A DNA stretch of 64,000 nt from Parvicella tangerina (lineage in GTDB: Bacteria; Bacteroidota; Bacteroidia; Flavobacteriales_D; Parvicellaceae), in contig NZ_OU015584.1 of the NCBI RefSeq assembly GCF_907165195.1, forward strand, positions 868,001 to 932,000, given 5' to 3'. A model generated the notes under the pieces. That model was not told the origin of the DNA. It saw only the letters and a program-made list of their open reading frames with translations, and made no database searches. Within the stretch, counting starts at the first letter, position 1. Each line of letters begins with the position of its first letter. A program made the position numbers and the translations under genes. Below are positions 1-64,000 of the stretch, one piece after another.

Positions 1-2538
1 TAAATTAAATGCGGGTTCATTTAGACAATAATCAAAGTCAGTAGTCAAAATTGTTGCGTCTGGGCGATTGTCACTATGATCTACTAATGTGTCAATTGAT
101 GAGGTGCAGCCACTATTATCCGTCACATTGATTGTGTAGCTTCCTACACAAAGGTCAGCGGTACCATTAGTCCACCCTGGAAAATCTGAACTAAATGAAT
201 ATGGGGTATTACCTCCAGTGGCCGAGGCAGTGATGGCACCGTCACAAGCAGCATCGCAACTTGTAGAGTCTACTTCCAAACTTAGCATGAGTTCAGTTGG
301 TGATTCAATGGTAACAAACCCTGTTTGTTGACAGCCATTAATATCTGTGAAAATATAATCATATACACCAGCCGCAAGCAAAGAAAGATTATCTGTTGCC
401 GCAGCAGTAAATCCATTAGGCCCAGTCCAATCCACTGAATATGAATTTGGACTAGTAATGGTAAGGTTAATTGAACCATTGGCACTTCCAAAACAAGTTA
501 CAGCTGTGCTGTCTTCAACGATAGTTACATTTGGGGCGATATCAATTACTTCTGCGGAGTCAAGTAAACTGCACCCATTGTTGTCAGTGATATCAACGTA
601 GTACATCCCCGCAGGTAAATTGTTAAGTCCACTTGTAGTCCCAACTATTGTTGACCCTGAATCGGTCCATTCATAATCATAGTCTGAAAGAATGGTTCCT
701 CCTGTTACATTAACAGAAACGCTTCCGTCAGCAGCAGAACAATTGCTATTGGTAGAAGAGGTGGTTGATGATAGTTCTGTGGGTTCTGTTACGGTGATAC
801 TAGCAGAGATATTACAAGCAGCATTAGTAGCATCAGCAACAATTACGTTATAAGTTGTAGCACAAAGGTTGGCTTGAGTGGTGGCAGTCGCATCTGTGGT
901 AAGGTTGTCCCAAGAATACGTAAATGATCCCGATCCACCACTGGGAGTAACTGTTGCCACCCCATCGCAAGCTCCGTTACATGAAACTGCAACAGGAGCT
1001 ATGGTTGCGGTAATTGGAGCTGGTTCTGTAATGGTCACAGCATCTGTATTCGTACATCCGTTGCCATCTGTAACGGTCACAGTATAAATATTGTCGGCAA
1101 GGCCAGTATGGGAAGCACCGGATCCAAGTCCGTTATCCCAACTGTAGCTCAATGATCCTGTTCCAGTAGCAGAAGCATCAATGGTGCCATCAGTCAAGCC
1201 ATTGCACGTGATATCAGTTCCAGAAGCCGTGACGATAGGAGGAGTGGTGTAAGAAACCACAACGTCAGCAGATGCGATACATGGAGCTGTTCCGACATTG
1301 TAAGTGTATGTTCCAGCAGATGCTGACGCAAGGTCAATTGTTCCTGAAAATCCTCCAGTTGTTCCAGAAGGACCTGACCAAGACCCGGTATTGTCAGGAG
1401 TTCCTCCTAGATAGTCGAACAAGTTAACGCTTCCAGTTAAAGAAGCACAAGTGTCCAGAGTTCCATTCGTTCCAGGGACACTCGTTCCAGTAGAATTCAG
1501 GGTTACTTGAACGGTGTCTTTACAGTCGATAGATGAGGTTACAATAACATTGTAGGTGCCTGCACACAAACTAGTTGCGTTGGCAGTACTTTGTCCGATA
1601 GAAGCGAACGTGTCGTCATACCATTCGTAAGTATAACCCGGGATAGAACCCGTTGCCGAAGCAGATGCTGTTCCTGTGCACCCACATCCATCTACGCTTG
1701 TTGCTGATGCTACTAAGGGTGGAATAGGCATACACCCATTATTGAATTGAGAAATGTAAGCAGCATTTGCTGGATTATTAGGTGCTCCCGGTGTTTGTTC
1801 TTGTATTCCACAAGCGGGTTGATCAGCGCATCCTACTGTCCAATTTGAAACATCTGTTGGGTCACCATCATTGAAATAATAAACTGTGTTGGTTGCAGAG
1901 GATCCTGAAGTAGCTCCTCCTGAGAAATAAATCAGGTTGTTTGCATTATTGTCGTCCCAGCAAAGCGAAAAAACTTCGCAACCTCCTAAATCCACTAGCC
2001 TAAAACAGTCTCCGCCATTGGCCATCACAATATTCGTCCAATTACCTCCTGCTGTCCATCCTGTGGCGGGATAGGAGCAAGCAACATCTCCAGGCGTTGT
2101 GGCATTCGTTTCAAAGAGAGAGTTGCTACTAATTGGTGCAATGATTGAGCAGTTGCCATCAGAGAGAGAGGTGTCATCCCCAGGTAGCTCTACGTTCGGG
2201 TCAGCATCATTATAGATCACGATAATTGTCCCCAAAGGAACACATGACCAAAGCGGATCGTAAGAAAACCGACAAGCTCCAGAGGCAATCCCTGCAGTAC
2301 CGTGATAACCGCTATTATCATCAATGATCCACCCTCTAATATCAATGCATGGAGGCGTGCCGCTATCACAGTCATATACAGCTGTTGAATCTACGACAAT
2401 AAACTCAACATATTCCTGACCACCAGCTTCGCCCTGTGAAACTTCATTCATGATCAAAGTCTGACCAACGCTTTTTTGAAAAGAAAAAATGCCTACTAGA
2501 AAGGCGAGAATAAATTGTCTGAGCACTTCTGTTCTCAC
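1..2538 (-). CDS. Secreted SprB-repeat protein, C-terminus outside the window
   Basis: The reading frame is open from a GTG at 2538 to the window edge (846 codons), so the C-terminus is missing. An in-frame TAA lies two codons upstream of the GTG and no ATG gives a better start; a second GTG four codons in is possible. A hydrophobic signal peptide ends near residue 24 (SVGQ). Residues about 25-290 resemble a lamin-tail-like domain (IMNEVSQGEAGGQEYVEF). About six repeats of roughly 70 residues follow, each built as C-N-G...DG...G..P..YSW...GLxAGxYxVxVTDxxGC, the SprB repeat of gliding and surface adhesins. Such proteins usually end in a type IX sorting domain, which would lie beyond the edge. 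Role inferred: cell-surface adhesin or secreted structural protein. Confidence 0.85.
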   Translation of the reverse strand, partial: MRTEVLRQFILAFLVGIFSFQKSVGQTLIMNEVSQGEAGGQEYVEFIVVDSTAVYDCDSGTPPCIDIRGWIIDDNSGYHGTAGIASGACRFSYDPLWSCVPLGTIIVIYNDADPNVELPGDDTSLSDGNCSIIAPISSNSLFETNATTPGDVACSYPATGWTAGGNWTNIVMANGGDCFRLVDLGGCEVFSLCWDDNNANNLIYFSGGATSGSSATNTVYYFNDGDPTDVSNWTVGCADQPACGIQEQTPGAPNNPANAAYISQFNNGCMPIPPLVASATSVDGCGCTGTASASATGSIPGYTYEWYDDTFASIGQSTANATSLCAGTYNVIVTSSIDCKDTVQVTLNSTGTSVPGTNGTLDTCASLTGSVNLFDYLGGTPDNTGSWSGPSGTTGGFSGTIDLASASAGTYTYNVGTAPCIASADVVVSYTTPPIVTASGTDITCNGLTDGTIDASATGTGSLSYSWDNGLGSGASHTGLADNIYTVTVTDGNGCTNTDAVTITEPAPITATIAPVAVSCNGACDGVATVTPSGGSGSFTYSWDNLTTDATATTQANLCATTYNVIVADATNAACNISASITVTEPTELSSTTSSTNSNCSAADGSVSVNVTGGTILSDYDYEWTDSGSTIVGTTSGLNNLPAGMYYVDITDNNGCSLLDSAEVIDIAPNVTIVEDSTAVTCFGSANGSINLTITSPNSYSVDWTGPNGFTAAATDNLSLLAAGVYDYIFTDINGCQQTGFVTIESPTELMLSLEVDSTSCDAACDGAITASATGGNTPYSFSSDFPGWTNGTADLCVGSYTINVTDNSGCTSSIDTLVDHSDNRPDATILTTDFDYCLNEPAFNL

Positions 2539-2685
2539 AACTTATGTCGATGTTCAAATTACTGAAGCATTACGGTTTCGTCTTGAATAGCAAGAGTCTA
2601 GGATGTCATAATACTCCTTACCTCAAAATAACGTAAATAATGATTTTGGTTGCCTAGCAAAGGTGTTACGAAAATGTTAATAATC

Positions 2686-3402
2686 CTAGGTCAATTCATT
2701 TCGGTACATCCGGATTGTATTTTCCCAACCAAAGTAAAGGGCGTCAGCCACTAAGGCATGCCCAATTGAGACCTCTAAAAGCCCAGGTATGTTTTGACTA
2801 AAATAGCGCAAGTTTTCCAAACTTAGATCGTGCCCTGCATTAAGTCCAATTTCAAGTTCGTTTGCCTTTTTTGCAGCAGCTACAAAAGGTTCAATTGCCA
2901 TAGCTTTATTGGTGGCAAAATTCTGCGCATAACTCTCTGTGTATAATTCGATCCGATCAGTTCCAGTTTCTTTTGCTCCCTCTATTATCTTGGGGTCGGG
3001 ATCAACAAAGATAGAAGTGCGAATGCCGGCTTCCTTAAATTTGTCGATCATTTTGATGAGGAAATCCTTATGTTCAATAGTGTTCCAACCGTGGTTAGAG
3101 GTAATTTGATTAGTAGCATCTGGTACTAGCGTTACTTGATGTGGTTGAGTTTTTAACACAAGCGCTATGAATTTCTCCTCTTTTGGGTTTCCTTCTATGT
3201 TAAATTCTGTAGTGAGCACCTCTTTTAATTCATAAACATCCGAATACCTAATATGTCTTTCATCGGGTCTTGGATGAACTGTAATTCCTTGAGCTCCATA
3301 TTTTTCAGCATCAAGAGCCATTTGAATAAGGTTGGGAGTATTGCCGCCTCGCGCATTTCGAAGCGTTGCAATTTTATTAACGTTTACAGATAATTGAGTC
3401 AT
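2686..3402 (-). CDS. pdxJ: Pyridoxine 5'-phosphate synthase PdxJ
   Basis: The product condenses 1-deoxyxylulose 5-phosphate with 3-amino-2-oxopropyl phosphate to give pyridoxine 5'-phosphate, the ring-closing step of DXP-dependent vitamin B6 synthesis in the cytosol. The 238 residues match the family length. Visible landmarks are the N-terminal [17 protein letters not shown], the phosphate- and substrate-binding segment [11 protein letters not shown] near residue 43, and the C-terminal [13 protein letters not shown] and [13 protein letters not shown] segments. It is divergent from the CBS-domain gene at 3509. The start at 3402 puts the conserved N-terminus at residue 1. Confidence 0.96.
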
Positions 3403-3508
3403 TTTTGGTATGATCTTTATACATTTACCAGCAAAAGTTGAATAAATTACTCAAGTAAGCAACTTACTTTGAAAAAAAACGTTTGCTTAACAGCATTAAA
3501 GGAATAAA

Positions 3509-4171
3509 ATGATAGCAGCATCACTAATAACAGACACGGTTCCGCCAATTTTGGCGAACGAATCTTGTGAGAAAGTGCTGATCTGGATGGATGAGTTCAA
3601 GGTGGCGCATCTGCCTGTTGTTAAAGGGACAGACTACTTAGGTTTGGTGTCAGATGACATGATACTTGATGAGAATGATCCAGAGAAAAAGGTGGGTGAA
3701 TTGAACTTGATTGCTCATCGATCTTTTGTGTATGCTCATCAGCATGTGTATGAAGTGATGAAGTTGATGTCTGATCTCAATATTACGGTTATTCCGGTGT
3801 TGGATAAGCAAGAAAAATATTTAGGGTTGACGACTACTCAGCACATCATGTCGGCTATTACGAATATGGCGTCTATAGAACAAGGAGGTGCTGTAATTGT
3901 AATTGCAATGAACGAAAATGATTACAGTATGGCTCAACTCGCACAGTTGATTGAAGGTAACGACACCAAAATTCTTAGTTCATACGTAACGAGTAGCTCA
4001 GATAGTACAGAGATAGAAGTAACGTTGAAGTTGAACAAACAAGAAATAGGTGGGGTTATTCAAACATTACACCGCTATGAATTCAATGTAAAAGAGACTT
4101 ATGCCGGGAACAAGTATGAAGAGGATATGCAAGACCGCTTCGATATGCTGATGAAGTTTCTGGATATGTAA
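3509..4171 (+). CDS. CBS-pair protein with C-terminal ACT-like domain
   Basis: This 220-residue cytosolic protein has two CBS motifs. The first covers residues about 10-55 (HLPVVKGTDYLGLVSDD) and the second about 75-125 (ITVIPVLDKQEKYLGLTT). A region of alternating strands and helices at about 130-210 looks like an ACT-type ligand domain. There is no catalytic domain, so a nucleotide-sensing regulatory role is likely, but the partner is unknown. It is divergent from pdxJ and convergent, 9 bases apart, with the response regulator on the other strand. Confidence 0.85.
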   Translation: MIAASLITDTVPPILANESCEKVLIWMDEFKVAHLPVVKGTDYLGLVSDDMILDENDPEKKVGELNLIAHRSFVYAHQHVYEVMKLMSDLNITVIPVLDKQEKYLGLTTTQHIMSAITNMASIEQGGAVIVIAMNENDYSMAQLAQLIEGNDTKILSSYVTSSSDSTEIEVTLKLNKQEIGGVIQTLHRYEFNVKETYAGNKYEEDMQDRFDMLMKFLDM

Positions 4172-4180
4172 AGCAGAGGA

Positions 4181-4879
4181 TTATCTTTTATCAACGAACT
4201 TATACCCAACTCCCTTAATGGTTTTGATATAATCGTTGCCAATTTTTTCGCGGAGTTTCCTAATGTGCACATCAATCGTTCTGTCACCTACTACGATGTC
4301 ATTGCCCCATACTTGACTTAATATCGTTTCTCTACTAAAGACGGCTCCGTTTCCTGAAACTAGCAGGGATAATAATTCAAATTCCTTTTTAGGGAGATTG
4401 TATTCCCGACCTTCAACAGTAACGAGATACTTTTCTCGATCTATATGGATTCCAGATGCCGTTGTAGTGTTTTGCTCAGGGGTATTACTCGTAGTTTGCT
4501 CGTTTCTTCGAAGTAGGGCTTTTATTTTGCTCGCAAGAACTCGAGGTTTAACAGGTTTTGTAACGTAATCATCTGCTCCGCTATCATAGCCAGCAATTTG
4601 CGAATAGTCTTCCGTTCTGGCTGTAAGGAAACAAATTATTGTTTGTTCAATTTCTGGTATTTTTCTAAGTTCGACACAAGTTTCCATACCATCCATTTCT
4701 GGCATCATGACATCTAATATGATCAAGTCTGGATTGAACTCTGGGGCGATTGACAGACAAGATTTCCCGTTGTTCGTAGTTCTTACTTCAAAGCCTTCTT
4801 TTTCAAGACTGTATTTTAGCATTGTTAAGATATCTTCTTCGTCATCAACTACCAGGATCTTATGTTTTATGTCTGTCAT
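4181..4879 (-). CDS. PhoB/OmpR-type response regulator
   Basis: A 232-residue transcription factor. The receiver domain (residues 7-122) has acidic pocket DDEED, phosphoacceptor D56 in ILDVMMPE, switch Thr in FLTART and Lys in VTKPVK. A winged-helix DNA-binding domain (about 140-230) ends in DVHIRKLREKIGNDYIKTIKGVGYKF. I start it at the ATG at 4879 rather than 4900, because a TAnnTTTG element at 4898-4905 would put the transcript start just inside the longer version. No histidine kinase lies beside it. Its divergent neighbour is a Na/Pi cotransporter and a direct-repeat element sits between them, so a PhoB-like phosphate role is likely but inferred. Confidence 0.92.
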   Translation of the reverse strand: MTDIKHKILVVDDEEDILTMLKYSLEKEGFEVRTTNNGKSCLSIAPEFNPDLIILDVMMPEMDGMETCVELRKIPEIEQTIICFLTARTEDYSQIAGYDSGADDYVTKPVKPRVLASKIKALLRRNEQTTSNTPEQNTTTASGIHIDREKYLVTVEGREYNLPKKEFELLSLLVSGNGAVFSRETILSQVWGNDIVVGDRTIDVHIRKLREKIGNDYIKTIKGVGYKFVDKR

Positions 4880-4897
4880 GTTGTTTCTATTTTGGTT

Positions 4898-4905
4898 CAA
4901 AGTTA
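4898..4905 (-). promoter_or_regulatory. -7 promoter element of the PhoB-type regulator
   Basis: Read on the minus strand this is TAACTTTG, a full match to the Bacteroidota -7 consensus TAnnTTTG. Transcription would start near 4894, which supports the ATG at 4879 as the real start of the regulator. Confidence 0.55.
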
Positions 4906-4955
4906 AGTGAATAACCCGTTACGTTCGAAAGTACATGTTTGATTTTAAAAAATCC

Positions 4956-4989
4956 TTAATACAGTCTTAAGTTTAATATAATCTTAACA
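4956..4989 (+). promoter_or_regulatory. Pho-box-like direct repeats
   Basis: Four TTAA-based hexamers start at 4956 (TTAATA), 4967 (TTAAGT), 4973 (TTAATA) and 4984 (TTAACA). They form two pairs with 11-base spacing, the layout expected for an OmpR/PhoB-family dimer and close to the TTAACA-type PhoP box of Firmicutes. The block ends about 43 bases upstream of the predicted start of transcription of the Na/Pi transporter, a usual activator position. The binding protein is inferred to be the neighbouring regulator. Confidence 0.5.
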
Positions 4990-5019
4990 TAGGCGTTTTA
5001 ACCTGACCTAAAAGACTCG

Positions 5020-5027
5020 TAAATTTG
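5020..5027 (+). promoter_or_regulatory. -7 promoter element of the Na/Pi cotransporter gene
   Basis: TAAATTTG is a full match to the Bacteroidota TAnnTTTG element. It places the transcript start near 5032, leaving a leader of about 40 bases before the ATG at 5072. Confidence 0.55.
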
Positions 5028-5071
5028 CATACTTGTCTTGAGGCGAGCAGATACGTAATTGAATTATAAAT

Positions 5072-6889
5072 ATGGATGTTTTATACACGGTTTTAACCGT
5101 TATTGGGTCGTTAGGGTTCTTCATTTTTGGAATGAAGATCATGAGTGAGGGAATTCAGAAAGTGGCAGGGGAGCAATTGAGGACGATCTTATCCGCTGCA
5201 ACTTCGAATCGTGTTGCAGGGGTGTTTACAGGTTTTTTAACAACAAGTATCATCCAATCTTCGAGTGCTACCACGGTAATGGTGGTGAGTTTTGTGAATG
5301 CAAAACTGCTCTCGCTTCGTCAGGCAATCGGGGTGATTATGGGAGCAAACATCGGAACTACCATGACGGCCTTTCTGCTGATGTTCTTTGCTTTCGGGAA
5401 GTTTAGTATTGCGGATTACTCTTATCCCATCATGGCATTTGGTGTGCCAATGCTCTTCTTATCAAATCAAAGAATCAAATCACTCGGTGAATTTTTAATT
5501 GGCTTTGCTATTTTGTTTCTGGGGCTTGATGCATTGAAACATAGTATGTCTTTTATCAAGGATAATCCAGAGTTTCTAGAGTTGATTGTTAAACCATTAA
5601 GTGAGTTTGGTTACTTATCGGTCATCCTATTTGTGTTAATTGGAGGTTTACTTACCGTTGTGGTTCAGTCCAGCTCTGCAGCGATGGCTATTACGATTAC
5701 GCTTTGTGGCTCGGGAGGTTTACCACTCGAGTATGGAGCGGCAATTGTTTTGGGTGAGAATATTGGAACTACGGTAACGGCTAATCTTGCTGCAATGATC
5801 GGTAATGTGCATGCTAAGCGCGCGGCAAGAGCACATTTGTTCTTCAATATCATTGGTGTTATTTGGATGCTATTTGTCTTTGGGCTTTTTGTTGATATGG
5901 CTCAGTATATTGTAGATAACACAGTGTTTGATGGGCTCACATCATTAAAGCCTATTGATCCTACAGGAAAAGGCGGGCTAAACCTTGCTGCTGAAGGAGC
6001 TGCAAGAGTGTTAGAAGAAAATACGCTAAAAATCAGATGGTCATTGGCTGTTTTCCATCTATGTTTTAACATTGTCAATACCTTGTTGCTAGTTTGGTTT
6101 GTGAATAAATTGGAGAGTACTGTCGTTCGTATGGTTAAGGTTAAAGCAGGTTCAGATGAGGAGTATCACTTAGAGTTTATCGGTGGTGGGGTAATGAGCA
6201 CTGCAGAGCTATCCATAATGCAAGCGCAAAAAGAGTTGGAGAGATTTGGTGGTATTGTTCATAGGATGAATGGCTTCTTACAACGTATGTTGGATTCAAC
6301 AGGTAAGAAAGAGCGCAAGAAATTAGGAAAGAAACTAGAGAAGTACGAAGATATCACTGACAAGATCGAAATGGAGATCATTGAATATTTGGGTAAAGCA
6401 GCTCAGTTGCCAATGGGTAAAGATGTATCCAAGAAGATGGGGGCTGTTCTTGCTGTAGCTTCTGATTTGGAGTCAATTGGAGATATTTACTTTCAGCTCT
6501 CTAAAGTGCTCGACAAAAAAGCTTCTGAAAAGTTGTGGTTCAGTCCGGCTCAAAGAAATAGCCTCCATGAGTTATTAAACAAAGTAAATGAAGCATTTGA
6601 TGTGATGAATAAGAATATCAGGTCAATGTTTTCTGGAAAGTATGATGTTAAGTCAGCTTATCAAGTAGAACATCAAATCAATGAAATTAGGAATAAGATC
6701 AGAGAATGGCACTTCGAAAGTCTTGAAAAGGAAGAGTACAACATTAACTCAACGGTAGTATATAGTAACTTGTATAGTGGTTTAGAAAAGGTAGGAGATC
6801 ATGTGTTGAATGTCACAGAGTCACTTACAGGTAATGTTGATGCTTATGAGCAAATGAGACCGATGGCTACTAGCCCATCGACAAATTAG
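5072..6889 (+). CDS. Na/Pi cotransporter with PhoU-like C-terminal domain
   Basis: A 605-residue inner-membrane protein of the NptA/YjbB type, importing phosphate with sodium. The two inverted repeats each carry the family QSSSA motif: SIIQSSSATTVMVVSF near residue 60 and VVQSSSAAMAITITL near 200. Each is followed by a GxNIGTT motif (GANIGTTMTA, GENIGTTVTA). About nine membrane segments occupy residues 1-350. The soluble C-terminal third (about 380-590) is helical and PhoU-like, with repeated E...D..DKIE and LESIGDI / LEKVGDHVLNV helices. It is divergent from the PhoB-type regulator. Its 3' end overlaps the 3' end of the convergent rluA-type gene by 20 bases. Confidence 0.93.
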   Translation: MDVLYTVLTVIGSLGFFIFGMKIMSEGIQKVAGEQLRTILSAATSNRVAGVFTGFLTTSIIQSSSATTVMVVSFVNAKLLSLRQAIGVIMGANIGTTMTAFLLMFFAFGKFSIADYSYPIMAFGVPMLFLSNQRIKSLGEFLIGFAILFLGLDALKHSMSFIKDNPEFLELIVKPLSEFGYLSVILFVLIGGLLTVVVQSSSAAMAITITLCGSGGLPLEYGAAIVLGENIGTTVTANLAAMIGNVHAKRAARAHLFFNIIGVIWMLFVFGLFVDMAQYIVDNTVFDGLTSLKPIDPTGKGGLNLAAEGAARVLEENTLKIRWSLAVFHLCFNIVNTLLLVWFVNKLESTVVRMVKVKAGSDEEYHLEFIGGGVMSTAELSIMQAQKELERFGGIVHRMNGFLQRMLDSTGKKERKKLGKKLEKYEDITDKIEMEIIEYLGKAAQLPMGKDVSKKMGAVLAVASDLESIGDIYFQLSKVLDKKASEKLWFSPAQRNSLHELLNKVNEAFDVMNKNIRSMFSGKYDVKSAYQVEHQINEIRNKIREWHFESLEKEEYNINSTVVYSNLYSGLEKVGDHVLNVTESLTGNVDAYEQMRPMATSPSTN

Positions 6890-7562
6890 TCAATTCCTTC
6901 CAAAGAGGATCTGACTGAGGAGGTGTGGCCGTGATTTTAATGGGTTCCTTTTTTACAGGATGAATAAACTCTATAGACCTTCCAAAAAGATGGATTGATC
7001 CGTCTTTGTTGGTTCTCTTTCCCCCATATTTAATATCTCCTTTGATAGGACATCCAATATGACTCAATTGAACTCTAATCTGATGATGTCTTCCCGTTTT
7101 TGGATAAACCTCTACGTAAAAGTAGTTCTTACTTCTTCCTAATAATTTAAAGTCGAGTTCCGATCGCTTACTTCCTTTTACCTCTTTGTCGTAGGCTCTT
7201 GACCTGTTTTTTTCTTGATTCTTTTTTAGAAAGTGAACGAGTTTACCATTTTCTGTAGGGAGCGTTTGTTCAACGATCGCCCAATAGGTTTTTTGTATCT
7301 TCTTTTCCTGAAAAAGAGCGTTCATCCTTGCAAGCGCTTTGCTTGTTCTAGCAAAAACCACAACACCACCAACTGGTCTGTCCAGTCTATGTATGACTCC
7401 AAGAAAAACGTCACCTGGTTTTTTGTACTTTTCTTTGATGTACTCTTTTACTATTTCTACCAGTGGCTTGTCTTCTGTTCTGTCTCCTTGAACCAGTACC
7501 GTGGCTCTTTTGCACACTGCTATAAGGTGATTGTCTTCGTATAGAACCTCAAGTTTACTCAT
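6870..7562 (-). CDS. RluA-family pseudouridine synthase
   Basis: A 230-residue RNA-modifying enzyme that isomerises uridine to pseudouridine. The catalytic-Asp motif is HRLDRPVGGVVVFARTSKA near residue 58. Other family motifs are KTYWAIVE and GRHHQIRVQLSHIGCPIKGD. It lacks an N-terminal S4 domain, as in the short RluA/TruC-like members. The target (rRNA or tRNA) cannot be told from sequence. It lies 7 bases downstream of panB on the same strand and is convergent with the Na/Pi transporter. Confidence 0.93.
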   Translation of the reverse strand: MSKLEVLYEDNHLIAVCKRATVLVQGDRTEDKPLVEIVKEYIKEKYKKPGDVFLGVIHRLDRPVGGVVVFARTSKALARMNALFQEKKIQKTYWAIVEQTLPTENGKLVHFLKKNQEKNRSRAYDKEVKGSKRSELDFKLLGRSKNYFYVEVYPKTGRHHQIRVQLSHIGCPIKGDIKYGGKRTNKDGSIHLFGRSIEFIHPVKKEPIKITATPPQSDPLWKELTNLSMG

Positions 7563-7569
7563 GATGGTA

Positions 7570-8385
7570 TTAATACTGTTCTTTTTCGTTTGGAAAATCG
7601 CTGCTCTTCACATCTGCAATGTAATTCTCAAAAGCACCCAACATCTCTTGATAGAGGTTGTGATAGCGTCTCAAAAACCTTGGCGAGAACTCTTGTGTTA
7701 TGCCAAGCATGTCATGCATAACCAATACCTGTCCATCAACACCGCCTCCAGCACCAATTCCGATTACAGGAATAGTCAGTTCCTTCGCTACTTCTGTGGC
7801 AAGCGCAGCAGGAACTTTTTCCAGAACGATGGCAAACACCCCAGCTTCTTCCAGCATTTTAGCATCCTCAATTAGTCGTTTAGCTTCGGCTTCTTCCTTC
7901 GCACGAACCGTATAAGTCCCGAACTTATAGATACTTTGAGGCGTTAATCCGAGATGCCCCATAACAGGAATCCCTGCGCTTAGAATTCGATTCACGGATT
8001 CAATAATCTCTCTTCCTCCTTCAAGTTTTACACTATGCGCTTCAGCCTCTTTCATAATACGGATAGCGGATCTCAATGCTTCCTTACTATCGCCCTGATA
8101 AGCACCGAAAGGCAAGTCAACAACAACTAAAGCTCTTTTGATTGCGCGAATTACACTGGCGGCATGATAGATCATTTGATCCAATGTTATAGGAACCGTT
8201 GTTTCATGTCCTGCCATTACATTACTAGCTGAGTCACCGACTAAAATCACATCCATACCAGCTTGATCAACAATCCTTCCCATGGTGTAATCATAAGCTG
8301 TTAACATGGAGATCTTTTCCCCTCTGGCTTTCATCTCCTGTAGTATGTGGGTGGTAACTCTTTTAACTTCAATGTGAGTAGACAT
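7570..8385 (-). CDS. panB: 3-methyl-2-oxobutanoate hydroxymethyltransferase PanB
   Basis: The product transfers a hydroxymethyl group from 5,10-methylenetetrahydrofolate to 2-oxoisovalerate, giving ketopantoate, the first committed step of pantothenate and coenzyme A synthesis. I chose the ATG at 8385 ([10 protein letters not shown]), giving 271 residues, the usual length; a start at 8436 adds 17 residues with no family counterpart. Motifs include [20 protein letters not shown], the metal-site DxD region [28 protein letters not shown], and [10 protein letters not shown]. It runs with the downstream RluA-type gene, 7 bases apart. Confidence 0.96.
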
Positions 8386-8446
8386 AATCCGTGTTTTTAA
8401 ATGGAGGCGTAAAGGTAGTTGATTTCCTTTAACCATTCAAAACTGA

Positions 8447-9391
8447 TCAACGAAGTTCTTTTAGAAAGGATACGATGGTGAAAACCAGGTCTGGATGTAA
8501 TGGTAAGGTTGGATCATTATATGCAGCCTTATTTTCGCTTTTATCAGAACTAACTTTTTTGAGCACATGGTTCATTTCATCAAGAATTACTAAGTGTTTT
8601 TCAGGGAGCTCTTCGCCAAGTAATTCAGCATCCTTTAAACTCACTTGAAGGTCATTACCTCCTTGAATAACAAGAGCAGGGCATTCTAAATGCTCAATTT
8701 CTTTTGCCGGTAAGTAGTTCATCCAGCTAATTATATAGGGTTGTATGGACGGACGAAAGACACTGTAAAGCCATGGAGAAAGCGTGTCAATTCTTTTTCC
8801 TTCCGAAAGAAGGTCAATAATGACATAAGCAGAGTCTCTAACGATCGGAGCGGTTGCCTGATATTGTTCTTTCAAGACATCTTGAATTGGACGACCCGCT
8901 CCAGACAGACTAATAAAACCCGCTGGATTCTTTTGTTGAGATAGAAGAATTCCGATCAAAGAGCCTTCACTATGGCCAGCAACTACCACATTTGAATATC
9001 CTTTATGTGTGGCGTAATCATAAAAAAGCGTTGCGACATACACATTATCGTCAAAAGTCAGTTCTTTTTCAGGAAGATACGCACTAACGCTACTGCCTAC
9101 CCCTCTTTTATCGTACCTGATAGACGGGTAACCGAATTTTGCAAGGTCATGAGCGAGCATTTTTAGAGAGTTGTTAGTCATGACGGGATTGTTTCCATTC
9201 CGATCTGTTGGACCACTTCCCGCAATAATCAAAACCAACGTTTGAGTGGTGTCTGTCGTTTCCTGAGTATTACAAAAAGTTCCCCACAAAGTGTCTCGCT
9301 GATCGTGAACGAAAAAATCACGTTCAACCATCTGCCCCCATTCTAATTGAACCAGAAGCAGTAAAGGAAAAATTAAGAATAACCTGGTCAC
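8447..9391 (-). CDS. Secreted alpha/beta hydrolase
   Basis: A 314-residue esterase-like protein with an N-terminal signal peptide (LFLIFPLLLLVQLEWGQ), so likely periplasmic. Alpha/beta-hydrolase features are the oxyanion segment LIIAGSGPTDRNGNN, the strand YDKRGVGSS, the nucleophile elbow VVAGHSEGSLIG near residue 145, an acid in IQGGNDLQV and the catalytic His in DEMNHVLK. The SGPTDRNGNN pattern is common in bacterial secreted hydrolases of unknown substrate. Its ATG overlaps the stop of mscS by 4 bases (ATGA type), so the two are probably translated together. Confidence 0.88.
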   Translation of the reverse strand: MTRLFLIFPLLLLVQLEWGQMVERDFFVHDQRDTLWGTFCNTQETTDTTQTLVLIIAGSGPTDRNGNNPVMTNNSLKMLAHDLAKFGYPSIRYDKRGVGSSVSAYLPEKELTFDDNVYVATLFYDYATHKGYSNVVVAGHSEGSLIGILLSQQKNPAGFISLSGAGRPIQDVLKEQYQATAPIVRDSAYVIIDLLSEGKRIDTLSPWLYSVFRPSIQPYIISWMNYLPAKEIEHLECPALVIQGGNDLQVSLKDAELLGEELPEKHLVILDEMNHVLKKVSSDKSENKAAYNDPTLPLHPDLVFTIVSFLKELR

Positions 9392-10449
9392 AGTTCTTTT
9401 TTGTAAATCGTCTGTGTTGGGAAGGCAAATTCAAGACCATTTTCGTTGAAGGTCTTTAAGATGTCTAGATGCATCTTTGTTTGCGTTTCTAGAATGTCAG
9501 CTTCTTTTTGGATGTAATAAATAAACGTAATACCTAATGAGAAGTCTCCAAATGTTGTAAACCCTTTAGGAGTTTCAGGCTCTATGATGTCAGCATTGCG
9601 TTCTGATATCTCATTAAGAAGAGTTAATGCTTTTTCAATGTCTTCTGGAGTCGCATCGTAAGTAAGTCCAAGACTTAGAACAACCTTTCTCGTTGGCTCA
9701 GAAGTAACATTGATCACTTCATTATCTACAAATACGGAGTTTGGCATGGTAAGCAGTCTGCCTTCCAACGTTCTAACCCGTGTGCTTCTTAGGCCAACTT
9801 CTTCAACAATTCCATCGTAACCATGGATCTGAATTCTGTCGTTGATTTTAAAAGGTTTATCCACAAAGATCATGATTCCTCCAAAAATATTCTTTACCGC
9901 ATCTTGTGCAGCCAATGCTAAAGCCAAACCACCAATACCTAGACCAGCGATCATTGCTCCAATATCAACATTCATGTTATCTAGAGCTAGAATTATACCT
10001 AGAATCCAAATGACTGCTTTTAGCCCTTTCTGTACAATTGGTAACAACTGGTCATCAAAAGAACTTTCAGACTTTTCTGTCATTGGAACTAAATATGCAC
10101 GAATTAAAGCATCCGCTGTCCTTGCTACCATCCAGGTAATATCAACGACCAGTAAGAATGTGAGAAATTTATTCATGAAGTCCCGAACAGCAGGATCTGG
10201 AATAGTCAAGTAACTCACCGCCCAAAACAATCCGGCTATAGTTATTGCCACTGCAATTGGCTCTTCGAGCATGTCGATCAAAATATCATCGAGCTGTGTC
10301 TTGGTCTTCTCCGTATATTTTTTTACGAATTTATTGGTTACCCATAATAGTAACTTGGCACCAATATAACATAATAAAACTGCTCCTAAAGCTATTGACC
10401 AATCGAGGATGCTATTGCTCCAAAAGTCCTTTTCTAAAAAATCCATCAT
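9388..10449 (-). CDS. MscS-family mechanosensitive ion channel
   Basis: A 353-residue inner-membrane channel that opens under membrane tension to release solutes in hypo-osmotic shock. About four or five membrane segments precede the pore helix: hydrophobic stretches near residues 15-37, 70-88, 95-110 and 140-160, then the Gly/Ala-rich TM3 AGLGIGGLALALAAQDAVKN. The beta domain follows (FVDKPFKINDRIQI, VEEVGLRSTRVRTLEGRLLTMPNS). It resembles the small YnaI/YbdG-like channels more than E. coli MscS in its extra N-terminal helices. A second ATG three bases in is equally possible. Confidence 0.93.
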   Translation of the reverse strand: MMDFLEKDFWSNSILDWSIALGAVLLCYIGAKLLLWVTNKFVKKYTEKTKTQLDDILIDMLEEPIAVAITIAGLFWAVSYLTIPDPAVRDFMNKFLTFLLVVDITWMVARTADALIRAYLVPMTEKSESSFDDQLLPIVQKGLKAVIWILGIILALDNMNVDIGAMIAGLGIGGLALALAAQDAVKNIFGGIMIFVDKPFKINDRIQIHGYDGIVEEVGLRSTRVRTLEGRLLTMPNSVFVDNEVINVTSEPTRKVVLSLGLTYDATPEDIEKALTLLNEISERNADIIEPETPKGFTTFGDFSLGITFIYYIQKEADILETQTKMHLDILKTFNENGLEFAFPTQTIYKKEL

Positions 10450-10485
10450 GATCTATTCGATTTCTTTAAATTCGGTTTCAAGTGG

Positions 10486-10493
10486 CAAAGATA
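10486..10493 (-). promoter_or_regulatory. -7 promoter element of mscS
   Basis: Read on the minus strand it is TATCTTTG, matching TAnnTTTG, about 35 bases upstream of the mscS start. The Crp-type palindrome at 10518-10533 is centred 32.5 bases upstream of it, so the same site could act on both divergent units. Confidence 0.45.
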
Positions 10494-10517
10494 GAATTAT
10501 CCCGTGTATTTTTGAAA

Positions 10518-10533
10518 TGTGATTTTAGTCACA
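10518..10533. promoter_or_regulatory. Crp/Fnr-type palindrome
   Basis: TGTGA-N6-TCACA is a perfect inverted repeat with the half-sites of the E. coli CRP consensus. It lies between mscS and the copper-type operon, and its core GTGATTTTAGTCA recurs with at most two changes at 30100-30112 and 33837-33849. The centre is 28.5 bases upstream of the -7 element at 10554. A Crp/Fnr-family protein should bind it; the RR-Crp fusion at 31687 is the only such protein in the window. Confidence 0.55.
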
Positions 10534-10553
10534 TATAAATTCGAATGGAATAT

Positions 10554-10561
10554 TATCTTTG
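10554..10561 (+). promoter_or_regulatory. -7 promoter element of the MbnP/MbnH-like operon
   Basis: TATCTTTG matches TAnnTTTG and predicts a transcript start near 10566. This makes the far-upstream GTG at 10519 an unlikely start for the first gene and leaves the GTGs at 10567 or 10588. Confidence 0.5.
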
Positions 10562-10566
10562 TAGTG

Positions 10567-10965
10567 GTGCAAAGACTGATTAGAATAGTGTTTTTATCGA
10601 TTGCCCTCATTTATATTGGGGGGATGTGCTATCAGGTAGGCTACTTCGCTTATTTTAAAGCAAATCAGGACGCAATAGCCGAAAAGTATTGCGTCAACAA
10701 GGCAAAACCTGAGATGCATTGTAACGGTCATTGTCACCTTCAAAAGGAATTGAAGAATACCCAGATATTTGCTGAAGATGATGAACGTAATGAGAGCAAT
10801 GAGCAGCTTCCACAACTCGAATTGAATTTTCTTGTAGCTATTTTCCCTGAAATACCAAGTTGGTCGGATAGCTTGTCTGCTCGATTTCTTGAACTAGCAT
10901 GGGGTCCTGAAGAAGATGTACAGCACGTTGATAACGGTAGTTATTGGCATCCGCCCAGAGTTTGA
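10567..10965 (+). CDS. Small membrane protein with Cys/Met/His motif
   Basis: About 132 residues from the GTG at 10567; a GTG at 10588 is also possible and there is no good ATG. One membrane segment (LSIALIYIGGMCYQVGYFAYF) is followed by an outward segment with Cys, Met and His spaced as YCVNKAKPEMHCNGHCHLQKEL, given here in parts: C at YCVN, then MHCNGHCH. The I-A-E-K-Y-C-V-N-K-x-K-P...CNGxC pattern belongs to a family often seen in Bacteroidota next to metal-transport genes. With an MbnP-like protein and di-heme enzymes downstream, I infer a copper or iron role. The C-terminal 60 residues show no recognisable motif. Confidence 0.65.
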   Translation: MQRLIRIVFLSIALIYIGGMCYQVGYFAYFKANQDAIAEKYCVNKAKPEMHCNGHCHLQKELKNTQIFAEDDERNESNEQLPQLELNFLVAIFPEIPSWSDSLSARFLELAWGPEEDVQHVDNGSYWHPPRV

Positions 10966-11002
10966 TGAGTAATTTTTTGATTATTCACAAACTTAAGTCA
11001 CA

Positions 11003-11935
11003 ATGAAAAAAATAATATTTGTTGTGCTGTTGTTGAACAGTATGAGTGGTTGGGCGTGTGACAATTGCAATGTCTATTTAGGGATTAATCCAAACGATTT
11101 CTATCACAACATAGGGCTGCGATTTCGAGCGCGTTTTCACGCTGGTTCATTTGATAATGCTGGAGTACTTATGCTGAAGCACGGAGGCGTTGAACCAATA
11201 CTCAGGAACAGTACAATTAAAGAAACATATCAACGATTAGAATTGACGGGTAAGTACTTTTGGAGTCCAAAGTTGAATACCCAGGTGATTCTACCGTATG
11301 TGCAGAATACGCAGGAAATTGACCAGTCTCTCGAATATTTTGTTCGAGGTGTTGGAGATGTTCTACTGATTCAAAACTATATGTTGTTTAATACGAAAGC
11401 GTATAGTGATAGCCTTGTGTTTAAACATCGACTGACCCTTGGGGTAGGAGTGAAAATTCCTACAGGAAGAACAGATATCGAAAGACCTAAAGGCACTCCT
11501 GGTATAGATCTGCAGCCTGGAACCGGAAGTTGGGATGGTTTGTTTTCTATGACGTACTCCGCAATGTATCGCAAACTTGGGGTAATGATTAATGGAAACT
11601 TCAAAGCGAACTCATCTAATAACGATGGTTTTCAGTATGGTCATACGATCAATGCCACGAGTAGTTTGTTTTATTTGTTCAGGCTGAATGAAAAAATGCA
11701 GTTGATGCCCAGTGTTGGTATTTATACAGAACATTTTGATCACGACTACTTTGATGGAGAGTTACAGGAAGATTCAGGAGGCAATCTTTGGATGGTTAAT
11801 AGCGGCATCAGTTGGTATGTTGGAAAGTTCAATGTGCGGTTTGATTACCAATTGGCTTTGACAAATAAACTGGTTAATAAGCAACAAATCCCCACAAAAA
11901 CACGTTATAATGTTGGGGTGTATTACAACTTTTAA
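11003..11935 (+). CDS. Outer-membrane beta-barrel protein, transporter-like
   Basis: 310 residues with a signal peptide ending at about GWA and a CDNC motif right at the mature N-terminus. The rest alternates in the way of a beta-barrel (for example LTLGVGVKIPTGRTD, QLMPSVGIYTEHF, YNVGVYYNF) and ends in a C-terminal Phe, the outer-membrane insertion signal. It resembles barrels annotated as transporter or MetA-pathway porin-like in Bacteroidota. It lies 37 bases after the small Cys/His protein and 11 bases before the MbnP-like gene, so probably in one operon. Substrate unknown; metal-related is inferred from the neighbours. Confidence 0.7.
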   Translation: MKKIIFVVLLLNSMSGWACDNCNVYLGINPNDFYHNIGLRFRARFHAGSFDNAGVLMLKHGGVEPILRNSTIKETYQRLELTGKYFWSPKLNTQVILPYVQNTQEIDQSLEYFVRGVGDVLLIQNYMLFNTKAYSDSLVFKHRLTLGVGVKIPTGRTDIERPKGTPGIDLQPGTGSWDGLFSMTYSAMYRKLGVMINGNFKANSSNNDGFQYGHTINATSSLFYLFRLNEKMQLMPSVGIYTEHFDHDYFDGELQEDSGGNLWMVNSGISWYVGKFNVRFDYQLALTNKLVNKQQIPTKTRYNVGVYYNF

Positions 11936-11946
11936 AAAAGACTAAA

Positions 11947-12768
11947 ATGAAAACAATAAATATAAAAAATATCGTCTTGCTGAGCAGTGCGGTATTACTC
12001 GTTGGTACATCTTGTAAGAAAGGATGTACTGATCCAAATGCGCTAAATTACGATGACAGCGCGAAAAAAATGGATAACTCATGTGAGTATGAAGAGGAAT
12101 CAGAAGAGTCTGATATAAACCTTAAGTTTTATCACGAATTGGATGGACAGTCCTTTGCATTTAATCAGAATTTTACAGATGATTTTGGCAACATGTGCAC
12201 CTTTACAAGAGCTGAGATGTATATTTCTAACCCTGTTTATTGGGATGATCAAGGTGGTGAGATTGCTTCTCCTGCGGAGTATATTCTGATCTCGCCAGAT
12301 GAAACAACTTATCCGCTAGGCACACTTCCTCAAGATACGCATGTGCATACCATGGACCTGACAATTGGCGTGGACTCAGTTGCGAATGCAGGAGATCCTG
12401 CGGGATACAGTGCGGATCATGCATTAGCTTATCAAACTCCATCAATGCATTGGAACTGGAATAGCGGTTATATCTTTATGGCTATTGAAGGACATGTTGA
12501 CACTAGTGGAAACGGACTTTATGAGGCGGGTGAAGATTTTATCATGCATGTTGGTATGAACTCGATGAGAAGAGAGGTGGTTGGCTTGATGGCACATTTC
12601 AATACGGTTGAGGGGCAAACACACAATATTGAGCTTGACATCAATTGGGCTGAATTAGTTGCTGGAATTAACCTAAAAACTGACAACTCATCTCACACCA
12701 TGGATAATATGTCTTTGGCAGCGGCAGTGGCAAACAATGCTCCGAATGCCATTACCATTCATCCGTAA
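11947..12768 (+). CDS. MbnP-like lipoprotein
   Basis: A 273-residue lipoprotein with lipobox VGTSC. A short Cys-bounded module (GCTDPNALNYDDSAK...C), common in secreted Bacteroidota proteins, lies at residues about 28-48. The body matches the MbnP family: an N-terminal LKFYHELDGQSF strand and the signature MHWNWNSGYIFMAIEG near residue 170. In characterised MbnP proteins a tryptophan is oxidised to kynurenine by the partner di-heme enzyme MbnH, creating a copper site. Two MbnH/MauG-type genes follow directly (9 bases), which supports the assignment. Whether the same modification happens here is inference. Confidence 0.8.
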   Translation: MKTINIKNIVLLSSAVLLVGTSCKKGCTDPNALNYDDSAKKMDNSCEYEEESEESDINLKFYHELDGQSFAFNQNFTDDFGNMCTFTRAEMYISNPVYWDDQGGEIASPAEYILISPDETTYPLGTLPQDTHVHTMDLTIGVDSVANAGDPAGYSADHALAYQTPSMHWNWNSGYIFMAIEGHVDTSGNGLYEAGEDFIMHVGMNSMRREVVGLMAHFNTVEGQTHNIELDINWAELVAGINLKTDNSSHTMDNMSLAAAVANNAPNAITIHP

Positions 12769-12777
12769 ATTGATGTT

Positions 12778-13776
12778 ATGAAATTAGCCATAACAATAGC
12801 AGTGGGATTTGTTATGCTTGTTTTGTCGTCTTGCACGCAAGATGTTGTATTGGACGATGGGGGGTATGTTTTAGACCTGCCCCCTCATTTTCCAAAAATG
12901 AACATTCCAGCAGATAATCCATTAACACTTGAGAAAATAGCGTTCGGTAAGAAACTGTTTGAGGAGAAAAAGTTATCCAGTGATAACACGCTCGCTTGTA
13001 TTTCTTGCCATGATCCAAAACATGCTTTTAGTGATACCGTGTCTTTCAGCATTGGAGTTGATGGTCAGGTAGGAGAAAGAAACTCTACTCCTATATTCAA
13101 TATCGGTTATCATCCCGCTTTTTTTAGGGATGGGGGAGCATTGACACTTGAGATGCAGGTTGTAGCACCAATTGAGAATCCGCTTGAAATGAATGCGAAT
13201 ATTGCTGAAATCTGTCAAAAACTTGATGCAGATCCTGAGTATCATCAATTAGCAAATGATGTTTTTGGAACTGACTTTACACCTAATGTGTTGAGTAAAA
13301 GTTTAGCGTCATACCTCAGGACATTGATATCAGGGAACTCAAGATACGATCAATATCTATTGGGAGACAAAAGTGCGCTGACGGATCTCGAAAAAGAAGG
13401 TTTTGAAGTTTATGATGGAAAAGGGGGATGTTTTAAATGTCACGATGGGTTCGACTTCACGGATTATACCTATCAAAATATCGGACTTTATGAAGAATAT
13501 CAAGACCCAGGTAGAATGAAATTAACGGCAGACTCAGCTGATATGGGCTTGTTCATGGTACCTTCGTTAAGAAACCTTAGTTATACCGCTCCATATATGC
13601 ACGATGGAAGTCTTGAAACCTTGGAAGAAGTGATTGAGCTGTATGATGAAGGAGGAAAAGGACATTGGAATCAGGATTTTAGAATCTTTCCACTAGAGTT
13701 AACGGATCATGAAAAGACCGCTTTAAAAGCTTTTCTATTAACTTTGAATGACGAAGAATTTATCAATAACCATTAA
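12778..13776 (+). CDS. MauG/MbnH-type di-heme peroxidase, first copy
   Basis: A 332-residue lipoprotein (lipobox VLSSC) of the cytochrome c peroxidase/MauG superfamily, anchored facing the periplasm. It has two c-type haem motifs, CISCH at residues 74-78 and CFKCH near residue 220. The family segments GKKLFEEKKLSSDNTLACISCH, RNSTPIFNIGY, FFRDGG and APYMHDGSLETLEEV are present. Next to an MbnP-like gene it is more likely an MbnH-type enzyme acting on a protein tryptophan than a peroxide scavenger. Its stop is followed after 2 bases by the start of a diverged second copy. Confidence 0.88.
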   Translation: MKLAITIAVGFVMLVLSSCTQDVVLDDGGYVLDLPPHFPKMNIPADNPLTLEKIAFGKKLFEEKKLSSDNTLACISCHDPKHAFSDTVSFSIGVDGQVGERNSTPIFNIGYHPAFFRDGGALTLEMQVVAPIENPLEMNANIAEICQKLDADPEYHQLANDVFGTDFTPNVLSKSLASYLRTLISGNSRYDQYLLGDKSALTDLEKEGFEVYDGKGGCFKCHDGFDFTDYTYQNIGLYEEYQDPGRMKLTADSADMGLFMVPSLRNLSYTAPYMHDGSLETLEEVIELYDEGGKGHWNQDFRIFPLELTDHEKTALKAFLLTLNDEEFINNH

Positions 13777-13778
13777 AC

Positions 13779-14828
13779 TTGAAGTTTTTAATTCCAATAA
13801 TAGTCTTTGGCCTGGTGATAACAGGATGTCGGAAATCGCAAGAGCTTCCGCAGCCTGTTTATGCGCCAATACCGTATGAAGTTGATCTTCCAAGTCATTT
13901 CCCTGAGATGGAACAGCCTGCCGATAATCCAATGACTGTTCAGGGGGTTTATTTAGGAAGACATTTGTTTTGGGATGATCGATTGAGCGGTGATAATACA
14001 ATGGCTTGTGCAGATTGTCATTTGCCGCAATATGCGTTTAGCGATAATAACGCTACGAGTGTGGGTATTGACGGTGTTTTTGGTACAAGAAATTCAATGG
14101 TATTGCAAAACCTCGCTTGGTCAAATGATTTCTTTTGGGATGGAAGAGCCGTAACACTTGAGGAACAGGTGTTGATGCCAGTTGAAGACCCTATAGAAAT
14201 GCACGAGTCCTGGAGTCATTTTATGAATGAAATTCGGGACGATGAGACGTATAAAACTCTTTTTTTTGAAGCTTTTGGTGTGGTCGCATTTGATTCTACT
14301 CATGCCGCAAAGGCGCTTGCACAATTCCTGAGATCAATGGTCTCTTGTAATTCGAAGTACGACAAGATTTTAGAAGGAACAGCCACCTTTACTATTCAGG
14401 AACAAGCTGGTTTTGATTCATTTAATGCGCTTTCTGGGGGAGATTGTTTTCACTGCCATGGAGGATCTTTAACAACTGATTTTAGCTATAAGAATAATGG
14501 CTTAGATGCCGTTCCGCTAGATTCTGGAAGAGGTCGCGTAACCGGTGATCCTGCTGATTATTTTACATTTAAAGTTCCTCCTTTAAGAAACCTGGAGTAT
14601 TCTGCTCCCTATATGCATGATGGCCGTTTTGCCACGATTGATGAGGTGATTAATCATTATTCTGTTGGGCTCGAACATACGTCCCCAAATATTAGCCCCT
14701 TAATGGAATTCTCAGCACAAGGTGGAGTGCAGCTAGATCCTCAAGAAAGAGCTGAATTGAAGGCTTTTTTGATGACTTTTTCTGATCCTGACTTCATCAA
14801 TAATCCAGATTTTAGAAACCCCTGGTAG
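13779..14828 (+). CDS. MauG/MbnH-type di-heme peroxidase, second copy
   Basis: A 349-residue paralogue of the preceding gene. It starts with TTG at 13779: this is the only start that gives a complete lipoprotein signal (KFLIPIIVFGLVITGC), and an in-frame ATG appears only later. Haem motifs are CADCH at residues 77-81 and CFHCH near 225. The segment APYMHDGRFATIDEV is kept. The copies are clearly diverged rather than a recent duplication, so they may modify different residues or act in sequence. It closes the five-gene operon. Confidence 0.87.
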   Translation: MKFLIPIIVFGLVITGCRKSQELPQPVYAPIPYEVDLPSHFPEMEQPADNPMTVQGVYLGRHLFWDDRLSGDNTMACADCHLPQYAFSDNNATSVGIDGVFGTRNSMVLQNLAWSNDFFWDGRAVTLEEQVLMPVEDPIEMHESWSHFMNEIRDDETYKTLFFEAFGVVAFDSTHAAKALAQFLRSMVSCNSKYDKILEGTATFTIQEQAGFDSFNALSGGDCFHCHGGSLTTDFSYKNNGLDAVPLDSGRGRVTGDPADYFTFKVPPLRNLEYSAPYMHDGRFATIDEVINHYSVGLEHTSPNISPLMEFSAQGGVQLDPQERAELKAFLMTFSDPDFINNPDFRNPW

Positions 14829-14880
14829 TTGTTTTATTTTCGTTCTGATGAACAAAAATGTCTTTTTGGTTGTTATATTG

Positions 14881-14893
14881 ATAGTAATACTAT
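14881..14893. promoter_or_regulatory. Probable operator of the TetR regulator
   Basis: ATAGTA-A-TACTAT is a perfect 13-base palindrome directly abutting the TATATTTG promoter element, where bound protein would block RNA polymerase. It lies 26 bases before the start of the TetR-type gene, so autorepression is the simplest reading. Confidence 0.55.
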
Positions 14894-14901
14894 TATATTT
14901 G
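14894..14901 (+). promoter_or_regulatory. -7 promoter element of the tetR-efflux operon
   Basis: TATATTTG is a full match to TAnnTTTG. It predicts a start near 14906, so the in-frame start at 14829 upstream can be dismissed in favour of the ATG at 14919. Confidence 0.55.
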
Positions 14902-14918
14902 TAAGCAAAACAAGCAAA

Positions 14919-15596
14919 ATGAATATTAAGACTAATATAACTCTTTCAGTATGTTCATCCACTTTTAAGAAAGATCCTGTTTCAAGTGAGTTGGGGAAAC
15001 GTATTTTAAGAGGTGCTATTGATCTGATCGATGAAGTAGGATTGGAGGCTTTTACCTTTAGAAAGTTGGCATTGAAGGTGTCTTCAACAGAAGCTTCTGT
15101 CTATCGATACTTTGAAAGTAAATACCACTTAATGGGATATTTAGTTTCTTGGTACTGGTCCTGGATGCAGTATAGGTTGACATTGAAGTTAGCTAATATT
15201 GAGGATCCCATGGATAAACTGAGCAGAACGATAACGATGCTTACAGAAAAAATTGAGGAGGATTCTGATTTTCTCTTTATTAACGAAGTAAAGCTCTCAA
15301 AGATCGTAGTTGCAGAATCCTCAAAGCTGATTTTACATAAGAATGTAGATGAGTCGAATGAACAAGGCTTTTTTGTGGACTATAAGAAGTTCGTACAGAT
15401 TGTTTCAGACATTGTCTTAGAATATAATCCATCGTACAAATACCCTCACATGTTGACATCAACGATTATTGAAGGAGTCCATTTTCAGTATTTCTTTACC
15501 GAACACTTGCCGAAGCTAACGGATGTCATAGAAGGAGAAAATTCCATCGAGACATTTTACAAAGAAATGCTTTTTAACCTGATTCAAAAGAAATAA
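14919..15596 (+). CDS. TetR/AcrR-family transcriptional regulator
   Basis: 225 residues from the ATG at 14919. The N-terminal helix-turn-helix shows RGAIDLIDEVGLEAFTFRKLALKVSSTEASVYRYFESKYHL in pattern: AIDLI..VG...FT...LA.KV..TE.S.YRYF..K, a clear TetR motif at about residues 30-75. The C-terminal ligand domain is not assignable to a subgroup. It is followed after 6 bases by the ABC-type exporter gene, so it is probably the local repressor of the exporter operon, acting at the palindrome 14881-14893. Confidence 0.88.
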   Translation: MNIKTNITLSVCSSTFKKDPVSSELGKRILRGAIDLIDEVGLEAFTFRKLALKVSSTEASVYRYFESKYHLMGYLVSWYWSWMQYRLTLKLANIEDPMDKLSRTITMLTEKIEEDSDFLFINEVKLSKIVVAESSKLILHKNVDESNEQGFFVDYKKFVQIVSDIVLEYNPSYKYPHMLTSTIIEGVHFQYFFTEHLPKLTDVIEGENSIETFYKEMLFNLIQKK

Positions 15597-15602
15597 AATA
15601 GT

Positions 15603-17315
15603 ATGAGTTCTATTTCAAATAAACGCCCCATGGAAAGGTTTTGGAAATTGCTGAAACCAGACCGAAAAGAGATCATTAATGTCTATGTCTATGCCTTGTT
15701 TAATGGTCTTGTGTACTTAACATTACCCTTGGGAATTCAAGCAATTATTAACTTGATTCAGGTTGGTTCAATCAATACTTCTTGGATTGTTTTGGTAAGT
15801 ATTGTGATTTTGGGAGTAGCTGTGAACGGTCTCCTACAAATCTATCAGTTAAAGATTACAGAAAACCTTCAGCAAAAAATATTTGCTCGAGCAGCATTTG
15901 AGTTTGCCTATCGAATTCCCAGGTTGAAATTGGAACGCATCTATCACAAGTATGCCCCTGAGTTGATGAACCGTTTCTTTGATATTCTATCCGTTCAAAA
16001 GGGACTTTCAAAAATATTAATTGACTTTTCTACGGCTTCCGTTCAAATCATTATTAGTTTGATCTTGCTATCACTCTATCACCCTTTCTTTGTGGTATTC
16101 AGTTTTTTACTGATCATTTTTCTTGTTCTTGTATTCAAATGGACGGGTAAAAGAGGTCTGAAAACAAGTTTAAAAGAGTCTGAATTTAAATATAAGATTG
16201 CCTATTGGTTGCAAGAAGTGGCAAGAGCTAATGTGACCTTTAAGTTAGCTGGGAATAGCAAATTACCCTTAGATAAAACAGATAGAAATGTAGAAGGTTA
16301 TCTTGCTTCCAGAGAAAAGCATTTTAAGGTTTTGCTTACTCAGTATTCTCTCATGGTCGTTTTCAAAGTGTTGGTTGCAACAGGATTATTGGTGATTGGA
16401 GGGATTTTAGTGGTAGAACGACAAATGAATATCGGTCAATTTGTTGCTGCCGAGATCATTGTTCTTTTAATTATGGGTGCGGTTGAGAAATTGATCTTTA
16501 CCATTGAGGTGATCTATGATGTGTTGACCTCTCTTGAAAAAATCGGACAGGTTACTGATCTTGAACTTGAGGTAGATGAACGCAAATTAGCTTCTCATGA
16601 TCAACTGGATCACGGAGTTTCCATTGATTTTGAAAAGGTAGACTTTAACTTTCCGGGTGAGGCAAAATTAGTGCTTCAAAACATCAATTTTAATATCGAA
16701 AAAGGTGAGCGGGTACTTGTTCACTCTGATAATGATCAATCGGCAAGGGCGTTGCTCTATTTGACAGCAGCCATGTTTCAAGCTTCAAAAGGCGTGATCA
16801 TGTTCAACGGGTTAATCAGTTCAAATATTGATCTTTCACTACTACGGAGTAGAACAGGAGATACGTTGCGAAAGGACATGTTGTTTCATGGTACAGTGCT
16901 AGAGAACATAACGATGAACAGACCTCAGGTAAGTGATGCTGAAGTGTTAGAATTAGCAGAGCGAATTTCGTTGACTTCTGAGTTAAAGTATTTTGAGAAA
17001 GGGTTTGATACAGTAATCAATCCTGATTCGATGAGCTATAGTAAGGAGTTTGTTCAAAAGATCATTTTGGCAAGAGCCATTGTCGGTAGACCAAAATTGT
17101 TGGTCCTGAAAGATCAGTTTTTAAAGTTAGACCGTAAGTGTAGAGAAGCGATGATGGAAATGATATTTAATGAGTTAACAGAAACTACCGTTGTGGTAGC
17201 ATCATCAAATACCGAACTGATCAACTATGTAGATAAGATCATCGTGCTAAAAGGTGCAGAAGTGGATATTGTGGGCGGTCCTAAAGAAGTTATTAATCAT
17301 ATTAATAAGGGATAA
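15603..17315 (+). CDS. ABC exporter-like protein with degenerate ATPase domain
   Basis: 570 residues built like a half-size exporter: six membrane segments in residues about 28-300 and a nucleotide-binding-type domain at about 338-570. The fold is recognisable (DFEKVDFNFPGEAKLVLQNI, LFHGTVLENITMNRPQVSDAE, ILARAIVGRPKLLVL). Every ATPase motif is replaced. Walker A is VHSDNDQSARAL (371-384) with no GKS/T. The Q-loop Gln is Arg/Lys near 423. The LSGGQ signature is MSYSKEF (477-483). Walker B DEP is KDQ (503-505). The H-loop His is Ser/Asn near 534. The reading frame is intact and the operon partners are HlyD and TolC-like, so it is maintained. Function unknown; ATP hydrolysis is unlikely. Confidence 0.85.
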   Translation: MSSISNKRPMERFWKLLKPDRKEIINVYVYALFNGLVYLTLPLGIQAIINLIQVGSINTSWIVLVSIVILGVAVNGLLQIYQLKITENLQQKIFARAAFEFAYRIPRLKLERIYHKYAPELMNRFFDILSVQKGLSKILIDFSTASVQIIISLILLSLYHPFFVVFSFLLIIFLVLVFKWTGKRGLKTSLKESEFKYKIAYWLQEVARANVTFKLAGNSKLPLDKTDRNVEGYLASREKHFKVLLTQYSLMVVFKVLVATGLLVIGGILVVERQMNIGQFVAAEIIVLLIMGAVEKLIFTIEVIYDVLTSLEKIGQVTDLELEVDERKLASHDQLDHGVSIDFEKVDFNFPGEAKLVLQNINFNIEKGERVLVHSDNDQSARALLYLTAAMFQASKGVIMFNGLISSNIDLSLLRSRTGDTLRKDMLFHGTVLENITMNRPQVSDAEVLELAERISLTSELKYFEKGFDTVINPDSMSYSKEFVQKIILARAIVGRPKLLVLKDQFLKLDRKCREAMMEMIFNELTETTVVVASSNTELINYVDKIIVLKGAEVDIVGGPKEVINHINKG

Positions 17316-17316
17316 A

Positions 17317-18666
17317 ATGCTAAATATTTCAAATAATTCTCGTGTCGGAAAAGATGTCCGAGCTTTGAACTATCAATCGCTGAAGCGAGTTGAAAGCAAG
17401 GTTTCTGGTAAAGTCTTTAAGAAAATAGCTATTTCTACGCTGGTTGTTTTATTGGTATTGATGTTCATCCCCTGGACACAAAACATTCGATCGAATGGTA
17501 AAGTAATTACGTTGACGCCTGATCAACGACCGCAAACTGTGAACTCAAGTATTGCTGGTACGGTTGATAAATGGTACGTTAAAGAAGGAGACGTAGTTCA
17601 AAAGGGAGATACAATTCTTCATTTAAAGGAGATCAAAAGTGAATACCTGGATCCTAATCTTGTAGCCAATACAGCTCAGCAAAAAGCATATAAACTGGAT
17701 GCAGTTAGTAATTATAAGCTCAAGGTGGAAGCGCTTCAAGAACAGCTGGTAGCCCAGGAAAAGGAAGCCTTATTGAAGTATAATCAGGCACAAATCAAAA
17801 TCCAACAAGCGGAGTTAAAGGTTCAAAGTGACAGTATTGCGGCTATTTCTGCAAAACTGAACTTGAAAACGATTGAAGACCAATATGTCCGTTTTGAAGA
17901 CTTGCAAAAGGAAGGCCTGAAGTCTCAAACCGATAAGGAGAACAGAGACATGAAGTTGCAGAATGCAAAAGCGTATGAAATTGAAGCAACCAATAAACTC
18001 CTCAACAGTCAATCAGAATTAATTAATGCTAAAGTGGATTTAAGTGCTGTGCAGACAAAATACCAGACTCTTATTGCTAAAACAAAATCTGATTTGTCGT
18101 CCGCTAACTCGAATTTACTGGATGCGCAGATTGAATATCAAAAGTTAGACAATAAGTTGAGTAATTACTCTATTAGAAATGACATGTACTACATTCTTGC
18201 GCCTCAAGATGGGTATGTAACTCAAACTTTGGTTAAGGGGGTAGGAGAGACGATTAAAGATGGAGAAGCAGTTGTTACCATCATGCCAGAGAAGTATGAA
18301 TATGCTGTGGAAATTTACGTAGATCCAATTGACCTACCCTTGGTAAATATTGGTCAACATGTTCGAATTCAATTTGATGGTTGGCCAGCAATTGTTTTCT
18401 CTGGGTGGCCAAATACGAGCTACGGAACCTATGGAGGAGAGGTGTATGCTGTGGATAAATTTATTAGTGAAAATGGAAAGTACAGAGTATTGGTCAAGCC
18501 AGAAGAGAGTGATCATCCATGGCCTAATCAATTGCGGTTTGGTAGTGGAACAAGAAGTTTTATCATGTTGAAAGATGTACCTATTTGGTATGAGTTATGG
18601 AGAAACATTAATGGCTTCCCTCCTGAATACTATCAAGTTGAATCAGCACCAAAAGCAAAAAAATGA
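17317..18666 (+). CDS. HlyD-family membrane-fusion protein
   Basis: 449 residues from the ATG at 17317, one base after the ABC-type gene stop; AAGGG upstream is a fair ribosome site. A single N-terminal membrane segment (residues about 36-53) precedes the first half of a biotinyl-lipoyl domain (SSIAGTVDKWYVKEGDVVQKGD). Next come two long coiled-coil helices (about 115-275), the second lipoyl half (ILAPQDGYVTQTLVKGVGE) and a beta-barrel domain. It should bridge the inner-membrane ABC-type protein and the TolC-like channel. Its stop overlaps the start of the next gene by 4 bases. Confidence 0.92.
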   Translation: MLNISNNSRVGKDVRALNYQSLKRVESKVSGKVFKKIAISTLVVLLVLMFIPWTQNIRSNGKVITLTPDQRPQTVNSSIAGTVDKWYVKEGDVVQKGDTILHLKEIKSEYLDPNLVANTAQQKAYKLDAVSNYKLKVEALQEQLVAQEKEALLKYNQAQIKIQQAELKVQSDSIAAISAKLNLKTIEDQYVRFEDLQKEGLKSQTDKENRDMKLQNAKAYEIEATNKLLNSQSELINAKVDLSAVQTKYQTLIAKTKSDLSSANSNLLDAQIEYQKLDNKLSNYSIRNDMYYILAPQDGYVTQTLVKGVGETIKDGEAVVTIMPEKYEYAVEIYVDPIDLPLVNIGQHVRIQFDGWPAIVFSGWPNTSYGTYGGEVYAVDKFISENGKYRVLVKPEESDHPWPNQLRFGSGTRSFIMLKDVPIWYELWRNINGFPPEYYQVESAPKAKK

Positions 18667-20060
18667 AGAAGATTGGTTTAATATTGATGCTTTGGTTGCA
18701 ATGGTTGCCGCTGTTTCTGTTCGCACAGCCTGAATCTGGAGAAGTGATGAGTTATGAGCAGTTCATTGGGGTTGTAAAACAACACCACCCAGTAATGATT
18801 CAGGCGAATGAAATTTACAATTCCGCAGAAGGAGCGCTATTGGAATCCAGGGGAGGATTTGATCCTGTGCTAAAAGGTGATCTTCAGCAAAAAGAGTACG
18901 AAGGAACTCGTTACTTTCAACTCTCAGAAGCAGGTTTAGTTGTGCCAACTTGGATAGGTGCGAATATTAAATTAGGGTATACGCAAAGTATTGGTGATTA
19001 TATTAATGTCATGGATAAACTGCCGTCTAATGGTTTAGTATTCGCAGGTGTCGAGCTTCCATTAGGTCAAGGGCTGTTTTATGATAAGAGAAGGGCGGCA
19101 GTTGATAAGGCTAAATTGTATGTAGCTATGGCAGGTGCAGAGCGTTCTTTATTGGTCAATGATGTTATTTATCAGGCTTCGATGGATTATTGGGAGTGGT
19201 TTGAGAAGCATCATCAGGTATTAGCAGTTGATAATCTACTTAAAAAATCGGCTGAACGACTGAAGAATATAAAACGAAGTGCAGAGCTGGGAGATAAACC
19301 CTACGTAGATACTTTGGAAGCTTCTATTCAATTTCAAAACTTTCAATCGCTTTATATGGACCTCAAGATGGCGGAGGAGAATGCTAGGGCATACGTGAAT
19401 ATACATCTATGGGCCGATGGGATATTGCCGCTAGAGCTGGATACGTCCAGTATACCTGAGCAACTAAATCGCGCTACGCTTGACATGAGTGTTTGGCAAA
19501 TGGCAAATGACACCTTAATCGCTAATCACCCTAAACTGAATACCAAGCAGTTTAAAATTGATATAAATGAGGTTGAACTTCGTTTAGCTCGAGAATATTT
19601 GAAACCTAAGTTGAACATTAATTACAATGTATTGAATGAACCCGTGGGAGGTGACTTAGTAGGGTTTAATCCCAACGATTATAAGTTTGGTGTCGGTGTA
19701 GCTGTACCGCTCTTTTTGAGGAGTTCAAGAGGACAGATACAAAAGCAAAAAGCAGAGCTTCAGATAGCTAAAGCTGATTACGAATGGACGCGGGAGCAAC
19801 TTAGAGCAAAGTTAGTGGCAACTGTTAATAAATCTAAAAATTCAGTAGCTCAGGCCCAATTGCTTTCTGAAGTTGTTGTTAATTATCGTAACTTAGTAAA
19901 TGCCGAAAGAAAACTATTTGAGATCGGTGAAAGTTCATTGATGATGTTAAACTACCGGGAGATTGCACTATTGGAATCTGAAATCAAATGGATTGAAAAG
20001 ATTAGTAAGTCTAAGGTAGCCGAAATTCAGATTCTATATGCAATCGGCCAATTAAACTAG
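18663..20060 (+). CDS. TolC-family outer-membrane efflux protein
   Basis: 465 residues with a signal peptide ending near LFAQ. The sequence has the TolC layout: two strand segments and two pairs of long helices with heptads (for example AEENARAYVNIHLWADG, QKQKAELQIAKADYEWTREQ), though the overall match is to the divergent TolC-like proteins of Bacteroidota. It would provide the outer-membrane exit duct for the exporter encoded immediately upstream. The start overlaps the hlyD-type stop (ATGA), indicating coupled translation. Confidence 0.87.
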   Translation: MKKIGLILMLWLQWLPLFLFAQPESGEVMSYEQFIGVVKQHHPVMIQANEIYNSAEGALLESRGGFDPVLKGDLQQKEYEGTRYFQLSEAGLVVPTWIGANIKLGYTQSIGDYINVMDKLPSNGLVFAGVELPLGQGLFYDKRRAAVDKAKLYVAMAGAERSLLVNDVIYQASMDYWEWFEKHHQVLAVDNLLKKSAERLKNIKRSAELGDKPYVDTLEASIQFQNFQSLYMDLKMAEENARAYVNIHLWADGILPLELDTSSIPEQLNRATLDMSVWQMANDTLIANHPKLNTKQFKIDINEVELRLAREYLKPKLNINYNVLNEPVGGDLVGFNPNDYKFGVGVAVPLFLRSSRGQIQKQKAELQIAKADYEWTREQLRAKLVATVNKSKNSVAQAQLLSEVVVNYRNLVNAERKLFEIGESSLMMLNYREIALLESEIKWIEKISKSKVAEIQILYAIGQLN

Positions 20061-20065
20061 ATGAT

Positions 20066-20392
20066 ATGGTACAGGTTGTTTTGCAAGATAGAAGCGTTAA
20101 GAATTTAGAGCAAATTTTGAGTAGATTGCTGAATAATCAATTAGTGACTAGCCCAACGATTGTGGAAAGTCAACGGTATCAGCCACTAAAAGGAGGTCAC
20201 TTCCTTAAGTATAAATATTACCAACTTACGGCTATATCCAGATCGATTCATTCTAAAGAGATACTTGATATAGTTGAAGAGCTAAAGAATAGCAATTCTT
20301 TAGAGTTTTATACTGTTCCCATAGTGGACATGAACTGGAACCAAGCTTCTAATGTAAAAGGGTATTTCGACAATGTGAAAATGGTTTCCTAG
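20066..20392 (+). CDS. CutA-like small protein
   Basis: A 108-residue soluble protein 5 bases after the TolC-type gene, so the likely last gene of the exporter operon. The pattern resembles CutA1: an N-terminal strand then LEQILSRLLNNQLVTSPTIV, a central YQPLKGGHFLKYKYYQLTAISRSIHSKEILDIVEEL and a final EFYTVPIVDMN then a Y-containing helix. CutA trimers are linked to divalent metal tolerance, but the usual conserved His-Pro-Tyr segment is missing, so this is a distant relative at best. It is convergent with the SafE-like gene, only 3 bases apart. Confidence 0.5.
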   Translation: MVQVVLQDRSVKNLEQILSRLLNNQLVTSPTIVESQRYQPLKGGHFLKYKYYQLTAISRSIHSKEILDIVEELKNSNSLEFYTVPIVDMNWNQASNVKGYFDNVKMVS

Positions 20393-20395
20393 TCA

Positions 20396-21193
20396 TTATT
20401 TTTCGCAGTTATCTTTATCACTTCCAGATTGACAGCATTCCATCGTTTGAATAACTGGAGCATTCTCTTTGGATGCTTCAAGGTTGTCGTTGTCCACTTT
20501 TTGTTCAACAGGATCTGAAGTGTTTACCTTCGGACTCAAAAAAGGAATACCCAAGTTTGCCCCCCTAACAAATAGAATCGCACCAAATACAAGTAAAAAT
20601 ATGGGAACGGACTTTTGGAGTTTACTTCTAAAGTTTGTTGTCAGCAAGTCTTTGATCCAGGGCATCAGTACCATAACGGGTAATGTGCCAATACCGAATA
20701 GAACCATAAATAATATCCCATTGATAAATGAGCCGGTAGAGAGCGCGCCAATCAATGCAAAATAGACTAATCCGCAAGGTAGCATGCCGTTAAGAAAACC
20801 AAGAACAAAGTTGTTCATATATCCCTGCTTACGGAGGTAACCTCCCATTTTCTGCTGAAGGATCATGGCTTGTTTTGGAAGAACTTTAGAAAGAAAGTTT
20901 GTTTTTCGATCTACTAAAATTGCAATGGCAGAAACTACGATTAAAATACCTAATATTATAGATAGTTGCTGCTGGAATCCCGCAATGGCAATGCTTTGTC
21001 CGAATATTCCAAAAAGTCCACCTATTAGCGCGTAGGTGAATATCCTTCCAGCATTGTAGATGAGGATGCTTGCAAGTCTAGAGCTAATGGAATGTGACTT
21101 GACTGGTACAGCTAAAGCTATGGGACCGCACATTCCTAGGCAATGGAAATTGCTGACGAGACCTAATGATATAGCACTCCAAATAAATATCAT
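20396..21193 (-). CDS. SafE/DsbD-like membrane protein of the cbb3 cluster
   Basis: A 265-residue membrane protein of the sulfite-exporter TauE/SafE (UreH-like) group. Six membrane segments carry the paired Cys motifs FHCLGMCGPI (near residue 18) and GMLPCGLVYF (near 135), as in the proteins that accompany cbb3 oxidase genes and help supply copper or redox equivalents. The C-terminal tail is soluble and Cys-rich (ECCQSGSDKDNCEK), which is unusual and could bind metal. Its ATG overlaps the fixH stop by 4 bases. Confidence 0.82.
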   Translation of the reverse strand: MIFIWSAISLGLVSNFHCLGMCGPIALAVPVKSHSISSRLASILIYNAGRIFTYALIGGLFGIFGQSIAIAGFQQQLSIILGILIVVSAIAILVDRKTNFLSKVLPKQAMILQQKMGGYLRKQGYMNNFVLGFLNGMLPCGLVYFALIGALSTGSFINGILFMVLFGIGTLPVMVLMPWIKDLLTTNFRSKLQKSVPIFLLVFGAILFVRGANLGIPFLSPKVNTSDPVEQKVDNDNLEASKENAPVIQTMECCQSGSDKDNCEK

Positions 21194-21627
21194 TCAATCG
21201 TTATTTTTTCTTCTACAGCGTATGTTTTTCCATTCATCACCCAACTGATTGTAACCTTATACCCTCCCTTACTTAAGCTTTTTAGGGGTAAAGCCATCAT
21301 GCCGTTGTTTAGTTCAAGATCATAGTGTTTGTCTAAGTCAGCGTTCTCAGGTCTATAGAAATGGATGTTCCCACTTTCAACAGATGACACTTCTTCTGGG
21401 AAAGAAATGATGAAGTATTCCTCTTGCTGAAAAAGTTTGAACTTAGACTTCAGACCCACAGCATTATTTTTAGCATCAATGGTCTCCTGATAATTGATCT
21501 CTTGTTCATAGTAGTCTTCAGAAGTAAGATCCGTATCTGTTTGAGCTGCTCTGAAAACAAAAGATAGTATAAATGTCATAAACGCTACAATGGCTATCGT
21601 TATGCCAACTCCCCAATTAAATTTCAT
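21190..21627 (-). CDS. FixH/CcoH-family protein
   Basis: 145 residues with one N-terminal membrane helix (WGVGITIAIVAFMTFILSFVF) and a periplasmic beta-rich domain ending in GGYKVTISWVMNGKTYAVEE, the pattern of FixH/CcoH, needed for assembly or stability of cbb3 oxidase. It follows ccoG after 4 bases and overlaps the SafE-like gene. Confidence 0.85.
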   Translation of the reverse strand: MKFNWGVGITIAIVAFMTFILSFVFRAAQTDTDLTSEDYYEQEINYQETIDAKNNAVGLKSKFKLFQQEEYFIISFPEEVSSVESGNIHFYRPENADLDKHYDLELNNGMMALPLKSLSKGGYKVTISWVMNGKTYAVEEKITIE

Positions 21628-21631
21628 AGTA

Positions 21632-23026
21632 TTAGATATTTGGTCCCATAAAGGTCGTTGCTTTCTTTTCTATCAGCTCATCACCATTATAGATGCCGAT
21701 TACGAAATCTATGCTGGCATCTATGTCCTCTTTGTCAATGATAAGAAAGAACTTAGTTTGTAATTCGTCTTGTTTTTTCAGGTTGAGCTGTGCGACATCG
21801 CCCACCATTTTAATTTCTCCATCACCTTCCAACACTTTTAATGTCAACGTCATATCTTCGTTGGTCTTGTTGGTAATGTTCAGGTCGAATAGGTTGGAGT
21901 ACTGATCCTCGCCATAAGTAGAGAAAGTAGTTCCTCTTGTTCGCATGATGGTCGTTTGAACATCTGTCCTCGTTAGGATAAGAGTGGATAATACCCCAAG
22001 GAGTAAAACTAGCAATACAGTATATACCTTTAATCGTGTAGTAAATTGCCAAGGAGTCTTATTCTTGATCCTTTCTTCAGATGTGAACTTGATCAATCCT
22101 TTCGGTAGACCTACATTTTCCATCATGTGGTCACAAGCATCAATACAAGCCGTACAGTTTACACATTCTAGCTGTGTGCCATTTCTAATGTCAATTCCTG
22201 TAGGACAGACATGAATACACTGCTTACAATCAATACAGTCACCTTTCCCTGCGGCAGCTCGATCTTCATTCTTTTTGAATTTGGCCCTTCCTTCACCTCG
22301 TTCATAGTCATAGGCAACAACTAATGATTTTTGGTCAAGTAAAACGCCTTGAAGTCTTCCATAAGGGCACACCGTGGTACATACTTGCTCTCTCATGAAT
22401 GCAAAAACTGCATAGAACACCGTTGTGAAAATACTGATGGCTAAAAAGCCTCCCAAATTCGCTGCTGGTCCATCAAGTATAATATCCCAAAGCGCCTCGT
22501 ATCCAATAATGTAGGATAGAAAGGTGTTTGCGATGGCGAAAGAAATAAGCCAAAAAATTAGATGCTTGAGTGTTTTCTTTCGAATTTTTTCAGCGTTCCA
22601 TGGTTGAGCGTCTAGCTTTTTCTGATGCGTCCAATCCCCTTCAATCCAATACTCAATTCTTCTAAAAACCATTTCCATAAAAATGGTTTGAGGACAAACC
22701 CATCCGCAAAACAAGCGACCAAAAGCAATAGTAAATAGCGTAATGAAAACGATTCCTGTGATCATGGCCAAAGCGAAGATGAACATGTCCTGAGGCCAAA
22801 AGATCTGGCCAAATATGATGAACTTTCGTTCAACCACATTGAGCATTAAGAGAGGTTCTCCACCAACTTTAATGTATGGCATCCCGAACAGCAATGCTAG
22901 CAATAGGTAGCTCAACCATTTACGGTAGTTATAGAATTTACCAGCAGGCTTTTTCGGATAAATCCAAATTCGCTTACCTTTTTTATCTACTGTGGATATC
23001 TGATCTCTGAATTCTTCGTTTTCCAT
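21632..23026 (-). CDS. ccoG: CcoG/RdxA cbb3 oxidase accessory iron-sulfur protein
   Basis: A 464-residue membrane protein involved in cbb3 oxidase maturation, reported in other bacteria to act in copper reduction. Several membrane helices occur in the N-terminal half with FGRLFCGWVCPQTIFMEM. Two 4Fe-4S motifs follow, CIDCKQCIHVCPTG near residue 265 and CVNCTACIDACDHMM near 290. A further helix precedes a C-terminal Ig-like domain (FixG_C). It is separated from ccoP by a strong hairpin at 23041-23075. Confidence 0.95.
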   Translation of the reverse strand: MENEEFRDQISTVDKKGKRIWIYPKKPAGKFYNYRKWLSYLLLALLFGMPYIKVGGEPLLMLNVVERKFIIFGQIFWPQDMFIFALAMITGIVFITLFTIAFGRLFCGWVCPQTIFMEMVFRRIEYWIEGDWTHQKKLDAQPWNAEKIRKKTLKHLIFWLISFAIANTFLSYIIGYEALWDIILDGPAANLGGFLAISIFTTVFYAVFAFMREQVCTTVCPYGRLQGVLLDQKSLVVAYDYERGEGRAKFKKNEDRAAAGKGDCIDCKQCIHVCPTGIDIRNGTQLECVNCTACIDACDHMMENVGLPKGLIKFTSEERIKNKTPWQFTTRLKVYTVLLVLLLGVLSTLILTRTDVQTTIMRTRGTTFSTYGEDQYSNLFDLNITNKTNEDMTLTLKVLEGDGEIKMVGDVAQLNLKKQDELQTKFFLIIDKEDIDASIDFVIGIYNGDELIEKKATTFMGPNI

Positions 23027-23040
23027 GATTTCTCATTTTA

Positions 23041-23075
23041 AAGGGTATTTCAATTGCATTAATTGAAATACCCTT
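23041..23075 (-). terminator. Hairpin between ccoP and ccoG
   Basis: A perfect 15-base stem (23041-23055 with 23061-23075) and a 5-base loop fill the ccoP-ccoG gap. On the minus strand it is followed by TTTAAAATG rather than a long T-run, so it may be a partial terminator, or an RNA end stabilising the ccoNOQP message. Confidence 0.65.
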
Positions 23076-23100
23076 ATCAAATTTAGGTGTGAGAAACTTG

Positions 23101-24102
23101 TTATTCTGTAACCGGAGTTACTTTGTCACGTTTTTCTCCTTGAGGAGAAAGACCTCCTGGAGCAAAAGTTCCGTGCAGTGACATTACATAAGATGCTACC
23201 TGCTGAATTTCATGACCTAGCAACATGTCATCTTCACCCCAGGCCGTCATACCGTTAGGGGTACCATATTTGACTGTTGTAAATACGTTCACAATATCAT
23301 TCCCGTAAATCCAGTGTTCATCTGTTAAGTTTGGTCCTGTATTTCCTTGTGCATTGTCTCCATGACATACGGCACAATTGTTTTTAAAGATTTGTCGCCC
23401 TGCATCTAAGTCTGCTTGATCTGTCAGTTGAGTTACGTTCGTTTCGTCAACAGATAGTTTTAAGGTAGCAAGGTAGGCTTGCTTCTGTTCTTCTGCGATG
23501 GCCATTTCTTTTTCGTATTCTTCATATTGAAGGTCGCCATATTGAAACACGTGATAGTTAAGCAAATAGACAACGGCAAAACCAATAGCGAAATAGAAGC
23601 CCCATTTCCACCAAGGGGGTAGATTGTTATCCAGCTCACGAATTCCATCGTATTCGTGATCCATCATTACGGTCTCTTCGTTTTCTATTTCAACAGCGTC
23701 AGTAAGGACCTTGTTCAATTTGAACCATGGGTTCTTCTCTTTCATCGCTTTGGCAGGAAGTAATTCACTGGCCAGATTGTTGAACACACGCTGGAAGTAG
23801 ATGAAAATGAAAAGTAAAAGTACATCCACGATAACCATCCCGATGATATCACTCATTGCTGGTTCAAAAATGGGATTTTCTTCCTGTGGTGCACCAGCGG
23901 CAAAAGCCGAACCTGAGAATAGTAAGCCAATAGCAAGAAGCGCAATGGTTTTAAGCGCATCTCCACCTGAACTTTTTTTCTTTTTATCCTGAAAAGATTT
24001 ACTTTTCAAAAGGGTTTGAATGGAGCCGGCCATGATTGCGATCCCTGCCAGTAGTATTACCGCAGCCACAACAAGCATCCAGAATGTTATTTGATATTTC
24101 AT
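23101..24102 (-). CDS. ccoP: cbb3 oxidase subunit CcoP, mono-haem type
   Basis: 333 residues. A long N-terminal region contains membrane helices near residues 6-28, 48-68, 85-105 and 165-185. A single cytochrome c domain follows, with haem site NNCAVCHGDNAQGNTGPNL near residue 242 and Met in GMTAWG. Proteobacterial CcoP has two haems; the one-haem, extended form is usual for Bacteroidota. It passes electrons to the CcoO haem. It is transcribed after ccoQ. Confidence 0.94.
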   Translation of the reverse strand: MKYQITFWMLVVAAVILLAGIAIMAGSIQTLLKSKSFQDKKKKSSGGDALKTIALLAIGLLFSGSAFAAGAPQEENPIFEPAMSDIIGMVIVDVLLLFIFIYFQRVFNNLASELLPAKAMKEKNPWFKLNKVLTDAVEIENEETVMMDHEYDGIRELDNNLPPWWKWGFYFAIGFAVVYLLNYHVFQYGDLQYEEYEKEMAIAEEQKQAYLATLKLSVDETNVTQLTDQADLDAGRQIFKNNCAVCHGDNAQGNTGPNLTDEHWIYGNDIVNVFTTVKYGTPNGMTAWGEDDMLLGHEIQQVASYVMSLHGTFAPGGLSPQGEKRDKVTPVTE

Positions 24103-24125
24103 GATATTCTAGTTTTTTAAATTGG

Positions 24126-24332
24126 CTATGATTGTTCTTCTTCGTTCTGTTCTCTCGGATCATTAGGATCTGACAGAGGTAATAAACTGATATCCTTAAA
24201 TCTGTTTTTGCCTCCTCCAAATACATAGATGAATAGGATTACAAAGAACAGGAAGAATATTCCTAACGATATCAATGGATAGATTTCAATTCCGTCTATC
24301 GATGACATATGATGTTTGATAAATTTTAGCAT
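24126..24332 (-). CDS. ccoQ: cbb3 oxidase small subunit CcoQ
   Basis: 68 residues with one membrane helix (YPLISLGIFFLFFVILFIYVF) and a charged tail rich in Asp, Glu and Pro, the FixQ/CcoQ layout. It sits 7 bases after ccoNO and 23 before ccoP, as expected. CcoQ stabilises the complex. Confidence 0.85.
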   Translation of the reverse strand: MLKFIKHHMSSIDGIEIYPLISLGIFFLFFVILFIYVFGGGKNRFKDISLLPLSDPNDPREQNEEEQS

Positions 24333-24339
24333 TGGAATA

Positions 24340-26547
24340 TTATTTAAGGGTTAATGAATTTTCTTCTGTACTCTCCTTTTCCTCAGGTTTTTCCAACTTG
24401 TGAATGTCAGACCCTAATCGTTGCAAGTAAGCAATTAGTGCAATCATTTTGGAGTTTTTCAACTTCTTGTAAGTTGCTTCAGGAAGTTCTACATCTTTAT
24501 TCAATAAACTCTGCTTGATGAAATCAACATGTTTTGTAGCCTGAACCTCCATACTTTCTTTATAGTTTTTGATGTCCTCATCAGTGTAAGGTACGCCTAG
24601 AGAAACCATTGCTTCAAGTTTGGCCTTCGTTCCATCAATGTTCACCTCTTCGTCTGCTAAATGTGCGTATGGAGGCATGATGGAACCAGGGTTAGATTGT
24701 TGAGGGTTCATCAGGTGAGCGTAGTGCCAGTAATCATCTTTTTTCTGTTTGGTATTACCTTCACCTTCTCGATGTAAGTCTGGTCCTGTTCTCTTAGATC
24801 CCCACTGGAATGGATGGTCATAAACAAACTCACCAGCTTTAGAGTACTCTCCATAGCGCTCAGTTTCAAAACGCAATGGCCTTACCAATTGAGAGTGACA
24901 GTTGTAACATCCCTCAGAGATATAGACGTCTCTTCCTTCTAGTTCAAGCGGTGTATAGGGCTTAACACTGGAGATGGTCGGAATGTTAGACTTCACGATA
25001 AGCGTTGGAACAATTTCTACCAAACCTCCTATCAAAATGACAATCAGACTGACAATCAACATTCGAACAGGTTTTCTTTCGATCGTTCTGTGCCAATAAC
25101 CATCATCGTGAACTTTTACGTTCTTAACTAGCGCAGGTGCTTCAGCAGCTTCATTCGTGATAAATGAACCTCCTTTAGCTGTTTTGATCAAATTATAAAC
25201 CATAAGTAATGCTCCTATGATATATAGTCCGCCTCCAAATGCACGCATCATGTAGAATGGTCTTAACTTGGTAACAGTATCTAAGAATACCTGGTGCTCA
25301 AGTTTTCCTGCTTCAGTAAAGTCTTGCCACATAAATCCTTGAACAAATCCAGCCCAATACAACGGAATGACATAAAGTAAAATACCCACTGTGGCGATCC
25401 AGAAATGGTAATTAGCAAGTTTCATAGAGTGAACTTTTGTTCCCCACATTTTTGGAACGAGATAATAAAGCATCCCGAATGTCAGCATACCATTCCATCC
25501 CAAACCTCCCACGTGTACGTGAGCAATTGTCCAGTCAGTGAAGTGAGATAGGGTATTGAAAAATTTCAATGATAACATTGGTCCTTCGAATGTGCTCATA
25601 CCATAAACAGTAATTGCCACCACCATAAACTTCAGAACTACGTTGTCTCTAACCTTATCCCAGGCACCTCTTAAAGTAAGAAGTCCGTTTAGCATACCAC
25701 CCCATGATGGCGCAATCAGCATTACCGAGAAGACAACTCCCAATGACTGAGCCCAGTCTGGAAGAGCAGAATATAAAAGGTGGTGTGGTCCCGCCCAGAT
25801 ATAGATAAAGATCAAAGCCCAGAAGTGGATGATCGATAGTCGGTAGGAGTACACAGGTCTATCAGCTGCTTTCGGTACGAAGTAGTACATTAGCCCTAAA
25901 TAAGGTGTCGTAAGGAAAAATGCAACTGCGTTGTGACCGTACCACCATTGTACGAGCGCATCCTGCACTCCTGCAAACATGGAGTAAGAGTTAGTAAACC
26001 CAACAGGCATTGCTAGAGAGTTTACAATGTGAAGAACTGCAACCGTAACAAAGGTCGCTATGTAAAACCAAATGGCTACATATAAATGTCTTACTCTTCT
26101 TTTAAGGATGGTTGCAAACATGTTCCATCCGAATACAACCCAAATACCAGCGATTAAGATGTCTATCCACCATTCCAGCTCAGCATATTCCTTACCTTGG
26201 GTAATCCCAAGTGGTAAGGTCACTACTGCACATAAGATAATAAACTGCCATCCCCAGAAGTTGATGTTGCTGAGTACATCACTGTACATTCTCGTTTTCA
26301 GCAAGCGCTGAAGTGAGTAATAAACACCAGCAAAAATACCGTTGCCCACGAACGCGAAGATCACCGCATTCGTGTGAAGTGGTCTGATCCTACCAAACCC
26401 CAGCCAGGAGGTGAAATTTAGTTCTGGCCAAACCAATTGACTCGCAGCCAATAACCCAACCAACATTCCAATAACCCCCCACATCACGGTGACGATCAGG
26501 AACTTCTTTACGATCGAGTTGTCATAATAAAACTTCTCTACACTCAT
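24340..26547 (-). CDS. ccoNO: Fused cbb3 oxidase catalytic and mono-haem subunits CcoNO
   Basis: A 735-residue fusion. Residues about 1-480 are CcoN with twelve helices, including the haem/copper ligand segments HTNAVIFAFVGNG, QWWYGHNAVAFFLTTPYLG and AHVHVGGLGWNG. Residues about 520-735 are CcoO, with the c-type haem motif GCYNCHSQLVRP near 545 and axial Met in GSIMPPYAHL. The oxidase reduces O2 to water with high affinity and pumps protons. The fusion is typical of Bacteroidota. Its ATG overlaps the ccoS stop by 4 bases. Confidence 0.97.
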   Translation of the reverse strand: MSVEKFYYDNSIVKKFLIVTVMWGVIGMLVGLLAASQLVWPELNFTSWLGFGRIRPLHTNAVIFAFVGNGIFAGVYYSLQRLLKTRMYSDVLSNINFWGWQFIILCAVVTLPLGITQGKEYAELEWWIDILIAGIWVVFGWNMFATILKRRVRHLYVAIWFYIATFVTVAVLHIVNSLAMPVGFTNSYSMFAGVQDALVQWWYGHNAVAFFLTTPYLGLMYYFVPKAADRPVYSYRLSIIHFWALIFIYIWAGPHHLLYSALPDWAQSLGVVFSVMLIAPSWGGMLNGLLTLRGAWDKVRDNVVLKFMVVAITVYGMSTFEGPMLSLKFFNTLSHFTDWTIAHVHVGGLGWNGMLTFGMLYYLVPKMWGTKVHSMKLANYHFWIATVGILLYVIPLYWAGFVQGFMWQDFTEAGKLEHQVFLDTVTKLRPFYMMRAFGGGLYIIGALLMVYNLIKTAKGGSFITNEAAEAPALVKNVKVHDDGYWHRTIERKPVRMLIVSLIVILIGGLVEIVPTLIVKSNIPTISSVKPYTPLELEGRDVYISEGCYNCHSQLVRPLRFETERYGEYSKAGEFVYDHPFQWGSKRTGPDLHREGEGNTKQKKDDYWHYAHLMNPQQSNPGSIMPPYAHLADEEVNIDGTKAKLEAMVSLGVPYTDEDIKNYKESMEVQATKHVDFIKQSLLNKDVELPEATYKKLKNSKMIALIAYLQRLGSDIHKLEKPEEKESTEENSLTLK

Positions 26548-26726
26548 TGTTTTTGATTTTTATTTTCGTTTGATTTTTTTTCTTTTTCTGAATCGTCAAA
26601 AAGAATCCGGACAGACGGGGTGTAATCATCCTCGTACTGACCATTTTTGATCGCCCACAGGAAGGCTGCCAAGAAGCCAATGGCCAGTAGCAAGCTAATT
26701 CCGGTAAGTAGAAATATTATAGACAT
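26544..26726 (-). CDS. ccoS: cbb3 oxidase maturation protein CcoS
   Basis: 60 residues: one N-terminal helix (IIFLLTGISLLLAIGFLAAFLWAI in pattern), then GQYEDDYTPSVRILFDD, the CcoS signature. CcoS is needed to insert haem b and copper into CcoN. It is the first gene of the oxidase operon in this strain, with an upstream palindrome at 26778-26793. Confidence 0.9.
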   Translation of the reverse strand: MSIIFLLTGISLLLAIGFLAAFLWAIKNGQYEDDYTPSVRILFDDSEKEKKSNENKNQKQ

Positions 26727-26777
26727 AAGTCACTTTGTTTATTCGCAGATTAATTCTGCTATTACAAAGAGACTAAA

Positions 26778-26793
26778 TGACACTTTTGTGACA
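26778..26793. promoter_or_regulatory. Candidate Crp/Fnr-type site upstream of the cbb3 operon
   Basis: TGACAC-TTTT-GTGACA is an imperfect inverted repeat (five of six bases pair) with TGA/TCA-type half-sites. It lies 52 bases upstream of ccoS in the spacer after ccoI. It does not match the 13-base motif seen at three other promoters, and the only nearby -7 candidates are imperfect (TCTCTTTG at 26765-26772, TTAATCTG at 26746-26753), so support is modest. Confidence 0.35.
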
Positions 26794-26826
26794 CATGAGT
26801 AATGTCAACGACCTGTATGATATTCG

Positions 26827-29175
26827 TCAGGTTTTGTCAAATAATTGGTGATAAATGAGTTTTGAACTAATCGAGGTAAACGCAACTACAGTGATGGAAC
26901 TAAGCGGCATCAGAATAGCGGCAACGATTGGACTTAAGGATCCGGTTATGGCAAATGATAAACCAACAATGTTATAAATGAAAGATAGAATGAAGCCATA
27001 TCTTATGATTCGCATGTTGGCCTTGGAAAATCGAAGTACTTTATCTAAATATTGGATCGAGCCACCATCCATAATGATGTCACAAGCAGGGACGAAATAA
27101 TTAACGTCATCTGAAACAGCAACTCCCACATCAGCTTGCAACAGTGCACCAGCATCATTTAACCCATCGCCTATCATCAGAATGTTTTCATTGTTATTTT
27201 GAAATTTCTTGACAATACTTCTTTTTTCAGGCGGTGTCACCCGATATTGCTTCGAATCAAAATGCAGAACACCAGAAATAGCAGTGTCTTCGCGCTCTGT
27301 ATCCCCGGAAATAAGATGTTGTTTATATCCCAAATGTTTAAGGCGTTCATTCAATTGATCTACTCCTTTTCGAAAAGAAGGTGCTAGTGAGAAATATCCG
27401 ACTAACTGTTCATTAATATAAAAACCAACACTTCCTTTTTTGTAGTTCTCATCTGTAATTTTACCAATTTGATATTGGTGGTCTAAAAACGTTGCTTCAA
27501 CGCCTTTGCCAGCTATTTCTTTAAAGTTGGTTATTTCGACTTCATGCGAGTTAACTAGTGATTCAGAGATGCTCTTACTGATGGGATGCGTACTGTTTGA
27601 GGTAATTGTTTTGATAATGGCTGCGTATTTTTCCAGACCCTCACCATCTACTGAATGATAACTAACGTCTTTAGCATTCAATTTAGTGAGTGTGCCCGTC
27701 TTATCAAAGGCAATTGAAGAAATTTTAGCAAGCTTTTCAATGATATAGGTGTTCTTTAAGTAGATGGATTTTCTACCCAGATAGCGAATCGAGTTACCTA
27801 GTGTGAAAGGTATAGTGAGGGCAAGTGCACAGGGGCATGCAACTATTAATACAGCAGTAACAGAAGTCCATATTTTCGATGGGTCAACTATCCACCAAAA
27901 AATCAAGGTCGCTAAAGTGATGAATAATACTGCAAAAGTGAAATATTTACTCACTGCATCTGCAACGGTATTAACAGATTTTTTTTCTTCTTGTTTGTCC
28001 TTATTCCACAACTGAGTGAGATAGCTGCTGTCTGGTTTTTTGGTTAATTGAACTTTAATTTCGGTGCCTTGATTCTTTCCTCCAGCGTAAATGATCTCAT
28101 TTTTTTGTCCTCTAATTGGGTCTGACTCTCCAGTAACAAATCCATAGTCAATGGCCGCTTTTTCCGATAGAAGAATGCCATCAGCCGGAATGATCTCTTC
28201 ATTTCGTATGTATACGATGTCCCCAACAGTAAGTGCTTCAAGCTTTCTTTGTTCTTTGCCGTTACTTGTTTCCACATTGACCGATAACGGGAAGTAGGAT
28301 TTATAAGTTCTCTCGAAGGAAAGCGTGTCATAGGTTTTTTGTTGAAACCATTTACCCACCAGCAGGAAGAAGATCAGTCCAGATAGGGAATCAAAATAAC
28401 CTGGGCCAATTCCATTTACTAGTTCATAAGTACTCCTTGCAAAAATGGTGATCATCCCTAGGGCAATTGGAATATCCATATTCACGTATCGTTGCTGGAT
28501 GCTATCAACAGCACTTTTTATATAGTCTGATCCAGCAAAGAACAGGGTAGGGATACTCAACCCAAATGAAAGCCAAGCAAAGAAATTCGCAAATTTGTCA
28601 TCTTCTAATCCGAGGTATTCTGGAAAAGCAAAAAGCATGATGTTGCCAAAACAGAATCCAGCAACTCCGATCTTTACGATTAGTTTAAAGTTGCTTTTTT
28701 GCTGAAAGTTCTCCGATACATTTAGACTTGGTTCGTATCCAATTGAACTCAAAAGAATAGCCGCTTCTTTCAGAGTGAGTCCATCATCGCATGAAATCAA
28801 CACCTCTTTCTTTTGAAAATTAACCTCAGAAGAAATGATATGTTTGTTGATCTTATTCAAATGTTCAAGTAACCAAATACAAGAACTGCAGTGAATAGAC
28901 GGAACTTTAAACGTGAACTTCTGCGTTTTTCCATCACTGAAGTGGGTAAACAAGCGAGCAGTTTCTGGGTCGTTCAGTACATCGAATTTGTCATAATACG
29001 CTTCGTTTCTTACTGTATTTCCAGGTGTTTCGCCATCGCCATAATATTGACAAAGATCATTGTCTTGGAGGATCTGATAAACAGTTTTGCATCCATCACA
29101 ACAAAACGATTTGTCTTCGAAGGAAATTTTACCTTCACGACACTCTTCTCCACAATGTGCGCACTGTTCTTTCAT
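26827..29175 (-). CDS. ccoI: Copper-transporting P-type ATPase CcoI
   Basis: 782 residues. An N-terminal Cys-rich zinc-ribbon-like segment (CAHCGEEC, FCCDGCKTVY; residues about 5-35) precedes an HMA-type metal domain (HCSSCIWLLEHLNK near 95). Eight membrane helices carry the transport site CPCALA near 447. The phosphorylation site DKTGTLT is near 490 and the hinge MIGDGLNDAGAL is near 700. This is the CcoI/FixI type that loads copper for cbb3 oxidase. It lies between usp and ccoS on the same strand; the spacer to usp has a hairpin. Confidence 0.95.
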   Translation of the reverse strand: MKEQCAHCGEECREGKISFEDKSFCCDGCKTVYQILQDNDLCQYYGDGETPGNTVRNEAYYDKFDVLNDPETARLFTHFSDGKTQKFTFKVPSIHCSSCIWLLEHLNKINKHIISSEVNFQKKEVLISCDDGLTLKEAAILLSSIGYEPSLNVSENFQQKSNFKLIVKIGVAGFCFGNIMLFAFPEYLGLEDDKFANFFAWLSFGLSIPTLFFAGSDYIKSAVDSIQQRYVNMDIPIALGMITIFARSTYELVNGIGPGYFDSLSGLIFFLLVGKWFQQKTYDTLSFERTYKSYFPLSVNVETSNGKEQRKLEALTVGDIVYIRNEEIIPADGILLSEKAAIDYGFVTGESDPIRGQKNEIIYAGGKNQGTEIKVQLTKKPDSSYLTQLWNKDKQEEKKSVNTVADAVSKYFTFAVLFITLATLIFWWIVDPSKIWTSVTAVLIVACPCALALTIPFTLGNSIRYLGRKSIYLKNTYIIEKLAKISSIAFDKTGTLTKLNAKDVSYHSVDGEGLEKYAAIIKTITSNSTHPISKSISESLVNSHEVEITNFKEIAGKGVEATFLDHQYQIGKITDENYKKGSVGFYINEQLVGYFSLAPSFRKGVDQLNERLKHLGYKQHLISGDTEREDTAISGVLHFDSKQYRVTPPEKRSIVKKFQNNNENILMIGDGLNDAGALLQADVGVAVSDDVNYFVPACDIIMDGGSIQYLDKVLRFSKANMRIIRYGFILSFIYNIVGLSFAITGSLSPIVAAILMPLSSITVVAFTSISSKLIYHQLFDKT

Positions 29176-29190
29176 GTTGCTATAAACAAA

Positions 29191-29216
29191 GAAGGAGTAC
29201 CATTCAGCACTCCTTC
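29191..29216 (-). terminator. Hairpin between usp and ccoI
   Basis: An 8-base perfect stem (GAAGGAGT with ACTCCTTC) and 10-base loop. On the minus strand it is followed by TTTGTTTAT, a weak T-tract. It suggests that part of the transcription from usp stops before ccoI. Confidence 0.5.
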
Positions 29217-29239
29217 AATCAATTTTATGCTGATAAACG

Positions 29240-30028
29240 CTATTGAGCTAGGATCATCATAGGAATGTCTAACTCTCGTGCCATCATTTTACTATGCGAT
29301 GGTTTGAAGATATTATGGAAAATTCCATGTTTTTCGGCCACAATAACTAGTAAATCTACTTTTTTGTCAGACAAGTATTCTTTAATTCCTTCTTCGATGT
29401 CTTCGTTATAAACAAAATCGACATCCATGCCAAATTTCTTTTCAATAGCATTCAGTTCTTCCTCTTTGTATTCTGTAGTGACATTGATAAAGCTAATGTC
29501 TGAGTTATAGTTCAAAGCGATTTCTCTTGCAGGGTTGTAAATTTCATCTTCAATACTAAATTTAAAGTCTGTACTAACAGCAATTTTACAAGGCTCATTG
29601 ATTTCTGCATCATGGGGAAGAACGATCAATGGAGCAGTAATATTTCTAATCATGCTTGCCGTGTTGCTTCCAAATAGCTTCCCTTCAATTCCAGAAGCTC
29701 CAGTGGTACCCATTACCACAAGGTCGAGATGGAATTCCTCAATAGACTTCTGAACGCAAACATCTAAACCGCCTTGCATGCTGATTGTTTGAATGTCTAG
29801 ATTGGGGTAATCTTCAGAGAGTCTTTCATCCAGTCTTTGTAAACCTTTCTGAGACTCCTCTTGCAAAAGATCATTGATGCTTACCATCATGGTTGCCCCG
29901 CTGTGTGGAACTTCATAACTGTTTAAAATGTAAAGCTTGGCATTGAAGCGGTCAGCTAGTTTAAGTGCGTATCTTAAGGCAATATCTGCCGCACTAGAGA
30001 AATCAGTAGGTACAAGTATGTTTTTCAT
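29240..30028 (-). CDS. Tandem universal stress protein
   Basis: 262 residues, two UspA domains (about 1-140 and 145-262). The first keeps the ATP-binding pattern G-2x-G-9x-G-S in GTTGASGIEGKLFGS; the second lacks it (IVAEKHGIFHNIFKPSHS). Such proteins are commonly induced by oxygen limitation. It is divergent from the sensor kinase, and a Crp-type palindrome lies between them, 51.5 bases upstream of the -7 element of usp. Confidence 0.92.
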   Translation of the reverse strand: MKNILVPTDFSSAADIALRYALKLADRFNAKLYILNSYEVPHSGATMMVSINDLLQEESQKGLQRLDERLSEDYPNLDIQTISMQGGLDVCVQKSIEEFHLDLVVMGTTGASGIEGKLFGSNTASMIRNITAPLIVLPHDAEINEPCKIAVSTDFKFSIEDEIYNPAREIALNYNSDISFINVTTEYKEEELNAIEKKFGMDVDFVYNEDIEEGIKEYLSDKKVDLLVIVAEKHGIFHNIFKPSHSKMMARELDIPMMILAQ

Positions 30029-30047
30029 GTTTTTAGTTTTTACTCTT

Positions 30048-30055
30048 CAAAAGTA
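30048..30055 (-). promoter_or_regulatory. -7 promoter element of usp
   Basis: TACTTTTG on the minus strand matches TAnnTTTG and predicts a start near 30044. The palindrome at 30099-30114 is then centred about 62 bases upstream, the classical class I activator position. Confidence 0.5.
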
Positions 30056-30098
30056 AAGATAAGATGTTTAGGCGAACTTTGAAATTGTCATTTTGTAA

Positions 30099-30114
30099 TG
30101 TGATTTTTGTCATA
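30099..30114. promoter_or_regulatory. Crp/Fnr-type site between usp and the sensor kinase
   Basis: TGTGA-TTTTTG-TCATA, core GTGATTTTTGTCA at 30100-30112. It is placed to activate usp and overlaps the start of the TATATTTG element of the kinase gene, so it could repress the kinase-regulator operon (feedback). Confidence 0.55.
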
Positions 30115-30120
30115 TATTTG
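30113..30120 (+). promoter_or_regulatory. -7 promoter element of the kinase-regulator operon
   Basis: TATATTTG, a full match to TAnnTTTG. It excludes the TTG at 30107 as start and favours the ATG at 30137. Confidence 0.55.
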
Positions 30121-30136
30121 TATGGCACTGCATTCT

Positions 30137-31690
30137 ATGGAAAAGAACTCAAACGAATTGTTTAAAATTGCCTTCAACTCAGCCTCTGAAGGTTTAGTGG
30201 TGGTAGATAAATTCTCTCGTATTCTATTGGTAAATAATCGGTTGCTAGAATTGTTTGGCTACACGGAAGAAGAAATCTTAGGGGAAACCATTGAGCGACT
30301 GGTGCCAATGCAAAAGCGAAAAAAACACGTAGCTTACCGAAATGAGTACCTGGATCACCCGCATTCAAGACCTATGGGTAAAGCTGGAATGCTGTTAGAG
30401 GGAGAAAAAAAGGACGGTCGGATATTTCCCGTTGAAGTGAGTTTGAATTACTTTCAAATGGATGGAGAACAATATGTGATGGGCTTGGTGTCGGATATCA
30501 CTAAACGGGTAGCGATGGAGAATGAACTGAAAAATGCTCAGGACAATCTCGAAAAACTCAATGTTGAGTTAGAATCCCTTGTAGTGAAAAGGACAAAGGA
30601 TTTGGAGGAAAGTCAGAGCCTGTATAAGTCGATCGCAAATAATTTTCCAGATGGAGTGATCAGTGTGGTTGATCAGGATTTGTATTGTATTTACACGGAT
30701 GGGGCTGAACTTGAGCAGCTAGGATTGAAGCAAAGTGATTTGATTGGTCAGCATTTTCTGAATCGATTTTCTGAAGAGGCAAGAACTATTTTGTCAGATA
30801 CATTTGATGAAGCGAGAAATGGAGATAGTCAGATCTGTGAGATAGAACAGAAAGATAGACATTATGAGGTTCATATTGTTGGTATTTCAATAAGCGGCAG
30901 GAGAAGAAAACGTTATTTAATCGTGGAGATCAATGTCACAAAGCAAAAAACCATTGAAAAGGAACAGGCAAAAGCATTAGAAAAAGAAAAAGAACTCGGT
31001 GAAATGAAGTCCAGATTCGTATCCATGGCTTCGCATGAGTTCAGAACACCTTTAAGTGCGATATTGTCTTCTGCCAGTTTAATTGAAAAGTACGAGTTAA
31101 CAGATCAACAGGCGAACAGGAAAAAGCATATAGACAGGATTAAGTCTTCCGTAGCTAACCTTACGGACATTCTAAATGATTTCTTATCGTTTGAAAAACT
31201 TAATGCGAATAAAGTTGAAGTACAACTAGAAGAAGTGAACCTGTGTGATTTGATCAATTATGCTGTGGAAGAATTAGACTCAACAAAAAAAGCAGGGCAA
31301 CGTATTGAATATGCTGGAAATGTCCCTGATTGTACTTTTTGGTCTGACCCGAAAATTTTGAGAAATATACTTTTGAACTTGTTGTCAAATGGTTTGAAGT
31401 ATTCTGGAGAAAACAGTCAGGTGAACGTAGAGTTGAATGATCAGACAGACCGTCTTTTGTTGACAGTTTCAGATAATGGGATTGGAATTCCTGAAAAAGA
31501 TCAAAGCAATATGTTCGATCGATTTCATCGGGCAGAAAATGTAGCAAACATCCAGGGAACTGGATTAGGGTTGAATATTGTAAAGAAATATGTAGAGCTA
31601 TTAGATGGAGAAATTACATTTGAAAGTGAATTAGGAAAAGGAACGAGTTTTTATATTTCGCTTCCAAAAAAGAACAACGAACAGAAATGA
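30137..31690 (+). CDS. PAS-PAS sensor histidine kinase, possibly haem-based
   Basis: 517 residues from the ATG at 30137. No membrane segment, so a soluble sensor. PAS 1 (about 5-127) has His64 in KKHVAYRNEY, the place of the haem-ligating His in FixL (RHDSYISRY) and DosP (AHPEYIRH). The following EKKDG segment is also shared. The position of FixL Arg220 is Met85 here. A coiled coil leads to PAS 2 (about 160-272). The kinase core has H300 (SMASHEFRTPL), the N-box NLLSNGLKYS, DNGIGIP and GTGLGLNIV. Its stop overlaps the start of the REC-Crp regulator by 4 bases. Oxygen sensing is inferred from the His and the cbb3 neighbourhood. Confidence 0.92.
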   Translation: MEKNSNELFKIAFNSASEGLVVVDKFSRILLVNNRLLELFGYTEEEILGETIERLVPMQKRKKHVAYRNEYLDHPHSRPMGKAGMLLEGEKKDGRIFPVEVSLNYFQMDGEQYVMGLVSDITKRVAMENELKNAQDNLEKLNVELESLVVKRTKDLEESQSLYKSIANNFPDGVISVVDQDLYCIYTDGAELEQLGLKQSDLIGQHFLNRFSEEARTILSDTFDEARNGDSQICEIEQKDRHYEVHIVGISISGRRRKRYLIVEINVTKQKTIEKEQAKALEKEKELGEMKSRFVSMASHEFRTPLSAILSSASLIEKYELTDQQANRKKHIDRIKSSVANLTDILNDFLSFEKLNANKVEVQLEEVNLCDLINYAVEELDSTKKAGQRIEYAGNVPDCTFWSDPKILRNILLNLLSNGLKYSGENSQVNVELNDQTDRLLLTVSDNGIGIPEKDQSNMFDRFHRAENVANIQGTGLGLNIVKKYVELLDGEITFESELGKGTSFYISLPKKNNEQK

Positions 31691-32721
31691 GCAAGATATT
31701 AATTATTGAAGACAACAATGAAATTCGAGAGAATACCGCAGAATTATTGATGCTGGCGGGATATGAGGTAGACACAGCGGAAAATGGGAAGGTTGGTGTT
31801 AAAAAGGCAATTGAATGTGAGCCAGACCTGATTGTTTGCGATATTATGATGCCAGAATTGGATGGGTACGGTGTGAAGCAATTGCTTGCAGATAACGTTA
31901 AACTAAAAGATGTGCCTTTTATTTTTCTTACTGCCAAGGCAGATAAGTCTGATTTTAGGAAAGGAATGGGGTTGGGTGCAGATGACTACCTTACAAAACC
32001 ATTTGAGGAGATTGACCTGATGAACTCCATTAAGATTAGGTTAGAAAAAGCCAGTAAGCAAATTAAATCTGGAGCAGAAAGCCTAGACTCCAAAAGTATT
32101 CAGGAGTTTGTGGATCAAGTAATTCAAGACAAAAAGAAAGTTAAGTTCGAAAAGAGAGATATTGTATACCGGGAGTCTGACTATGCATCTTTCTCTTACT
32201 ATATCGTCTCAGGAAAAGTAAAAACATTCAGGATTAATGAAGATGGAAAAGAGCTGATCTTTGACATTTTCAAGGAGAATGATGTGATTGGAATGTGGGA
32301 TATTCTGAAAGGTGGGGAATACTCAGAAAGTGTTAGTTGCCTGGAGGATACTGAACTAATCAAAATTCACAAGGATGATGTGCATAAGTATATTAAAGGT
32401 CAAGTTGTTGACGCAGGTTCACTGATTCAGATCTTTGCTGATGAGTTGAAGGAGCGCGAAGACCGATTGATTTCAATGGCTTATGATAGCGTAAGAATGC
32501 GAGTTGCCACAGCGCTTTGTGTGCTGGAAGATGTATACAAGAAAAGTGATAACAGCGCTGTTTTTAAGGTGCAACGTGAAGATCTGGCCGCCATGGTAGG
32601 TACAAGCGCAGAAAGCGTCATAAGGACGCTTTCTGATTTTAAAAAGGAAGGATTGATAAGTATTAAAAAGAATGAAATTTTCATTCAGGATAGTGCAGGA
32701 CTAAGGAACCTAAGGTTCTAA
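31687..32721 (+). CDS. Response regulator with Crp/Fnr output module
   Basis: 344 residues: receiver domain (1-120; D52 in IVCDIMMPE, FLTAK, TKPFEE), linker, cyclic-nucleotide-type beta-roll (about 150-255) and Crp helix-turn-helix (about 275-335; REDLAAMVGTSAESVIRTLS). The recognition helix has E and R spaced E-S-V-I-R, as in CRP and Fnr, fitting TGA half-sites. There is no Fnr Cys cluster and no clear cAMP-binding Arg/Ser motif, so control is probably by phosphorylation from the upstream kinase. This fuses the jobs of FixJ and FixK in one protein. Predicted targets: GTGATTTTWRTCA sites. Confidence 0.93.
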   Translation: MSKILIIEDNNEIRENTAELLMLAGYEVDTAENGKVGVKKAIECEPDLIVCDIMMPELDGYGVKQLLADNVKLKDVPFIFLTAKADKSDFRKGMGLGADDYLTKPFEEIDLMNSIKIRLEKASKQIKSGAESLDSKSIQEFVDQVIQDKKKVKFEKRDIVYRESDYASFSYYIVSGKVKTFRINEDGKELIFDIFKENDVIGMWDILKGGEYSESVSCLEDTELIKIHKDDVHKYIKGQVVDAGSLIQIFADELKEREDRLISMAYDSVRMRVATALCVLEDVYKKSDNSAVFKVQREDLAAMVGTSAESVIRTLSDFKKEGLISIKKNEIFIQDSAGLRNLRF

Positions 32722-32725
32722 TGCA

Positions 32726-33088
32726 TCATTCCTTGTGGAACAACGCTCTTTCCATTTGCTCTTTCAATGTCCAGTTGTCTGTAGTGATGGTCTGAATCCA
32801 ATTTTTACCATTCTTACGGAAAACCTGAACATTTAAGTGAAGTTTTGTTCTGAAAATATGTTCAACCAGATTGGTTGAATAGTCGTCAAAAATCGTTAGT
32901 TCAACTTCTGGATTTCCGTTTGGACTAACTAGCTTGTTCAAATCGGTCAGCAGTTCTGAACTTACATTTCCCTCTCCCTTATTATGAGAATGATCGTAAA
33001 ACTCAATCTTCAAGTTAGGAAAACTTTCCGAAAACCAATCCTTCAGATCAGTTAACGTGGTTTCTTTATTTACGTGTAAAAATGCCAT
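32726..33088 (-). CDS. Conserved-looking small protein, unknown
   Basis: A 120-residue soluble protein with no motif I recognise. It has a helical N-terminal part (TLTDLKDWFSESFPNLKIEFYD), two strand pairs and a final amphipathic helix. It is the last gene of a three-gene unit with the small membrane protein and the TerB-like protein, 2 bases downstream of the former, and convergent with the REC-Crp gene, 4 bases apart. The unit has a Crp-type site upstream, so a low-oxygen role is plausible. Confidence 0.7.
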   Translation of the reverse strand: MAFLHVNKETTLTDLKDWFSESFPNLKIEFYDHSHNKGEGNVSSELLTDLNKLVSPNGNPEVELTIFDDYSTNLVEHIFRTKLHLNVQVFRKNGKNWIQTITTDNWTLKEQMERALFHKE

Positions 33089-33090
33089 AT

Positions 33091-33372
33091 TTAGAATGCT
33101 AAACTTATTAGTGATATGATGTTTACTGCAAGTGCGGCACCTGCAGCATAAATGATGTATCTCATGGGTTGAACTGCCAACATAAGAGATAATGTAGCCA
33201 TAGTTGTTACAATCAAACCAATCAAGGTTGCGTCACTGTGCAATCCTCCCATGCTTAATGTAAAACCACCAAGACAACCGATGAATATCAGTAACATTGA
33301 AATCATGCCAAATCTATTTTCCTCGGCATATTTGAAAAATCCTGTTTCTTCTATTGTGCTTTGTGAACTCAT
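33091..33372 (-). CDS. Small membrane protein, unknown
   Basis: 93 residues with three likely helices (GMISMLLIFIGCLGGFTLSM, LIGLIVTTMATLSLMLAV, YIIYAAGAALAVNIISLISL) and a short soluble N-terminus. No family recognised. It lies between the TerB-like and the 120-residue genes in one transcription unit. Confidence 0.75.
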   Translation of the reverse strand: MSSQSTIEETGFFKYAEENRFGMISMLLIFIGCLGGFTLSMGGLHSDATLIGLIVTTMATLSLMLAVQPMRYIIYAAGAALAVNIISLISLAF

Positions 33373-33389
33373 TTCTTTAGGTTTTTTAA

Positions 33390-33764
33390 TTAATAATTAA
33401 ATGCTCTTTTGTACTCACTGACAACTTCAAGCTCCTCATCCACAGCAGGAGGAAATGCTTCAGCAACCTCCAGAAGTATCCGAAGGAATAACTCTTTTTG
33501 ATCAGTCGTAAAGTATTGGTCTCCCAACTTCATATTTTTAATACCGTCTGCAAGCATTTCTTGCGTTGTAAAAACTTGCTCTTTATCCAGTAACTGAAAA
33601 ATAATATGGGTTACCTGAATCACAGAGGAGTTATTCTCTCCAGCAATTTCGGTAACAAGCTCCTCTAGCTTTCGTTTTTCCTCCTCCTGAATTTCTCCAT
33701 CAGAGAATGAAAGACTGTAGATAACTTGGCCAAATCCGTAGTACAAATGTTCCTTTGCGGTCAT
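33390..33764 (-). CDS. TerB-like protein
   Basis: A 124-residue helical protein. SLSFSDGEIQEEEKRKLEELV near residue 17 matches the TerB/DjlA-like metal-binding pattern (DGxIxxxE...L), and DQYFTTDQKELFLRILLEVA looks like a second such unit. TerB folds occur in tellurite resistance and stress proteins, but the function here is unknown. First gene of a three-gene unit; a CATCTTTG -7 element and a Crp-type site at 33836-33851 lie upstream. Confidence 0.65.
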   Translation of the reverse strand: MTAKEHLYYGFGQVIYSLSFSDGEIQEEEKRKLEELVTEIAGENNSSVIQVTHIIFQLLDKEQVFTTQEMLADGIKNMKLGDQYFTTDQKELFLRILLEVAEAFPPAVDEELEVVSEYKRAFNY

Positions 33765-33784
33765 AGTTAAATAATTTAATGTGA

Positions 33785-33792
33785 CAAAGATG
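33785..33792 (-). promoter_or_regulatory. -7 promoter element of the TerB-like operon
   Basis: CATCTTTG on the minus strand matches seven of eight positions in TAnnTTTG (first base differs). It sits 51.5 bases from the centre of the palindrome at 33836-33851, the same distance as at usp. Confidence 0.4.
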
Positions 33793-33835
33793 TACTAATA
33801 AGTTAATGGATAAAATGAAGGTTGTCAACCAAAAA

Positions 33836-33851
33836 GGTGATTTTTATCAGG
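33836..33851. promoter_or_regulatory. Crp/Fnr-type site upstream of the TerB-like operon
   Basis: Core GTGATTTTTATCA at 33837-33849; the inner TGAT-TTTT-ATCA is a perfect palindrome close to the Fnr box. A separate perfect repeat, GGTTGTCAACC, lies at 33820-33830 between this site and the promoter. Confidence 0.5.
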
Positions 33852-33866
33852 TTAGACCAGAAACAA

Positions 33867-33895
33867 GAAAACCGATTCATCTCGAATCGGTTTTC
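33867..33895. terminator. Strong hairpin in a divergent spacer
   Basis: A perfect 12-base stem (33867-33878 with 33884-33895), loop ATCTC, with A- and T-tracts on the two flanks so it would work as a terminator in either direction. There is no gene ending here: both neighbours are transcribed away from it. It may end a small RNA, or insulate the divergent promoters. Confidence 0.5.
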
Positions 33896-34013
33896 CCCAC
33901 CTTACAGAAATAACCAGTTTTAATAATCGAAGTGAAACCATTTGCTTCGTAAACAGGTTACACCTCTATAACTGACTTCAGAAAAAAAAGTTACATCTGT
34001 AACAGAAAATTAA

Positions 34014-34021
34014 CAACTTTG
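34014..34021 (+). promoter_or_regulatory. -7 element of the 34038 gene, with upstream GTTACA palindrome
   Basis: CAACTTTG matches seven of eight positions of TAnnTTTG. It makes the GTG pair at 34023/34026 unlikely as start. GTTACA-TC-TGTAAC, a perfect palindrome at 33990-34003, lies just upstream, and a lone GTTACA occurs at about 33956, so a dedicated regulator is possible. Confidence 0.35.
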
Positions 34022-34037
34022 TGTGGTGTCTAAAAGA

Positions 34038-34658
34038 ATGAATAGAGGTAAAAAAGATGAAAGGAGTCCTCGTCAAATAGTAGCATTAGAAGCAAATACT
34101 ATTGATTTTGACCTTAAAATAGTTCGTGGTTTTGCACTTTCCTTTTTTATTTATGGATTGGTATACTGGATGCAAATTCAGGAGTTCTTAGTGCCTCTTC
34201 CAATGGTTTACTTCTTTATTCCAGTTGCTGGTTTGCTCATGTTCTTGAGATCCATTAAGTGGCCATGGGCGATGGTTTTATTATTTATTCCTTTCGTGGT
34301 GGTTAAAGATTTTACCATTCAAAACTATCCCAATATCACAGGAGTAGGCCTCATATTTACTTTTTTATTGTGGAGTGGCTGGGCCTGGAATGTTTTTTTT
34401 CGAGAGCCAAAGAAAAATCTGATGACATGGGTGCTGCCTGTTTCGCAAAGTTTAATCTGGTTGCTTTGGCTTATACAATCAGACTGGGTGAGGTTGATTT
34501 TAATCGTACTGATATTGATGGGTGCAACTGTTTATGTTAGAAGAAACTTAGACAATCCTAAAGCGTTTAGAAATGTAAGAGTTGGTTTACTGATTCAGCT
34601 GGTGACCAGCTTGTTTCTGATGCAACAATTCTCTTATTATTGGGTGAGTTTAGGTTAG
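34038..34658 (+). CDS. Integral membrane protein, unknown
   Basis: 206 residues from the ATG at 34038. About six helices: ALSFFIYGLVYWM, VYFFIPVAGLLMFL, WAMVLLFIPFVVV, GVGLIFTFLLWSGWAW, SLIWLLWLI and VRLILIVLILMGATVYV, in parts, with a Trp-rich centre. No family recognised. It is convergent with the FAD oxidoreductase (3' ends overlap by 9 bases). Confidence 0.75.
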   Translation: MNRGKKDERSPRQIVALEANTIDFDLKIVRGFALSFFIYGLVYWMQIQEFLVPLPMVYFFIPVAGLLMFLRSIKWPWAMVLLFIPFVVVKDFTIQNYPNITGVGLIFTFLLWSGWAWNVFFREPKKNLMTWVLPVSQSLIWLLWLIQSDWVRLILIVLILMGATVYVRRNLDNPKAFRNVRVGLLIQLVTSLFLMQQFSYYWVSLG

Positions 34659-35771
34659 AGCAGCCATTTCTTTTCCGATAATACTTCCGATCGCGACTCC
34701 CATCCCGCCAAGTCTTACACCGCAAAGTACATTTGAACTAACCGATTTAACAATGGGCTTCTTCGTCTTACCAACTCCCATAATTCCTGCCCACTGATGG
34801 GAGATCGTGAAATCATCTTTTGGAAGTATGATTTGCCTTAGCTTATGCTCAAGGTCGCTTTGAATGAGTTCGGAAGTTTCCAGTGAAGTTGTTGTTTCCC
34901 CTTCATAATCTAAGTTTCTCCCTCCGCCAAACAAAACTCGATTACCCACATTTCGGAAATAGTAGTAACCTTCAAGTAAGTGAAATGTTCCTTTAACTTT
35001 TAAATTCTTTACTGGTGAAGTGATCAATACTTGTGCTCTGGCTGGTTTTACATCTAATTCTGGTAATAAAGTAGCTGCGAACCCATTGTTGGCAATCAGA
35101 ACTTTTGAAGTCTTAAATTGATAGTTTCCATTGAGTTCAACAGCTACACCGTGGTTATCATCTTTAAGTCCAGTAACTTCTGCACCATTGATAATTTCAA
35201 TGTTTGATGAACGAACGATGGAAATAAGACGCTGAATCATTTTTCCAGTATCGATCTGACCTTCAAATTGATTGCTGATTAGGTGGTTGACATTTGAAAA
35301 ACCAAAATCACGAATCTTGTGATCAGCTATTTCAAAGACGTTTTCATGAAAGATGGGATGTAAAAGATGATTTAATTCATCCAGTTGACCAGCGCATTGC
35401 TCAAAAAGAAGGTCTTCAGTAGTTGTGAAGACCTCATGACTTCCCAAGCGCTGAAAATCCATTGAGGCTTCTCCGCAGGTCTTTTTTAATATTTCCAACC
35501 CTTTTACGCGCAATTCAACAAGTTCAGCTACTTCTTCAGTTGAATTCGTTTTTAAGTCGTCCAGAATTTCAGACGGACTCCCAAAACAGGCAAAACCTGC
35601 ATTTTTACTGCTAGCACCAGAAGGAAGGTATCCTCTTTCCAAAACAATTATCCTTGAATTTGGATGTTTTTTTCTTAATTCAATCGCACATTGCAAACCA
35701 ACAATGCCACTTCCAATGACAGTAAAGTCAGCATCTTCGAACCATTCCCGATATTCCCAAAAACTGTGCAT
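34650..35771 (-). CDS. FAD-dependent oxidoreductase, DAO family
   Basis: 373 residues from the ATG at 35771 (MHSFWEYREWF); longer starts at 35798 or 35876 would run into the promoter of the divergent gene. The dinucleotide-binding motif is DFTVIGSGIVGLQCAIELRK near residue 15, and the acidic strand end is VLERGYLPSGASSKNAGFACFG. The C-terminal FAD segment is CGVRLGGMGVAIGSIIGKEMA. This is the D-amino-acid oxidase/glycine oxidase fold, similar to enzymes oxidising amino acids or sarcosine-like amines; the substrate is unknown. Confidence 0.88.
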   Translation of the reverse strand: MHSFWEYREWFEDADFTVIGSGIVGLQCAIELRKKHPNSRIIVLERGYLPSGASSKNAGFACFGSPSEILDDLKTNSTEEVAELVELRVKGLEILKKTCGEASMDFQRLGSHEVFTTTEDLLFEQCAGQLDELNHLLHPIFHENVFEIADHKIRDFGFSNVNHLISNQFEGQIDTGKMIQRLISIVRSSNIEIINGAEVTGLKDDNHGVAVELNGNYQFKTSKVLIANNGFAATLLPELDVKPARAQVLITSPVKNLKVKGTFHLLEGYYYFRNVGNRVLFGGGRNLDYEGETTTSLETSELIQSDLEHKLRQIILPKDDFTISHQWAGIMGVGKTKKPIVKSVSSNVLCGVRLGGMGVAIGSIIGKEMAALT

Positions 35772-35780
35772 ATAATTTTT

Positions 35781-35788
35781 TACTTTTG
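35781..35788 (+). promoter_or_regulatory. -7 promoter element of the 35806 gene
   Basis: TACTTTTG, a full match to TAnnTTTG, 18 bases before the ATG at 35806. Confidence 0.5.
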
Positions 35789-35805
35789 ATGTAAACATAC
35801 AAATT

Positions 35806-36309
35806 ATGACTAAAACGTATCTTTTCTTTCTGTTGCTTTTATCAATGTCTACAGGCTTTACTATCGATAAACCCATGATTGAATTGAGGGGAGCTGTGAC
35901 ATCTGGAGAGGAGAAGTTAGAAGGAGTTTCAATTACTATTTACAGTGAGAATTATGAAGTCGTAGTTCAGCAACGAGTTACATCTGCATCAGGAAAATAC
36001 GAGAAAATTGAGTTGGCTATGGGTGAAACTTACGTGATGGAAGTTGCCAAAAAAGGATACATACCCAAGCGAATCATCATAGATTCAAAAGAAGGGTTCT
36101 ATGAAGACGATACTCCGATGATCGTTCCAATGAACATACCTTTTGAGCTTGACAGGGCTAAAGATTTTAGGAAAAAAAGAGCAATCAAATCCAAAACATT
36201 TTTTATCGGAAAGATTAAGATTGATCCTTCGACTGCCGGTTTAATGCCGGATATGCAGTTTACTTCCGCGCAGAGAGAGATCTACTTAAGCCATTCAAAA
36301 AAAAAGTAA
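35806..36309 (+). CDS. Secreted carboxypeptidase-regulatory-like protein
   Basis: 167 residues with a signal peptide (FFLLLLSMSTGFT). Residues about 26-110 form a carboxypeptidase-regulatory-like (transthyretin-type) domain: LRGAVTSGEEKLEGVSITIY, then GKYEKIELAMGETYVMEVAKKGY and IIIDSKEGFYEDDTPMIVPM. The same order of motifs, plus the tail GKIKIDPSTAGL...FTSAQ, recurs at the N-terminus of the 1897-residue protein just downstream, so the two are paralogues. Function unknown; the pair probably arose by tandem duplication. Confidence 0.8.
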   Translation: MTKTYLFFLLLLSMSTGFTIDKPMIELRGAVTSGEEKLEGVSITIYSENYEVVVQQRVTSASGKYEKIELAMGETYVMEVAKKGYIPKRIIIDSKEGFYEDDTPMIVPMNIPFELDRAKDFRKKRAIKSKTFFIGKIKIDPSTAGLMPDMQFTSAQREIYLSHSKKK

Positions 36310-36445
36310 CTTTCTTTGAACCTTTTCATTATAGTCGTGTAACACCCTTTAACCAAGGGTGCTCAGCTTGATGAAACTTCTCGTGATAAATTTCGTTATG
36401 GCTGACTTTAGGGATTAAATAAATATAACGACATTTGTACGTTAA

Positions 36446-39400
36446 ATGGTTAAGTTGTTAAAATACTGTTTGGTAGTCATTTTCTTAGTGATTACTGGAA
36501 TGCTTCGTGAAAGTGTAGCACAGGATACTCCTACGGCTTATCTTGAAGGAAGGATTACGTCCTCGTCTGGAAAAAAGTTGACAGGGGCAACGATTACAGT
36601 AGAACGAAATGGATCAACTTTCAAGACAGTTACCATTGGTTCTAATGGTAAGTATAAGGATTTAGAACTCCCCATGGGCTTCGAATACACCGTAACCGTA
36701 AGTTGTGATGAGTATTTGAGTAAGACCATTCTTATCGATTCCAAAACAGGTTATTATGAAGAGGATAGCCCTTTGCAAGTTCCCATGGATATCCCTTTTC
36801 AGTTAGATGAGAAGAAACCAGACGTAGATTATTCTCCTGTTTCTAATGGATTCAAAATAGGTAAGTTAGCTATAGATCCTAATACTGGAGGGTTGGCAAT
36901 TGATCAAGGGTTTACAAGTTCACAGGGTAACAAGTACAAGCAGTTTTTTGATAAGCTAGAGAAAGAGGCCAACAAAGAAGAAGAGCAATTCAAGAAATTC
37001 ATAGAAGACGGAGACAAAGCTTTTGAGTCAGGTAATTATTCTCAGGCAATGACGAATTACCAGAAGGCGAAAGAGATTAAAGAGAATGATCCAGGAGTAA
37101 ATGGTAAGATTACGACAACTGAGCAAAAAATTGAACAAAAAAAGAACTTTGATGAAGCAGTGTCTTCGGGTGATGATGCGTTAAGTGCTAAAAACTATGA
37201 TCAAGCAATTGCCAAATATGAGCAAGCCAAAACCATCATGCCTGATGATAAAACCATTGATGATAAAATCAAAAATGCGCAAGATCAAAAAGCTGCCGCT
37301 GAAAGTGCAGAAGTCGATGCAAAGTATCAGTCCAAAATGGATGAGGCAAATGCAGCTTTTACGGACAAAGATTACGCATACGCCAAAACACTTTACCAGC
37401 AAGCTGGAGAGATTAAGCCAGATGAAAAAGAGCCTCCTGCAAAAGTGAAGGAATGTGAAGATATTATTAAAGAACAACTGGCTAAGGAACAAGAATTCAA
37501 TGAGCTCGTAGCTGCGGGGGATAAAGGAATGCTTGATGAAGATTTTGATACAGCAATAGAGAAGTATACAGCTGCACTTGAGATCAAGAAAGATAGCAGA
37601 GTGGAAAGTGAATTAGCGAAGGCCAAAGATTTGAAGAAAAAGAAAGAGGAAGCAGAAGCGAATGCTGCTAAGCAAGCTGAGTTTGATGGATACATTGCAG
37701 ATGGAGACGGTAAGTTAGGAAGTGAGGATTTCGAAGGTGCGATTGCCCAATATCAGAAGGCACTGGATATGGATTTTGACAATGCCACCGCCAATGCGAA
37801 GATAGCAGAAGCAGAGGCGGCTAAGCAGGCGAAAGAGGAAGAAGCAGCTGCGGCAGCAAAACAAGAACAGTTCGATCAGTTGATTGCCGATGGAGATGGT
37901 AAATTGGGTAGTGAAGATTTTGACGGTGCGATAGCGAAGTACACGGAAGCTTTAGATCTAGGTGTAGACAATGCCACAGCCAATGCGAAGATAGCAGAAG
38001 CAGAGGCGGCTAAGCAGGCGAAAGAGGAAGAAGCAGCTGCGGCAGCAAAACAAGAACAGTTCGATCAGTTAATCTCAGATGGAGATGGTAAATTGGGTAG
38101 TGAAGATTTTGACGGTGCGATAGCGAAGTACACGGAAGCTTTAGATCTAGGTGTAGACAATGCCACAGCCAATGCGAAGATAGCGGAAGCAGAGGCGGCT
38201 AAGCAGGCGAAAGAGGAAGAAGCAGCTGCGGCAGCAAAACAAGAACAGTTTGATCAGTTGATCTCAGATGGAGATGGTAAGTTGGGTAGTGAAGACTTTG
38301 ACGGTGCGATTGCGAAGTACACCGAAGCCTTGGATATAGGTGTAGATAATGCTACAGCCAATGCGAAGATAGCAGAAGCAGAAGCAGCTAAGAAAGCAAA
38401 AGAAGAGGAGGCGGCTGAAGCAGCCAAACAAGAACAGTTTGATCAGTTGATCTCAGATGGAGATGGTAAATTGGGTAGTGAAGACTTTGACGGTGCGATT
38501 GCGAAGTACACCGAAGCCTTGGATCTAGGTGTAGATAATGCTACAGCCAATGCGAAGATAGCAGAAGCAGAAGTAGCTAAGCAAGCTAAAGAGGAAGAAG
38601 CAGAAGCAGCAGCCAAGCAAGAACAGTTTGACCAGTTGATTGCAGATGGTGATGGTAAATTGAGCAGCGAAGATTTTGATGCTGCAATTGCCAAGTATAA
38701 AGAAGCTTTAGCATTGAATATTGATAACTCAACGGCAGAAACTAAGATTGCTGAGGCGGAAGAAGCGAAAGCAGCTTATGAAGCAGAGCTTGCGGCAAAA
38801 AATGAGGCAGAGCAATTACAGACCAAGTTTGATCAGTTCATTTCAAATGGAGACGGCAAATTAGGAAGCAAGGATTTTGATGGTGCAATAACAGATTATC
38901 AATCCGCATTGGATTTAGGGGTAAATGATCCTTTGGCTAAACAAAAGATTAAAGAGGCAGAAGATGCCAAGGTTGCTTACGAAGAAGAACTTGCGGCTCA
39001 GGATGAAGCTGCAAAACAGGCCGAGTTTGATCAATTCATTAGTTCAGGTGACGGACATGTTTCTTCCAACGCCTTTGATATGGCGATAAAGGATTACGAG
39101 TCGGCTTTGGCTACGGGATATGATAATGATCTGGCGAACCAGAAAATCCAGGAAGCAAAGGATGCAAAAGCTGCCTACCAGGAAGAAATGGCTGCACAAG
39201 ATGAAGCAGCGAAACAAGAGGAATTCGATAAGTTTATTTCTACTGGTGACGGTCATTTGTCCTCAAATACATTTGATCAGGCCATCAGTTCTTATGAATC
39301 TGCTTTAGACCTAGGGGTCAACAATACGCTCGCAAACCAAAAAATACAAGCGGCCAAAGAAGCAAAAGCTGCGTATGAAGAGCAAATGGCCGCACAAGAT

Positions 39401-42139
39401 GAAGCAGCTGCTAGAGAAAAAGAGTTCAATGACTTAATCGCTAAGGGAGATGCTGCAAAAAATGCGAAGAGCTGGGATGAGGCAAAGGATTTCTACGGTC
39501 AAGCGAATGAAGTAAAATCTGAAAGTCCTATTCCACAGCAAAAAATTGATGAAGTCAATGAGTTGATGAAAAAGGAAACAGCCAATCAGCAAGATGAGTT
39601 GTTTAATAAAGTTTTGGCTAAAATTGAAGAATTCAAGAGTAAAGGAAATTATGAGCCTGCGTTAGGTATTATTGAAAAGCAGAAGGGTAATTTTCCTGAT
39701 AAGGTAGATGTGTTGAGTGAATTGGAGCAGGAAATTACTGCGCTCAAGGCTAAGGAAGATGAGTATAATAAACTAATGGCAAGTGCGGATGGTCTATTTG
39801 AGGCTGGTAAATGGAAAGAGGCCAGAGCTGACTATGTGAAAGCTAAATTGGTATTTGACCGACCAAGACCTAGTGAACAAATAGCTATCATTGATCAGAA
39901 ATTGGCAGATGAGGCTGCTGCAAATGATGAAGCCGCAGAACTGGCTAAGAAGAAGGCGGAGTATGAAGCCTTGATGACAAAAGCTAAGTCGCAAAGAGAA
40001 AGTAAACAATATCAAGATGCGATTGCAACTTACAAAGCGGCTCAACAGGTGTTGCCTAACGAACTGGAACCTCAAAAAAGAATCGATGAGATCAATGCTT
40101 TGTTGGCTAATATGGCGAATGAAAATGCCATACTAGAAAAGTATCAAGCAGCTATAGCAAAGGCAGATGCAAAAAGAGATGAAGCAATTGCGGCAGAAAG
40201 CGATGAGCTCGCTACTCAAGCTAAGGACCTTTACAATGAGGCAAACAAGATCAAATCTGATGAAACTTACCCTCAAGAGCAGGTTAATAACCTGAGTAAC
40301 TTGATGAAGAAGTGGGCAGAAGATGTTGCGAAAGAGCTATATCAAAAGATCATCGATAAAGCGGATCAGTTGTTTGCAGACAAAAACTGGGATGGTGCCG
40401 AGAAGTTATATACTAGAGCAAAAGACCTTAACCCTGTAGATCCTTATCCCCCTGCGCAGCTTGAGAAAATCAAGAATGCCAGAGCTAATGAAGGAAAATT
40501 AGATGCCTACAATCAGTTCGTGCAGGAGGGGAATAGTTTATTTCAGGAAGAAAAATACAAAAAAGCAATTACTGCTTATCAAAATGCCCTCGGAGAAAAA
40601 CCTTCTGCCAAATACCCGCAAGACAAGATTGATGAAATCAACGGGATTCTGAGTCAAATGAGTCAGCAAGCTGAAAAGCAAAGGGTTGAAGAAGAGAAAA
40701 GTAAGGTGGTCATTCCAGACTACGGAAACGAAGTGTCTATGTCTGAGGAGGAAATTGAGAAAATGTGGGCAGACGCAAGAGTTGATGAAGTTACTGATCT
40801 TGATGAGGATTATGACCGATACAAAGAAAAAGTGGGAGATGAGAACGCTGATGAAATGAGTTTTCAAACGGGTAGAACCGAGGCGATCAATGATAATTAC
40901 GAAGAAATGGATCAGGAAATTGCCGACTTGAATCAATCTTGGGATGAGCAACGAAAAGACATCCTACCAGAGATGGTTGATTTTAAAGAAGGTGAAAAAG
41001 AGAAGCTGAATAACTTCAGTAATAGAGAAGCGGCCAGAACGTATGATCTTGATGACTACTACAACGAAAGTGAAACGGAGCGTTCAGAGTATGAGTTAAG
41101 TTTGGATGAAGACAGAGAAAGAGTAATCTCGGATATGGAAAAATATAAATTAGATCGATCTGAGATCAATCTTGACCTTGCTGAAATAGAGCGTGATATT
41201 ACCTATGATAACAATGAGTACTACGATGAGTATGAAAAAGAGATTCAGGATGATAATGCGCAGTTTGATGAAAGAAGGAAAGATAATATCGTTGACATGT
41301 CAGACTATAAAGAAGACCAGATAGGTATCAATAGTAAACGAATTGATCAAGGTGTCTCTTCAACGTATGAAACTCACGATAGCTACCGTGAAATGGCTGA
41401 TGAATATCAAGATTTTTCGATTGATGGTGATGAAAGAAGAAAGGAGAAAACGGTAGCCGAAATGGACGAGTACAAAGAAGTACAAAGTGATATCACATTG
41501 TCAAATCAAAAGAAAAGTATCAAAAAGACGGACGGTGTAAACGAATACAATGTAGAGTATCATGACTACTTAGATGAATTTGCTGATGAAATGGATGTTC
41601 CTAGAGAGGATAATGTTTCAGCGATGGAGATCTACCAGAATGAGATGTCTGATGATTTCAAAGGTGATGTGGAGATGAATGAAAAGAGAAGTCAGGAGAA
41701 CTACCTCGATAAAGATGCCGTTAAAGAGAAACAAGCTACTCTGCTGGAAGATGAATCGACTATGGTGGAGAATAACATGGAAAAGATGGAGGATTATAAG
41801 GATAAAACCTTAGATGCTCAAGCTGACTTGAATAAAGAGTTCTCTGATGTGGGGTATGATAATTCGGTAACCATGGATTCCATCAAAGCGCAAAAGTCAA
41901 CGATGTTCTCTGATGAGAATGTTGATCCATTAGCCAATCAATATCCTGAAGGTATTACAGAAAAGACCTACCAGCGTACAAATAATCTCGGAGAAGTGAT
42001 AGAAGTAACCATCGTAAGAATTGTGGTCAGAGGAAATAAAGCAGATGAGTATAAGAAAGTCACTAGTAAATGGAATACTGCTTATTTCAAAAATGGAGGG
42101 ATCATTAACGAGTATGTCTGGGATACCGAAACCAATTAA
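36446..42139 (+). CDS. Giant secreted repeat protein (TPR-like and acidic repeats)
   Basis: 1897 residues with a signal peptide ending near SVAQ. Residues about 30-120 are a carboxypeptidase-regulatory-like domain shared with the upstream gene. Residues about 165-1420 are some 20 TPR-like units built on GD..L...DFDGAIAKYTEAL followed by a KIAEAEAAK linker. Five to six central units are 63 residues (189 bases) and nearly identical in DNA (37862-38790). Residues about 1421-1830 are acidic, in degenerate units with DERRKDNIVDMSDYKE-like cores. The last 65 residues form a separate compact domain (EVTIVRIVVRGNKADEYKKV). No type IX domain is visible. Possibly a periplasmic or surface scaffold; function unknown. 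Confidence 0.85.
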   Translation: MVKLLKYCLVVIFLVITGMLRESVAQDTPTAYLEGRITSSSGKKLTGATITVERNGSTFKTVTIGSNGKYKDLELPMGFEYTVTVSCDEYLSKTILIDSKTGYYEEDSPLQVPMDIPFQLDEKKPDVDYSPVSNGFKIGKLAIDPNTGGLAIDQGFTSSQGNKYKQFFDKLEKEANKEEEQFKKFIEDGDKAFESGNYSQAMTNYQKAKEIKENDPGVNGKITTTEQKIEQKKNFDEAVSSGDDALSAKNYDQAIAKYEQAKTIMPDDKTIDDKIKNAQDQKAAAESAEVDAKYQSKMDEANAAFTDKDYAYAKTLYQQAGEIKPDEKEPPAKVKECEDIIKEQLAKEQEFNELVAAGDKGMLDEDFDTAIEKYTAALEIKKDSRVESELAKAKDLKKKKEEAEANAAKQAEFDGYIADGDGKLGSEDFEGAIAQYQKALDMDFDNATANAKIAEAEAAKQAKEEEAAAAAKQEQFDQLIADGDGKLGSEDFDGAIAKYTEALDLGVDNATANAKIAEAEAAKQAKEEEAAAAAKQEQFDQLISDGDGKLGSEDFDGAIAKYTEALDLGVDNATANAKIAEAEAAKQAKEEEAAAAAKQEQFDQLISDGDGKLGSEDFDGAIAKYTEALDIGVDNATANAKIAEAEAAKKAKEEEAAEAAKQEQFDQLISDGDGKLGSEDFDGAIAKYTEALDLGVDNATANAKIAEAEVAKQAKEEEAEAAAKQEQFDQLIADGDGKLSSEDFDAAIAKYKEALALNIDNSTAETKIAEAEEAKAAYEAELAAKNEAEQLQTKFDQFISNGDGKLGSKDFDGAITDYQSALDLGVNDPLAKQKIKEAEDAKVAYEEELAAQDEAAKQAEFDQFISSGDGHVSSNAFDMAIKDYESALATGYDNDLANQKIQEAKDAKAAYQEEMAAQDEAAKQEEFDKFISTGDGHLSSNTFDQAISSYESALDLGVNNTLANQKIQAAKEAKAAYEEQMAAQDEAAAREKEFNDLIAKGDAAKNAKSWDEAKDFYGQANEVKSESPIPQQKIDEVNELMKKETANQQDELFNKVLAKIEEFKSKGNYEPALGIIEKQKGNFPDKVDVLSELEQEITALKAKEDEYNKLMASADGLFEAGKWKEARADYVKAKLVFDRPRPSEQIAIIDQKLADEAAANDEAAELAKKKAEYEALMTKAKSQRESKQYQDAIATYKAAQQVLPNELEPQKRIDEINALLANMANENAILEKYQAAIAKADAKRDEAIAAESDELATQAKDLYNEANKIKSDETYPQEQVNNLSNLMKKWAEDVAKELYQKIIDKADQLFADKNWDGAEKLYTRAKDLNPVDPYPPAQLEKIKNARANEGKLDAYNQFVQEGNSLFQEEKYKKAITAYQNALGEKPSAKYPQDKIDEINGILSQMSQQAEKQRVEEEKSKVVIPDYGNEVSMSEEEIEKMWADARVDEVTDLDEDYDRYKEKVGDENADEMSFQTGRTEAINDNYEEMDQEIADLNQSWDEQRKDILPEMVDFKEGEKEKLNNFSNREAARTYDLDDYYNESETERSEYELSLDEDRERVISDMEKYKLDRSEINLDLAEIERDITYDNNEYYDEYEKEIQDDNAQFDERRKDNIVDMSDYKEDQIGINSKRIDQGVSSTYETHDSYREMADEYQDFSIDGDERRKEKTVAEMDEYKEVQSDITLSNQKKSIKKTDGVNEYNVEYHDYLDEFADEMDVPREDNVSAMEIYQNEMSDDFKGDVEMNEKRSQENYLDKDAVKEKQATLLEDESTMVENNMEKMEDYKDKTLDAQADLNKEFSDVGYDNSVTMDSIKAQKSTMFSDENVDPLANQYPEGITEKTYQRTNNLGEVIEVTIVRIVVRGNKADEYKKVTSKWNTAYFKNGGIINEYVWDTETN
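37862..38790 (+). repeat. Near-identical 189-base tandem repeats
   Basis: Units begin at 37862, 38051, 38240, 38429 and 38618, each exactly 189 bases apart (63 codons). The first two share runs of more than 100 identical bases. The unit encodes QEQFDQLIADGDGKLGSEDF and the following helices. A weaker unit precedes (about 37670) and degenerate ones follow. In-frame and recombination-prone, so copy number may vary between strains. Confidence 0.9.
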
Positions 42140-42230
42140 GCCCTCACTTTTCTTGTTTGGTCGAAAAATGATGGCCTAAACCCTGAGTGTGCGTTAATAG
42201 TTTTATATTGTAGTGAGTTTTTGACCCACT

Positions 42231-44909
42231 TTGAAATCACCTTCAGAAAATAAAATCGAATTTGATGACCTGTCTCTGGTAGCTTCTAGTATCAGTCAGG
42301 CGGTTATCATTATTTCTCCTGAAGATATCGTTGAGTGGGTGAATGAAGCTTTCGAGAAGATTTATGGATTTACGTTAGCTGAAGTTCAGGGTAATAAGAT
42401 TGTTGACTTTGTGGGCGGACCAGAAATGGATCCCCTCACATTAGCAAATATTGAGAAGGCTATTTTTAAGGATCATGTGCCTATTAAGTGCGAATTGATC
42501 CAGTATAAAAAGGACCGTTCTACATTCTGGGGAGAATTGAACCTTACGCCTATTCTAGACGAACACGGAAATATGAAGAAATACATTTCCGTAGTACAAG
42601 ACGTAACAGATCGAAAAACGGCAATGATCAACCTAGAAGCTTCGCAGGTTACGTTTAACCAGATCACATCTTCTATCAATGATGTGTACTATTTATATAA
42701 TATTCAATTTCAACGATACGAGTTCATAAGCCCTAACGTAAAGGAGATTATGGGAGCGGAGCAAGACTTTTTCTACAATGGAGAAAGTTATAATAATACT
42801 TATGCGCATCCGGATGATCGCCCCATATTGCAAACGGCTTATGAGGGAATTAACAGAGGTATCCCATACGAGATTGAATACAGAGTGCTTATTGACGGAA
42901 GAACACGGTGGATTCGTGAAAAGTCTTTTCCAATTGTTGATTTTGAAGGGAACTTGATTAAAAACTCTGGCGTTTGTCAGGATATCACCGACTATAAAAC
43001 TACGGAGAATAGTTTACATAAAGCAAGGGAAAATGCAAGTTTGCTGAGTGATCTTGGTTTGGAAATTTCTGCCGAAATTGACCTGTCGAATATCGTTGGA
43101 AAAGTATATGAAAGGTTCAATGAGATTATGGAAGTTGATGCCTTTGGAATAGGCGTTCTAGATGAAGATCAAGAGCAGTTACGGTTTCCTCTTTTTGTTG
43201 AGAATAATAATCGTTACGAGGACTATACGATTCCTTTGGCGGACAGAAATAAATTAGCCACCATTTGTTTTCACAATAATCAAGATCTCATCATCAGAGA
43301 TTCTGAAGTTGAACTCTCTAATTATATTAATAATTTGGGACCTTTGATTGGTGAAGTTACAAAGTCGATCATCTACTTACCATTGCTGAGCGAAAACAAG
43401 GTAGTAGGTGTGCTAACCGTTCAGAGTTTTAATAAATATGCTTACGACTCGTATAGCCTATCGCTGATTAAGAACTTAACGGTTTTTATATCTGTGGCGT
43501 TAAAAAAAGCGATGGTTTATCGAGAAATGGAGGAGATCATTGAAAAACGAACCGCTGAAATCCAAAGACAAAAAGATGTTTTAGAGGAAACTTATCGAAG
43601 AACTCGCTTAGTATCTGAGATCGGATACAGGTTGACATCTTCCCTTGATCTGGAGGAAATATTCTTGACACTCTACGAGAACATCAAAGACCTGATGTCT
43701 GCCGATATGTTTGGTATTCGAATTGTCAATAAAGAAGCCTATACGATTGATTATAAGTTTGAAATAGAACATGGCGAGCGCCAAAGTCCAGTAGCTGTTT
43801 CAATGTCAGATACAGACAACTATTCGGTTTGGACCGTTTTGAATAAAAAAGAAATCTTAATTGGTGATAATCGAAAAGAATACAGCAAGTACGTTAATGA
43901 GATTAAGGTTCCCATTGGTGAAATGCCAAATTCTTTGATCTTTTTCCCGTTGATGGATGGAAAAGACGTGATTGGAGTGATTACCATACAAAGTATGAAG
44001 TATAATGCTTTTGATGAAGGACATGTCAATATTCTAAAGTCACTGGCTTCTTATACGGCATCTGCAATCACAAAAGCAAGTCTTTACGATACTCTAGAAA
44101 ATAAAGTTATCGATCGAACGAAGGAACTGCAGGAAACCAACAAGAACCTTGTGGATAGCATTAATTATGCAAAGCGGATTCATGATAACATTAGACCTGG
44201 AAGTGATCGAATAAAGAATCTATTTGAAGAGAGTTTTGTTCTCTTCAAACCAAAAGACATCATTTCTGGGGATTTCTACCTTATTGATGAAATAAAAACG
44301 AATACAGGTAAGTGTTTAAAAGCCATCGTAATCGGTGATTGTACGGGGCATGGTGTCCCGGGTGGAATATTAAGTGTATTATGCAGTAACCTTGTTCGTC
44401 AAACCTTTAAGAATAGAGATGTCAACTCTCCTGCACAGGCACTTAATGTGGTAAGCGAAGATCTTACGCAACTACTGGCAACGAATGATGAATTGAGACT
44501 TAGAGATGGTATGGATGTCACTTTTTGTGTCATAGATGAGGAAGAACGAATGCTCTTTTTTGCGGGAGCCAATAATTCTTGTTTTGTAGTCAGGGGAACT
44601 GAATTAATAAGGTTAAGAGGAGATCGTCAACATGTTGGGTATACAGAAAACTTTAAGCCTTTCAGCGATCACGCCCTGAAACTGGAGAGTGGGGATCAGA
44701 TTTATATCACCACAGATGGTTTTATCGATCAGTTCGGTGGTGAAAATTTCAAAAAGTTCATGCTCCGAAGGTTCCTTGATTTAATTAGTCAGAATAGTAG
44801 TGTTGACTTCAATGGACAAAAAAAGCTGCTTGAAGAAGCTTTTCACAAGTGGAAAGGAAGTGGTGAACAAACCGATGATGTTTGCGTTTTTGGTGCCAGA
44901 GTGCTATAG
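42231..44909 (+). CDS. PAS/GAF-regulated SpoIIE-type protein phosphatase
   Basis: 892 residues starting with TTG at 42231: an in-frame TGA lies two codons upstream and the first later ATG would cut into the PAS domain. Domains: PAS 1 (about 13-125), PAS 2 with PAC (about 130-258), GAF 1 (about 275-440), coiled coil, GAF 2 (about 465-625), coiled coil, and a PP2C-like SpoIIE phosphatase (about 650-892; SGDFYLIDE, GDCTGHGVPGGILS, ITTDGFIDQFGG). Such proteins dephosphorylate anti-anti-sigma (STAS) partners, but none is encoded in this window. It lies 91 bases downstream of the giant repeat gene and may share its transcript. Confidence 0.93.
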   Translation: MKSPSENKIEFDDLSLVASSISQAVIIISPEDIVEWVNEAFEKIYGFTLAEVQGNKIVDFVGGPEMDPLTLANIEKAIFKDHVPIKCELIQYKKDRSTFWGELNLTPILDEHGNMKKYISVVQDVTDRKTAMINLEASQVTFNQITSSINDVYYLYNIQFQRYEFISPNVKEIMGAEQDFFYNGESYNNTYAHPDDRPILQTAYEGINRGIPYEIEYRVLIDGRTRWIREKSFPIVDFEGNLIKNSGVCQDITDYKTTENSLHKARENASLLSDLGLEISAEIDLSNIVGKVYERFNEIMEVDAFGIGVLDEDQEQLRFPLFVENNNRYEDYTIPLADRNKLATICFHNNQDLIIRDSEVELSNYINNLGPLIGEVTKSIIYLPLLSENKVVGVLTVQSFNKYAYDSYSLSLIKNLTVFISVALKKAMVYREMEEIIEKRTAEIQRQKDVLEETYRRTRLVSEIGYRLTSSLDLEEIFLTLYENIKDLMSADMFGIRIVNKEAYTIDYKFEIEHGERQSPVAVSMSDTDNYSVWTVLNKKEILIGDNRKEYSKYVNEIKVPIGEMPNSLIFFPLMDGKDVIGVITIQSMKYNAFDEGHVNILKSLASYTASAITKASLYDTLENKVIDRTKELQETNKNLVDSINYAKRIHDNIRPGSDRIKNLFEESFVLFKPKDIISGDFYLIDEIKTNTGKCLKAIVIGDCTGHGVPGGILSVLCSNLVRQTFKNRDVNSPAQALNVVSEDLTQLLATNDELRLRDGMDVTFCVIDEEERMLFFAGANNSCFVVRGTELIRLRGDRQHVGYTENFKPFSDHALKLESGDQIYITTDGFIDQFGGENFKKFMLRRFLDLISQNSSVDFNGQKKLLEEAFHKWKGSGEQTDDVCVFGARVL

Positions 44910-46085
44910 CTCACTAAAGACTTCCTGAATGATGCCGCATCCAGTTTGAATCTCTTCAACAGAAATTGTAAGAGGAGGGGCAATTCGAAAACTGTCGGGG
45001 TTAGACAAAAACCAATAACTCAATAGACCTTTTTCTTTACAGCCGTTAACTACCTTTGCTACTGTATGGGCATCTTTCATTTGAATCGCAAAAAACAGTC
45101 CTTTTCTTCTAATCTCAATCACTTCATCATGTTGAAGAAGTCGTTCGATTAGCTCTCCTTTGGCTTCTGCTTTTCTAATGAGATCCTGATCGTTTCCTAA
45201 TAATACCTCCAGGTTAGCGAGGGCTGCTGCACAGTTTACGGGATGACCACCAAAAGTCGTGATATGACCAAGTGCAGGGTCAACCGTTAGTGTATCCATG
45301 ATTTCTTTGCTGGATACGAAAGCACCAATCGGCATTCCTCCGCCAAATCCTTTTGCAATGGTAAGAATATGAGGAACCACACCGTAATGTTCAAAAGCAA
45401 ACAACTTGCCCGTCCGCCCGAATCCAGTTTGGATCTCGTCAAAGATCAAGAGAGCTCCAACCTCGTTACAACGCTTCTTAAGACTGATGAGATAATCAGG
45501 ACTGGGAATTCTTACTCCAGCATCACCTTGAATGGGCTCAATAATAACACCTGCTGTTTCATGTGTGATATACTTAAGGTCTTCTTTTTCATTGAAGCGT
45601 ATAAAGTCAACCCCTGGAAGTAGTGGCCTAAAGGGAGCTTTTTTCGTTTCGTTATAACTAACGCTCATCGAACCGTGTGTGTTCCCGTGATAGGCTCCGA
45701 TAAATGAAACAAGACGATGCCTGCCTGTATATCTTTTAGCAAGTTTTAGCGCAGCTTCGTTCGCCTCAGTTCCAGAGTTAACAAAGTAAGATACGTCCAG
45801 TCCCTCGGGGAGAATTCGATGCAATTTTTCTGCTAGGTTGATTTGCGGGTCCTGAAAAAACTCTCCATAGACCATCGTATGCATATAAAGGTCAAGTTGA
45901 TGGCGAATCGCACTGACAACTTTTGGGTGACGATGCCCAATATTGCTAACAGAAATCCCAGAGATAAAGTCGAGATATTTATTGCCAGCCTTATCGTAGA
46001 TATAAACTCCCTCAGCTTTCTCAACATCTATTCGAAAAGGCATTTTGGTCGTGTGCGCTATAAAGGGAGACAACGGATAGCTCAT
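44904..46085 (-). CDS. Class III aminotransferase
   Basis: 393 residues, PLP-dependent. Motifs: YLDFISGISVSNIGHRHP, VNSGTEANEAALKLAKRYTG, FIGAYHGNTHGS, the PLP-binding FDEIQTGFGRTGKLFA and the Schiff-base Lys in LTIAKGFGGGMPIGAF. It belongs to the acetylornithine/ornithine aminotransferase branch, but substrate cannot be fixed by sequence. Biosynthetic neighbours are absent. Its 3' end overlaps that of the convergent phosphatase gene by 6 bases, and it follows the HMA lipoprotein gene after 6 bases on the same strand. Confidence 0.92.
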   Translation of the reverse strand: MSYPLSPFIAHTTKMPFRIDVEKAEGVYIYDKAGNKYLDFISGISVSNIGHRHPKVVSAIRHQLDLYMHTMVYGEFFQDPQINLAEKLHRILPEGLDVSYFVNSGTEANEAALKLAKRYTGRHRLVSFIGAYHGNTHGSMSVSYNETKKAPFRPLLPGVDFIRFNEKEDLKYITHETAGVIIEPIQGDAGVRIPSPDYLISLKKRCNEVGALLIFDEIQTGFGRTGKLFAFEHYGVVPHILTIAKGFGGGMPIGAFVSSKEIMDTLTVDPALGHITTFGGHPVNCAAALANLEVLLGNDQDLIRKAEAKGELIERLLQHDEVIEIRRKGLFFAIQMKDAHTVAKVVNGCKEKGLLSYWFLSNPDSFRIAPPLTISVEEIQTGCGIIQEVFSEL

Positions 46086-46091
46086 AGTAAA

Positions 46092-46538
46092 CTACAAAAG
46101 ATCAGAAAACACCCATGAGATATCCGGAACTTCAAAAGAGAAATTGCTTACGCTGGCACTCCCATTTTGAGCGTCTTCCTCCAGATGAACTGGAGCATTT
46201 TCAATGTCTTTATCTTCCACTATTTTGGCATCATACAAACCATCTCCAATAGATTGTATTTCAGCTATGATGTCTGCACATGAGAGCGTATTTGCATCAT
46301 AAGTGATAAATGCTTTCCCCAAAGCATAATCTACTTCTCCGTTTACTACTCCAGACATGTCGTTGATTCTATTTTGAATGGTAGTTTTACAACCTTTTTC
46401 GCACATCATTCCAGATATTTCTATAGTGCAAGCTTTGGTGTGAATAGTTTCTGCACTAGCTTCCTCAGCATCAGAGCACCCGTTGAAACAAACGAGTGTT
46501 ACGAACAACAAAAGTAGTATGGACAACGTTTTCTTCAT
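46092..46538 (-). CDS. HMA-domain lipoprotein
   Basis: 148 residues from the ATG at 46538 (MKKTLSIL), with lipobox CFNGC. A heavy-metal-associated domain covers residues about 33-105. Its metal loop is GMMCEKGCKTTI, a CxxxC-spaced variant of the usual GMxCxxC, common in Bacteroidota. An acidic tail (DKDIENAPVHLEEDAQ) follows. Likely a periplasmic metal (copper or mercury type) binding protein. Confidence 0.85.
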   Translation of the reverse strand: MKKTLSILLLLFVTLVCFNGCSDAEEASAETIHTKACTIEISGMMCEKGCKTTIQNRINDMSGVVNGEVDYALGKAFITYDANTLSCADIIAEIQSIGDGLYDAKIVEDKDIENAPVHLEEDAQNGSASVSNFSFEVPDISWVFSDLL

Positions 46539-46670
46539 ATCGATCGATTGCATGTCAAAAGTAGATAAAAACCGTTAAACAAACAACTATTACCACTCAT
46601 GTATATCATGTTAAATCCTCCCCGAGCTATCTATTACTTTGTACTTACAGAAATTTAAATTTAGTTGAGT

Positions 46671-48446
46671 ATGAGACCATTTTGGAGGAGTTTTTGGGCA
46701 TCCACATTAGCTTATTTTGCAATTGCATTAGTTGGTGTGCTGACATTGGTTTTGATCATTTGGATTGCTTTTGATAAAGAAGAGTTTGAATATGAAGAAC
46801 ACAGTGTGTTGAACATGAATTTTGCTAACGTTTCTGAACTCTCAAACGCTGAGGTACAGTTCACGGGGTCTGATATCGCTACCAACTACACTATTGGTTT
46901 ACGAGAAATTAAACAGGCGCTCAACGCAGCTGAAAAGGATGATCACATTGACGGAGTTTTCATTAATCTTCCTATGAGCTTAAATGCGGGTATGGCAACA
47001 GTTGAAGAGATTCGAAACAGTATTTTGAAGTTTAGAGAATCTGAAAAGTTTGTGATCGCTTATGCTGATGTTTACACGCAAAAGGGATACTATCTTGCTT
47101 CTGCAGCAAACGAGGTTTATCTTAACCCAGCAGGAATGGTTGAGTTTAAAGGGTTAGGCGCTGAATTAATGTTCTTTAAAGGAATGATTGATAAACTCGG
47201 AATTGATATGCAGATCATTAGAGGTTCTAACAATAAGTTTAAATCTGCTGTTGAACCGTTGATGATGGATAGTATGAGTGTCGCTAATAGAAAACAAACC
47301 ATGACTTATCTGGATGCGATGTGGGGCCAAATGCTCAAAGGAATATCTACTGCCAGAGATATTAGTGTTGATGAATTGAATGAAATGGCAGATAGCTTAT
47401 ACGTGAGAAATGCCAATACTTCTAAGACATATAAATTGGTAGATGACCTGCTTTACAAAGATGAGGTGCTTGACATCCTTAAAGCTAAAACTAAAGCTGC
47501 ATCTGTTGATGAGATCAATTTTGTAGACTTTTCGCAATATGCACATTTTAAAGACAAAGATATTAAGGTAGATAATGCTGCTGAAGATGAGAATATTGCC
47601 GTGATCTATGCCGTTGGAGGAATTAATAGTGGCAAGGGAAGTCGTCAGTCTATTGGGTCTGAAACGTTGTCAGAAGCGATTCGTGAGGCACGATTGGATA
47701 AAGATATCAAGGCAGTTGTACTGAGAATAAATAGTCCTGGAGGTGATGCACTTGCCTCAGATGTGATTTGGAGAGAAGTAGTCTTAACTAAAGAATCCAA
47801 ACCAGTGATTGTCTCTATGGGTGATGTGGCTGCTTCTGGTGGATATTACATTGCTTGTCCAGCTGATAAGATCTATGCGCAACCCAATACCATTACAGGT
47901 TCCATTGGTGTTTTTGGTGTAATTCCGAATATTGGTCCTATGCTGGAAGATAAGTTAGGAATTACGACTGATCGGGTCCAAACTAACGCACACTCCGTTT
48001 ATTCGATCTTTCAACCGCTAACGGAAGAAGAAAAAATGATTGTTCAACAAGGCGTAGACCAGATTTATGATGACTTCACTAAGAAAGTGGCTGAAGGAAG
48101 AGGAATGACTCAAGCAGAAGTGGATAGTATCGGACAGGGCCGTGTATGGGCAGGAACGGATGCCTTGAATATTGGCTTGGTGGATGAATTAGGAGGGATT
48201 GATGATGCCGTGAATTACGCTGCAGATAGGGCAAACATCAAAAAGAGCGATATCCATGTAAAAGTATATCCTGAATGGGATAATTGGATGATGGACTTCC
48301 TAAGAGGACAAGAATTAGGTGGAAAAGATGAACAGAGCAATACAGCTGCTTCAGCTCAAGTATTGAAAATGTTGAAGTCGATTGATGAGATGTCTTCAAT
48401 GAGAGGCGTTCAAGCCAGACTTCCTTACGAAGTAATTATAGAATAA
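46671..48446 (+). CDS. sppA: Signal peptide peptidase SppA, long form
   Basis: 591 residues from the ATG at 46671. One N-terminal membrane helix (TLAYFAIALVGVLTLVLIIWI). Tandem ClpP-like domains follow: the first has the catalytic Lys region YTQKGYYLASAANEVYLNPAG, the second the Ser nucleophile in MGDVAASGGYYIACPADKIYA with RINSPGGDALASDVIWREV. It degrades cleaved signal peptides and other membrane peptides. The length matches the 67-kDa E. coli type. A clear terminator follows. Confidence 0.95.
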   Translation: MRPFWRSFWASTLAYFAIALVGVLTLVLIIWIAFDKEEFEYEEHSVLNMNFANVSELSNAEVQFTGSDIATNYTIGLREIKQALNAAEKDDHIDGVFINLPMSLNAGMATVEEIRNSILKFRESEKFVIAYADVYTQKGYYLASAANEVYLNPAGMVEFKGLGAELMFFKGMIDKLGIDMQIIRGSNNKFKSAVEPLMMDSMSVANRKQTMTYLDAMWGQMLKGISTARDISVDELNEMADSLYVRNANTSKTYKLVDDLLYKDEVLDILKAKTKAASVDEINFVDFSQYAHFKDKDIKVDNAAEDENIAVIYAVGGINSGKGSRQSIGSETLSEAIREARLDKDIKAVVLRINSPGGDALASDVIWREVVLTKESKPVIVSMGDVAASGGYYIACPADKIYAQPNTITGSIGVFGVIPNIGPMLEDKLGITTDRVQTNAHSVYSIFQPLTEEEKMIVQQGVDQIYDDFTKKVAEGRGMTQAEVDSIGQGRVWAGTDALNIGLVDELGGIDDAVNYAADRANIKKSDIHVKVYPEWDNWMMDFLRGQELGGKDEQSNTAASAQVLKMLKSIDEMSSMRGVQARLPYEVIIE

Positions 48447-48470
48447 AAAAGATTTTGGTTTAAGTAAGTC

Positions 48471-48499
48471 AACCCGTACATGTAATGTGCGGGTTTTTT
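48471..48499 (+). terminator. Rho-independent terminator after sppA
   Basis: AACCCGTACA pairs with TGTGCGGGTT (one G-T pair), followed by a T-run, 25 bases after the sppA stop. Confidence 0.85.
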
Positions 48500-48583
48500 G
48501 TGTAAAGGATTTCAAAATGTATTTGAACTAATCCTCTAGAAATAATTGATAGTTAATATAACGGAGTTGGCTCGATACTTTGG

Positions 48584-49006
48584 TTACACCTGTGAAGCGT
48601 ATTTATTTAATCTCTCAACCACTTGATTTTTGATGACATTCAAGAATAAAACACCTGTGAATGCTGTAATCAAAGCTAAAATTGCGACAAGCGTTATTCC
48701 AACCGTCAAATACGCGAGGATAGATATGACAAGGAATGTGAGTAGTAAATAGAAAACCAAAGAACCTAGATCGATTGTAATGCTATAGGTGAAAGGTGTT
48801 TTTTTGGATAACTCCTTAATTTTAATCTCCAACTTGTACTTTCCTCCACGTCCCAAATCAACAGTTGGATAAACGTAAAAGCATTCTTTTTTAATCATTA
48901 AGTCATCCAGAAGAGATGCGTTTGAAAGTTTTTCGGTGGAGGACTTCAGTCCAGCGAGTAAATTAGAATTACTCGAATACTCAAAGTTGTATTTGAAAAA
49001 GCTCAT
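48584..49006 (-). CDS. Small membrane protein, unknown
   Basis: 140 residues from the ATG at 49006 (MSFFKYNFEY). Soluble N-terminal half with strands (KYKLEIKIKEL), then two helices (LVFYLLLTFLVISILAYLTV and TLVAILALITAFTGVLFL) and a short basic tail. No family recognised. A single gene with its own spacers on both sides. Confidence 0.7.
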   Translation of the reverse strand: MSFFKYNFEYSSNSNLLAGLKSSTEKLSNASLLDDLMIKKECFYVYPTVDLGRGGKYKLEIKIKELSKKTPFTYSITIDLGSLVFYLLLTFLVISILAYLTVGITLVAILALITAFTGVLFLNVIKNQVVERLNKYASQV

Positions 49007-49054
49007 CAGAATTTTAAACTGCACAAATGTGTGAAAGCAGGTGAAGGCATTTGT

Positions 49055-49327
49055 CTAATGCTTAATGAACCACTTCTTCCAAAAAGGCTCAGGAGACTTA
49101 CCTTTTTTAAGTCGCTTTGACTTTTTTTTGGTTTTCTTCATCATTTTTTTCGTCTCTTTACTTTGAATATCCTCATGCTGTTGAATGATCTCTTTCTCCG
49201 CTTTTTTTGCTTCCTTCTTTTTTTGTTTTTTCTTCTTTTCGTAGTGTTCATTCACAGGCTCTTGGGCGTACGTACTTACCGTAGTACCTGCCAAACCAAG
49301 GAAAAATATTAAAAGTAATACTCTCAT
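49055..49327 (-). CDS. Lys-rich secreted small protein
   Basis: 90 residues from the ATG at 49327 (MRVLLLIFFLGLAG), with a signal peptide ending at TYAQ. The mature part is very basic: long runs of Lys with Glu (EKKKKQKKKEAKKAEKE) and the end FWKKWFIKH. No recognised domain. It might bind nucleic acid or lipids at the envelope, but nothing in the context supports a role. Confidence 0.65.
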   Translation of the reverse strand: MRVLLLIFFLGLAGTTVSTYAQEPVNEHYEKKKKQKKKEAKKAEKEIIQQHEDIQSKETKKMMKKTKKKSKRLKKGKSPEPFWKKWFIKH

Positions 49328-49418
49328 AAGATCATGTGTTTTACGCAATTGAAGGCAAATTTCGTACCTTGAAAGCACGTTTCTGTAAAGATATTCGTTT
49401 AATTTTACAAAAACAAAG

Positions 49419-49847
49419 ATGACTAGGTACTTTCACTACATACCAATAACGCTGATGTTGATCTTGATGACGGCATGTCGGGGTAACCGAAATCAGATGC
49501 CGTATGTACCTGTTGATATCTACATCAATACTTCATTGCCTGCCTATTCCAACCTGAACATTATTGGAGGCTGGGTTTATATCACAGGAGGTAATGACGG
49601 GATTATTGTTTACCGACAGTCCTTTGAGGTAATAAATGCTTACGAAAGAAAATGTACATATGAATTACCTAATTCTTGCGGGTATGGGGTAGTAGATAGC
49701 ACAAACTTCTTTGTGGAATGTGATTGTGATGGAACTCGTTACAGCATTTTTGATGGTTCTGTAATTGAAGGACCTGCTCCAATGGCACTATATCAGTATA
49801 GAACTTCATTTGATCCTGGAACCGGACAACTGCATATTTTCAATTAA
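49419..49847 (+). CDS. Rieske-like lipoprotein lacking the His ligands
   Basis: A 142-residue lipoprotein (lipobox LMTAC). The C-terminal half follows the Rieske pattern: YERKCTYELPNS then VECDCDGTRYSIFDGSVIEGPAPMALYQY in parts, corresponding to CxH...CPxHGSxFD..G....GPA...L..Y. Both Cys positions are kept, but the two cluster-binding His are Tyr and Asp, so a standard 2Fe-2S Rieske cluster cannot form. It overlaps the next gene by one base (TAATG). Role unknown. Confidence 0.72.
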   Translation: MTRYFHYIPITLMLILMTACRGNRNQMPYVPVDIYINTSLPAYSNLNIIGGWVYITGGNDGIIVYRQSFEVINAYERKCTYELPNSCGYGVVDSTNFFVECDCDGTRYSIFDGSVIEGPAPMALYQYRTSFDPGTGQLHIFN

Positions 49848-50464
49848 TGAACTTGAGAAGTATTTGCATAGCCTTGCTATTATTTGTGATGTCGGTGGCG
49901 TATAGCTCTTTCCTTGCTCAAAGTGATTCGGCAGCAGCTTACAAAAGAAGTTTTGGTTACGGAGTTGCGAATTTGATAGAACTTTATGATCCGATTAACT
50001 ATCGTCCAGGTATTTACTTGGAATTCAGACAGAATTCCCCGATAGATGGATGGAGATACAACATCAAACTAATGGGTCGATACCGATTTGAGAATCAGAA
50101 TGGCGTTAGATATCACGAACTCATCCCCTTTGTAACTACGATTGGTTTGGAACGAGATATTCACCTAGATTTTGAACGATTGTTATTATCGGTTAATGCC
50201 AACCTTTTCTACTCGATGTCTTTGAGAAAGTCTTCAATTGGTGGAGGAAGCGGCTTTCAAGGAGATGACTATGGTGTAGGTATTTCCCCAGGCGTAAATG
50301 CTAGTTTTTTTCTTAGAGAAAATCTAGCCCTTCATGTAGGCTTCGAGTATGGCATAGGTTTCTTTAGAGAGTTCGTTTCTGTGGGTACAGTTACTCGTCC
50401 GAGTATGGTGTTGAAAGGAGTCGCAATAAGAAACTTGAGCTTTGGTGTAAGACATTATTTCTGA
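49847..50464 (+). CDS. Outer-membrane beta-barrel protein, unknown
   Basis: 205 residues with a signal peptide (LLLFVMSVAYSSFLAQ) and amphipathic strands throughout (YNIKLMGRYRFENQ, LLLSVNANLFYSMSL, NLSFGVRHYF) with a terminal Phe. Fits a small OmpA-type or PorT-like barrel; no family assigned. Translationally coupled to the Rieske-like lipoprotein. Confidence 0.7.
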   Translation: MNLRSICIALLLFVMSVAYSSFLAQSDSAAAYKRSFGYGVANLIELYDPINYRPGIYLEFRQNSPIDGWRYNIKLMGRYRFENQNGVRYHELIPFVTTIGLERDIHLDFERLLLSVNANLFYSMSLRKSSIGGGSGFQGDDYGVGISPGVNASFFLRENLALHVGFEYGIGFFREFVSVGTVTRPSMVLKGVAIRNLSFGVRHYF

Positions 50465-50494
50465 TATGTTCCTTTGATACGAAAATTTGTTCGC

Positions 50495-50502
50495 TATATT
50501 TG
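50495..50502 (+). promoter_or_regulatory. -7 promoter element of the 50522 gene
   Basis: TATATTTG matches TAnnTTTG fully, 20 bases before the ATG. Confidence 0.5.
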
Positions 50503-50521
50503 TTAACCTAATTACTGACGT

Positions 50522-50776
50522 ATGATGAACTTTAAACAATTAGCCATTGCGCTCTCTCTGGGAGTATTATTTTTTACCTCATGCGGGGGGTGGACAGAAG
50601 AGGACCAACGAAACTTCATGGATCTTTGCGAGAAAAAAAGTGAACGAGCGTATTGCGATTGTGCGTTGGGAAAGATGATGGAGAAGTTTGATTCTTTTGA
50701 AGATATTACAGAGGATGAAGGTGCGTTAGCTGAGATTCTCTCGAGTGAGGATTGCCTTGCGTTAGAAGAAAAATGA
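50522..50776 (+). CDS. Small CxC lipoprotein, first of three
   Basis: 84 residues, lipobox FFTSC. Cys positions in the mature part: FMDLCEKK, AYCDCALGKM and SEDCLAL. The AxCDCA pattern followed by an acidic helix recurs in the next two genes. No enzyme domain; function unknown. Start could be the second ATG at 50525. Confidence 0.75.
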   Translation: MMNFKQLAIALSLGVLFFTSCGGWTEEDQRNFMDLCEKKSERAYCDCALGKMMEKFDSFEDITEDEGALAEILSSEDCLALEEK

Positions 50777-50868
50777 TCATTTTTTACGATCTATTGAAAT
50801 TCGATTTGGTCAATTTCAGGAATAATTAGATATTTGCTGATAATTATAGTTAACTAATAAATTTTAAA

Positions 50869-51213
50869 ATGAAAAAAGTAGTATTATCATTAGGTGTTAT
50901 TGCAACGTTGGCAATGACTTCATGCGGAGGTCCTTCTGCAGCAGATGTAAACGTAGATGAAATTGAAGACGCTTGTGGTTGTGCAGATGCATTCGTAGCA
51001 ATTGGAGGCGAAATTCTGGATGTTGTAGGAGATAAAACAGAAGATGAAGCAGAAGAGGACGAAGAAATGAAAAAGCAGTTAGAGCCATTATTCGAGAAAT
51101 TGGAAAAAGCTGAGGATAAGTGTAGAGGAGAGTTGGAAGTAAGCATGGATGATATGAAAGAATGTAATGCTGAAGTGGAAGAAGTAGCTAAGAAGTTCGA
51201 AGAGAAATTCTAA
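50869..51213 (+). CDS. Small CxC lipoprotein, second of three
   Basis: 114 residues, lipobox AMTSC. Contains EDACGCADAFVAI and two more Cys (EDKCRGE, MKECNAE) in a very acidic helical body. It looks like a paralogue of the genes on both sides. A terminator follows. Function unknown. Confidence 0.8.
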   Translation: MKKVVLSLGVIATLAMTSCGGPSAADVNVDEIEDACGCADAFVAIGGEILDVVGDKTEDEAEEDEEMKKQLEPLFEKLEKAEDKCRGELEVSMDDMKECNAEVEEVAKKFEEKF

Positions 51214-51234
51214 TATTCATAATAGTTATTGAAT

Positions 51235-51267
51235 AAAAGCACCTGCGAGTCACGTAGGTGCTTTTTT
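51235..51267 (+). terminator. Rho-independent terminator
   Basis: AAAAGCACCT pairs with AGGTGCTTTT, 11-base loop, T-run. It ends the second CxC lipoprotein transcript, 22 bases after its stop. Confidence 0.85.
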
Positions 51268-51281
51268 ATTACCTTTGGATT

Positions 51282-51518
51282 ATGATGAAGCTATTAATTT
51301 ATTCAGCGTTTATTTTTGTTTTTGCGTCATGCGTTTCCACGAATGCTGAACAAATTGCTGAAGATTGGTGTGAATGTAAGAAGATCGAGATCCATCAAAG
51401 CAGCCTTCAGGGCGAACAGTGTTTTCAGGAGTGGGACAAGAAATATGGTAAATTAGAGTTTAACGATCAACAAGTCGCAAAATTCAACGAGATCATCAAA
51501 GAGTGCATGGATGAGTAA
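51282..51518 (+). CDS. Small CxC lipoprotein, third of three
   Basis: 78 residues from the ATG pair at 51282/51285, lipobox VFASC. EDWCECKKIEI, GEQCFQEW and IKECMDE give the same CxC...C...C layout as the two preceding proteins. Only one base separates it from the convergent glycerophosphodiesterase gene. Function unknown. Confidence 0.72.
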   Translation: MMKLLIYSAFIFVFASCVSTNAEQIAEDWCECKKIEIHQSSLQGEQCFQEWDKKYGKLEFNDQQVAKFNEIIKECMDE

Positions 51519-51519
51519 A

Positions 51520-52374
51520 TTATTTGATGAGGTTTGGGTAGTCCGTTATAATTCCATCTACACCAGCCCTTTTTAATCTTTGTGCTTGTTTCTCCTTATT
51601 TACTGTCCAGGCAAAAGTCTTGACGCCTTCATCCGCTAGAAGTTTTATGTCTCTTTTTGAAATGGTAGCATGATACATGCCCAGTGCAAATGGCACAAAC
51701 GAAATATCCTTCAGAAAATGCTTGACCGATGTAAAGGGTTTGTAGGTTAGATAAACGTATCTGAAGTCCGGAAGCAATTTGTGCAAAGCCTCCAGGAGAT
51801 TAGGATCAAAAGACATGAAAACAATATTCTCCCGATATTCAAAGTTGGCGATTTCATCAACAATGATTTCAGCATATTCCTTCGGTTGTGGCTGGTACTT
51901 TCCGTAATCCGCTGTTTCCGATTTAATCTCGAAGAGTATAGTTGTTCCTTTTAATGGTAACTGTTTAAAAGTTTCCTGAACAGTTGGTTTGTACGTTTTA
52001 ACCTTTTGCTGATCAGGGTATTTTGGGTAGTTTTTACTACCACAGTCAAATTGTTGGATTTCACTCGTCTTTAATTCATAGAAGTTGATGTTCTTCCCAT
52101 CTGAGGTAGTAATGCTTTCACCGTTTTTACCTAAGCAGTAATCACCATGAACGTATGGTTCGTGTGAAATAATAAGTTGTTTGTCCCCAGAAACAACCAC
52201 GTCCCACTCGATGCCATCAACACCAAGATCTATCGCATGTTTGAATCCTTCAAGTGAGTTTTCAGGGTAAAGACCTCTACATCCACGATGACCGAAGATC
52301 TGAACTTCTTTTGATTGAGCTGGTGCAGTCATTACAACGATAATAAAGTGTGGTAAAATTAACGCTTTAATCAT
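51520..52374 (-). CDS. Glycerophosphodiester phosphodiesterase
   Basis: 284 residues with a signal peptide (LILPHFIIVVMTAPAQS), so periplasmic, GlpQ-like. It hydrolyses glycerophosphodiesters to glycerol 3-phosphate and alcohol. Motifs: catalytic FGHRGCRGLYPENSLEGF near residue 26, GVDGIEWDVVVSGD, the second His in IISHEP, and ILFEIKSE. The C-terminal AGVDGIITDYPNL is typical. Confidence 0.94.
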   Translation of the reverse strand: MIKALILPHFIIVVMTAPAQSKEVQIFGHRGCRGLYPENSLEGFKHAIDLGVDGIEWDVVVSGDKQLIISHEPYVHGDYCLGKNGESITTSDGKNINFYELKTSEIQQFDCGSKNYPKYPDQQKVKTYKPTVQETFKQLPLKGTTILFEIKSETADYGKYQPQPKEYAEIIVDEIANFEYRENIVFMSFDPNLLEALHKLLPDFRYVYLTYKPFTSVKHFLKDISFVPFALGMYHATISKRDIKLLADEGVKTFAWTVNKEKQAQRLKRAGVDGIITDYPNLIK

Positions 52375-52443
52375 GATGGAGAATACTTTTAACTAAAGTA
52401 GCAAAAACTGTTTGAGCGGATATCGTTTTTTACAGGAAATTGG

Positions 52444-52451
52444 TAAGTTTG
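52444..52451 (+). promoter_or_regulatory. -7 promoter element of msrA
   Basis: TAAGTTTG, matching TAnnTTTG, 22 bases before the msrA start. Confidence 0.45.
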
Positions 52452-52472
52452 GGTACTAAGAAATTATGACCT

Positions 52473-53018
52473 ATGCGTAATGATAAACTTGAAAATATAA
52501 CCCTGGGAGCCGGTTGTTTTTGGTGTGTTGAAGCAATTTTCACAGCATTAAAGGGTGTTGAGAATGTTTCGCCTGGATATACCGGAGGAGAAACTGAAAA
52601 TCCAACATACAAAGAGGTGTGTACTGGTGCAACGGGGCACGCTGAAGTTGCTCAAATTTCCTATGATCCATCTATCATTTCAATAGAGGAGGTACTCGAA
52701 GTTTTTTGGAAGACGCATGACCCAACTACCTTAAACCGCCAAGGTAATGATGTAGGAACCCAATATCGTTCGGCTATTTTTTATCACTCAGAAGAACAGC
52801 GAATAATCGCTGAGAGGATTAAGAAAGAGCTGGAGGATGTTAAGGCTTGGCCAAATCCTATTGTGACTGAAATCTCTCCGTTAGAACATTTCTATCCTGC
52901 TGAAGATTATCACAAAAATTACTTTGCAGAACATGGCGAAGAGATGTACTGTAAATTCGTTATTCAACCAAAGATAGATAAGTTTAAGCGCGTATTCTCA
53001 TCCAAAGTAAAACACTGA
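52473..53018 (+). CDS. msrA: Peptide methionine sulfoxide reductase MsrA
   Basis: 181 residues, cytosolic. Reduces the S form of methionine sulfoxide in proteins. Catalytic Cys in TLGAGCFWCVEAIF near residue 16; other motifs GYTGGETENPTY, GHAEVAQISYDP, FWKTHDPTTLNRQGNDVGTQYRS in parts, and PAEDYHKNYF. No MsrB is fused or adjacent. Confidence 0.97.
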   Translation: MRNDKLENITLGAGCFWCVEAIFTALKGVENVSPGYTGGETENPTYKEVCTGATGHAEVAQISYDPSIISIEEVLEVFWKTHDPTTLNRQGNDVGTQYRSAIFYHSEEQRIIAERIKKELEDVKAWPNPIVTEISPLEHFYPAEDYHKNYFAEHGEEMYCKFVIQPKIDKFKRVFSSKVKH

Positions 53019-53045
53019 TATTCTTGGGGGTTTAACTTTTGGTTT

Positions 53046-53053
53046 TATTTTTG
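53046..53053 (+). promoter_or_regulatory. -7 promoter element of the 53087 gene
   Basis: TATTTTTG, matching TAnnTTTG, 34 bases before the ATG. Confidence 0.45.
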
Positions 53054-53086
53054 TAAAGAATAGGACTAAACACTAAAAACCAAGTC

Positions 53087-54289
53087 ATGAAGAAAATTTT
53101 ACTATTTACATCTTTACTGTTTGCTGGAGCTGCTATAGCTCAGAATGTGCAGGATCAGAAGATAGCATTTAATTACATTCAATTACCAAGTGACCCTATC
53201 AAAGGGCCAAAAGTATATTCAGTTGAACTGAATCACGACAAATATCTTGCAGCCAATGAAGACTCTCTGGAAGCGTATGAAGCAAAAATTATGTTGGCAG
53301 AGTCTCAGTTGGTTACCTGGATCGAGCAAAAGAGAAAAATTGATCAGGCCTACTTGCTGGAAATGGACAAATGGCAAAAAACAGTTAACGCTGGAACACC
53401 AACTGCACAGCCTGTAAAACCTCCTTATCCAGAAATGCCGACCTTAAAAGAGGAACTCGAGGAGCCTATTCTCACCACAGATATATCAGAGGGAATTGTG
53501 GATGGAGCAATTCAGCTTGAAGGATTTACAAAAGGCGATGGTGGTGCTGTTATTAAAATCGAGTTTGAAGGATTAAAGAATGCAACCGTTGAGCAAAAAG
53601 TAACGGGAACAGGTGCAGCAATGAAATATGAGTTTTATGCAAAATATGAAATGCCAGTTTCTGTGACAGTGGAAGTTCCTGGACAAGGGATCATTATCAA
53701 TGAAAATGTTAATCACGGTCAGAAGTCGCAATTAATTAATAAATATGATTCGGAGTATGGTTTCCAATATTGGAGAATTGATAACTATAATGATTATTGG
53801 GTAACTCTCCAGCAACAGGAGCTAAATTCAATCCTTGCTACGATCAACAATATGATCAATGATAAATGCGGTTTTCCAACCAAGTCGTATGCAACGGAAA
53901 TTTATACGATTAAAAAGCACAAAGGACATAATTACAATGACCTGATTGATGCTTACACAAAGGCAAAGTCTGGTTATGATTTGATTTATAAAGACATTTC
54001 TAAAAGTGATGCAATTGCAAAACTAAAGAAGGCTTGTGCTATTTGGGAGAAGGCACTCGCAGAAAGTGATTTGAACGATAATAAAGCCAGAATTAATGAT
54101 AAAGTAACTGCTTTGATTTACGTGAACCTGGCTGAAGCTTACATGTGGATGAATGAGTGGAGTCAGGCGGATAATTACATTCAAAAGGCGCAAATGATTA
54201 ACACTGCGGCAGGAAAGTATAAAAGAGAGTCTGAGGATGTTGAACAATTCATGAATTACCTCAAGGACAGACACCTCGCAAATCAGTAA
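53087..54289 (+). CDS. Secreted protein with TPR-like C-terminus, unknown
   Basis: 400 residues with a signal peptide ending near AIAQ. The N-terminal half (about 25-200) is strand-rich with a Pro-rich linker (AQPVKPPYPEMPTLKEELEE). The C-terminal part (about 290-395) is helical and TPR-like (ALIYVNLAEAYMWMNEWSQADNYIQKAQ). Own promoter and terminator, so single gene. Function unknown. Confidence 0.8.
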   Translation: MKKILLFTSLLFAGAAIAQNVQDQKIAFNYIQLPSDPIKGPKVYSVELNHDKYLAANEDSLEAYEAKIMLAESQLVTWIEQKRKIDQAYLLEMDKWQKTVNAGTPTAQPVKPPYPEMPTLKEELEEPILTTDISEGIVDGAIQLEGFTKGDGGAVIKIEFEGLKNATVEQKVTGTGAAMKYEFYAKYEMPVSVTVEVPGQGIIINENVNHGQKSQLINKYDSEYGFQYWRIDNYNDYWVTLQQQELNSILATINNMINDKCGFPTKSYATEIYTIKKHKGHNYNDLIDAYTKAKSGYDLIYKDISKSDAIAKLKKACAIWEKALAESDLNDNKARINDKVTALIYVNLAEAYMWMNEWSQADNYIQKAQMINTAAGKYKRESEDVEQFMNYLKDRHLANQ

Positions 54290-54315
54290 GTTAGGATAAT
54301 GCTAAAATAATGTAC

Positions 54316-54347
54316 AAATCCAGTTCTCAGTTGAGGGCTGGATTTTT
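54316..54347. terminator. Bidirectional terminator
   Basis: AAATCCAG pairs with CTGGATTT, with a T-run after it on the plus strand. It lies between two convergent genes and can serve both. Confidence 0.75.
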
Positions 54348-55007
54348 TTATTCTACCTTCATCAATGGAATGGCGATGTTGAAGTAAAGCTTCTTAATAC
54401 TGTTTAAGACTTTATCATCCCCTTTTTTGAGTTTGAAACAGTCCGTCTCACCATCAATATTTTTATGTTTCCTAATCTCCTTTCCTAAACTCGAAATGAT
54501 TTCGTACTCATCTGAAATATTCATGATCACAAAGGCCTCTGAACTATTTTTGCCAGAGCCTGTTTTTAAGATAGTCCCTACTAGTGCATAGTACAAAAAC
54601 TGGTAGTTCTCGGCTTCTCTAAGATTGAGTAAGTGTTGGTGACACAGATACAAACCAAAGAGAGTCTTCAGGTCCAGAGGGTCTGCCTCAAAGGCAAGTT
54701 TGCCATGTATTAAAGCTGAACTTAGGTCCTTTTGTTTGATCAACTCAAACATCTGCTCTCGTTCTTCATAAAGTGAAGAGGGCTCATAGAAGGATTGAAA
54801 GTACTTACCATAATAAAGTAAGTGCATCTGTTTGGCAGTCAGCGTGGTGTCGAAGTTGTTGAATCTACTGAGTAGCGTAGGGTAGTAGTTCTCAGACGTA
54901 ATATCACTCGTAATCGATTTGATCTTATCCAAGTCTACACTTAGCACTTGTTGCGCAACAAGCATGGAGGAGCTAAATAACAGAAAAACAAAAAAAAGTC
55001 GTTTCAT
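54348..55007 (-). CDS. DUF4919-type secreted protein
   Basis: 219 residues from the ATG at 55007 (MKRLFFVFLLFSSSMLVAQ), with a signal peptide. The pattern YPTLLSRFNNFDTTLTAKQMHLLYYGKYFQ in parts (RFNNFDTTLT, LLYYGKYFQSFYEP) and the helical rest match the DUF4919 family. These proteins are common in Bacteroidota; function unknown. Confidence 0.75.
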   Translation of the reverse strand: MKRLFFVFLLFSSSMLVAQQVLSVDLDKIKSITSDITSENYYPTLLSRFNNFDTTLTAKQMHLLYYGKYFQSFYEPSSLYEEREQMFELIKQKDLSSALIHGKLAFEADPLDLKTLFGLYLCHQHLLNLREAENYQFLYYALVGTILKTGSGKNSSEAFVIMNISDEYEIISSLGKEIRKHKNIDGETDCFKLKKGDDKVLNSIKKLYFNIAIPLMKVE

Positions 55008-55046
55008 AGTGAGTTCCAATCTGCTATTCATCCTAATATACAAAAA

Positions 55047-55074
55047 AAGAGGGCTCAATGAATTGAGCCCTCTT
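55047..55074 (-). terminator. Terminator of the TonB-receptor operon
   Basis: A perfect 13-base stem (55047-55059 with 55062-55074), followed on the minus strand by a run of T. It ends the operon 55096-60394. Confidence 0.85.
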
Positions 55075-55095
55075 CAAAATGCTTATTTATGACAG

Positions 55096-56484
55096 TTATT
55101 TTACAATAACCTTGGTAACATTTCCTTCTAAGTTAAAGAAGTAGATACCAGCCGTAAGTTCTGACAATGAAATAGTAGTCATTCCACTCACATTCATCGT
55201 TGCGATAACTTTTCCTGAAATATCTGTGATGTTCAATAGGTGATTCCCTTCAACTTCTAAAGTGATATTACCAGATGCTGGGTTAGGATACAAAGTATAA
55301 TCAACAGCTTCTTCATTGATACTTAATCCGCACATTGAAGTGGATTCAACCACATCACTGTTTACTCTTGGAAGCAATTTAAACTCACTAAAGCTATAAT
55401 CTACGATTCCCTTTACGCTGTAATATGTATTCATTACAGGAGCAGTAATATTAGTACCTGAAGGGTGGAAGTCAGCATTGTAGTTGTCTACATTACCTAC
55501 TCCAGAACCATCATTGATGGTCCAGTCTTGGTATTGACCTTCTTCCGTGATACACTGTCCACAAATACTTACGAAAACACTCTCGTATTCCTCCGTAGCG
55601 ATTTCATTCGTTGAAATAGGTGTAGATAGGAAAAAGTTCCCTGAACTAACAGTTGTGAAGTTACTTACGTTTTTCAGCTCGGTTAAGTCGAAGTATTCAT
55701 CAACCTGAGCATTCATGGTAACAGAGTCTCCAATTGTTGGTGTGTTTGTAACATCATAAACTAAAATTCCCGAGAATGGTCCTCCAGCAGGATCTTGAAT
55801 ATAGTAACTTCCATCGTCTCTAATGTAAGTTACAACACCTCCGGTAGAAACGTTTTGTCCATCAAAAGTAGAGGCTCCACTTGAGTTTTGAATGTCATAG
55901 ATAGACACTGTAGATGGTGGAGGTGGAATAACTGTAATGTCAAATGGCTCTCCAGCTTCAGCGACAAAGATGCTATCTACTTCCCAAACCATTCCAGAAG
56001 TTGCTGTTCCAGTATATTTAAAAGCAAAATATGTTGTTGCAGACGTTGCAGGAACGGTAACTTCACCAGAGTTCACCCAATCATAATTATTTCCTGTTGA
56101 AAGCGCAGGAGACAATGGAGTCCAGGTTCCTTGAGTAGTTGGGTCACTTGTTCCATCGTAATCAATAGAAGTAAATACTTCAATGTCTGGCCCTGAGAAG
56201 TTCGCTGCAGAAGCAAAACTAAAAATTGGTGATGTTGCACCTGTTAGGTCAATTCCTGGGGTGATGTACCATACTTCGGCATCTCCAGCTCCACCATTAC
56301 TTACTTTTGCAAAGCTATTTCCGCTAAAAGTAGATGCGTACCAATCATTTGTTCCTGTTACAATTTGGTTTTGACAACCACCAGTTGTTACATCTTGATC
56401 TTCAAAGTCTTTACCAAAGTAGACTTGAGCAGAGGCAGAACCTGCAATTAAGGCTGCTCCTATTAGTGTGTAAAATTTCTTCAT
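55096..56484 (-). CDS. Type IX-secreted OB-fold-type protein
   Basis: 462 residues from the ATG at 56484 (MKKFYTLIG). Signal peptide, then a jelly-roll domain (about 20-175; ITPGIDLTGATSPIFSFAS, the choice-of-anchor-J type). An OB-fold-like domain follows (about 190-370; YDIQNSSGASTFDGQNVSTGGVVT, SYYIQDPAGGPFSGILVY, GDSVTMNAQVDEYFDLTEL in parts), resembling the non-catalytic region of extracellular nucleases. A C-terminal type IX sorting domain (YTLYPNPASGNITLEVEG) covers the last 75 residues. No catalytic residues seen; perhaps a surface binding protein for the locus. Confidence 0.82.
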   Translation of the reverse strand: MKKFYTLIGAALIAGSASAQVYFGKDFEDQDVTTGGCQNQIVTGTNDWYASTFSGNSFAKVSNGGAGDAEVWYITPGIDLTGATSPIFSFASAANFSGPDIEVFTSIDYDGTSDPTTQGTWTPLSPALSTGNNYDWVNSGEVTVPATSATTYFAFKYTGTATSGMVWEVDSIFVAEAGEPFDITVIPPPPSTVSIYDIQNSSGASTFDGQNVSTGGVVTYIRDDGSYYIQDPAGGPFSGILVYDVTNTPTIGDSVTMNAQVDEYFDLTELKNVSNFTTVSSGNFFLSTPISTNEIATEEYESVFVSICGQCITEEGQYQDWTINDGSGVGNVDNYNADFHPSGTNITAPVMNTYYSVKGIVDYSFSEFKLLPRVNSDVVESTSMCGLSINEEAVDYTLYPNPASGNITLEVEGNHLLNITDISGKVIATMNVSGMTTISLSELTAGIYFFNLEGNVTKVIVK

Positions 56485-56539
56485 ATTCGATTTATTAATT
56501 AATGACAAAATTATAGTTCAATATTATGACAATTACAAG

Positions 56540-57829
56540 TTATTGCGTTAAGATTACGTTATCAACTTTATAAGCTGAAGTTTCTCCACTGATTCCACTT
56601 GCGTTATATTTAAAAGCAATGTGATAGGGTCCACTTGAGATTAATGATGATATGGCAATACTTCCTGAGCTAACTAACGTGTTATTTCCACTTGAACTAC
56701 CCGCAATTGTAGCGGAGGTAATTTGAGTTTGAGTAGCTGAATTCGGGTTGCCCGAATAATTGGTTAAGATATAAGCTTCCAGTCCATCGTGATTCCAACC
56801 ACTTACTGCAGTTTGGAAGGATAATGAATTTGAAGAAGCAAAAGTGATCTCAGGAGAGATCAACCACATTTCGTTAGAAGCATCCCCGCTACCAACGTTG
56901 GTTGCTACAGCTAATTGGTCACCTGAGATGTCTCCAATCGTCCAAACAGCAGAACCGATAGTAGAAACCGTTTCCCAGCATTGACTCCCAGCACTTCCGC
57001 CATTTGTGAATGCAGCAAATGTTTCGCTCATTGCTGATAGTGTGCTGCAGGAAACAAAACCGCATCTGTTACCATTCATATCAAGTTCATCAGGAGTTCT
57101 TGCATACATCTGAATGTCCGTACCGAAAACTCCCATAATACCAAGAAAAGTTCCATTACCTTCAGGCACAACATCTCCTGCGTAGTTTGAATAGCCAGAT
57201 GCTCTCACTAATACAGTACCAGAGTTACAATCGTTCAGGTCATGGTTAACTGAAAACTGATTAACAGCATCTGCCCAAGTCACTCCAGTCTGAGCAAATT
57301 CTACATTATTCAATTCAATGAACATAGATTGATACGTGTAAAAGTCCGTTGTTCCAATCGTTTCTTTTGCACTCAAATCTGTGATGCTCAAGTTTAGCGG
57401 AGTGATCTCGTTGCCATTTGACTGAATGATGATGTTCTCGTCTGGGTCTACAGAGTCTAACTGGATCAATTCATTATAGTTGTCAAGATAAGTTCCTTTC
57501 AGGTATACTCTAACAGAGTCACCAATAGACATCGTTGAACTAGAGGTTAGACGTAAGCGAATTCCTCGAGTCCCATCTTGAATGTAAACCTCTTTATAAA
57601 AAGCTCCTGATGATTCATCCGTTGTGACAACTCCATAAAGAGAATAGTCCTCAGTTATTGATTGACTGCCCCCATCAGCGTACCAGTGCCAGAGCGTATC
57701 TATAGTAATTAGATTTCCTTCAGGTATTGTGGCAATTGGAGGAGTATCGTATTCAGGTTCACATGATACAGATCCTAAACCAACAAGACCCGCTAATAAA
57801 ACAAAGATTGATATATTTTTCATTTTCAT
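56540..57829 (-). CDS. DUF5689-type lipoprotein
   Basis: 429 residues, lipobox GSVSC. The N-terminal half (about 45-255) is OB-fold-like and fits DUF5689 (YGVVTTDESSGAFYKEVYIQ, IGDSVRVYLKGTYL). The C-terminal half (about 265-429) is a jelly-roll of the choice-of-anchor-J type (WLISPEITFASSNSLSFQTA). It is encoded directly after the TonB receptor, as surface lipoproteins of nutrient-uptake loci are. The ATG at 57823 is an alternative start. Confidence 0.82.
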   Translation of the reverse strand: MKMKNISIFVLLAGLVGLGSVSCEPEYDTPPIATIPEGNLITIDTLWHWYADGGSQSITEDYSLYGVVTTDESSGAFYKEVYIQDGTRGIRLRLTSSSTMSIGDSVRVYLKGTYLDNYNELIQLDSVDPDENIIIQSNGNEITPLNLSITDLSAKETIGTTDFYTYQSMFIELNNVEFAQTGVTWADAVNQFSVNHDLNDCNSGTVLVRASGYSNYAGDVVPEGNGTFLGIMGVFGTDIQMYARTPDELDMNGNRCGFVSCSTLSAMSETFAAFTNGGSAGSQCWETVSTIGSAVWTIGDISGDQLAVATNVGSGDASNEMWLISPEITFASSNSLSFQTAVSGWNHDGLEAYILTNYSGNPNSATQTQITSATIAGSSSGNNTLVSSGSIAISSLISSGPYHIAFKYNASGISGETSAYKVDNVILTQ

Positions 57830-57847
57830 TTTTTTCTAATTCTTTTT

Positions 57848-60394
57848 TTAGAACATGTAAGTAATCATAGCAAAGTAAGATAGACCGTAGGCATATCCGT
57901 ATTTAGGAGGGAATTTTCCAATAGCCGAAGCATCATATCTTAATTGCTCATAACCACCTGATCTAAATGATGTATTGTTTAATACGTTGTTCACATTGAT
58001 ATTAATTCTTAAATATCGATTGTCTTTCATTCTGTATGACCACCCTGCAAATGCGTTGAGCATAAATCCTCCTTCTAGTTCTGTAGGAGCTAAAATCTCT
58101 TCTACCTGAGGGTCCGTATCAACGTAACCTTCAAGCGCCTCTTCCGTTCTTCTGTCTGGGTTCGGATCTAAGAAGATGTCAGTCACATAATTTCCATTCA
58201 CTCCAATATACCAATACTTTGGTGAGTTATACTTTAACCCAATAGATGCAGCTGTTTGAGGACCATTACCAATTCGGTAGTTCTTCAAGTATATAGTCTT
58301 ATCCTTTGCCAATTCTTCTAATGAATTATCTACAGTTATCGTTGCGTTTGGTCTTGAGTTATATGTGAAAAGACCTTTAGTAAACGCAGCACTCGCTACA
58401 ATGGTAGATGTAACGTTTCCTTCAACTCCTATTTCCACTCCTTGATAGAGTTTATCTACACCTGTCATCATGTAGTTAACAAAGTTTCTGTATTCATCAT
58501 GGTAAAAGCTTCTAGACCATGTCAGGTTGTTGGCCATGGTGTAAAAATAGGTTGCTCTAGCCTTCAGTTTAGGATATCGAACCAAGTAGTTAATGTCTCC
58601 ACTGGTAATTACAGAGCTTGATAGTCCATCAACAACTTGATCTCTTGTTCTAGGTGAGATAAATGAATTTCTGGTTAATGGAGCTTTTGTCTGATGCAGT
58701 GCGTTCAGGTTGATGATGTGACGTCCAGAGATCTTGTAAATTAGCCCTCCTTTAACACCGTAGTTGAAAAATTTTTGCTTTTCTGAATCACCCGCTGAGT
58801 TCTCTGGGAACTTACCGTTTGCGATGTTCCCATGACGCCAAAACTGTGTTGCACTAAGAGAAGCACCCACATAACCGTCTATACTTTTTCCAATTTTGAA
58901 ATCCATGTTAGAGAATACTTCTCCGTACTGAATATGGATATCATAATCATAACTGTATCGATCTCCTTCCTTTACAATTTTATTGGGTGTTGAAAGATCG
59001 TTCATAGCCACTTCAGGATCATCAAAGTCTCTTTCCGCAAACTGGTCAACATCTAACCAATAGTCTCCTCCTAAAAGGTCTTTAATCAATCGGTAGTTTT
59101 CACTTTTGTAATTGTAACCATTAACACCTGCCATCAAATGAAGATTATCATTTAGCTGATTGTTGTAAACTCCGTAGATACCTAATCTTGTTGGATCTTG
59201 TCGGTATTCTTCAATAATGTATTTAGAACGATTCCCAACTACTGTTTCTCCTGTTCCGTTGGCATTCTCAACAGTGTAAAGGTTCTTACTGTTTGCGAAG
59301 TACATGCTATTGAAGTCAAGCTGTGTAGTTGTTGGATCATTAGCGGTCCATAAAGCATTGTACATGTCTCCAGATTCCGTGTAGCCCCCATTATACGAGT
59401 AACTTGGCAAATACCTGTAGTAATCAGGTCTTGGGTCAGATGTGTTATTCCAGTTAAGGTTTGAATTTCCTGTTCTACCAAACTGGTAATAGACCGTAGC
59501 TTTGATGTTGCTTTTCTTGTTGATCTCGTATTTATCTGAAAGAATAAGATAGTTGACATGGTTGTTTCTTACTCTTGCGTTTCGTTTAACCAACTCCCCT
59601 GATTCAGGGTCTGTTTGGTATCCCCAATAGGGGTTATAAAAGTTGTTACCCGTTAAGTCGTACGCTTCCTGAACGGCAATTCCTTGTCTTCCTTGTATTG
59701 TTGGCGCAGCGAAATAAGCGAGATTCATGCTATGCTTTTCGGAGAGCTTCTTCTCGATTCCCAGAAAGTAACTATATCCTCTGTAGAATGTTCCATCAAC
59801 ATAGCCTTCCTTGGAGTATCTTCCAGATAGCGACATGCTCACCGCCCAATCACCTTTCATCCACCCTGTATTATGCGTAACCATTAAACGGTGTCTGTAT
59901 GTTCTGTTAGTAGCCGCATAAGATACCCTTGTTCCTGGCCTTTTGCTACTTGCATTTAGGTTAATGTTTGTGTAACCTAATAAACCACCAAAAGTCGTTT
60001 GAGAACTTGCAATTCCTGTCTTTACCTCTGGGTACCTTGTAATATCATTCAGACCTCCCCAATATGCCCAAATTGCGTAACCACTCTCTGGGTCATTCCC
60101 CGGCATACCATTCAATAAAATAGTGTTGGCATCCGAATCATAGCCCCTCATTCTAAATCTAGCGAAACTAAAGTTGAAACCTACTTGTTTTGCGTAAACA
60201 TCTCTAGAGGATTGAAGTAATCCGCTAATGTTTTGTACTTGTCCGCTATTATCATCTCCATTATCATCGTTGATGATGAAAAGCGGAATGAAATTTGAAG
60301 TTGTGTCATCAACAGCTGTGGTATCCTTTTGTGAGTAGGCAGCAGATACAGCTGAAACGAGCAACGTTGATAAAATTATTAACCTTAGGTTCAT
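57848..60394 (-). CDS. TonB-dependent outer-membrane receptor
   Basis: 848 residues with a signal peptide (LLVSAVSAAYS). It has no carboxypeptidase-like N-terminal extension. The plug region (about 45-150) has FARFRMRGYDSDANTILLNGMPGNDPESG in parts. The remainder is a 22-strand-type barrel ending YGLSYFAMITYMF with terminal Phe. It imports a large substrate with energy from TonB. Neighbours (OB-fold lipoprotein, type IX OB-fold protein, divergent EEP enzymes) suggest nucleic acid or phosphodiester fragments. Confidence 0.9.
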   Translation of the reverse strand: MNLRLIILSTLLVSAVSAAYSQKDTTAVDDTTSNFIPLFIINDDNGDDNSGQVQNISGLLQSSRDVYAKQVGFNFSFARFRMRGYDSDANTILLNGMPGNDPESGYAIWAYWGGLNDITRYPEVKTGIASSQTTFGGLLGYTNINLNASSKRPGTRVSYAATNRTYRHRLMVTHNTGWMKGDWAVSMSLSGRYSKEGYVDGTFYRGYSYFLGIEKKLSEKHSMNLAYFAAPTIQGRQGIAVQEAYDLTGNNFYNPYWGYQTDPESGELVKRNARVRNNHVNYLILSDKYEINKKSNIKATVYYQFGRTGNSNLNWNNTSDPRPDYYRYLPSYSYNGGYTESGDMYNALWTANDPTTTQLDFNSMYFANSKNLYTVENANGTGETVVGNRSKYIIEEYRQDPTRLGIYGVYNNQLNDNLHLMAGVNGYNYKSENYRLIKDLLGGDYWLDVDQFAERDFDDPEVAMNDLSTPNKIVKEGDRYSYDYDIHIQYGEVFSNMDFKIGKSIDGYVGASLSATQFWRHGNIANGKFPENSAGDSEKQKFFNYGVKGGLIYKISGRHIINLNALHQTKAPLTRNSFISPRTRDQVVDGLSSSVITSGDINYLVRYPKLKARATYFYTMANNLTWSRSFYHDEYRNFVNYMMTGVDKLYQGVEIGVEGNVTSTIVASAAFTKGLFTYNSRPNATITVDNSLEELAKDKTIYLKNYRIGNGPQTAASIGLKYNSPKYWYIGVNGNYVTDIFLDPNPDRRTEEALEGYVDTDPQVEEILAPTELEGGFMLNAFAGWSYRMKDNRYLRININVNNVLNNTSFRSGGYEQLRYDASAIGKFPPKYGYAYGLSYFAMITYMF

Positions 60395-60430
60395 CCAGTA
60401 TTAACTTTAATGTTTTTACATTTGGGCCTC

Positions 60431-60438
60431 CAAAAGTA
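60431..60438 (-). promoter_or_regulatory. -7 promoter element of the TonB-receptor operon
   Basis: TACTTTTG on the minus strand matches TAnnTTTG, 37 bases before the receptor start, in the 50-base divergent spacer. Confidence 0.5.
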
Positions 60439-60444
60439 TAAAAA

Positions 60445-61536
60445 ATGTCAATGACACTAACAATTTTACGAAAAGCAAAGAATAAGTTTTTATTAACTGT
60501 AGGTTATGCAGCCGCTTTAGTATTCATTTCCAATAAGATAAACGGACAAAAAGAGTATGAGGTTGCTTGTGTAGGGTTTTATAATCAGGAAAACTTATTT
60601 GACACGATCGTTGACCCAGACACTAATAAAATACTACAGGAAGATTTTACGCCCCTTGGTCCAAAGAGTTGGGACTCAAAAAAGTACAAAGAGAAACTCG
60701 AGAATATGTCTTTTGCTATTAGTAAGATGGGGTTAGAGTCTACACCAGATGGAATGGCTATACTGGGAGTGGCAGAGATTGAGAATAGATTGGTCCTTGA
60801 GGATTTAGTCGGCCAAAAGGCGATCAAGGATAGGGATTACCAAATCGTTCATTATGAGTCACCTGATCGAAGAGGGATTGATGTAGCTTTATTGTATCAA
60901 CCGAAATACTTTAAACTGGAGAGTAGTAAGACGTTTACCTTAACGATGGAAGGGAATGATCATTTCTATACCAGAGATCAATTGTTAGTAACAGGAGAGC
61001 TTCTTGGGGAGCGAATGCACTTTATTGTTTGTCACTGGCCATCCAGACGTGGAGGAGAGAAAAGAAGTAGTCCCAAGCGTGTTGCGGCTGCTGAGTTAAC
61101 GATGCAAATCATGGACTCTATCCGAAAGGTTGAACCAGATGCTAAAATCATCATGATGGGCGATTTAAATGATGATCCAGTGAGTAAGAGTATCAAAAAA
61201 GTGATGAAGCCAAAGGCGAGTCCTCAAGATGTTGCGCAATCAGACCTGTTTAATCCAACTGCTGATTTGTATAAAAGTGGAAATGGAACGTTAGGGTATA
61301 ATGATGCCTGGAACTTATTTGATCAAATGATCCTTACAGGACCTTTTATTGACCTTGAAAAGTCTTATGACGATTTTGGCTATTACGGATTTAAGATATT
61401 TAATGAAGCGTTTTTGATCCAGCAGGAAGGTCAATACAAAGGATATCCTCATAGAACTTATTCTTATGGTCAATACATTGCTGGATACAGTGATCACTTT
61501 CCGGTTTATGTTACACTATTGAGAGCAAAAAAGTAA
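60445..61536 (+). CDS. Secreted endonuclease/exonuclease/phosphatase-family enzyme
   Basis: 363 residues. An N-terminal hydrophobic segment (FLLTVGYAAALVFISNKING) exports it. EEP-family catalytic motifs: GFYNQENLFD, the metal Glu in LGVAEIENR, HWPSRRGG, MGDLNDDP and the terminal YSDHFPVYV. It should cleave phosphodiester or phosphomonoester bonds (nuclease, or lipid-type phosphatase). Divergent from the TonB receptor; a terminator follows. A start at the second ATG (60451) is possible. Confidence 0.9.
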   Translation: MSMTLTILRKAKNKFLLTVGYAAALVFISNKINGQKEYEVACVGFYNQENLFDTIVDPDTNKILQEDFTPLGPKSWDSKKYKEKLENMSFAISKMGLESTPDGMAILGVAEIENRLVLEDLVGQKAIKDRDYQIVHYESPDRRGIDVALLYQPKYFKLESSKTFTLTMEGNDHFYTRDQLLVTGELLGERMHFIVCHWPSRRGGEKRSSPKRVAAAELTMQIMDSIRKVEPDAKIIMMGDLNDDPVSKSIKKVMKPKASPQDVAQSDLFNPTADLYKSGNGTLGYNDAWNLFDQMILTGPFIDLEKSYDDFGYYGFKIFNEAFLIQQEGQYKGYPHRTYSYGQYIAGYSDHFPVYVTLLRAKK

Positions 61537-61560
61537 AATATTCATTAACTTCGCAAAAGA

Positions 61561-61589
61561 AAGTTAGGCAGGCGCCTGACTTTTTTTTT
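61561..61589 (+). terminator. Rho-independent terminator after the first EEP gene
   Basis: AAAGTTAGGC pairs with GCCTGACTTT (one G-T pair), 4-base loop, T-run. Confidence 0.8.
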
Positions 61590-61602
61590 GAAAAGTTCTG
61601 AT

Positions 61603-62820
61603 ATGAAAAGATTTATACTTGCGATAACTACTCTGATTAGTTGTTCCATAAATGCTCAAACGGGAAGTGAAACAGTGAGTGTTATGTATTACAATTTGCT
61701 AAAGTTTCCTAATACTACTTTAGACAGAGTAGATACCTTAGAGAAAATCATTCGATATGTTGAGCCAGATTTGTTTCTAGTGTGCGAATTGGAGTCCAGT
61801 TATGGCGCTACGCAAATTCTGGCAAACGCGATGAACACTCAAGGTGTTACTCACTACAGCAAGGCGATTTTCTATGATGGTAACGATACAGATAATATGT
61901 TGTTCTACAACGATGAGAAGTTCGGGTTAGTAGGTCAGCATCAAATTTCTGGAGGAACAAGAGATATATCTGAATACAAAATCTATTACAAAGAGCCTGG
62001 CTTAGATGCCAACAGTGATACGACCTACCTTTATTTATATTGTGCCCACCTCAAAGCAGGTTCAACGCAGTCTGACGCAAATACCAGAGCAAGTGAGGCT
62101 ACCAACTTCAAAAATTACTTACAGAATGCAGGAAGAACAGGTAATTTGATTTTTGGAGGTGATTTTAACTTGTATGAAAGCTCTGAGGCGGCTTGTCAGA
62201 CCTTGTTGACTGGAGGGAATGTTGCATTCAACGATCCCGTTAATCAATTGGGGAGTTGGCATAATAACAGCACTTATGCAGCGTATCACACGCAATCATC
62301 AAGATCACAAAGTGGCGGGTATGCAGGTGGATCTTCTGGTGGTATGGATGATCGTTTTGACTTTATCTTAATCTCAGATGAGGTGAAGAACGGAACTGAC
62401 CGAGTACAGTATGTTGGAGGTAGCTATAAAGCGATTGGCCAAGATGGCAACCGATTAAACTCTGCTGTGAACACTGGGTTTAACTATGTAGTACCGGCTG
62501 ATATTGCAGATGCACTGTTCTATATGAGTGATCACTTACCAGTTTTTATGGAGATGTCTATTGAGTACCCTGTAGGTGTTCAGGAGGTTCAAAGTGTTTT
62601 GAGCAACTTCCATTTCATCAATGAAGATGAAATGCAGTTGATTTTGAATCAAGGGGTTTCATTGTTGAATACAGAAGTGTATTCTTTAGCTGGTCAGCGA
62701 GTACTAGTGAATCAGAGTAGTGAAACATTGCTTGATCTTTCGGATCTTTCAAAAGGCGTTTATGTTTTGAAGTTGAACACGAACAAAGGAATGGCTACTG
62801 CCAAATTTTTCAAGGAGTAG
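61603..62820 (+). CDS. Type IX-secreted endonuclease/exonuclease/phosphatase
   Basis: 405 residues from the ATG at 61603 (MKRFILAITT), with a signal peptide ending at NAQ. Catalytic EEP domain (about 22-320): VMYYNLLKFPN, metal Glu in FLVCELESS, YLYCAHLKAGS, GGDFNLYES, the extra DDRFDFILIS and MSDHLPVFM. A type IX sorting domain (about 330-405; VYSLAGQRVL, LSKGVYVLKLN) sends it to the surface or medium. Probably the secreted nuclease or phosphodiesterase that feeds the adjacent TonB locus. Confidence 0.9.
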   Translation: MKRFILAITTLISCSINAQTGSETVSVMYYNLLKFPNTTLDRVDTLEKIIRYVEPDLFLVCELESSYGATQILANAMNTQGVTHYSKAIFYDGNDTDNMLFYNDEKFGLVGQHQISGGTRDISEYKIYYKEPGLDANSDTTYLYLYCAHLKAGSTQSDANTRASEATNFKNYLQNAGRTGNLIFGGDFNLYESSEAACQTLLTGGNVAFNDPVNQLGSWHNNSTYAAYHTQSSRSQSGGYAGGSSGGMDDRFDFILISDEVKNGTDRVQYVGGSYKAIGQDGNRLNSAVNTGFNYVVPADIADALFYMSDHLPVFMEMSIEYPVGVQEVQSVLSNFHFINEDEMQLILNQGVSLLNTEVYSLAGQRVLVNQSSETLLDLSDLSKGVYVLKLNTNKGMATAKFFKE

Positions 62821-62826
62821 CTACAG

Positions 62827-63588
62827 TTAGTCTTCCAAAAAAGCCATAACAAGATTGTAAAAGTCAAATGGATTTTCCGCGTGAATCCAGTGACCGGCAT
62901 TATAGATCGTTTCGATGTCTGAGTTGGGAAATTGCATGAAAATGTCTGTGTAATCATCCTCAATAATGTAATTCGATTTTTCACCTCTTATAAAGAGAGT
63001 AGGAATGTCTACTTCATCAGAGGGAAGTTTGCCAATAATCTTCTCCATATTATTGGTGATCACCTCCAAGTTGATTCGCCAATCTAAAACTCCTTTTTCC
63101 TTCCAGTATAGGTTTTTCAATAGAAACTGTTTTACGCCTTCATCTTCTATGAATTTGGATATGACCTCATCCGCTTTGCCTCTGGACTTGACCACATTAA
63201 AATCGATTGCATGAAGTCCTTCCAAGATTACATCATGATGCATTGGGTATCCTTTTGGTCCGATATCTACAACAATTAATTTATCAATGAGGTCTGGTCT
63301 TAACTGCGCTGCTCTCATGGCTGTTTTTCCGCCCATGGAGTGACCAATCACGTTTGTGTTTTGCAGGTTAAGATCTTCTATTAGCTCAATCAGGTCCATC
63401 GCCATGAAATCATAATCGAAATCATCACTGTGAGGCGAGTGACCATGGTTTCGCTGGTCAATTAGAATGGTGTCAAAATCTTCAGCGAACTTTTTTCCCA
63501 AAGTTTGCCAGTTATCTAAACTTCCAAACAATCCATGAATAATGATCAGCGGATCTCCTTGTCCTTCTCTTTTATAATTGAGTTTCAT
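62827..63588 (-). CDS. Alpha/beta-hydrolase, YbfF-like esterase
   Basis: 253 residues, cytosolic. Oxyanion segment IIIHGLFGSLDNWQTLGKKF, ILIDQRNHGHSPHSD, nucleophile VIGHSMGGKTAM near residue 97, acid in LFIRGEKSNYI and catalytic His in NAGHWIHAENP. The pattern is close to YbfF/ABHD11-type esterases acting on short acyl esters or acyl-CoA. Confidence 0.92.
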   Translation of the reverse strand: MKLNYKREGQGDPLIIIHGLFGSLDNWQTLGKKFAEDFDTILIDQRNHGHSPHSDDFDYDFMAMDLIELIEDLNLQNTNVIGHSMGGKTAMRAAQLRPDLIDKLIVVDIGPKGYPMHHDVILEGLHAIDFNVVKSRGKADEVISKFIEDEGVKQFLLKNLYWKEKGVLDWRINLEVITNNMEKIIGKLPSDEVDIPTLFIRGEKSNYIIEDDYTDIFMQFPNSDIETIYNAGHWIHAENPFDFYNLVMAFLED

Positions 63589-63603
63589 GCGCGATTTTTT
63601 ACA

Positions 63604-63641
63604 AAAATAAAAGCCATCACATCGAAATGCAATGGCTTCAA
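63604..63641 (-). terminator. Terminator after ndk
   Basis: AAGCCAT (63611-63617) pairs with ATGGCTT (63632-63638); on the minus strand a T-rich tract (TTTTATTTTTG) follows. Confidence 0.75.
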
Positions 63642-63660
63642 GAAATAATATAATTTCGGA

Positions 63661-64000
63661 TTACCCTACGATCTCTTCATCTGCAAAATGGAATGCACAT
63701 TCAATAGCTGCATTCTCGTCACTATCTGAACCGTGAACAGCATTTTTTGCTTTAGATTCAGCATATTTGGCTCTGATTGTCCCTTCGGCAGCCTCAGCTG
63801 GATCAGTTGCTCCGATCAAGGCTCTGAAATCAGCTACTGCATTATCTTTTTCTAAAATTGCAGCAACGATTGGTCCTGAAGTCATGTATTCAACTAACTC
63901 CATATAGAAAGGTCTTTCTGCATGTACTTCGTAGAATTTTTTTGCTTGATCTTCAGAAAGTCGTCTCAACTTCATTGCTTTGATTGTAAAACCAGCATCC
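63661..64000 (-). CDS. ndk: Nucleoside-diphosphate kinase, N-terminus outside the window
   Basis: 113 codons are present; the frame continues upstream of the ATG at 63975 with DAGFTIKA, so the true start is beyond 64000 (the family has about 140 residues). Motifs: [50 protein letters not shown], and the phospho-His in [12 protein letters not shown]. It balances NTP pools by transferring the gamma phosphate. Confidence 0.96.

Follow-up and report, generated by a model that had tools for sequence, protein, structure and literature searches.

Tripartite exporters are described as being energised by ABC, RND, or MFS transporters, at least in the accessible part of one source (PMC8277102), and the debate over whether ABC exporters can be driven by ion gradients has drawn on engineered LmrA-MD and on SbmA. 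SbmA/BacA (SLiPT) is presented, in the accessible part of its description, as a proton-driven ABC-exporter transmembrane domain (TMD) that lacks a nucleotide-binding domain (NBD) and descends from a full ABC transporter; it imports peptides, has an extra TM0, and has lost its coupling helices, and that part mentions no HlyD/TolC operon (PMC13316013). LmrA-MD is an engineered truncation of the active ATPase LmrA and is not tripartite; according to the accessible sections of two studies, it was proton-coupled without an NBD and was blocked by E314A in TM6 (PMC2704374), and later work recorded no ATP-induced current (PMC6155054). At site 1 of Pdr5, the Lys of Walker A, the Glu of Walker B, and the signature and H-loop residues are lost (PMC7756269, accessible part), and Pdr5, TM287/288, TmrAB, and ABCB2/B3 keep one working site.

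Here we analysed an exporter gene in a 64,000-nucleotide stretch of the Parvicella tangerina genome (NZ_OU015584.1, positions 868,001 to 932,000; hereafter the window). It belongs to a family in which an ABC-based tripartite exporter has dropped the ATPase yet kept the operon and the membrane domain, so that the annotation "ABC transporter ATP-binding protein" is misleading for such genes. The window protein shares the full-length fold and the gene order ABC-HlyD-TolC with type I secretion/PCAT exporters (HlyB-HlyD-TolC, PrtD, PCAT1, and ComA) but, unlike them, lacks catalytic ATPase residues and does not reach the NCBIfam cut-off. The losses are like those at Pdr5 site 1, although a homodimer here would have no working site at all. 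Some relatives are, like SbmA/BacA, an ABC-exporter TMD without an NBD, whereas the window protein still has one; these NBD-less members also resemble the TMD dimer of LmrA-MD, which is ion-coupled with a key TM6 Glu, E314 (accessible parts of PMC2704374 and PMC6155054), and E284 of the present family is only a candidate counterpart of that residue. A literature search, with subscription journals mostly outside its coverage, returned no paper describing this exporter family, and the first 300,000 characters of a Chem Rev survey contain no NBD-less wording.

The exporter gene and its operon

The gene spans 15603..17315 (window positions; all features given here are on the plus strand), and its ORF encodes 570 aa plus a stop codon. 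The intact ORF, the domain matches, and an AlphaFold2 model identify the product as a degenerate ABC exporter half-transporter with a TMD and an NBD. The TMD (residues 1-330; 15603..16592) is the conserved half and matched ABC_membrane (PF00664) above the Pfam cut-off (37.1 bits versus 28; residues 26-293), whereas the degenerate NBD (residues 340-560; 16620..17282) left the protein short of the cut-off for ABC_tran (PF00005; 19.9 bits versus 25). Mean identity to the family is 0.596 for the window TMD and 0.293 for the window NBD. The best NCBIfam match was TIGR03375 (cut-off 693.1 bits), and the type I secretion permease/ATPase models TIGR03375/01842/01846 scored 154.7/119.3/109.6 bits, all far under their cut-offs. 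The AlphaFold2 model, computed with 86 family members, has a mean pLDDT of 86.9 and, judged from secondary structure and confidence, a predicted full-length exporter fold in which that of the NBD is kept. Its closest folds by Foldseek and VIA-align were PCAT1, TM287/288, TmrAB, HlyB, and PrtD, with full-length VIA-align Z scores of 29.5 for HlyB, 29.1 for PCAT1, and 28.2 for PrtD. The initial annotation, which held that the membrane half and the overall NBD fold are kept and that the gene is not decayed, is borne out by the PF00664 match, the model, and the intact frame.

The TetR, ABC, HlyD, and TolC genes are consecutive and are separated by a few bases or overlap, and domain matches at the neighbouring genes agree with the partners originally proposed. 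The first gene of the operon encodes a TetR-family regulator of 225 aa (14919..15596; PF00440 TetR_N, 2.4e-8), with a homologue in 66/90 related loci. The ATG of the HlyD/EmrA-type periplasmic adaptor gene (17317..18666; PF13437, 5.2e-14; homologue in 90/90 related loci) immediately follows the ABC stop codon; the adaptor matched TIGR01843 at 1.4e-26, under that model's cut-off. The adaptor gene overlaps by 4 nt with that of a TolC-type outer-membrane factor (18663..20060; PF02321, 1.5e-34; homologue in 73/90 related loci). The 90 related loci comprise those from the family genomes and the nearest 80 of 460 matches in a species collection, duplicates included, and many of the TolC and TetR absences among them are contig ends. 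The ABC gene, HlyD adaptor, and TolC have the operon layout of a type I secretion system, and Bacteroidota orthologues keep the order (TetR)-ABC-HlyD-TolC.

No other neighbour family was common to more than 9/80 loci, the largest cluster (9/80) consists partly of antisense ORFs, and no conserved neighbour suggested a substrate. A 108-aa ORF (20066-20392) that starts 5 nt past the TolC gene has no Pfam or NCBIfam match; its blastp relatives lie near only 3/90 related operons (L036, L039, and L056), so it is not a constant part of the operon. Directly upstream of the operon (12778-14828) lies a tandem pair of genes for MauG-type di-haem cytochrome c peroxidases.

ATPase motifs in the window gene and its family

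Motif positions were read from alignments of the window protein to its family and, via the family profile, to P-gp/ABCB4. The former Walker A is at residues 374-381 (HSDNDQSA; 16722..16745), where the G-x4-GK[ST] positions read H374...S380-A381. The Q-loop Gln position is R423 (16869..16871), the former LSGGQ signature at residues 479-483 is YSKEF (Y479...F483; 17037..17051), the Walker B Asp-Glu position is K503-D504 (17109..17114), and the H-loop His position is S535 (17205..17207). D510, the D-loop Asp, is the sole examined NBD motif residue still present, so that among the features of an ATP-hydrolysing ABC exporter, the window protein has the TMD fold and lacks Walker A, Walker B, LSGGQ, and the H-loop His. 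The alignment thus agrees with the original reading that all five motifs lack their catalytic residues. It could be asked whether the motifs had shifted to other positions; this was ruled out by a string search of the whole window protein, which found no G-x4-GK[ST], GK[ST], SGG, or hydrophobic-DE string anywhere else, indicating that the motifs were not relocated.

A close homologue, at about half identity, was found in 11/39 genomes of the window's own taxonomic family and in 1/3 other genomes of its genus. Within a Bacteroidota sample, 99/392 genomes had a member, giving 100 rows that divide into 68 degenerate, 26 ATPase-like, and six NBD-less; all 26 ATPase-like rows lie outside the window's class, as do five degenerate ones. 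All of the distinct aligned species-collection loci (76/76; the 80 nearest of 460 matches minus four duplicates of genome rows) were degenerate. Duplicates (L026, L035, L058, and L063), a duplicate of the window (L100), and open-ended (L014), truncated (L192), and IS3-interrupted (L304) loci were dropped from the counts. One typical Bacteroidota-like member (L041) is on a contig titled Saccharospirillaceae (Gammaproteobacteria), which reflects either mis-binning or transfer.

The resulting alignment holds 155 degenerate members, including the window. None has the Walker B Asp-Glu pair (Asp alone in four, Glu in eight), none has an SGG[QE] signature, and the H-loop His occurs in 1/156 family members, but 141/155 keep a full Walker A and 150/155 its Lys (K381). 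Among 25 ATPase-like members, Walker B Asp is present in 25 and Glu in 23, and the H-loop His in 19; SGG[QE] occurs in only one, so their signature deviates as well. The window protein and one other member (L137) have lost Walker A; it is disrupted in one from Aureibacter (L308), and its Lys is replaced by Arg in three (L068, L076, and L084); the likely sister of the window (L016; tree support 94, and 91/64 with the outgroup) retains it. Loss of the signature, Walker B, Q-loop, and H-loop is family-wide and that of Walker A is confined to the window lineage and a few others; most motif loss appears ancestral to the clade, with only Walker A lost late. The substitutions seen in the window thus recur in related genomes, and its state is not unique. 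Measured against its own TMD, the NBD of the window protein falls further short than that of any other of the 155 members (-4.26 SD; L137 is second at -3.78), and the protein departs from the family at 8/25 conserved NBD columns versus 5/112 TMD columns (Fisher p = 3e-4). Seven loci (L147, L152, L163, L168, L171, L173, and L270) and the ATPase-like loci are longer at the N-terminus by about 150-250 aa, a segment that had no Pfam family in the five that were scanned or tested and no PDB match in one search; we presume that it may be a remnant of an HlyB-like domain.

Constraint on the two domains and loss of the NBD

Conservation of the two domains differed among the groups. Degenerate pairs average an identity of 0.579 in the TMD and 0.371 in the NBD, with the NBD below the TMD in 11,779/11,781 pairs; the corresponding values in ATPase-like pairs are 0.491 and 0.432 (NBD below TMD in 212/300), and this proportion, together with SGG[QE] in 1/25, makes the contrast between the two groups a graded one. 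The control was a canonical exporter encoded in the window genome, together with its 29 homologues from the phylum; there the order is reversed (TMD 0.326, NBD 0.600; NBD below TMD in 0/435). NBD omega was 0.019-0.197 in 20/37 degenerate pairs with a dS estimate, several with dS above 1 and none containing the window; these low values indicate that the degenerate NBD genes are not decaying and are still under selection.

The six NBD-less matches of the phylum sample are just about 335 aa long. A search of their families yielded 45 rows in 44/201, 34 in 33/101, and 23 in 23/100 genomes, so that a membrane half of about 335 aa is present in 100/402 genomes of three families (102 rows), with stop-to-stop frames of 333-424 aa. 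Two further frames of 343 and 320 aa (G548 and G553) were left out of this count because their scores resemble those of full-length members; they may be truncated, frameshifted, or separate NBD losses. In 70/70 NBD-less loci read, the HlyD adaptor gene directly follows the membrane-half gene, usually with an 8-nt overlap. Three NBD-less proteins matched only PF00664 in Pfam at E <= 0.01 and, unlike SbmA, had no match to the SbmA/BacA family. An AlphaFold model of an NBD-less protein reached a pLDDT of 68.8, and its best Foldseek match, to ABCB8 and PCAT1, was weak (E 1.2e-4).

The NBD-less rows form a single clade (FastTree support 99; 100% of 200 bootstrap trees but SH-aLRT 41 in the outgroup tree). 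In the midpoint-rooted FastTree tree, degenerate and NBD-less rows stand together on one side with support 100; with exporters of the own genome as outgroup, the base of the tree is not resolved and the degenerate group requires two changes. Sixty TMD columns are conserved at >=90% in both groups, and from full-length to NBD-less proteins, conservation of ICL2 drops from 0.65 to 0.54, whereas that of ICL1/TM3 does not (0.80 to 0.89).

Proposed energy source of an exporter without ATPase motifs

The recurrence of the losses across the family, the retained operon, and the NBD-less clade support the earlier view of an operon-coupled exporter without an ATPase. The NBD half has lost its catalytic motifs with the operon intact, and ATP is probably not what powers the pump. 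We give about even weight to the reading that this is a tripartite exporter whose ATPase was discarded stepwise and which is now driven by an ion gradient; the energy source is one we infer, and an ion gradient is preferred since LmrA-MD and SbmA indicate that an ABC TMD can use a proton gradient. The ancestor would have been a type-I-secretion/PCAT-like ABC half-transporter. Its catalytic residues were lost clade-wide while operon and TMD were conserved, followed by loss of the P-loop in single lineages (the window, L137, and L308), and the entire NBD was lost in one clade; the sequences show each of these three losses. A TMD homodimer with HlyD and TolC may export a substrate that is either a small molecule or a peptide, with TetR in control. 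By analogy with SbmA and LmrA-MD, a gradient of protons or other ions would power alternating access by way of conserved carboxylates in the TMD, E284 being the first candidate. The retained NBD would be structural or at most ATP-binding, and in the window presumably not even the latter. Several observations count against a gradient: the full Walker A in 141 of the 155 degenerate members suggests a nucleotide role in most of them, the NBD-less clade keeps ICL1, unlike SbmA, which has no coupling helices, and later work on LmrA-MD recorded no ATP-induced current.

The conserved TMD charges include E87, E120, D127, K133, K137, E192, K196, H240, E284, E295, K296, and D306, and E87, E120, E192, and E295 are missing in the three sphingomonad proteins tabulated. 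E284 (16452..16454), early in TM6, is a candidate ion-coupling carboxylate, with Glu in 154/155 degenerate, 70/70 NBD-less, 24/25 ATPase-like, and 6/6 sphingomonad proteins, unlike ComA and PCAT1, which have a TM6 Asn at the aligned position. A gain of E284 upon ATPase loss was ruled out by its presence in the ATPase-like members; because it predates that loss, it can be regarded as no more than a pre-adaptation.

The prevalence of Walker A and of K381 also fits an exporter that binds ATP without hydrolysing it, in which bound ATP gates or senses and the window is a derived exception. The NBD is under purifying selection in close pairs, and degenerate sites of ABCC7 can hold ATP for minutes (accessible part of PMC7756269), but the signature, Walker B, and H-loop required for a closed ATP dimer are gone, binding without hydrolysis yields no net energy, and the operon was kept where the P-loop or the whole NBD was lost, so we consider this rather unlikely. 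It is more doubtful still that the inner-membrane protein is a passive conduit, scaffold, or sensor that just holds HlyD-TolC or gates downhill efflux: the ATPase residues are absent and energy coupling is something we infer, but the TMD, including cavity and helix charges, is conserved beyond the needs of a scaffold. An unlinked second ABC protein could contribute the ATPase, either as the other half of a heterodimer or as an independent NBD subunit. The window genome does encode four other full-length ABC exporters, natural heterodimers have one degenerate site (accessible part of PMC7756269), ICL1 is retained in NBD-less proteins, and wider flanks of six NBD-less loci gave a partial 42-bit NBD match (L133) and a 12-bit match (L130), both distant from the operon. 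Against it, an extra ABC-like ORF lies near the operon in just 1/90 related loci (L092), no NBD-profile ORF was found in the ~1.5-kb flanks of the 70 NBD-less loci read, and ICL2, the second NBD-docking element, is less conserved in that clade, which leaves this arrangement improbable. Of the three options originally raised, a scaffold and another ATPase are less likely than a different energy source, given the NBD-less members and the lack of a linked second ABC gene. That the window NBD departs furthest from its family might point to a pseudogene or an artefact of this genome; with an intact 570-codon frame, a conserved TMD, the confident model, a one-contig genome that is 99.83% complete, and most losses recurring in independent genomes, we find this scarcely credible, and decay or sequencing error was rejected as unlikely. 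The closest paralogue in the window genome (L002, G000:C1:1666595) has Walker A and LSGGQ, and its Walker B, FDD, looks like that of the weak half of a heterodimer.

The same ABC-HlyD-TolC order is found on plasmids of Novosphingobium, Sphingobium, Croceicoccus, and Sphingomonas. Of 21 plasmid records, ten regions were fetched and nine were read for motifs; 14 records are sphingomonad, of which six were read. All six proteins lack Walker A, Walker B, and the H-loop His, two have an LSVGE string at the signature, and the NBD is less conserved than the TMD in 3/3 pairs; the loss of the ATPase motifs is repeated in these operons. A gradient-driven pump derived from an ABC exporter would be a fourth way of powering tripartite exporters, with all stages alive (ATPase-like, ATP-binding only, motif-free, and NBD-less) and reached again in sphingomonads; we advance this tentatively, at slightly less than even confidence. 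The ion-gradient question becomes directly testable in a naturally occurring family that includes all intermediates. On a plasmid of Sphingopyxis sp. 113P3 (L304), an IS3-family transposase lies within the region expected to hold the rest of the ABC gene.
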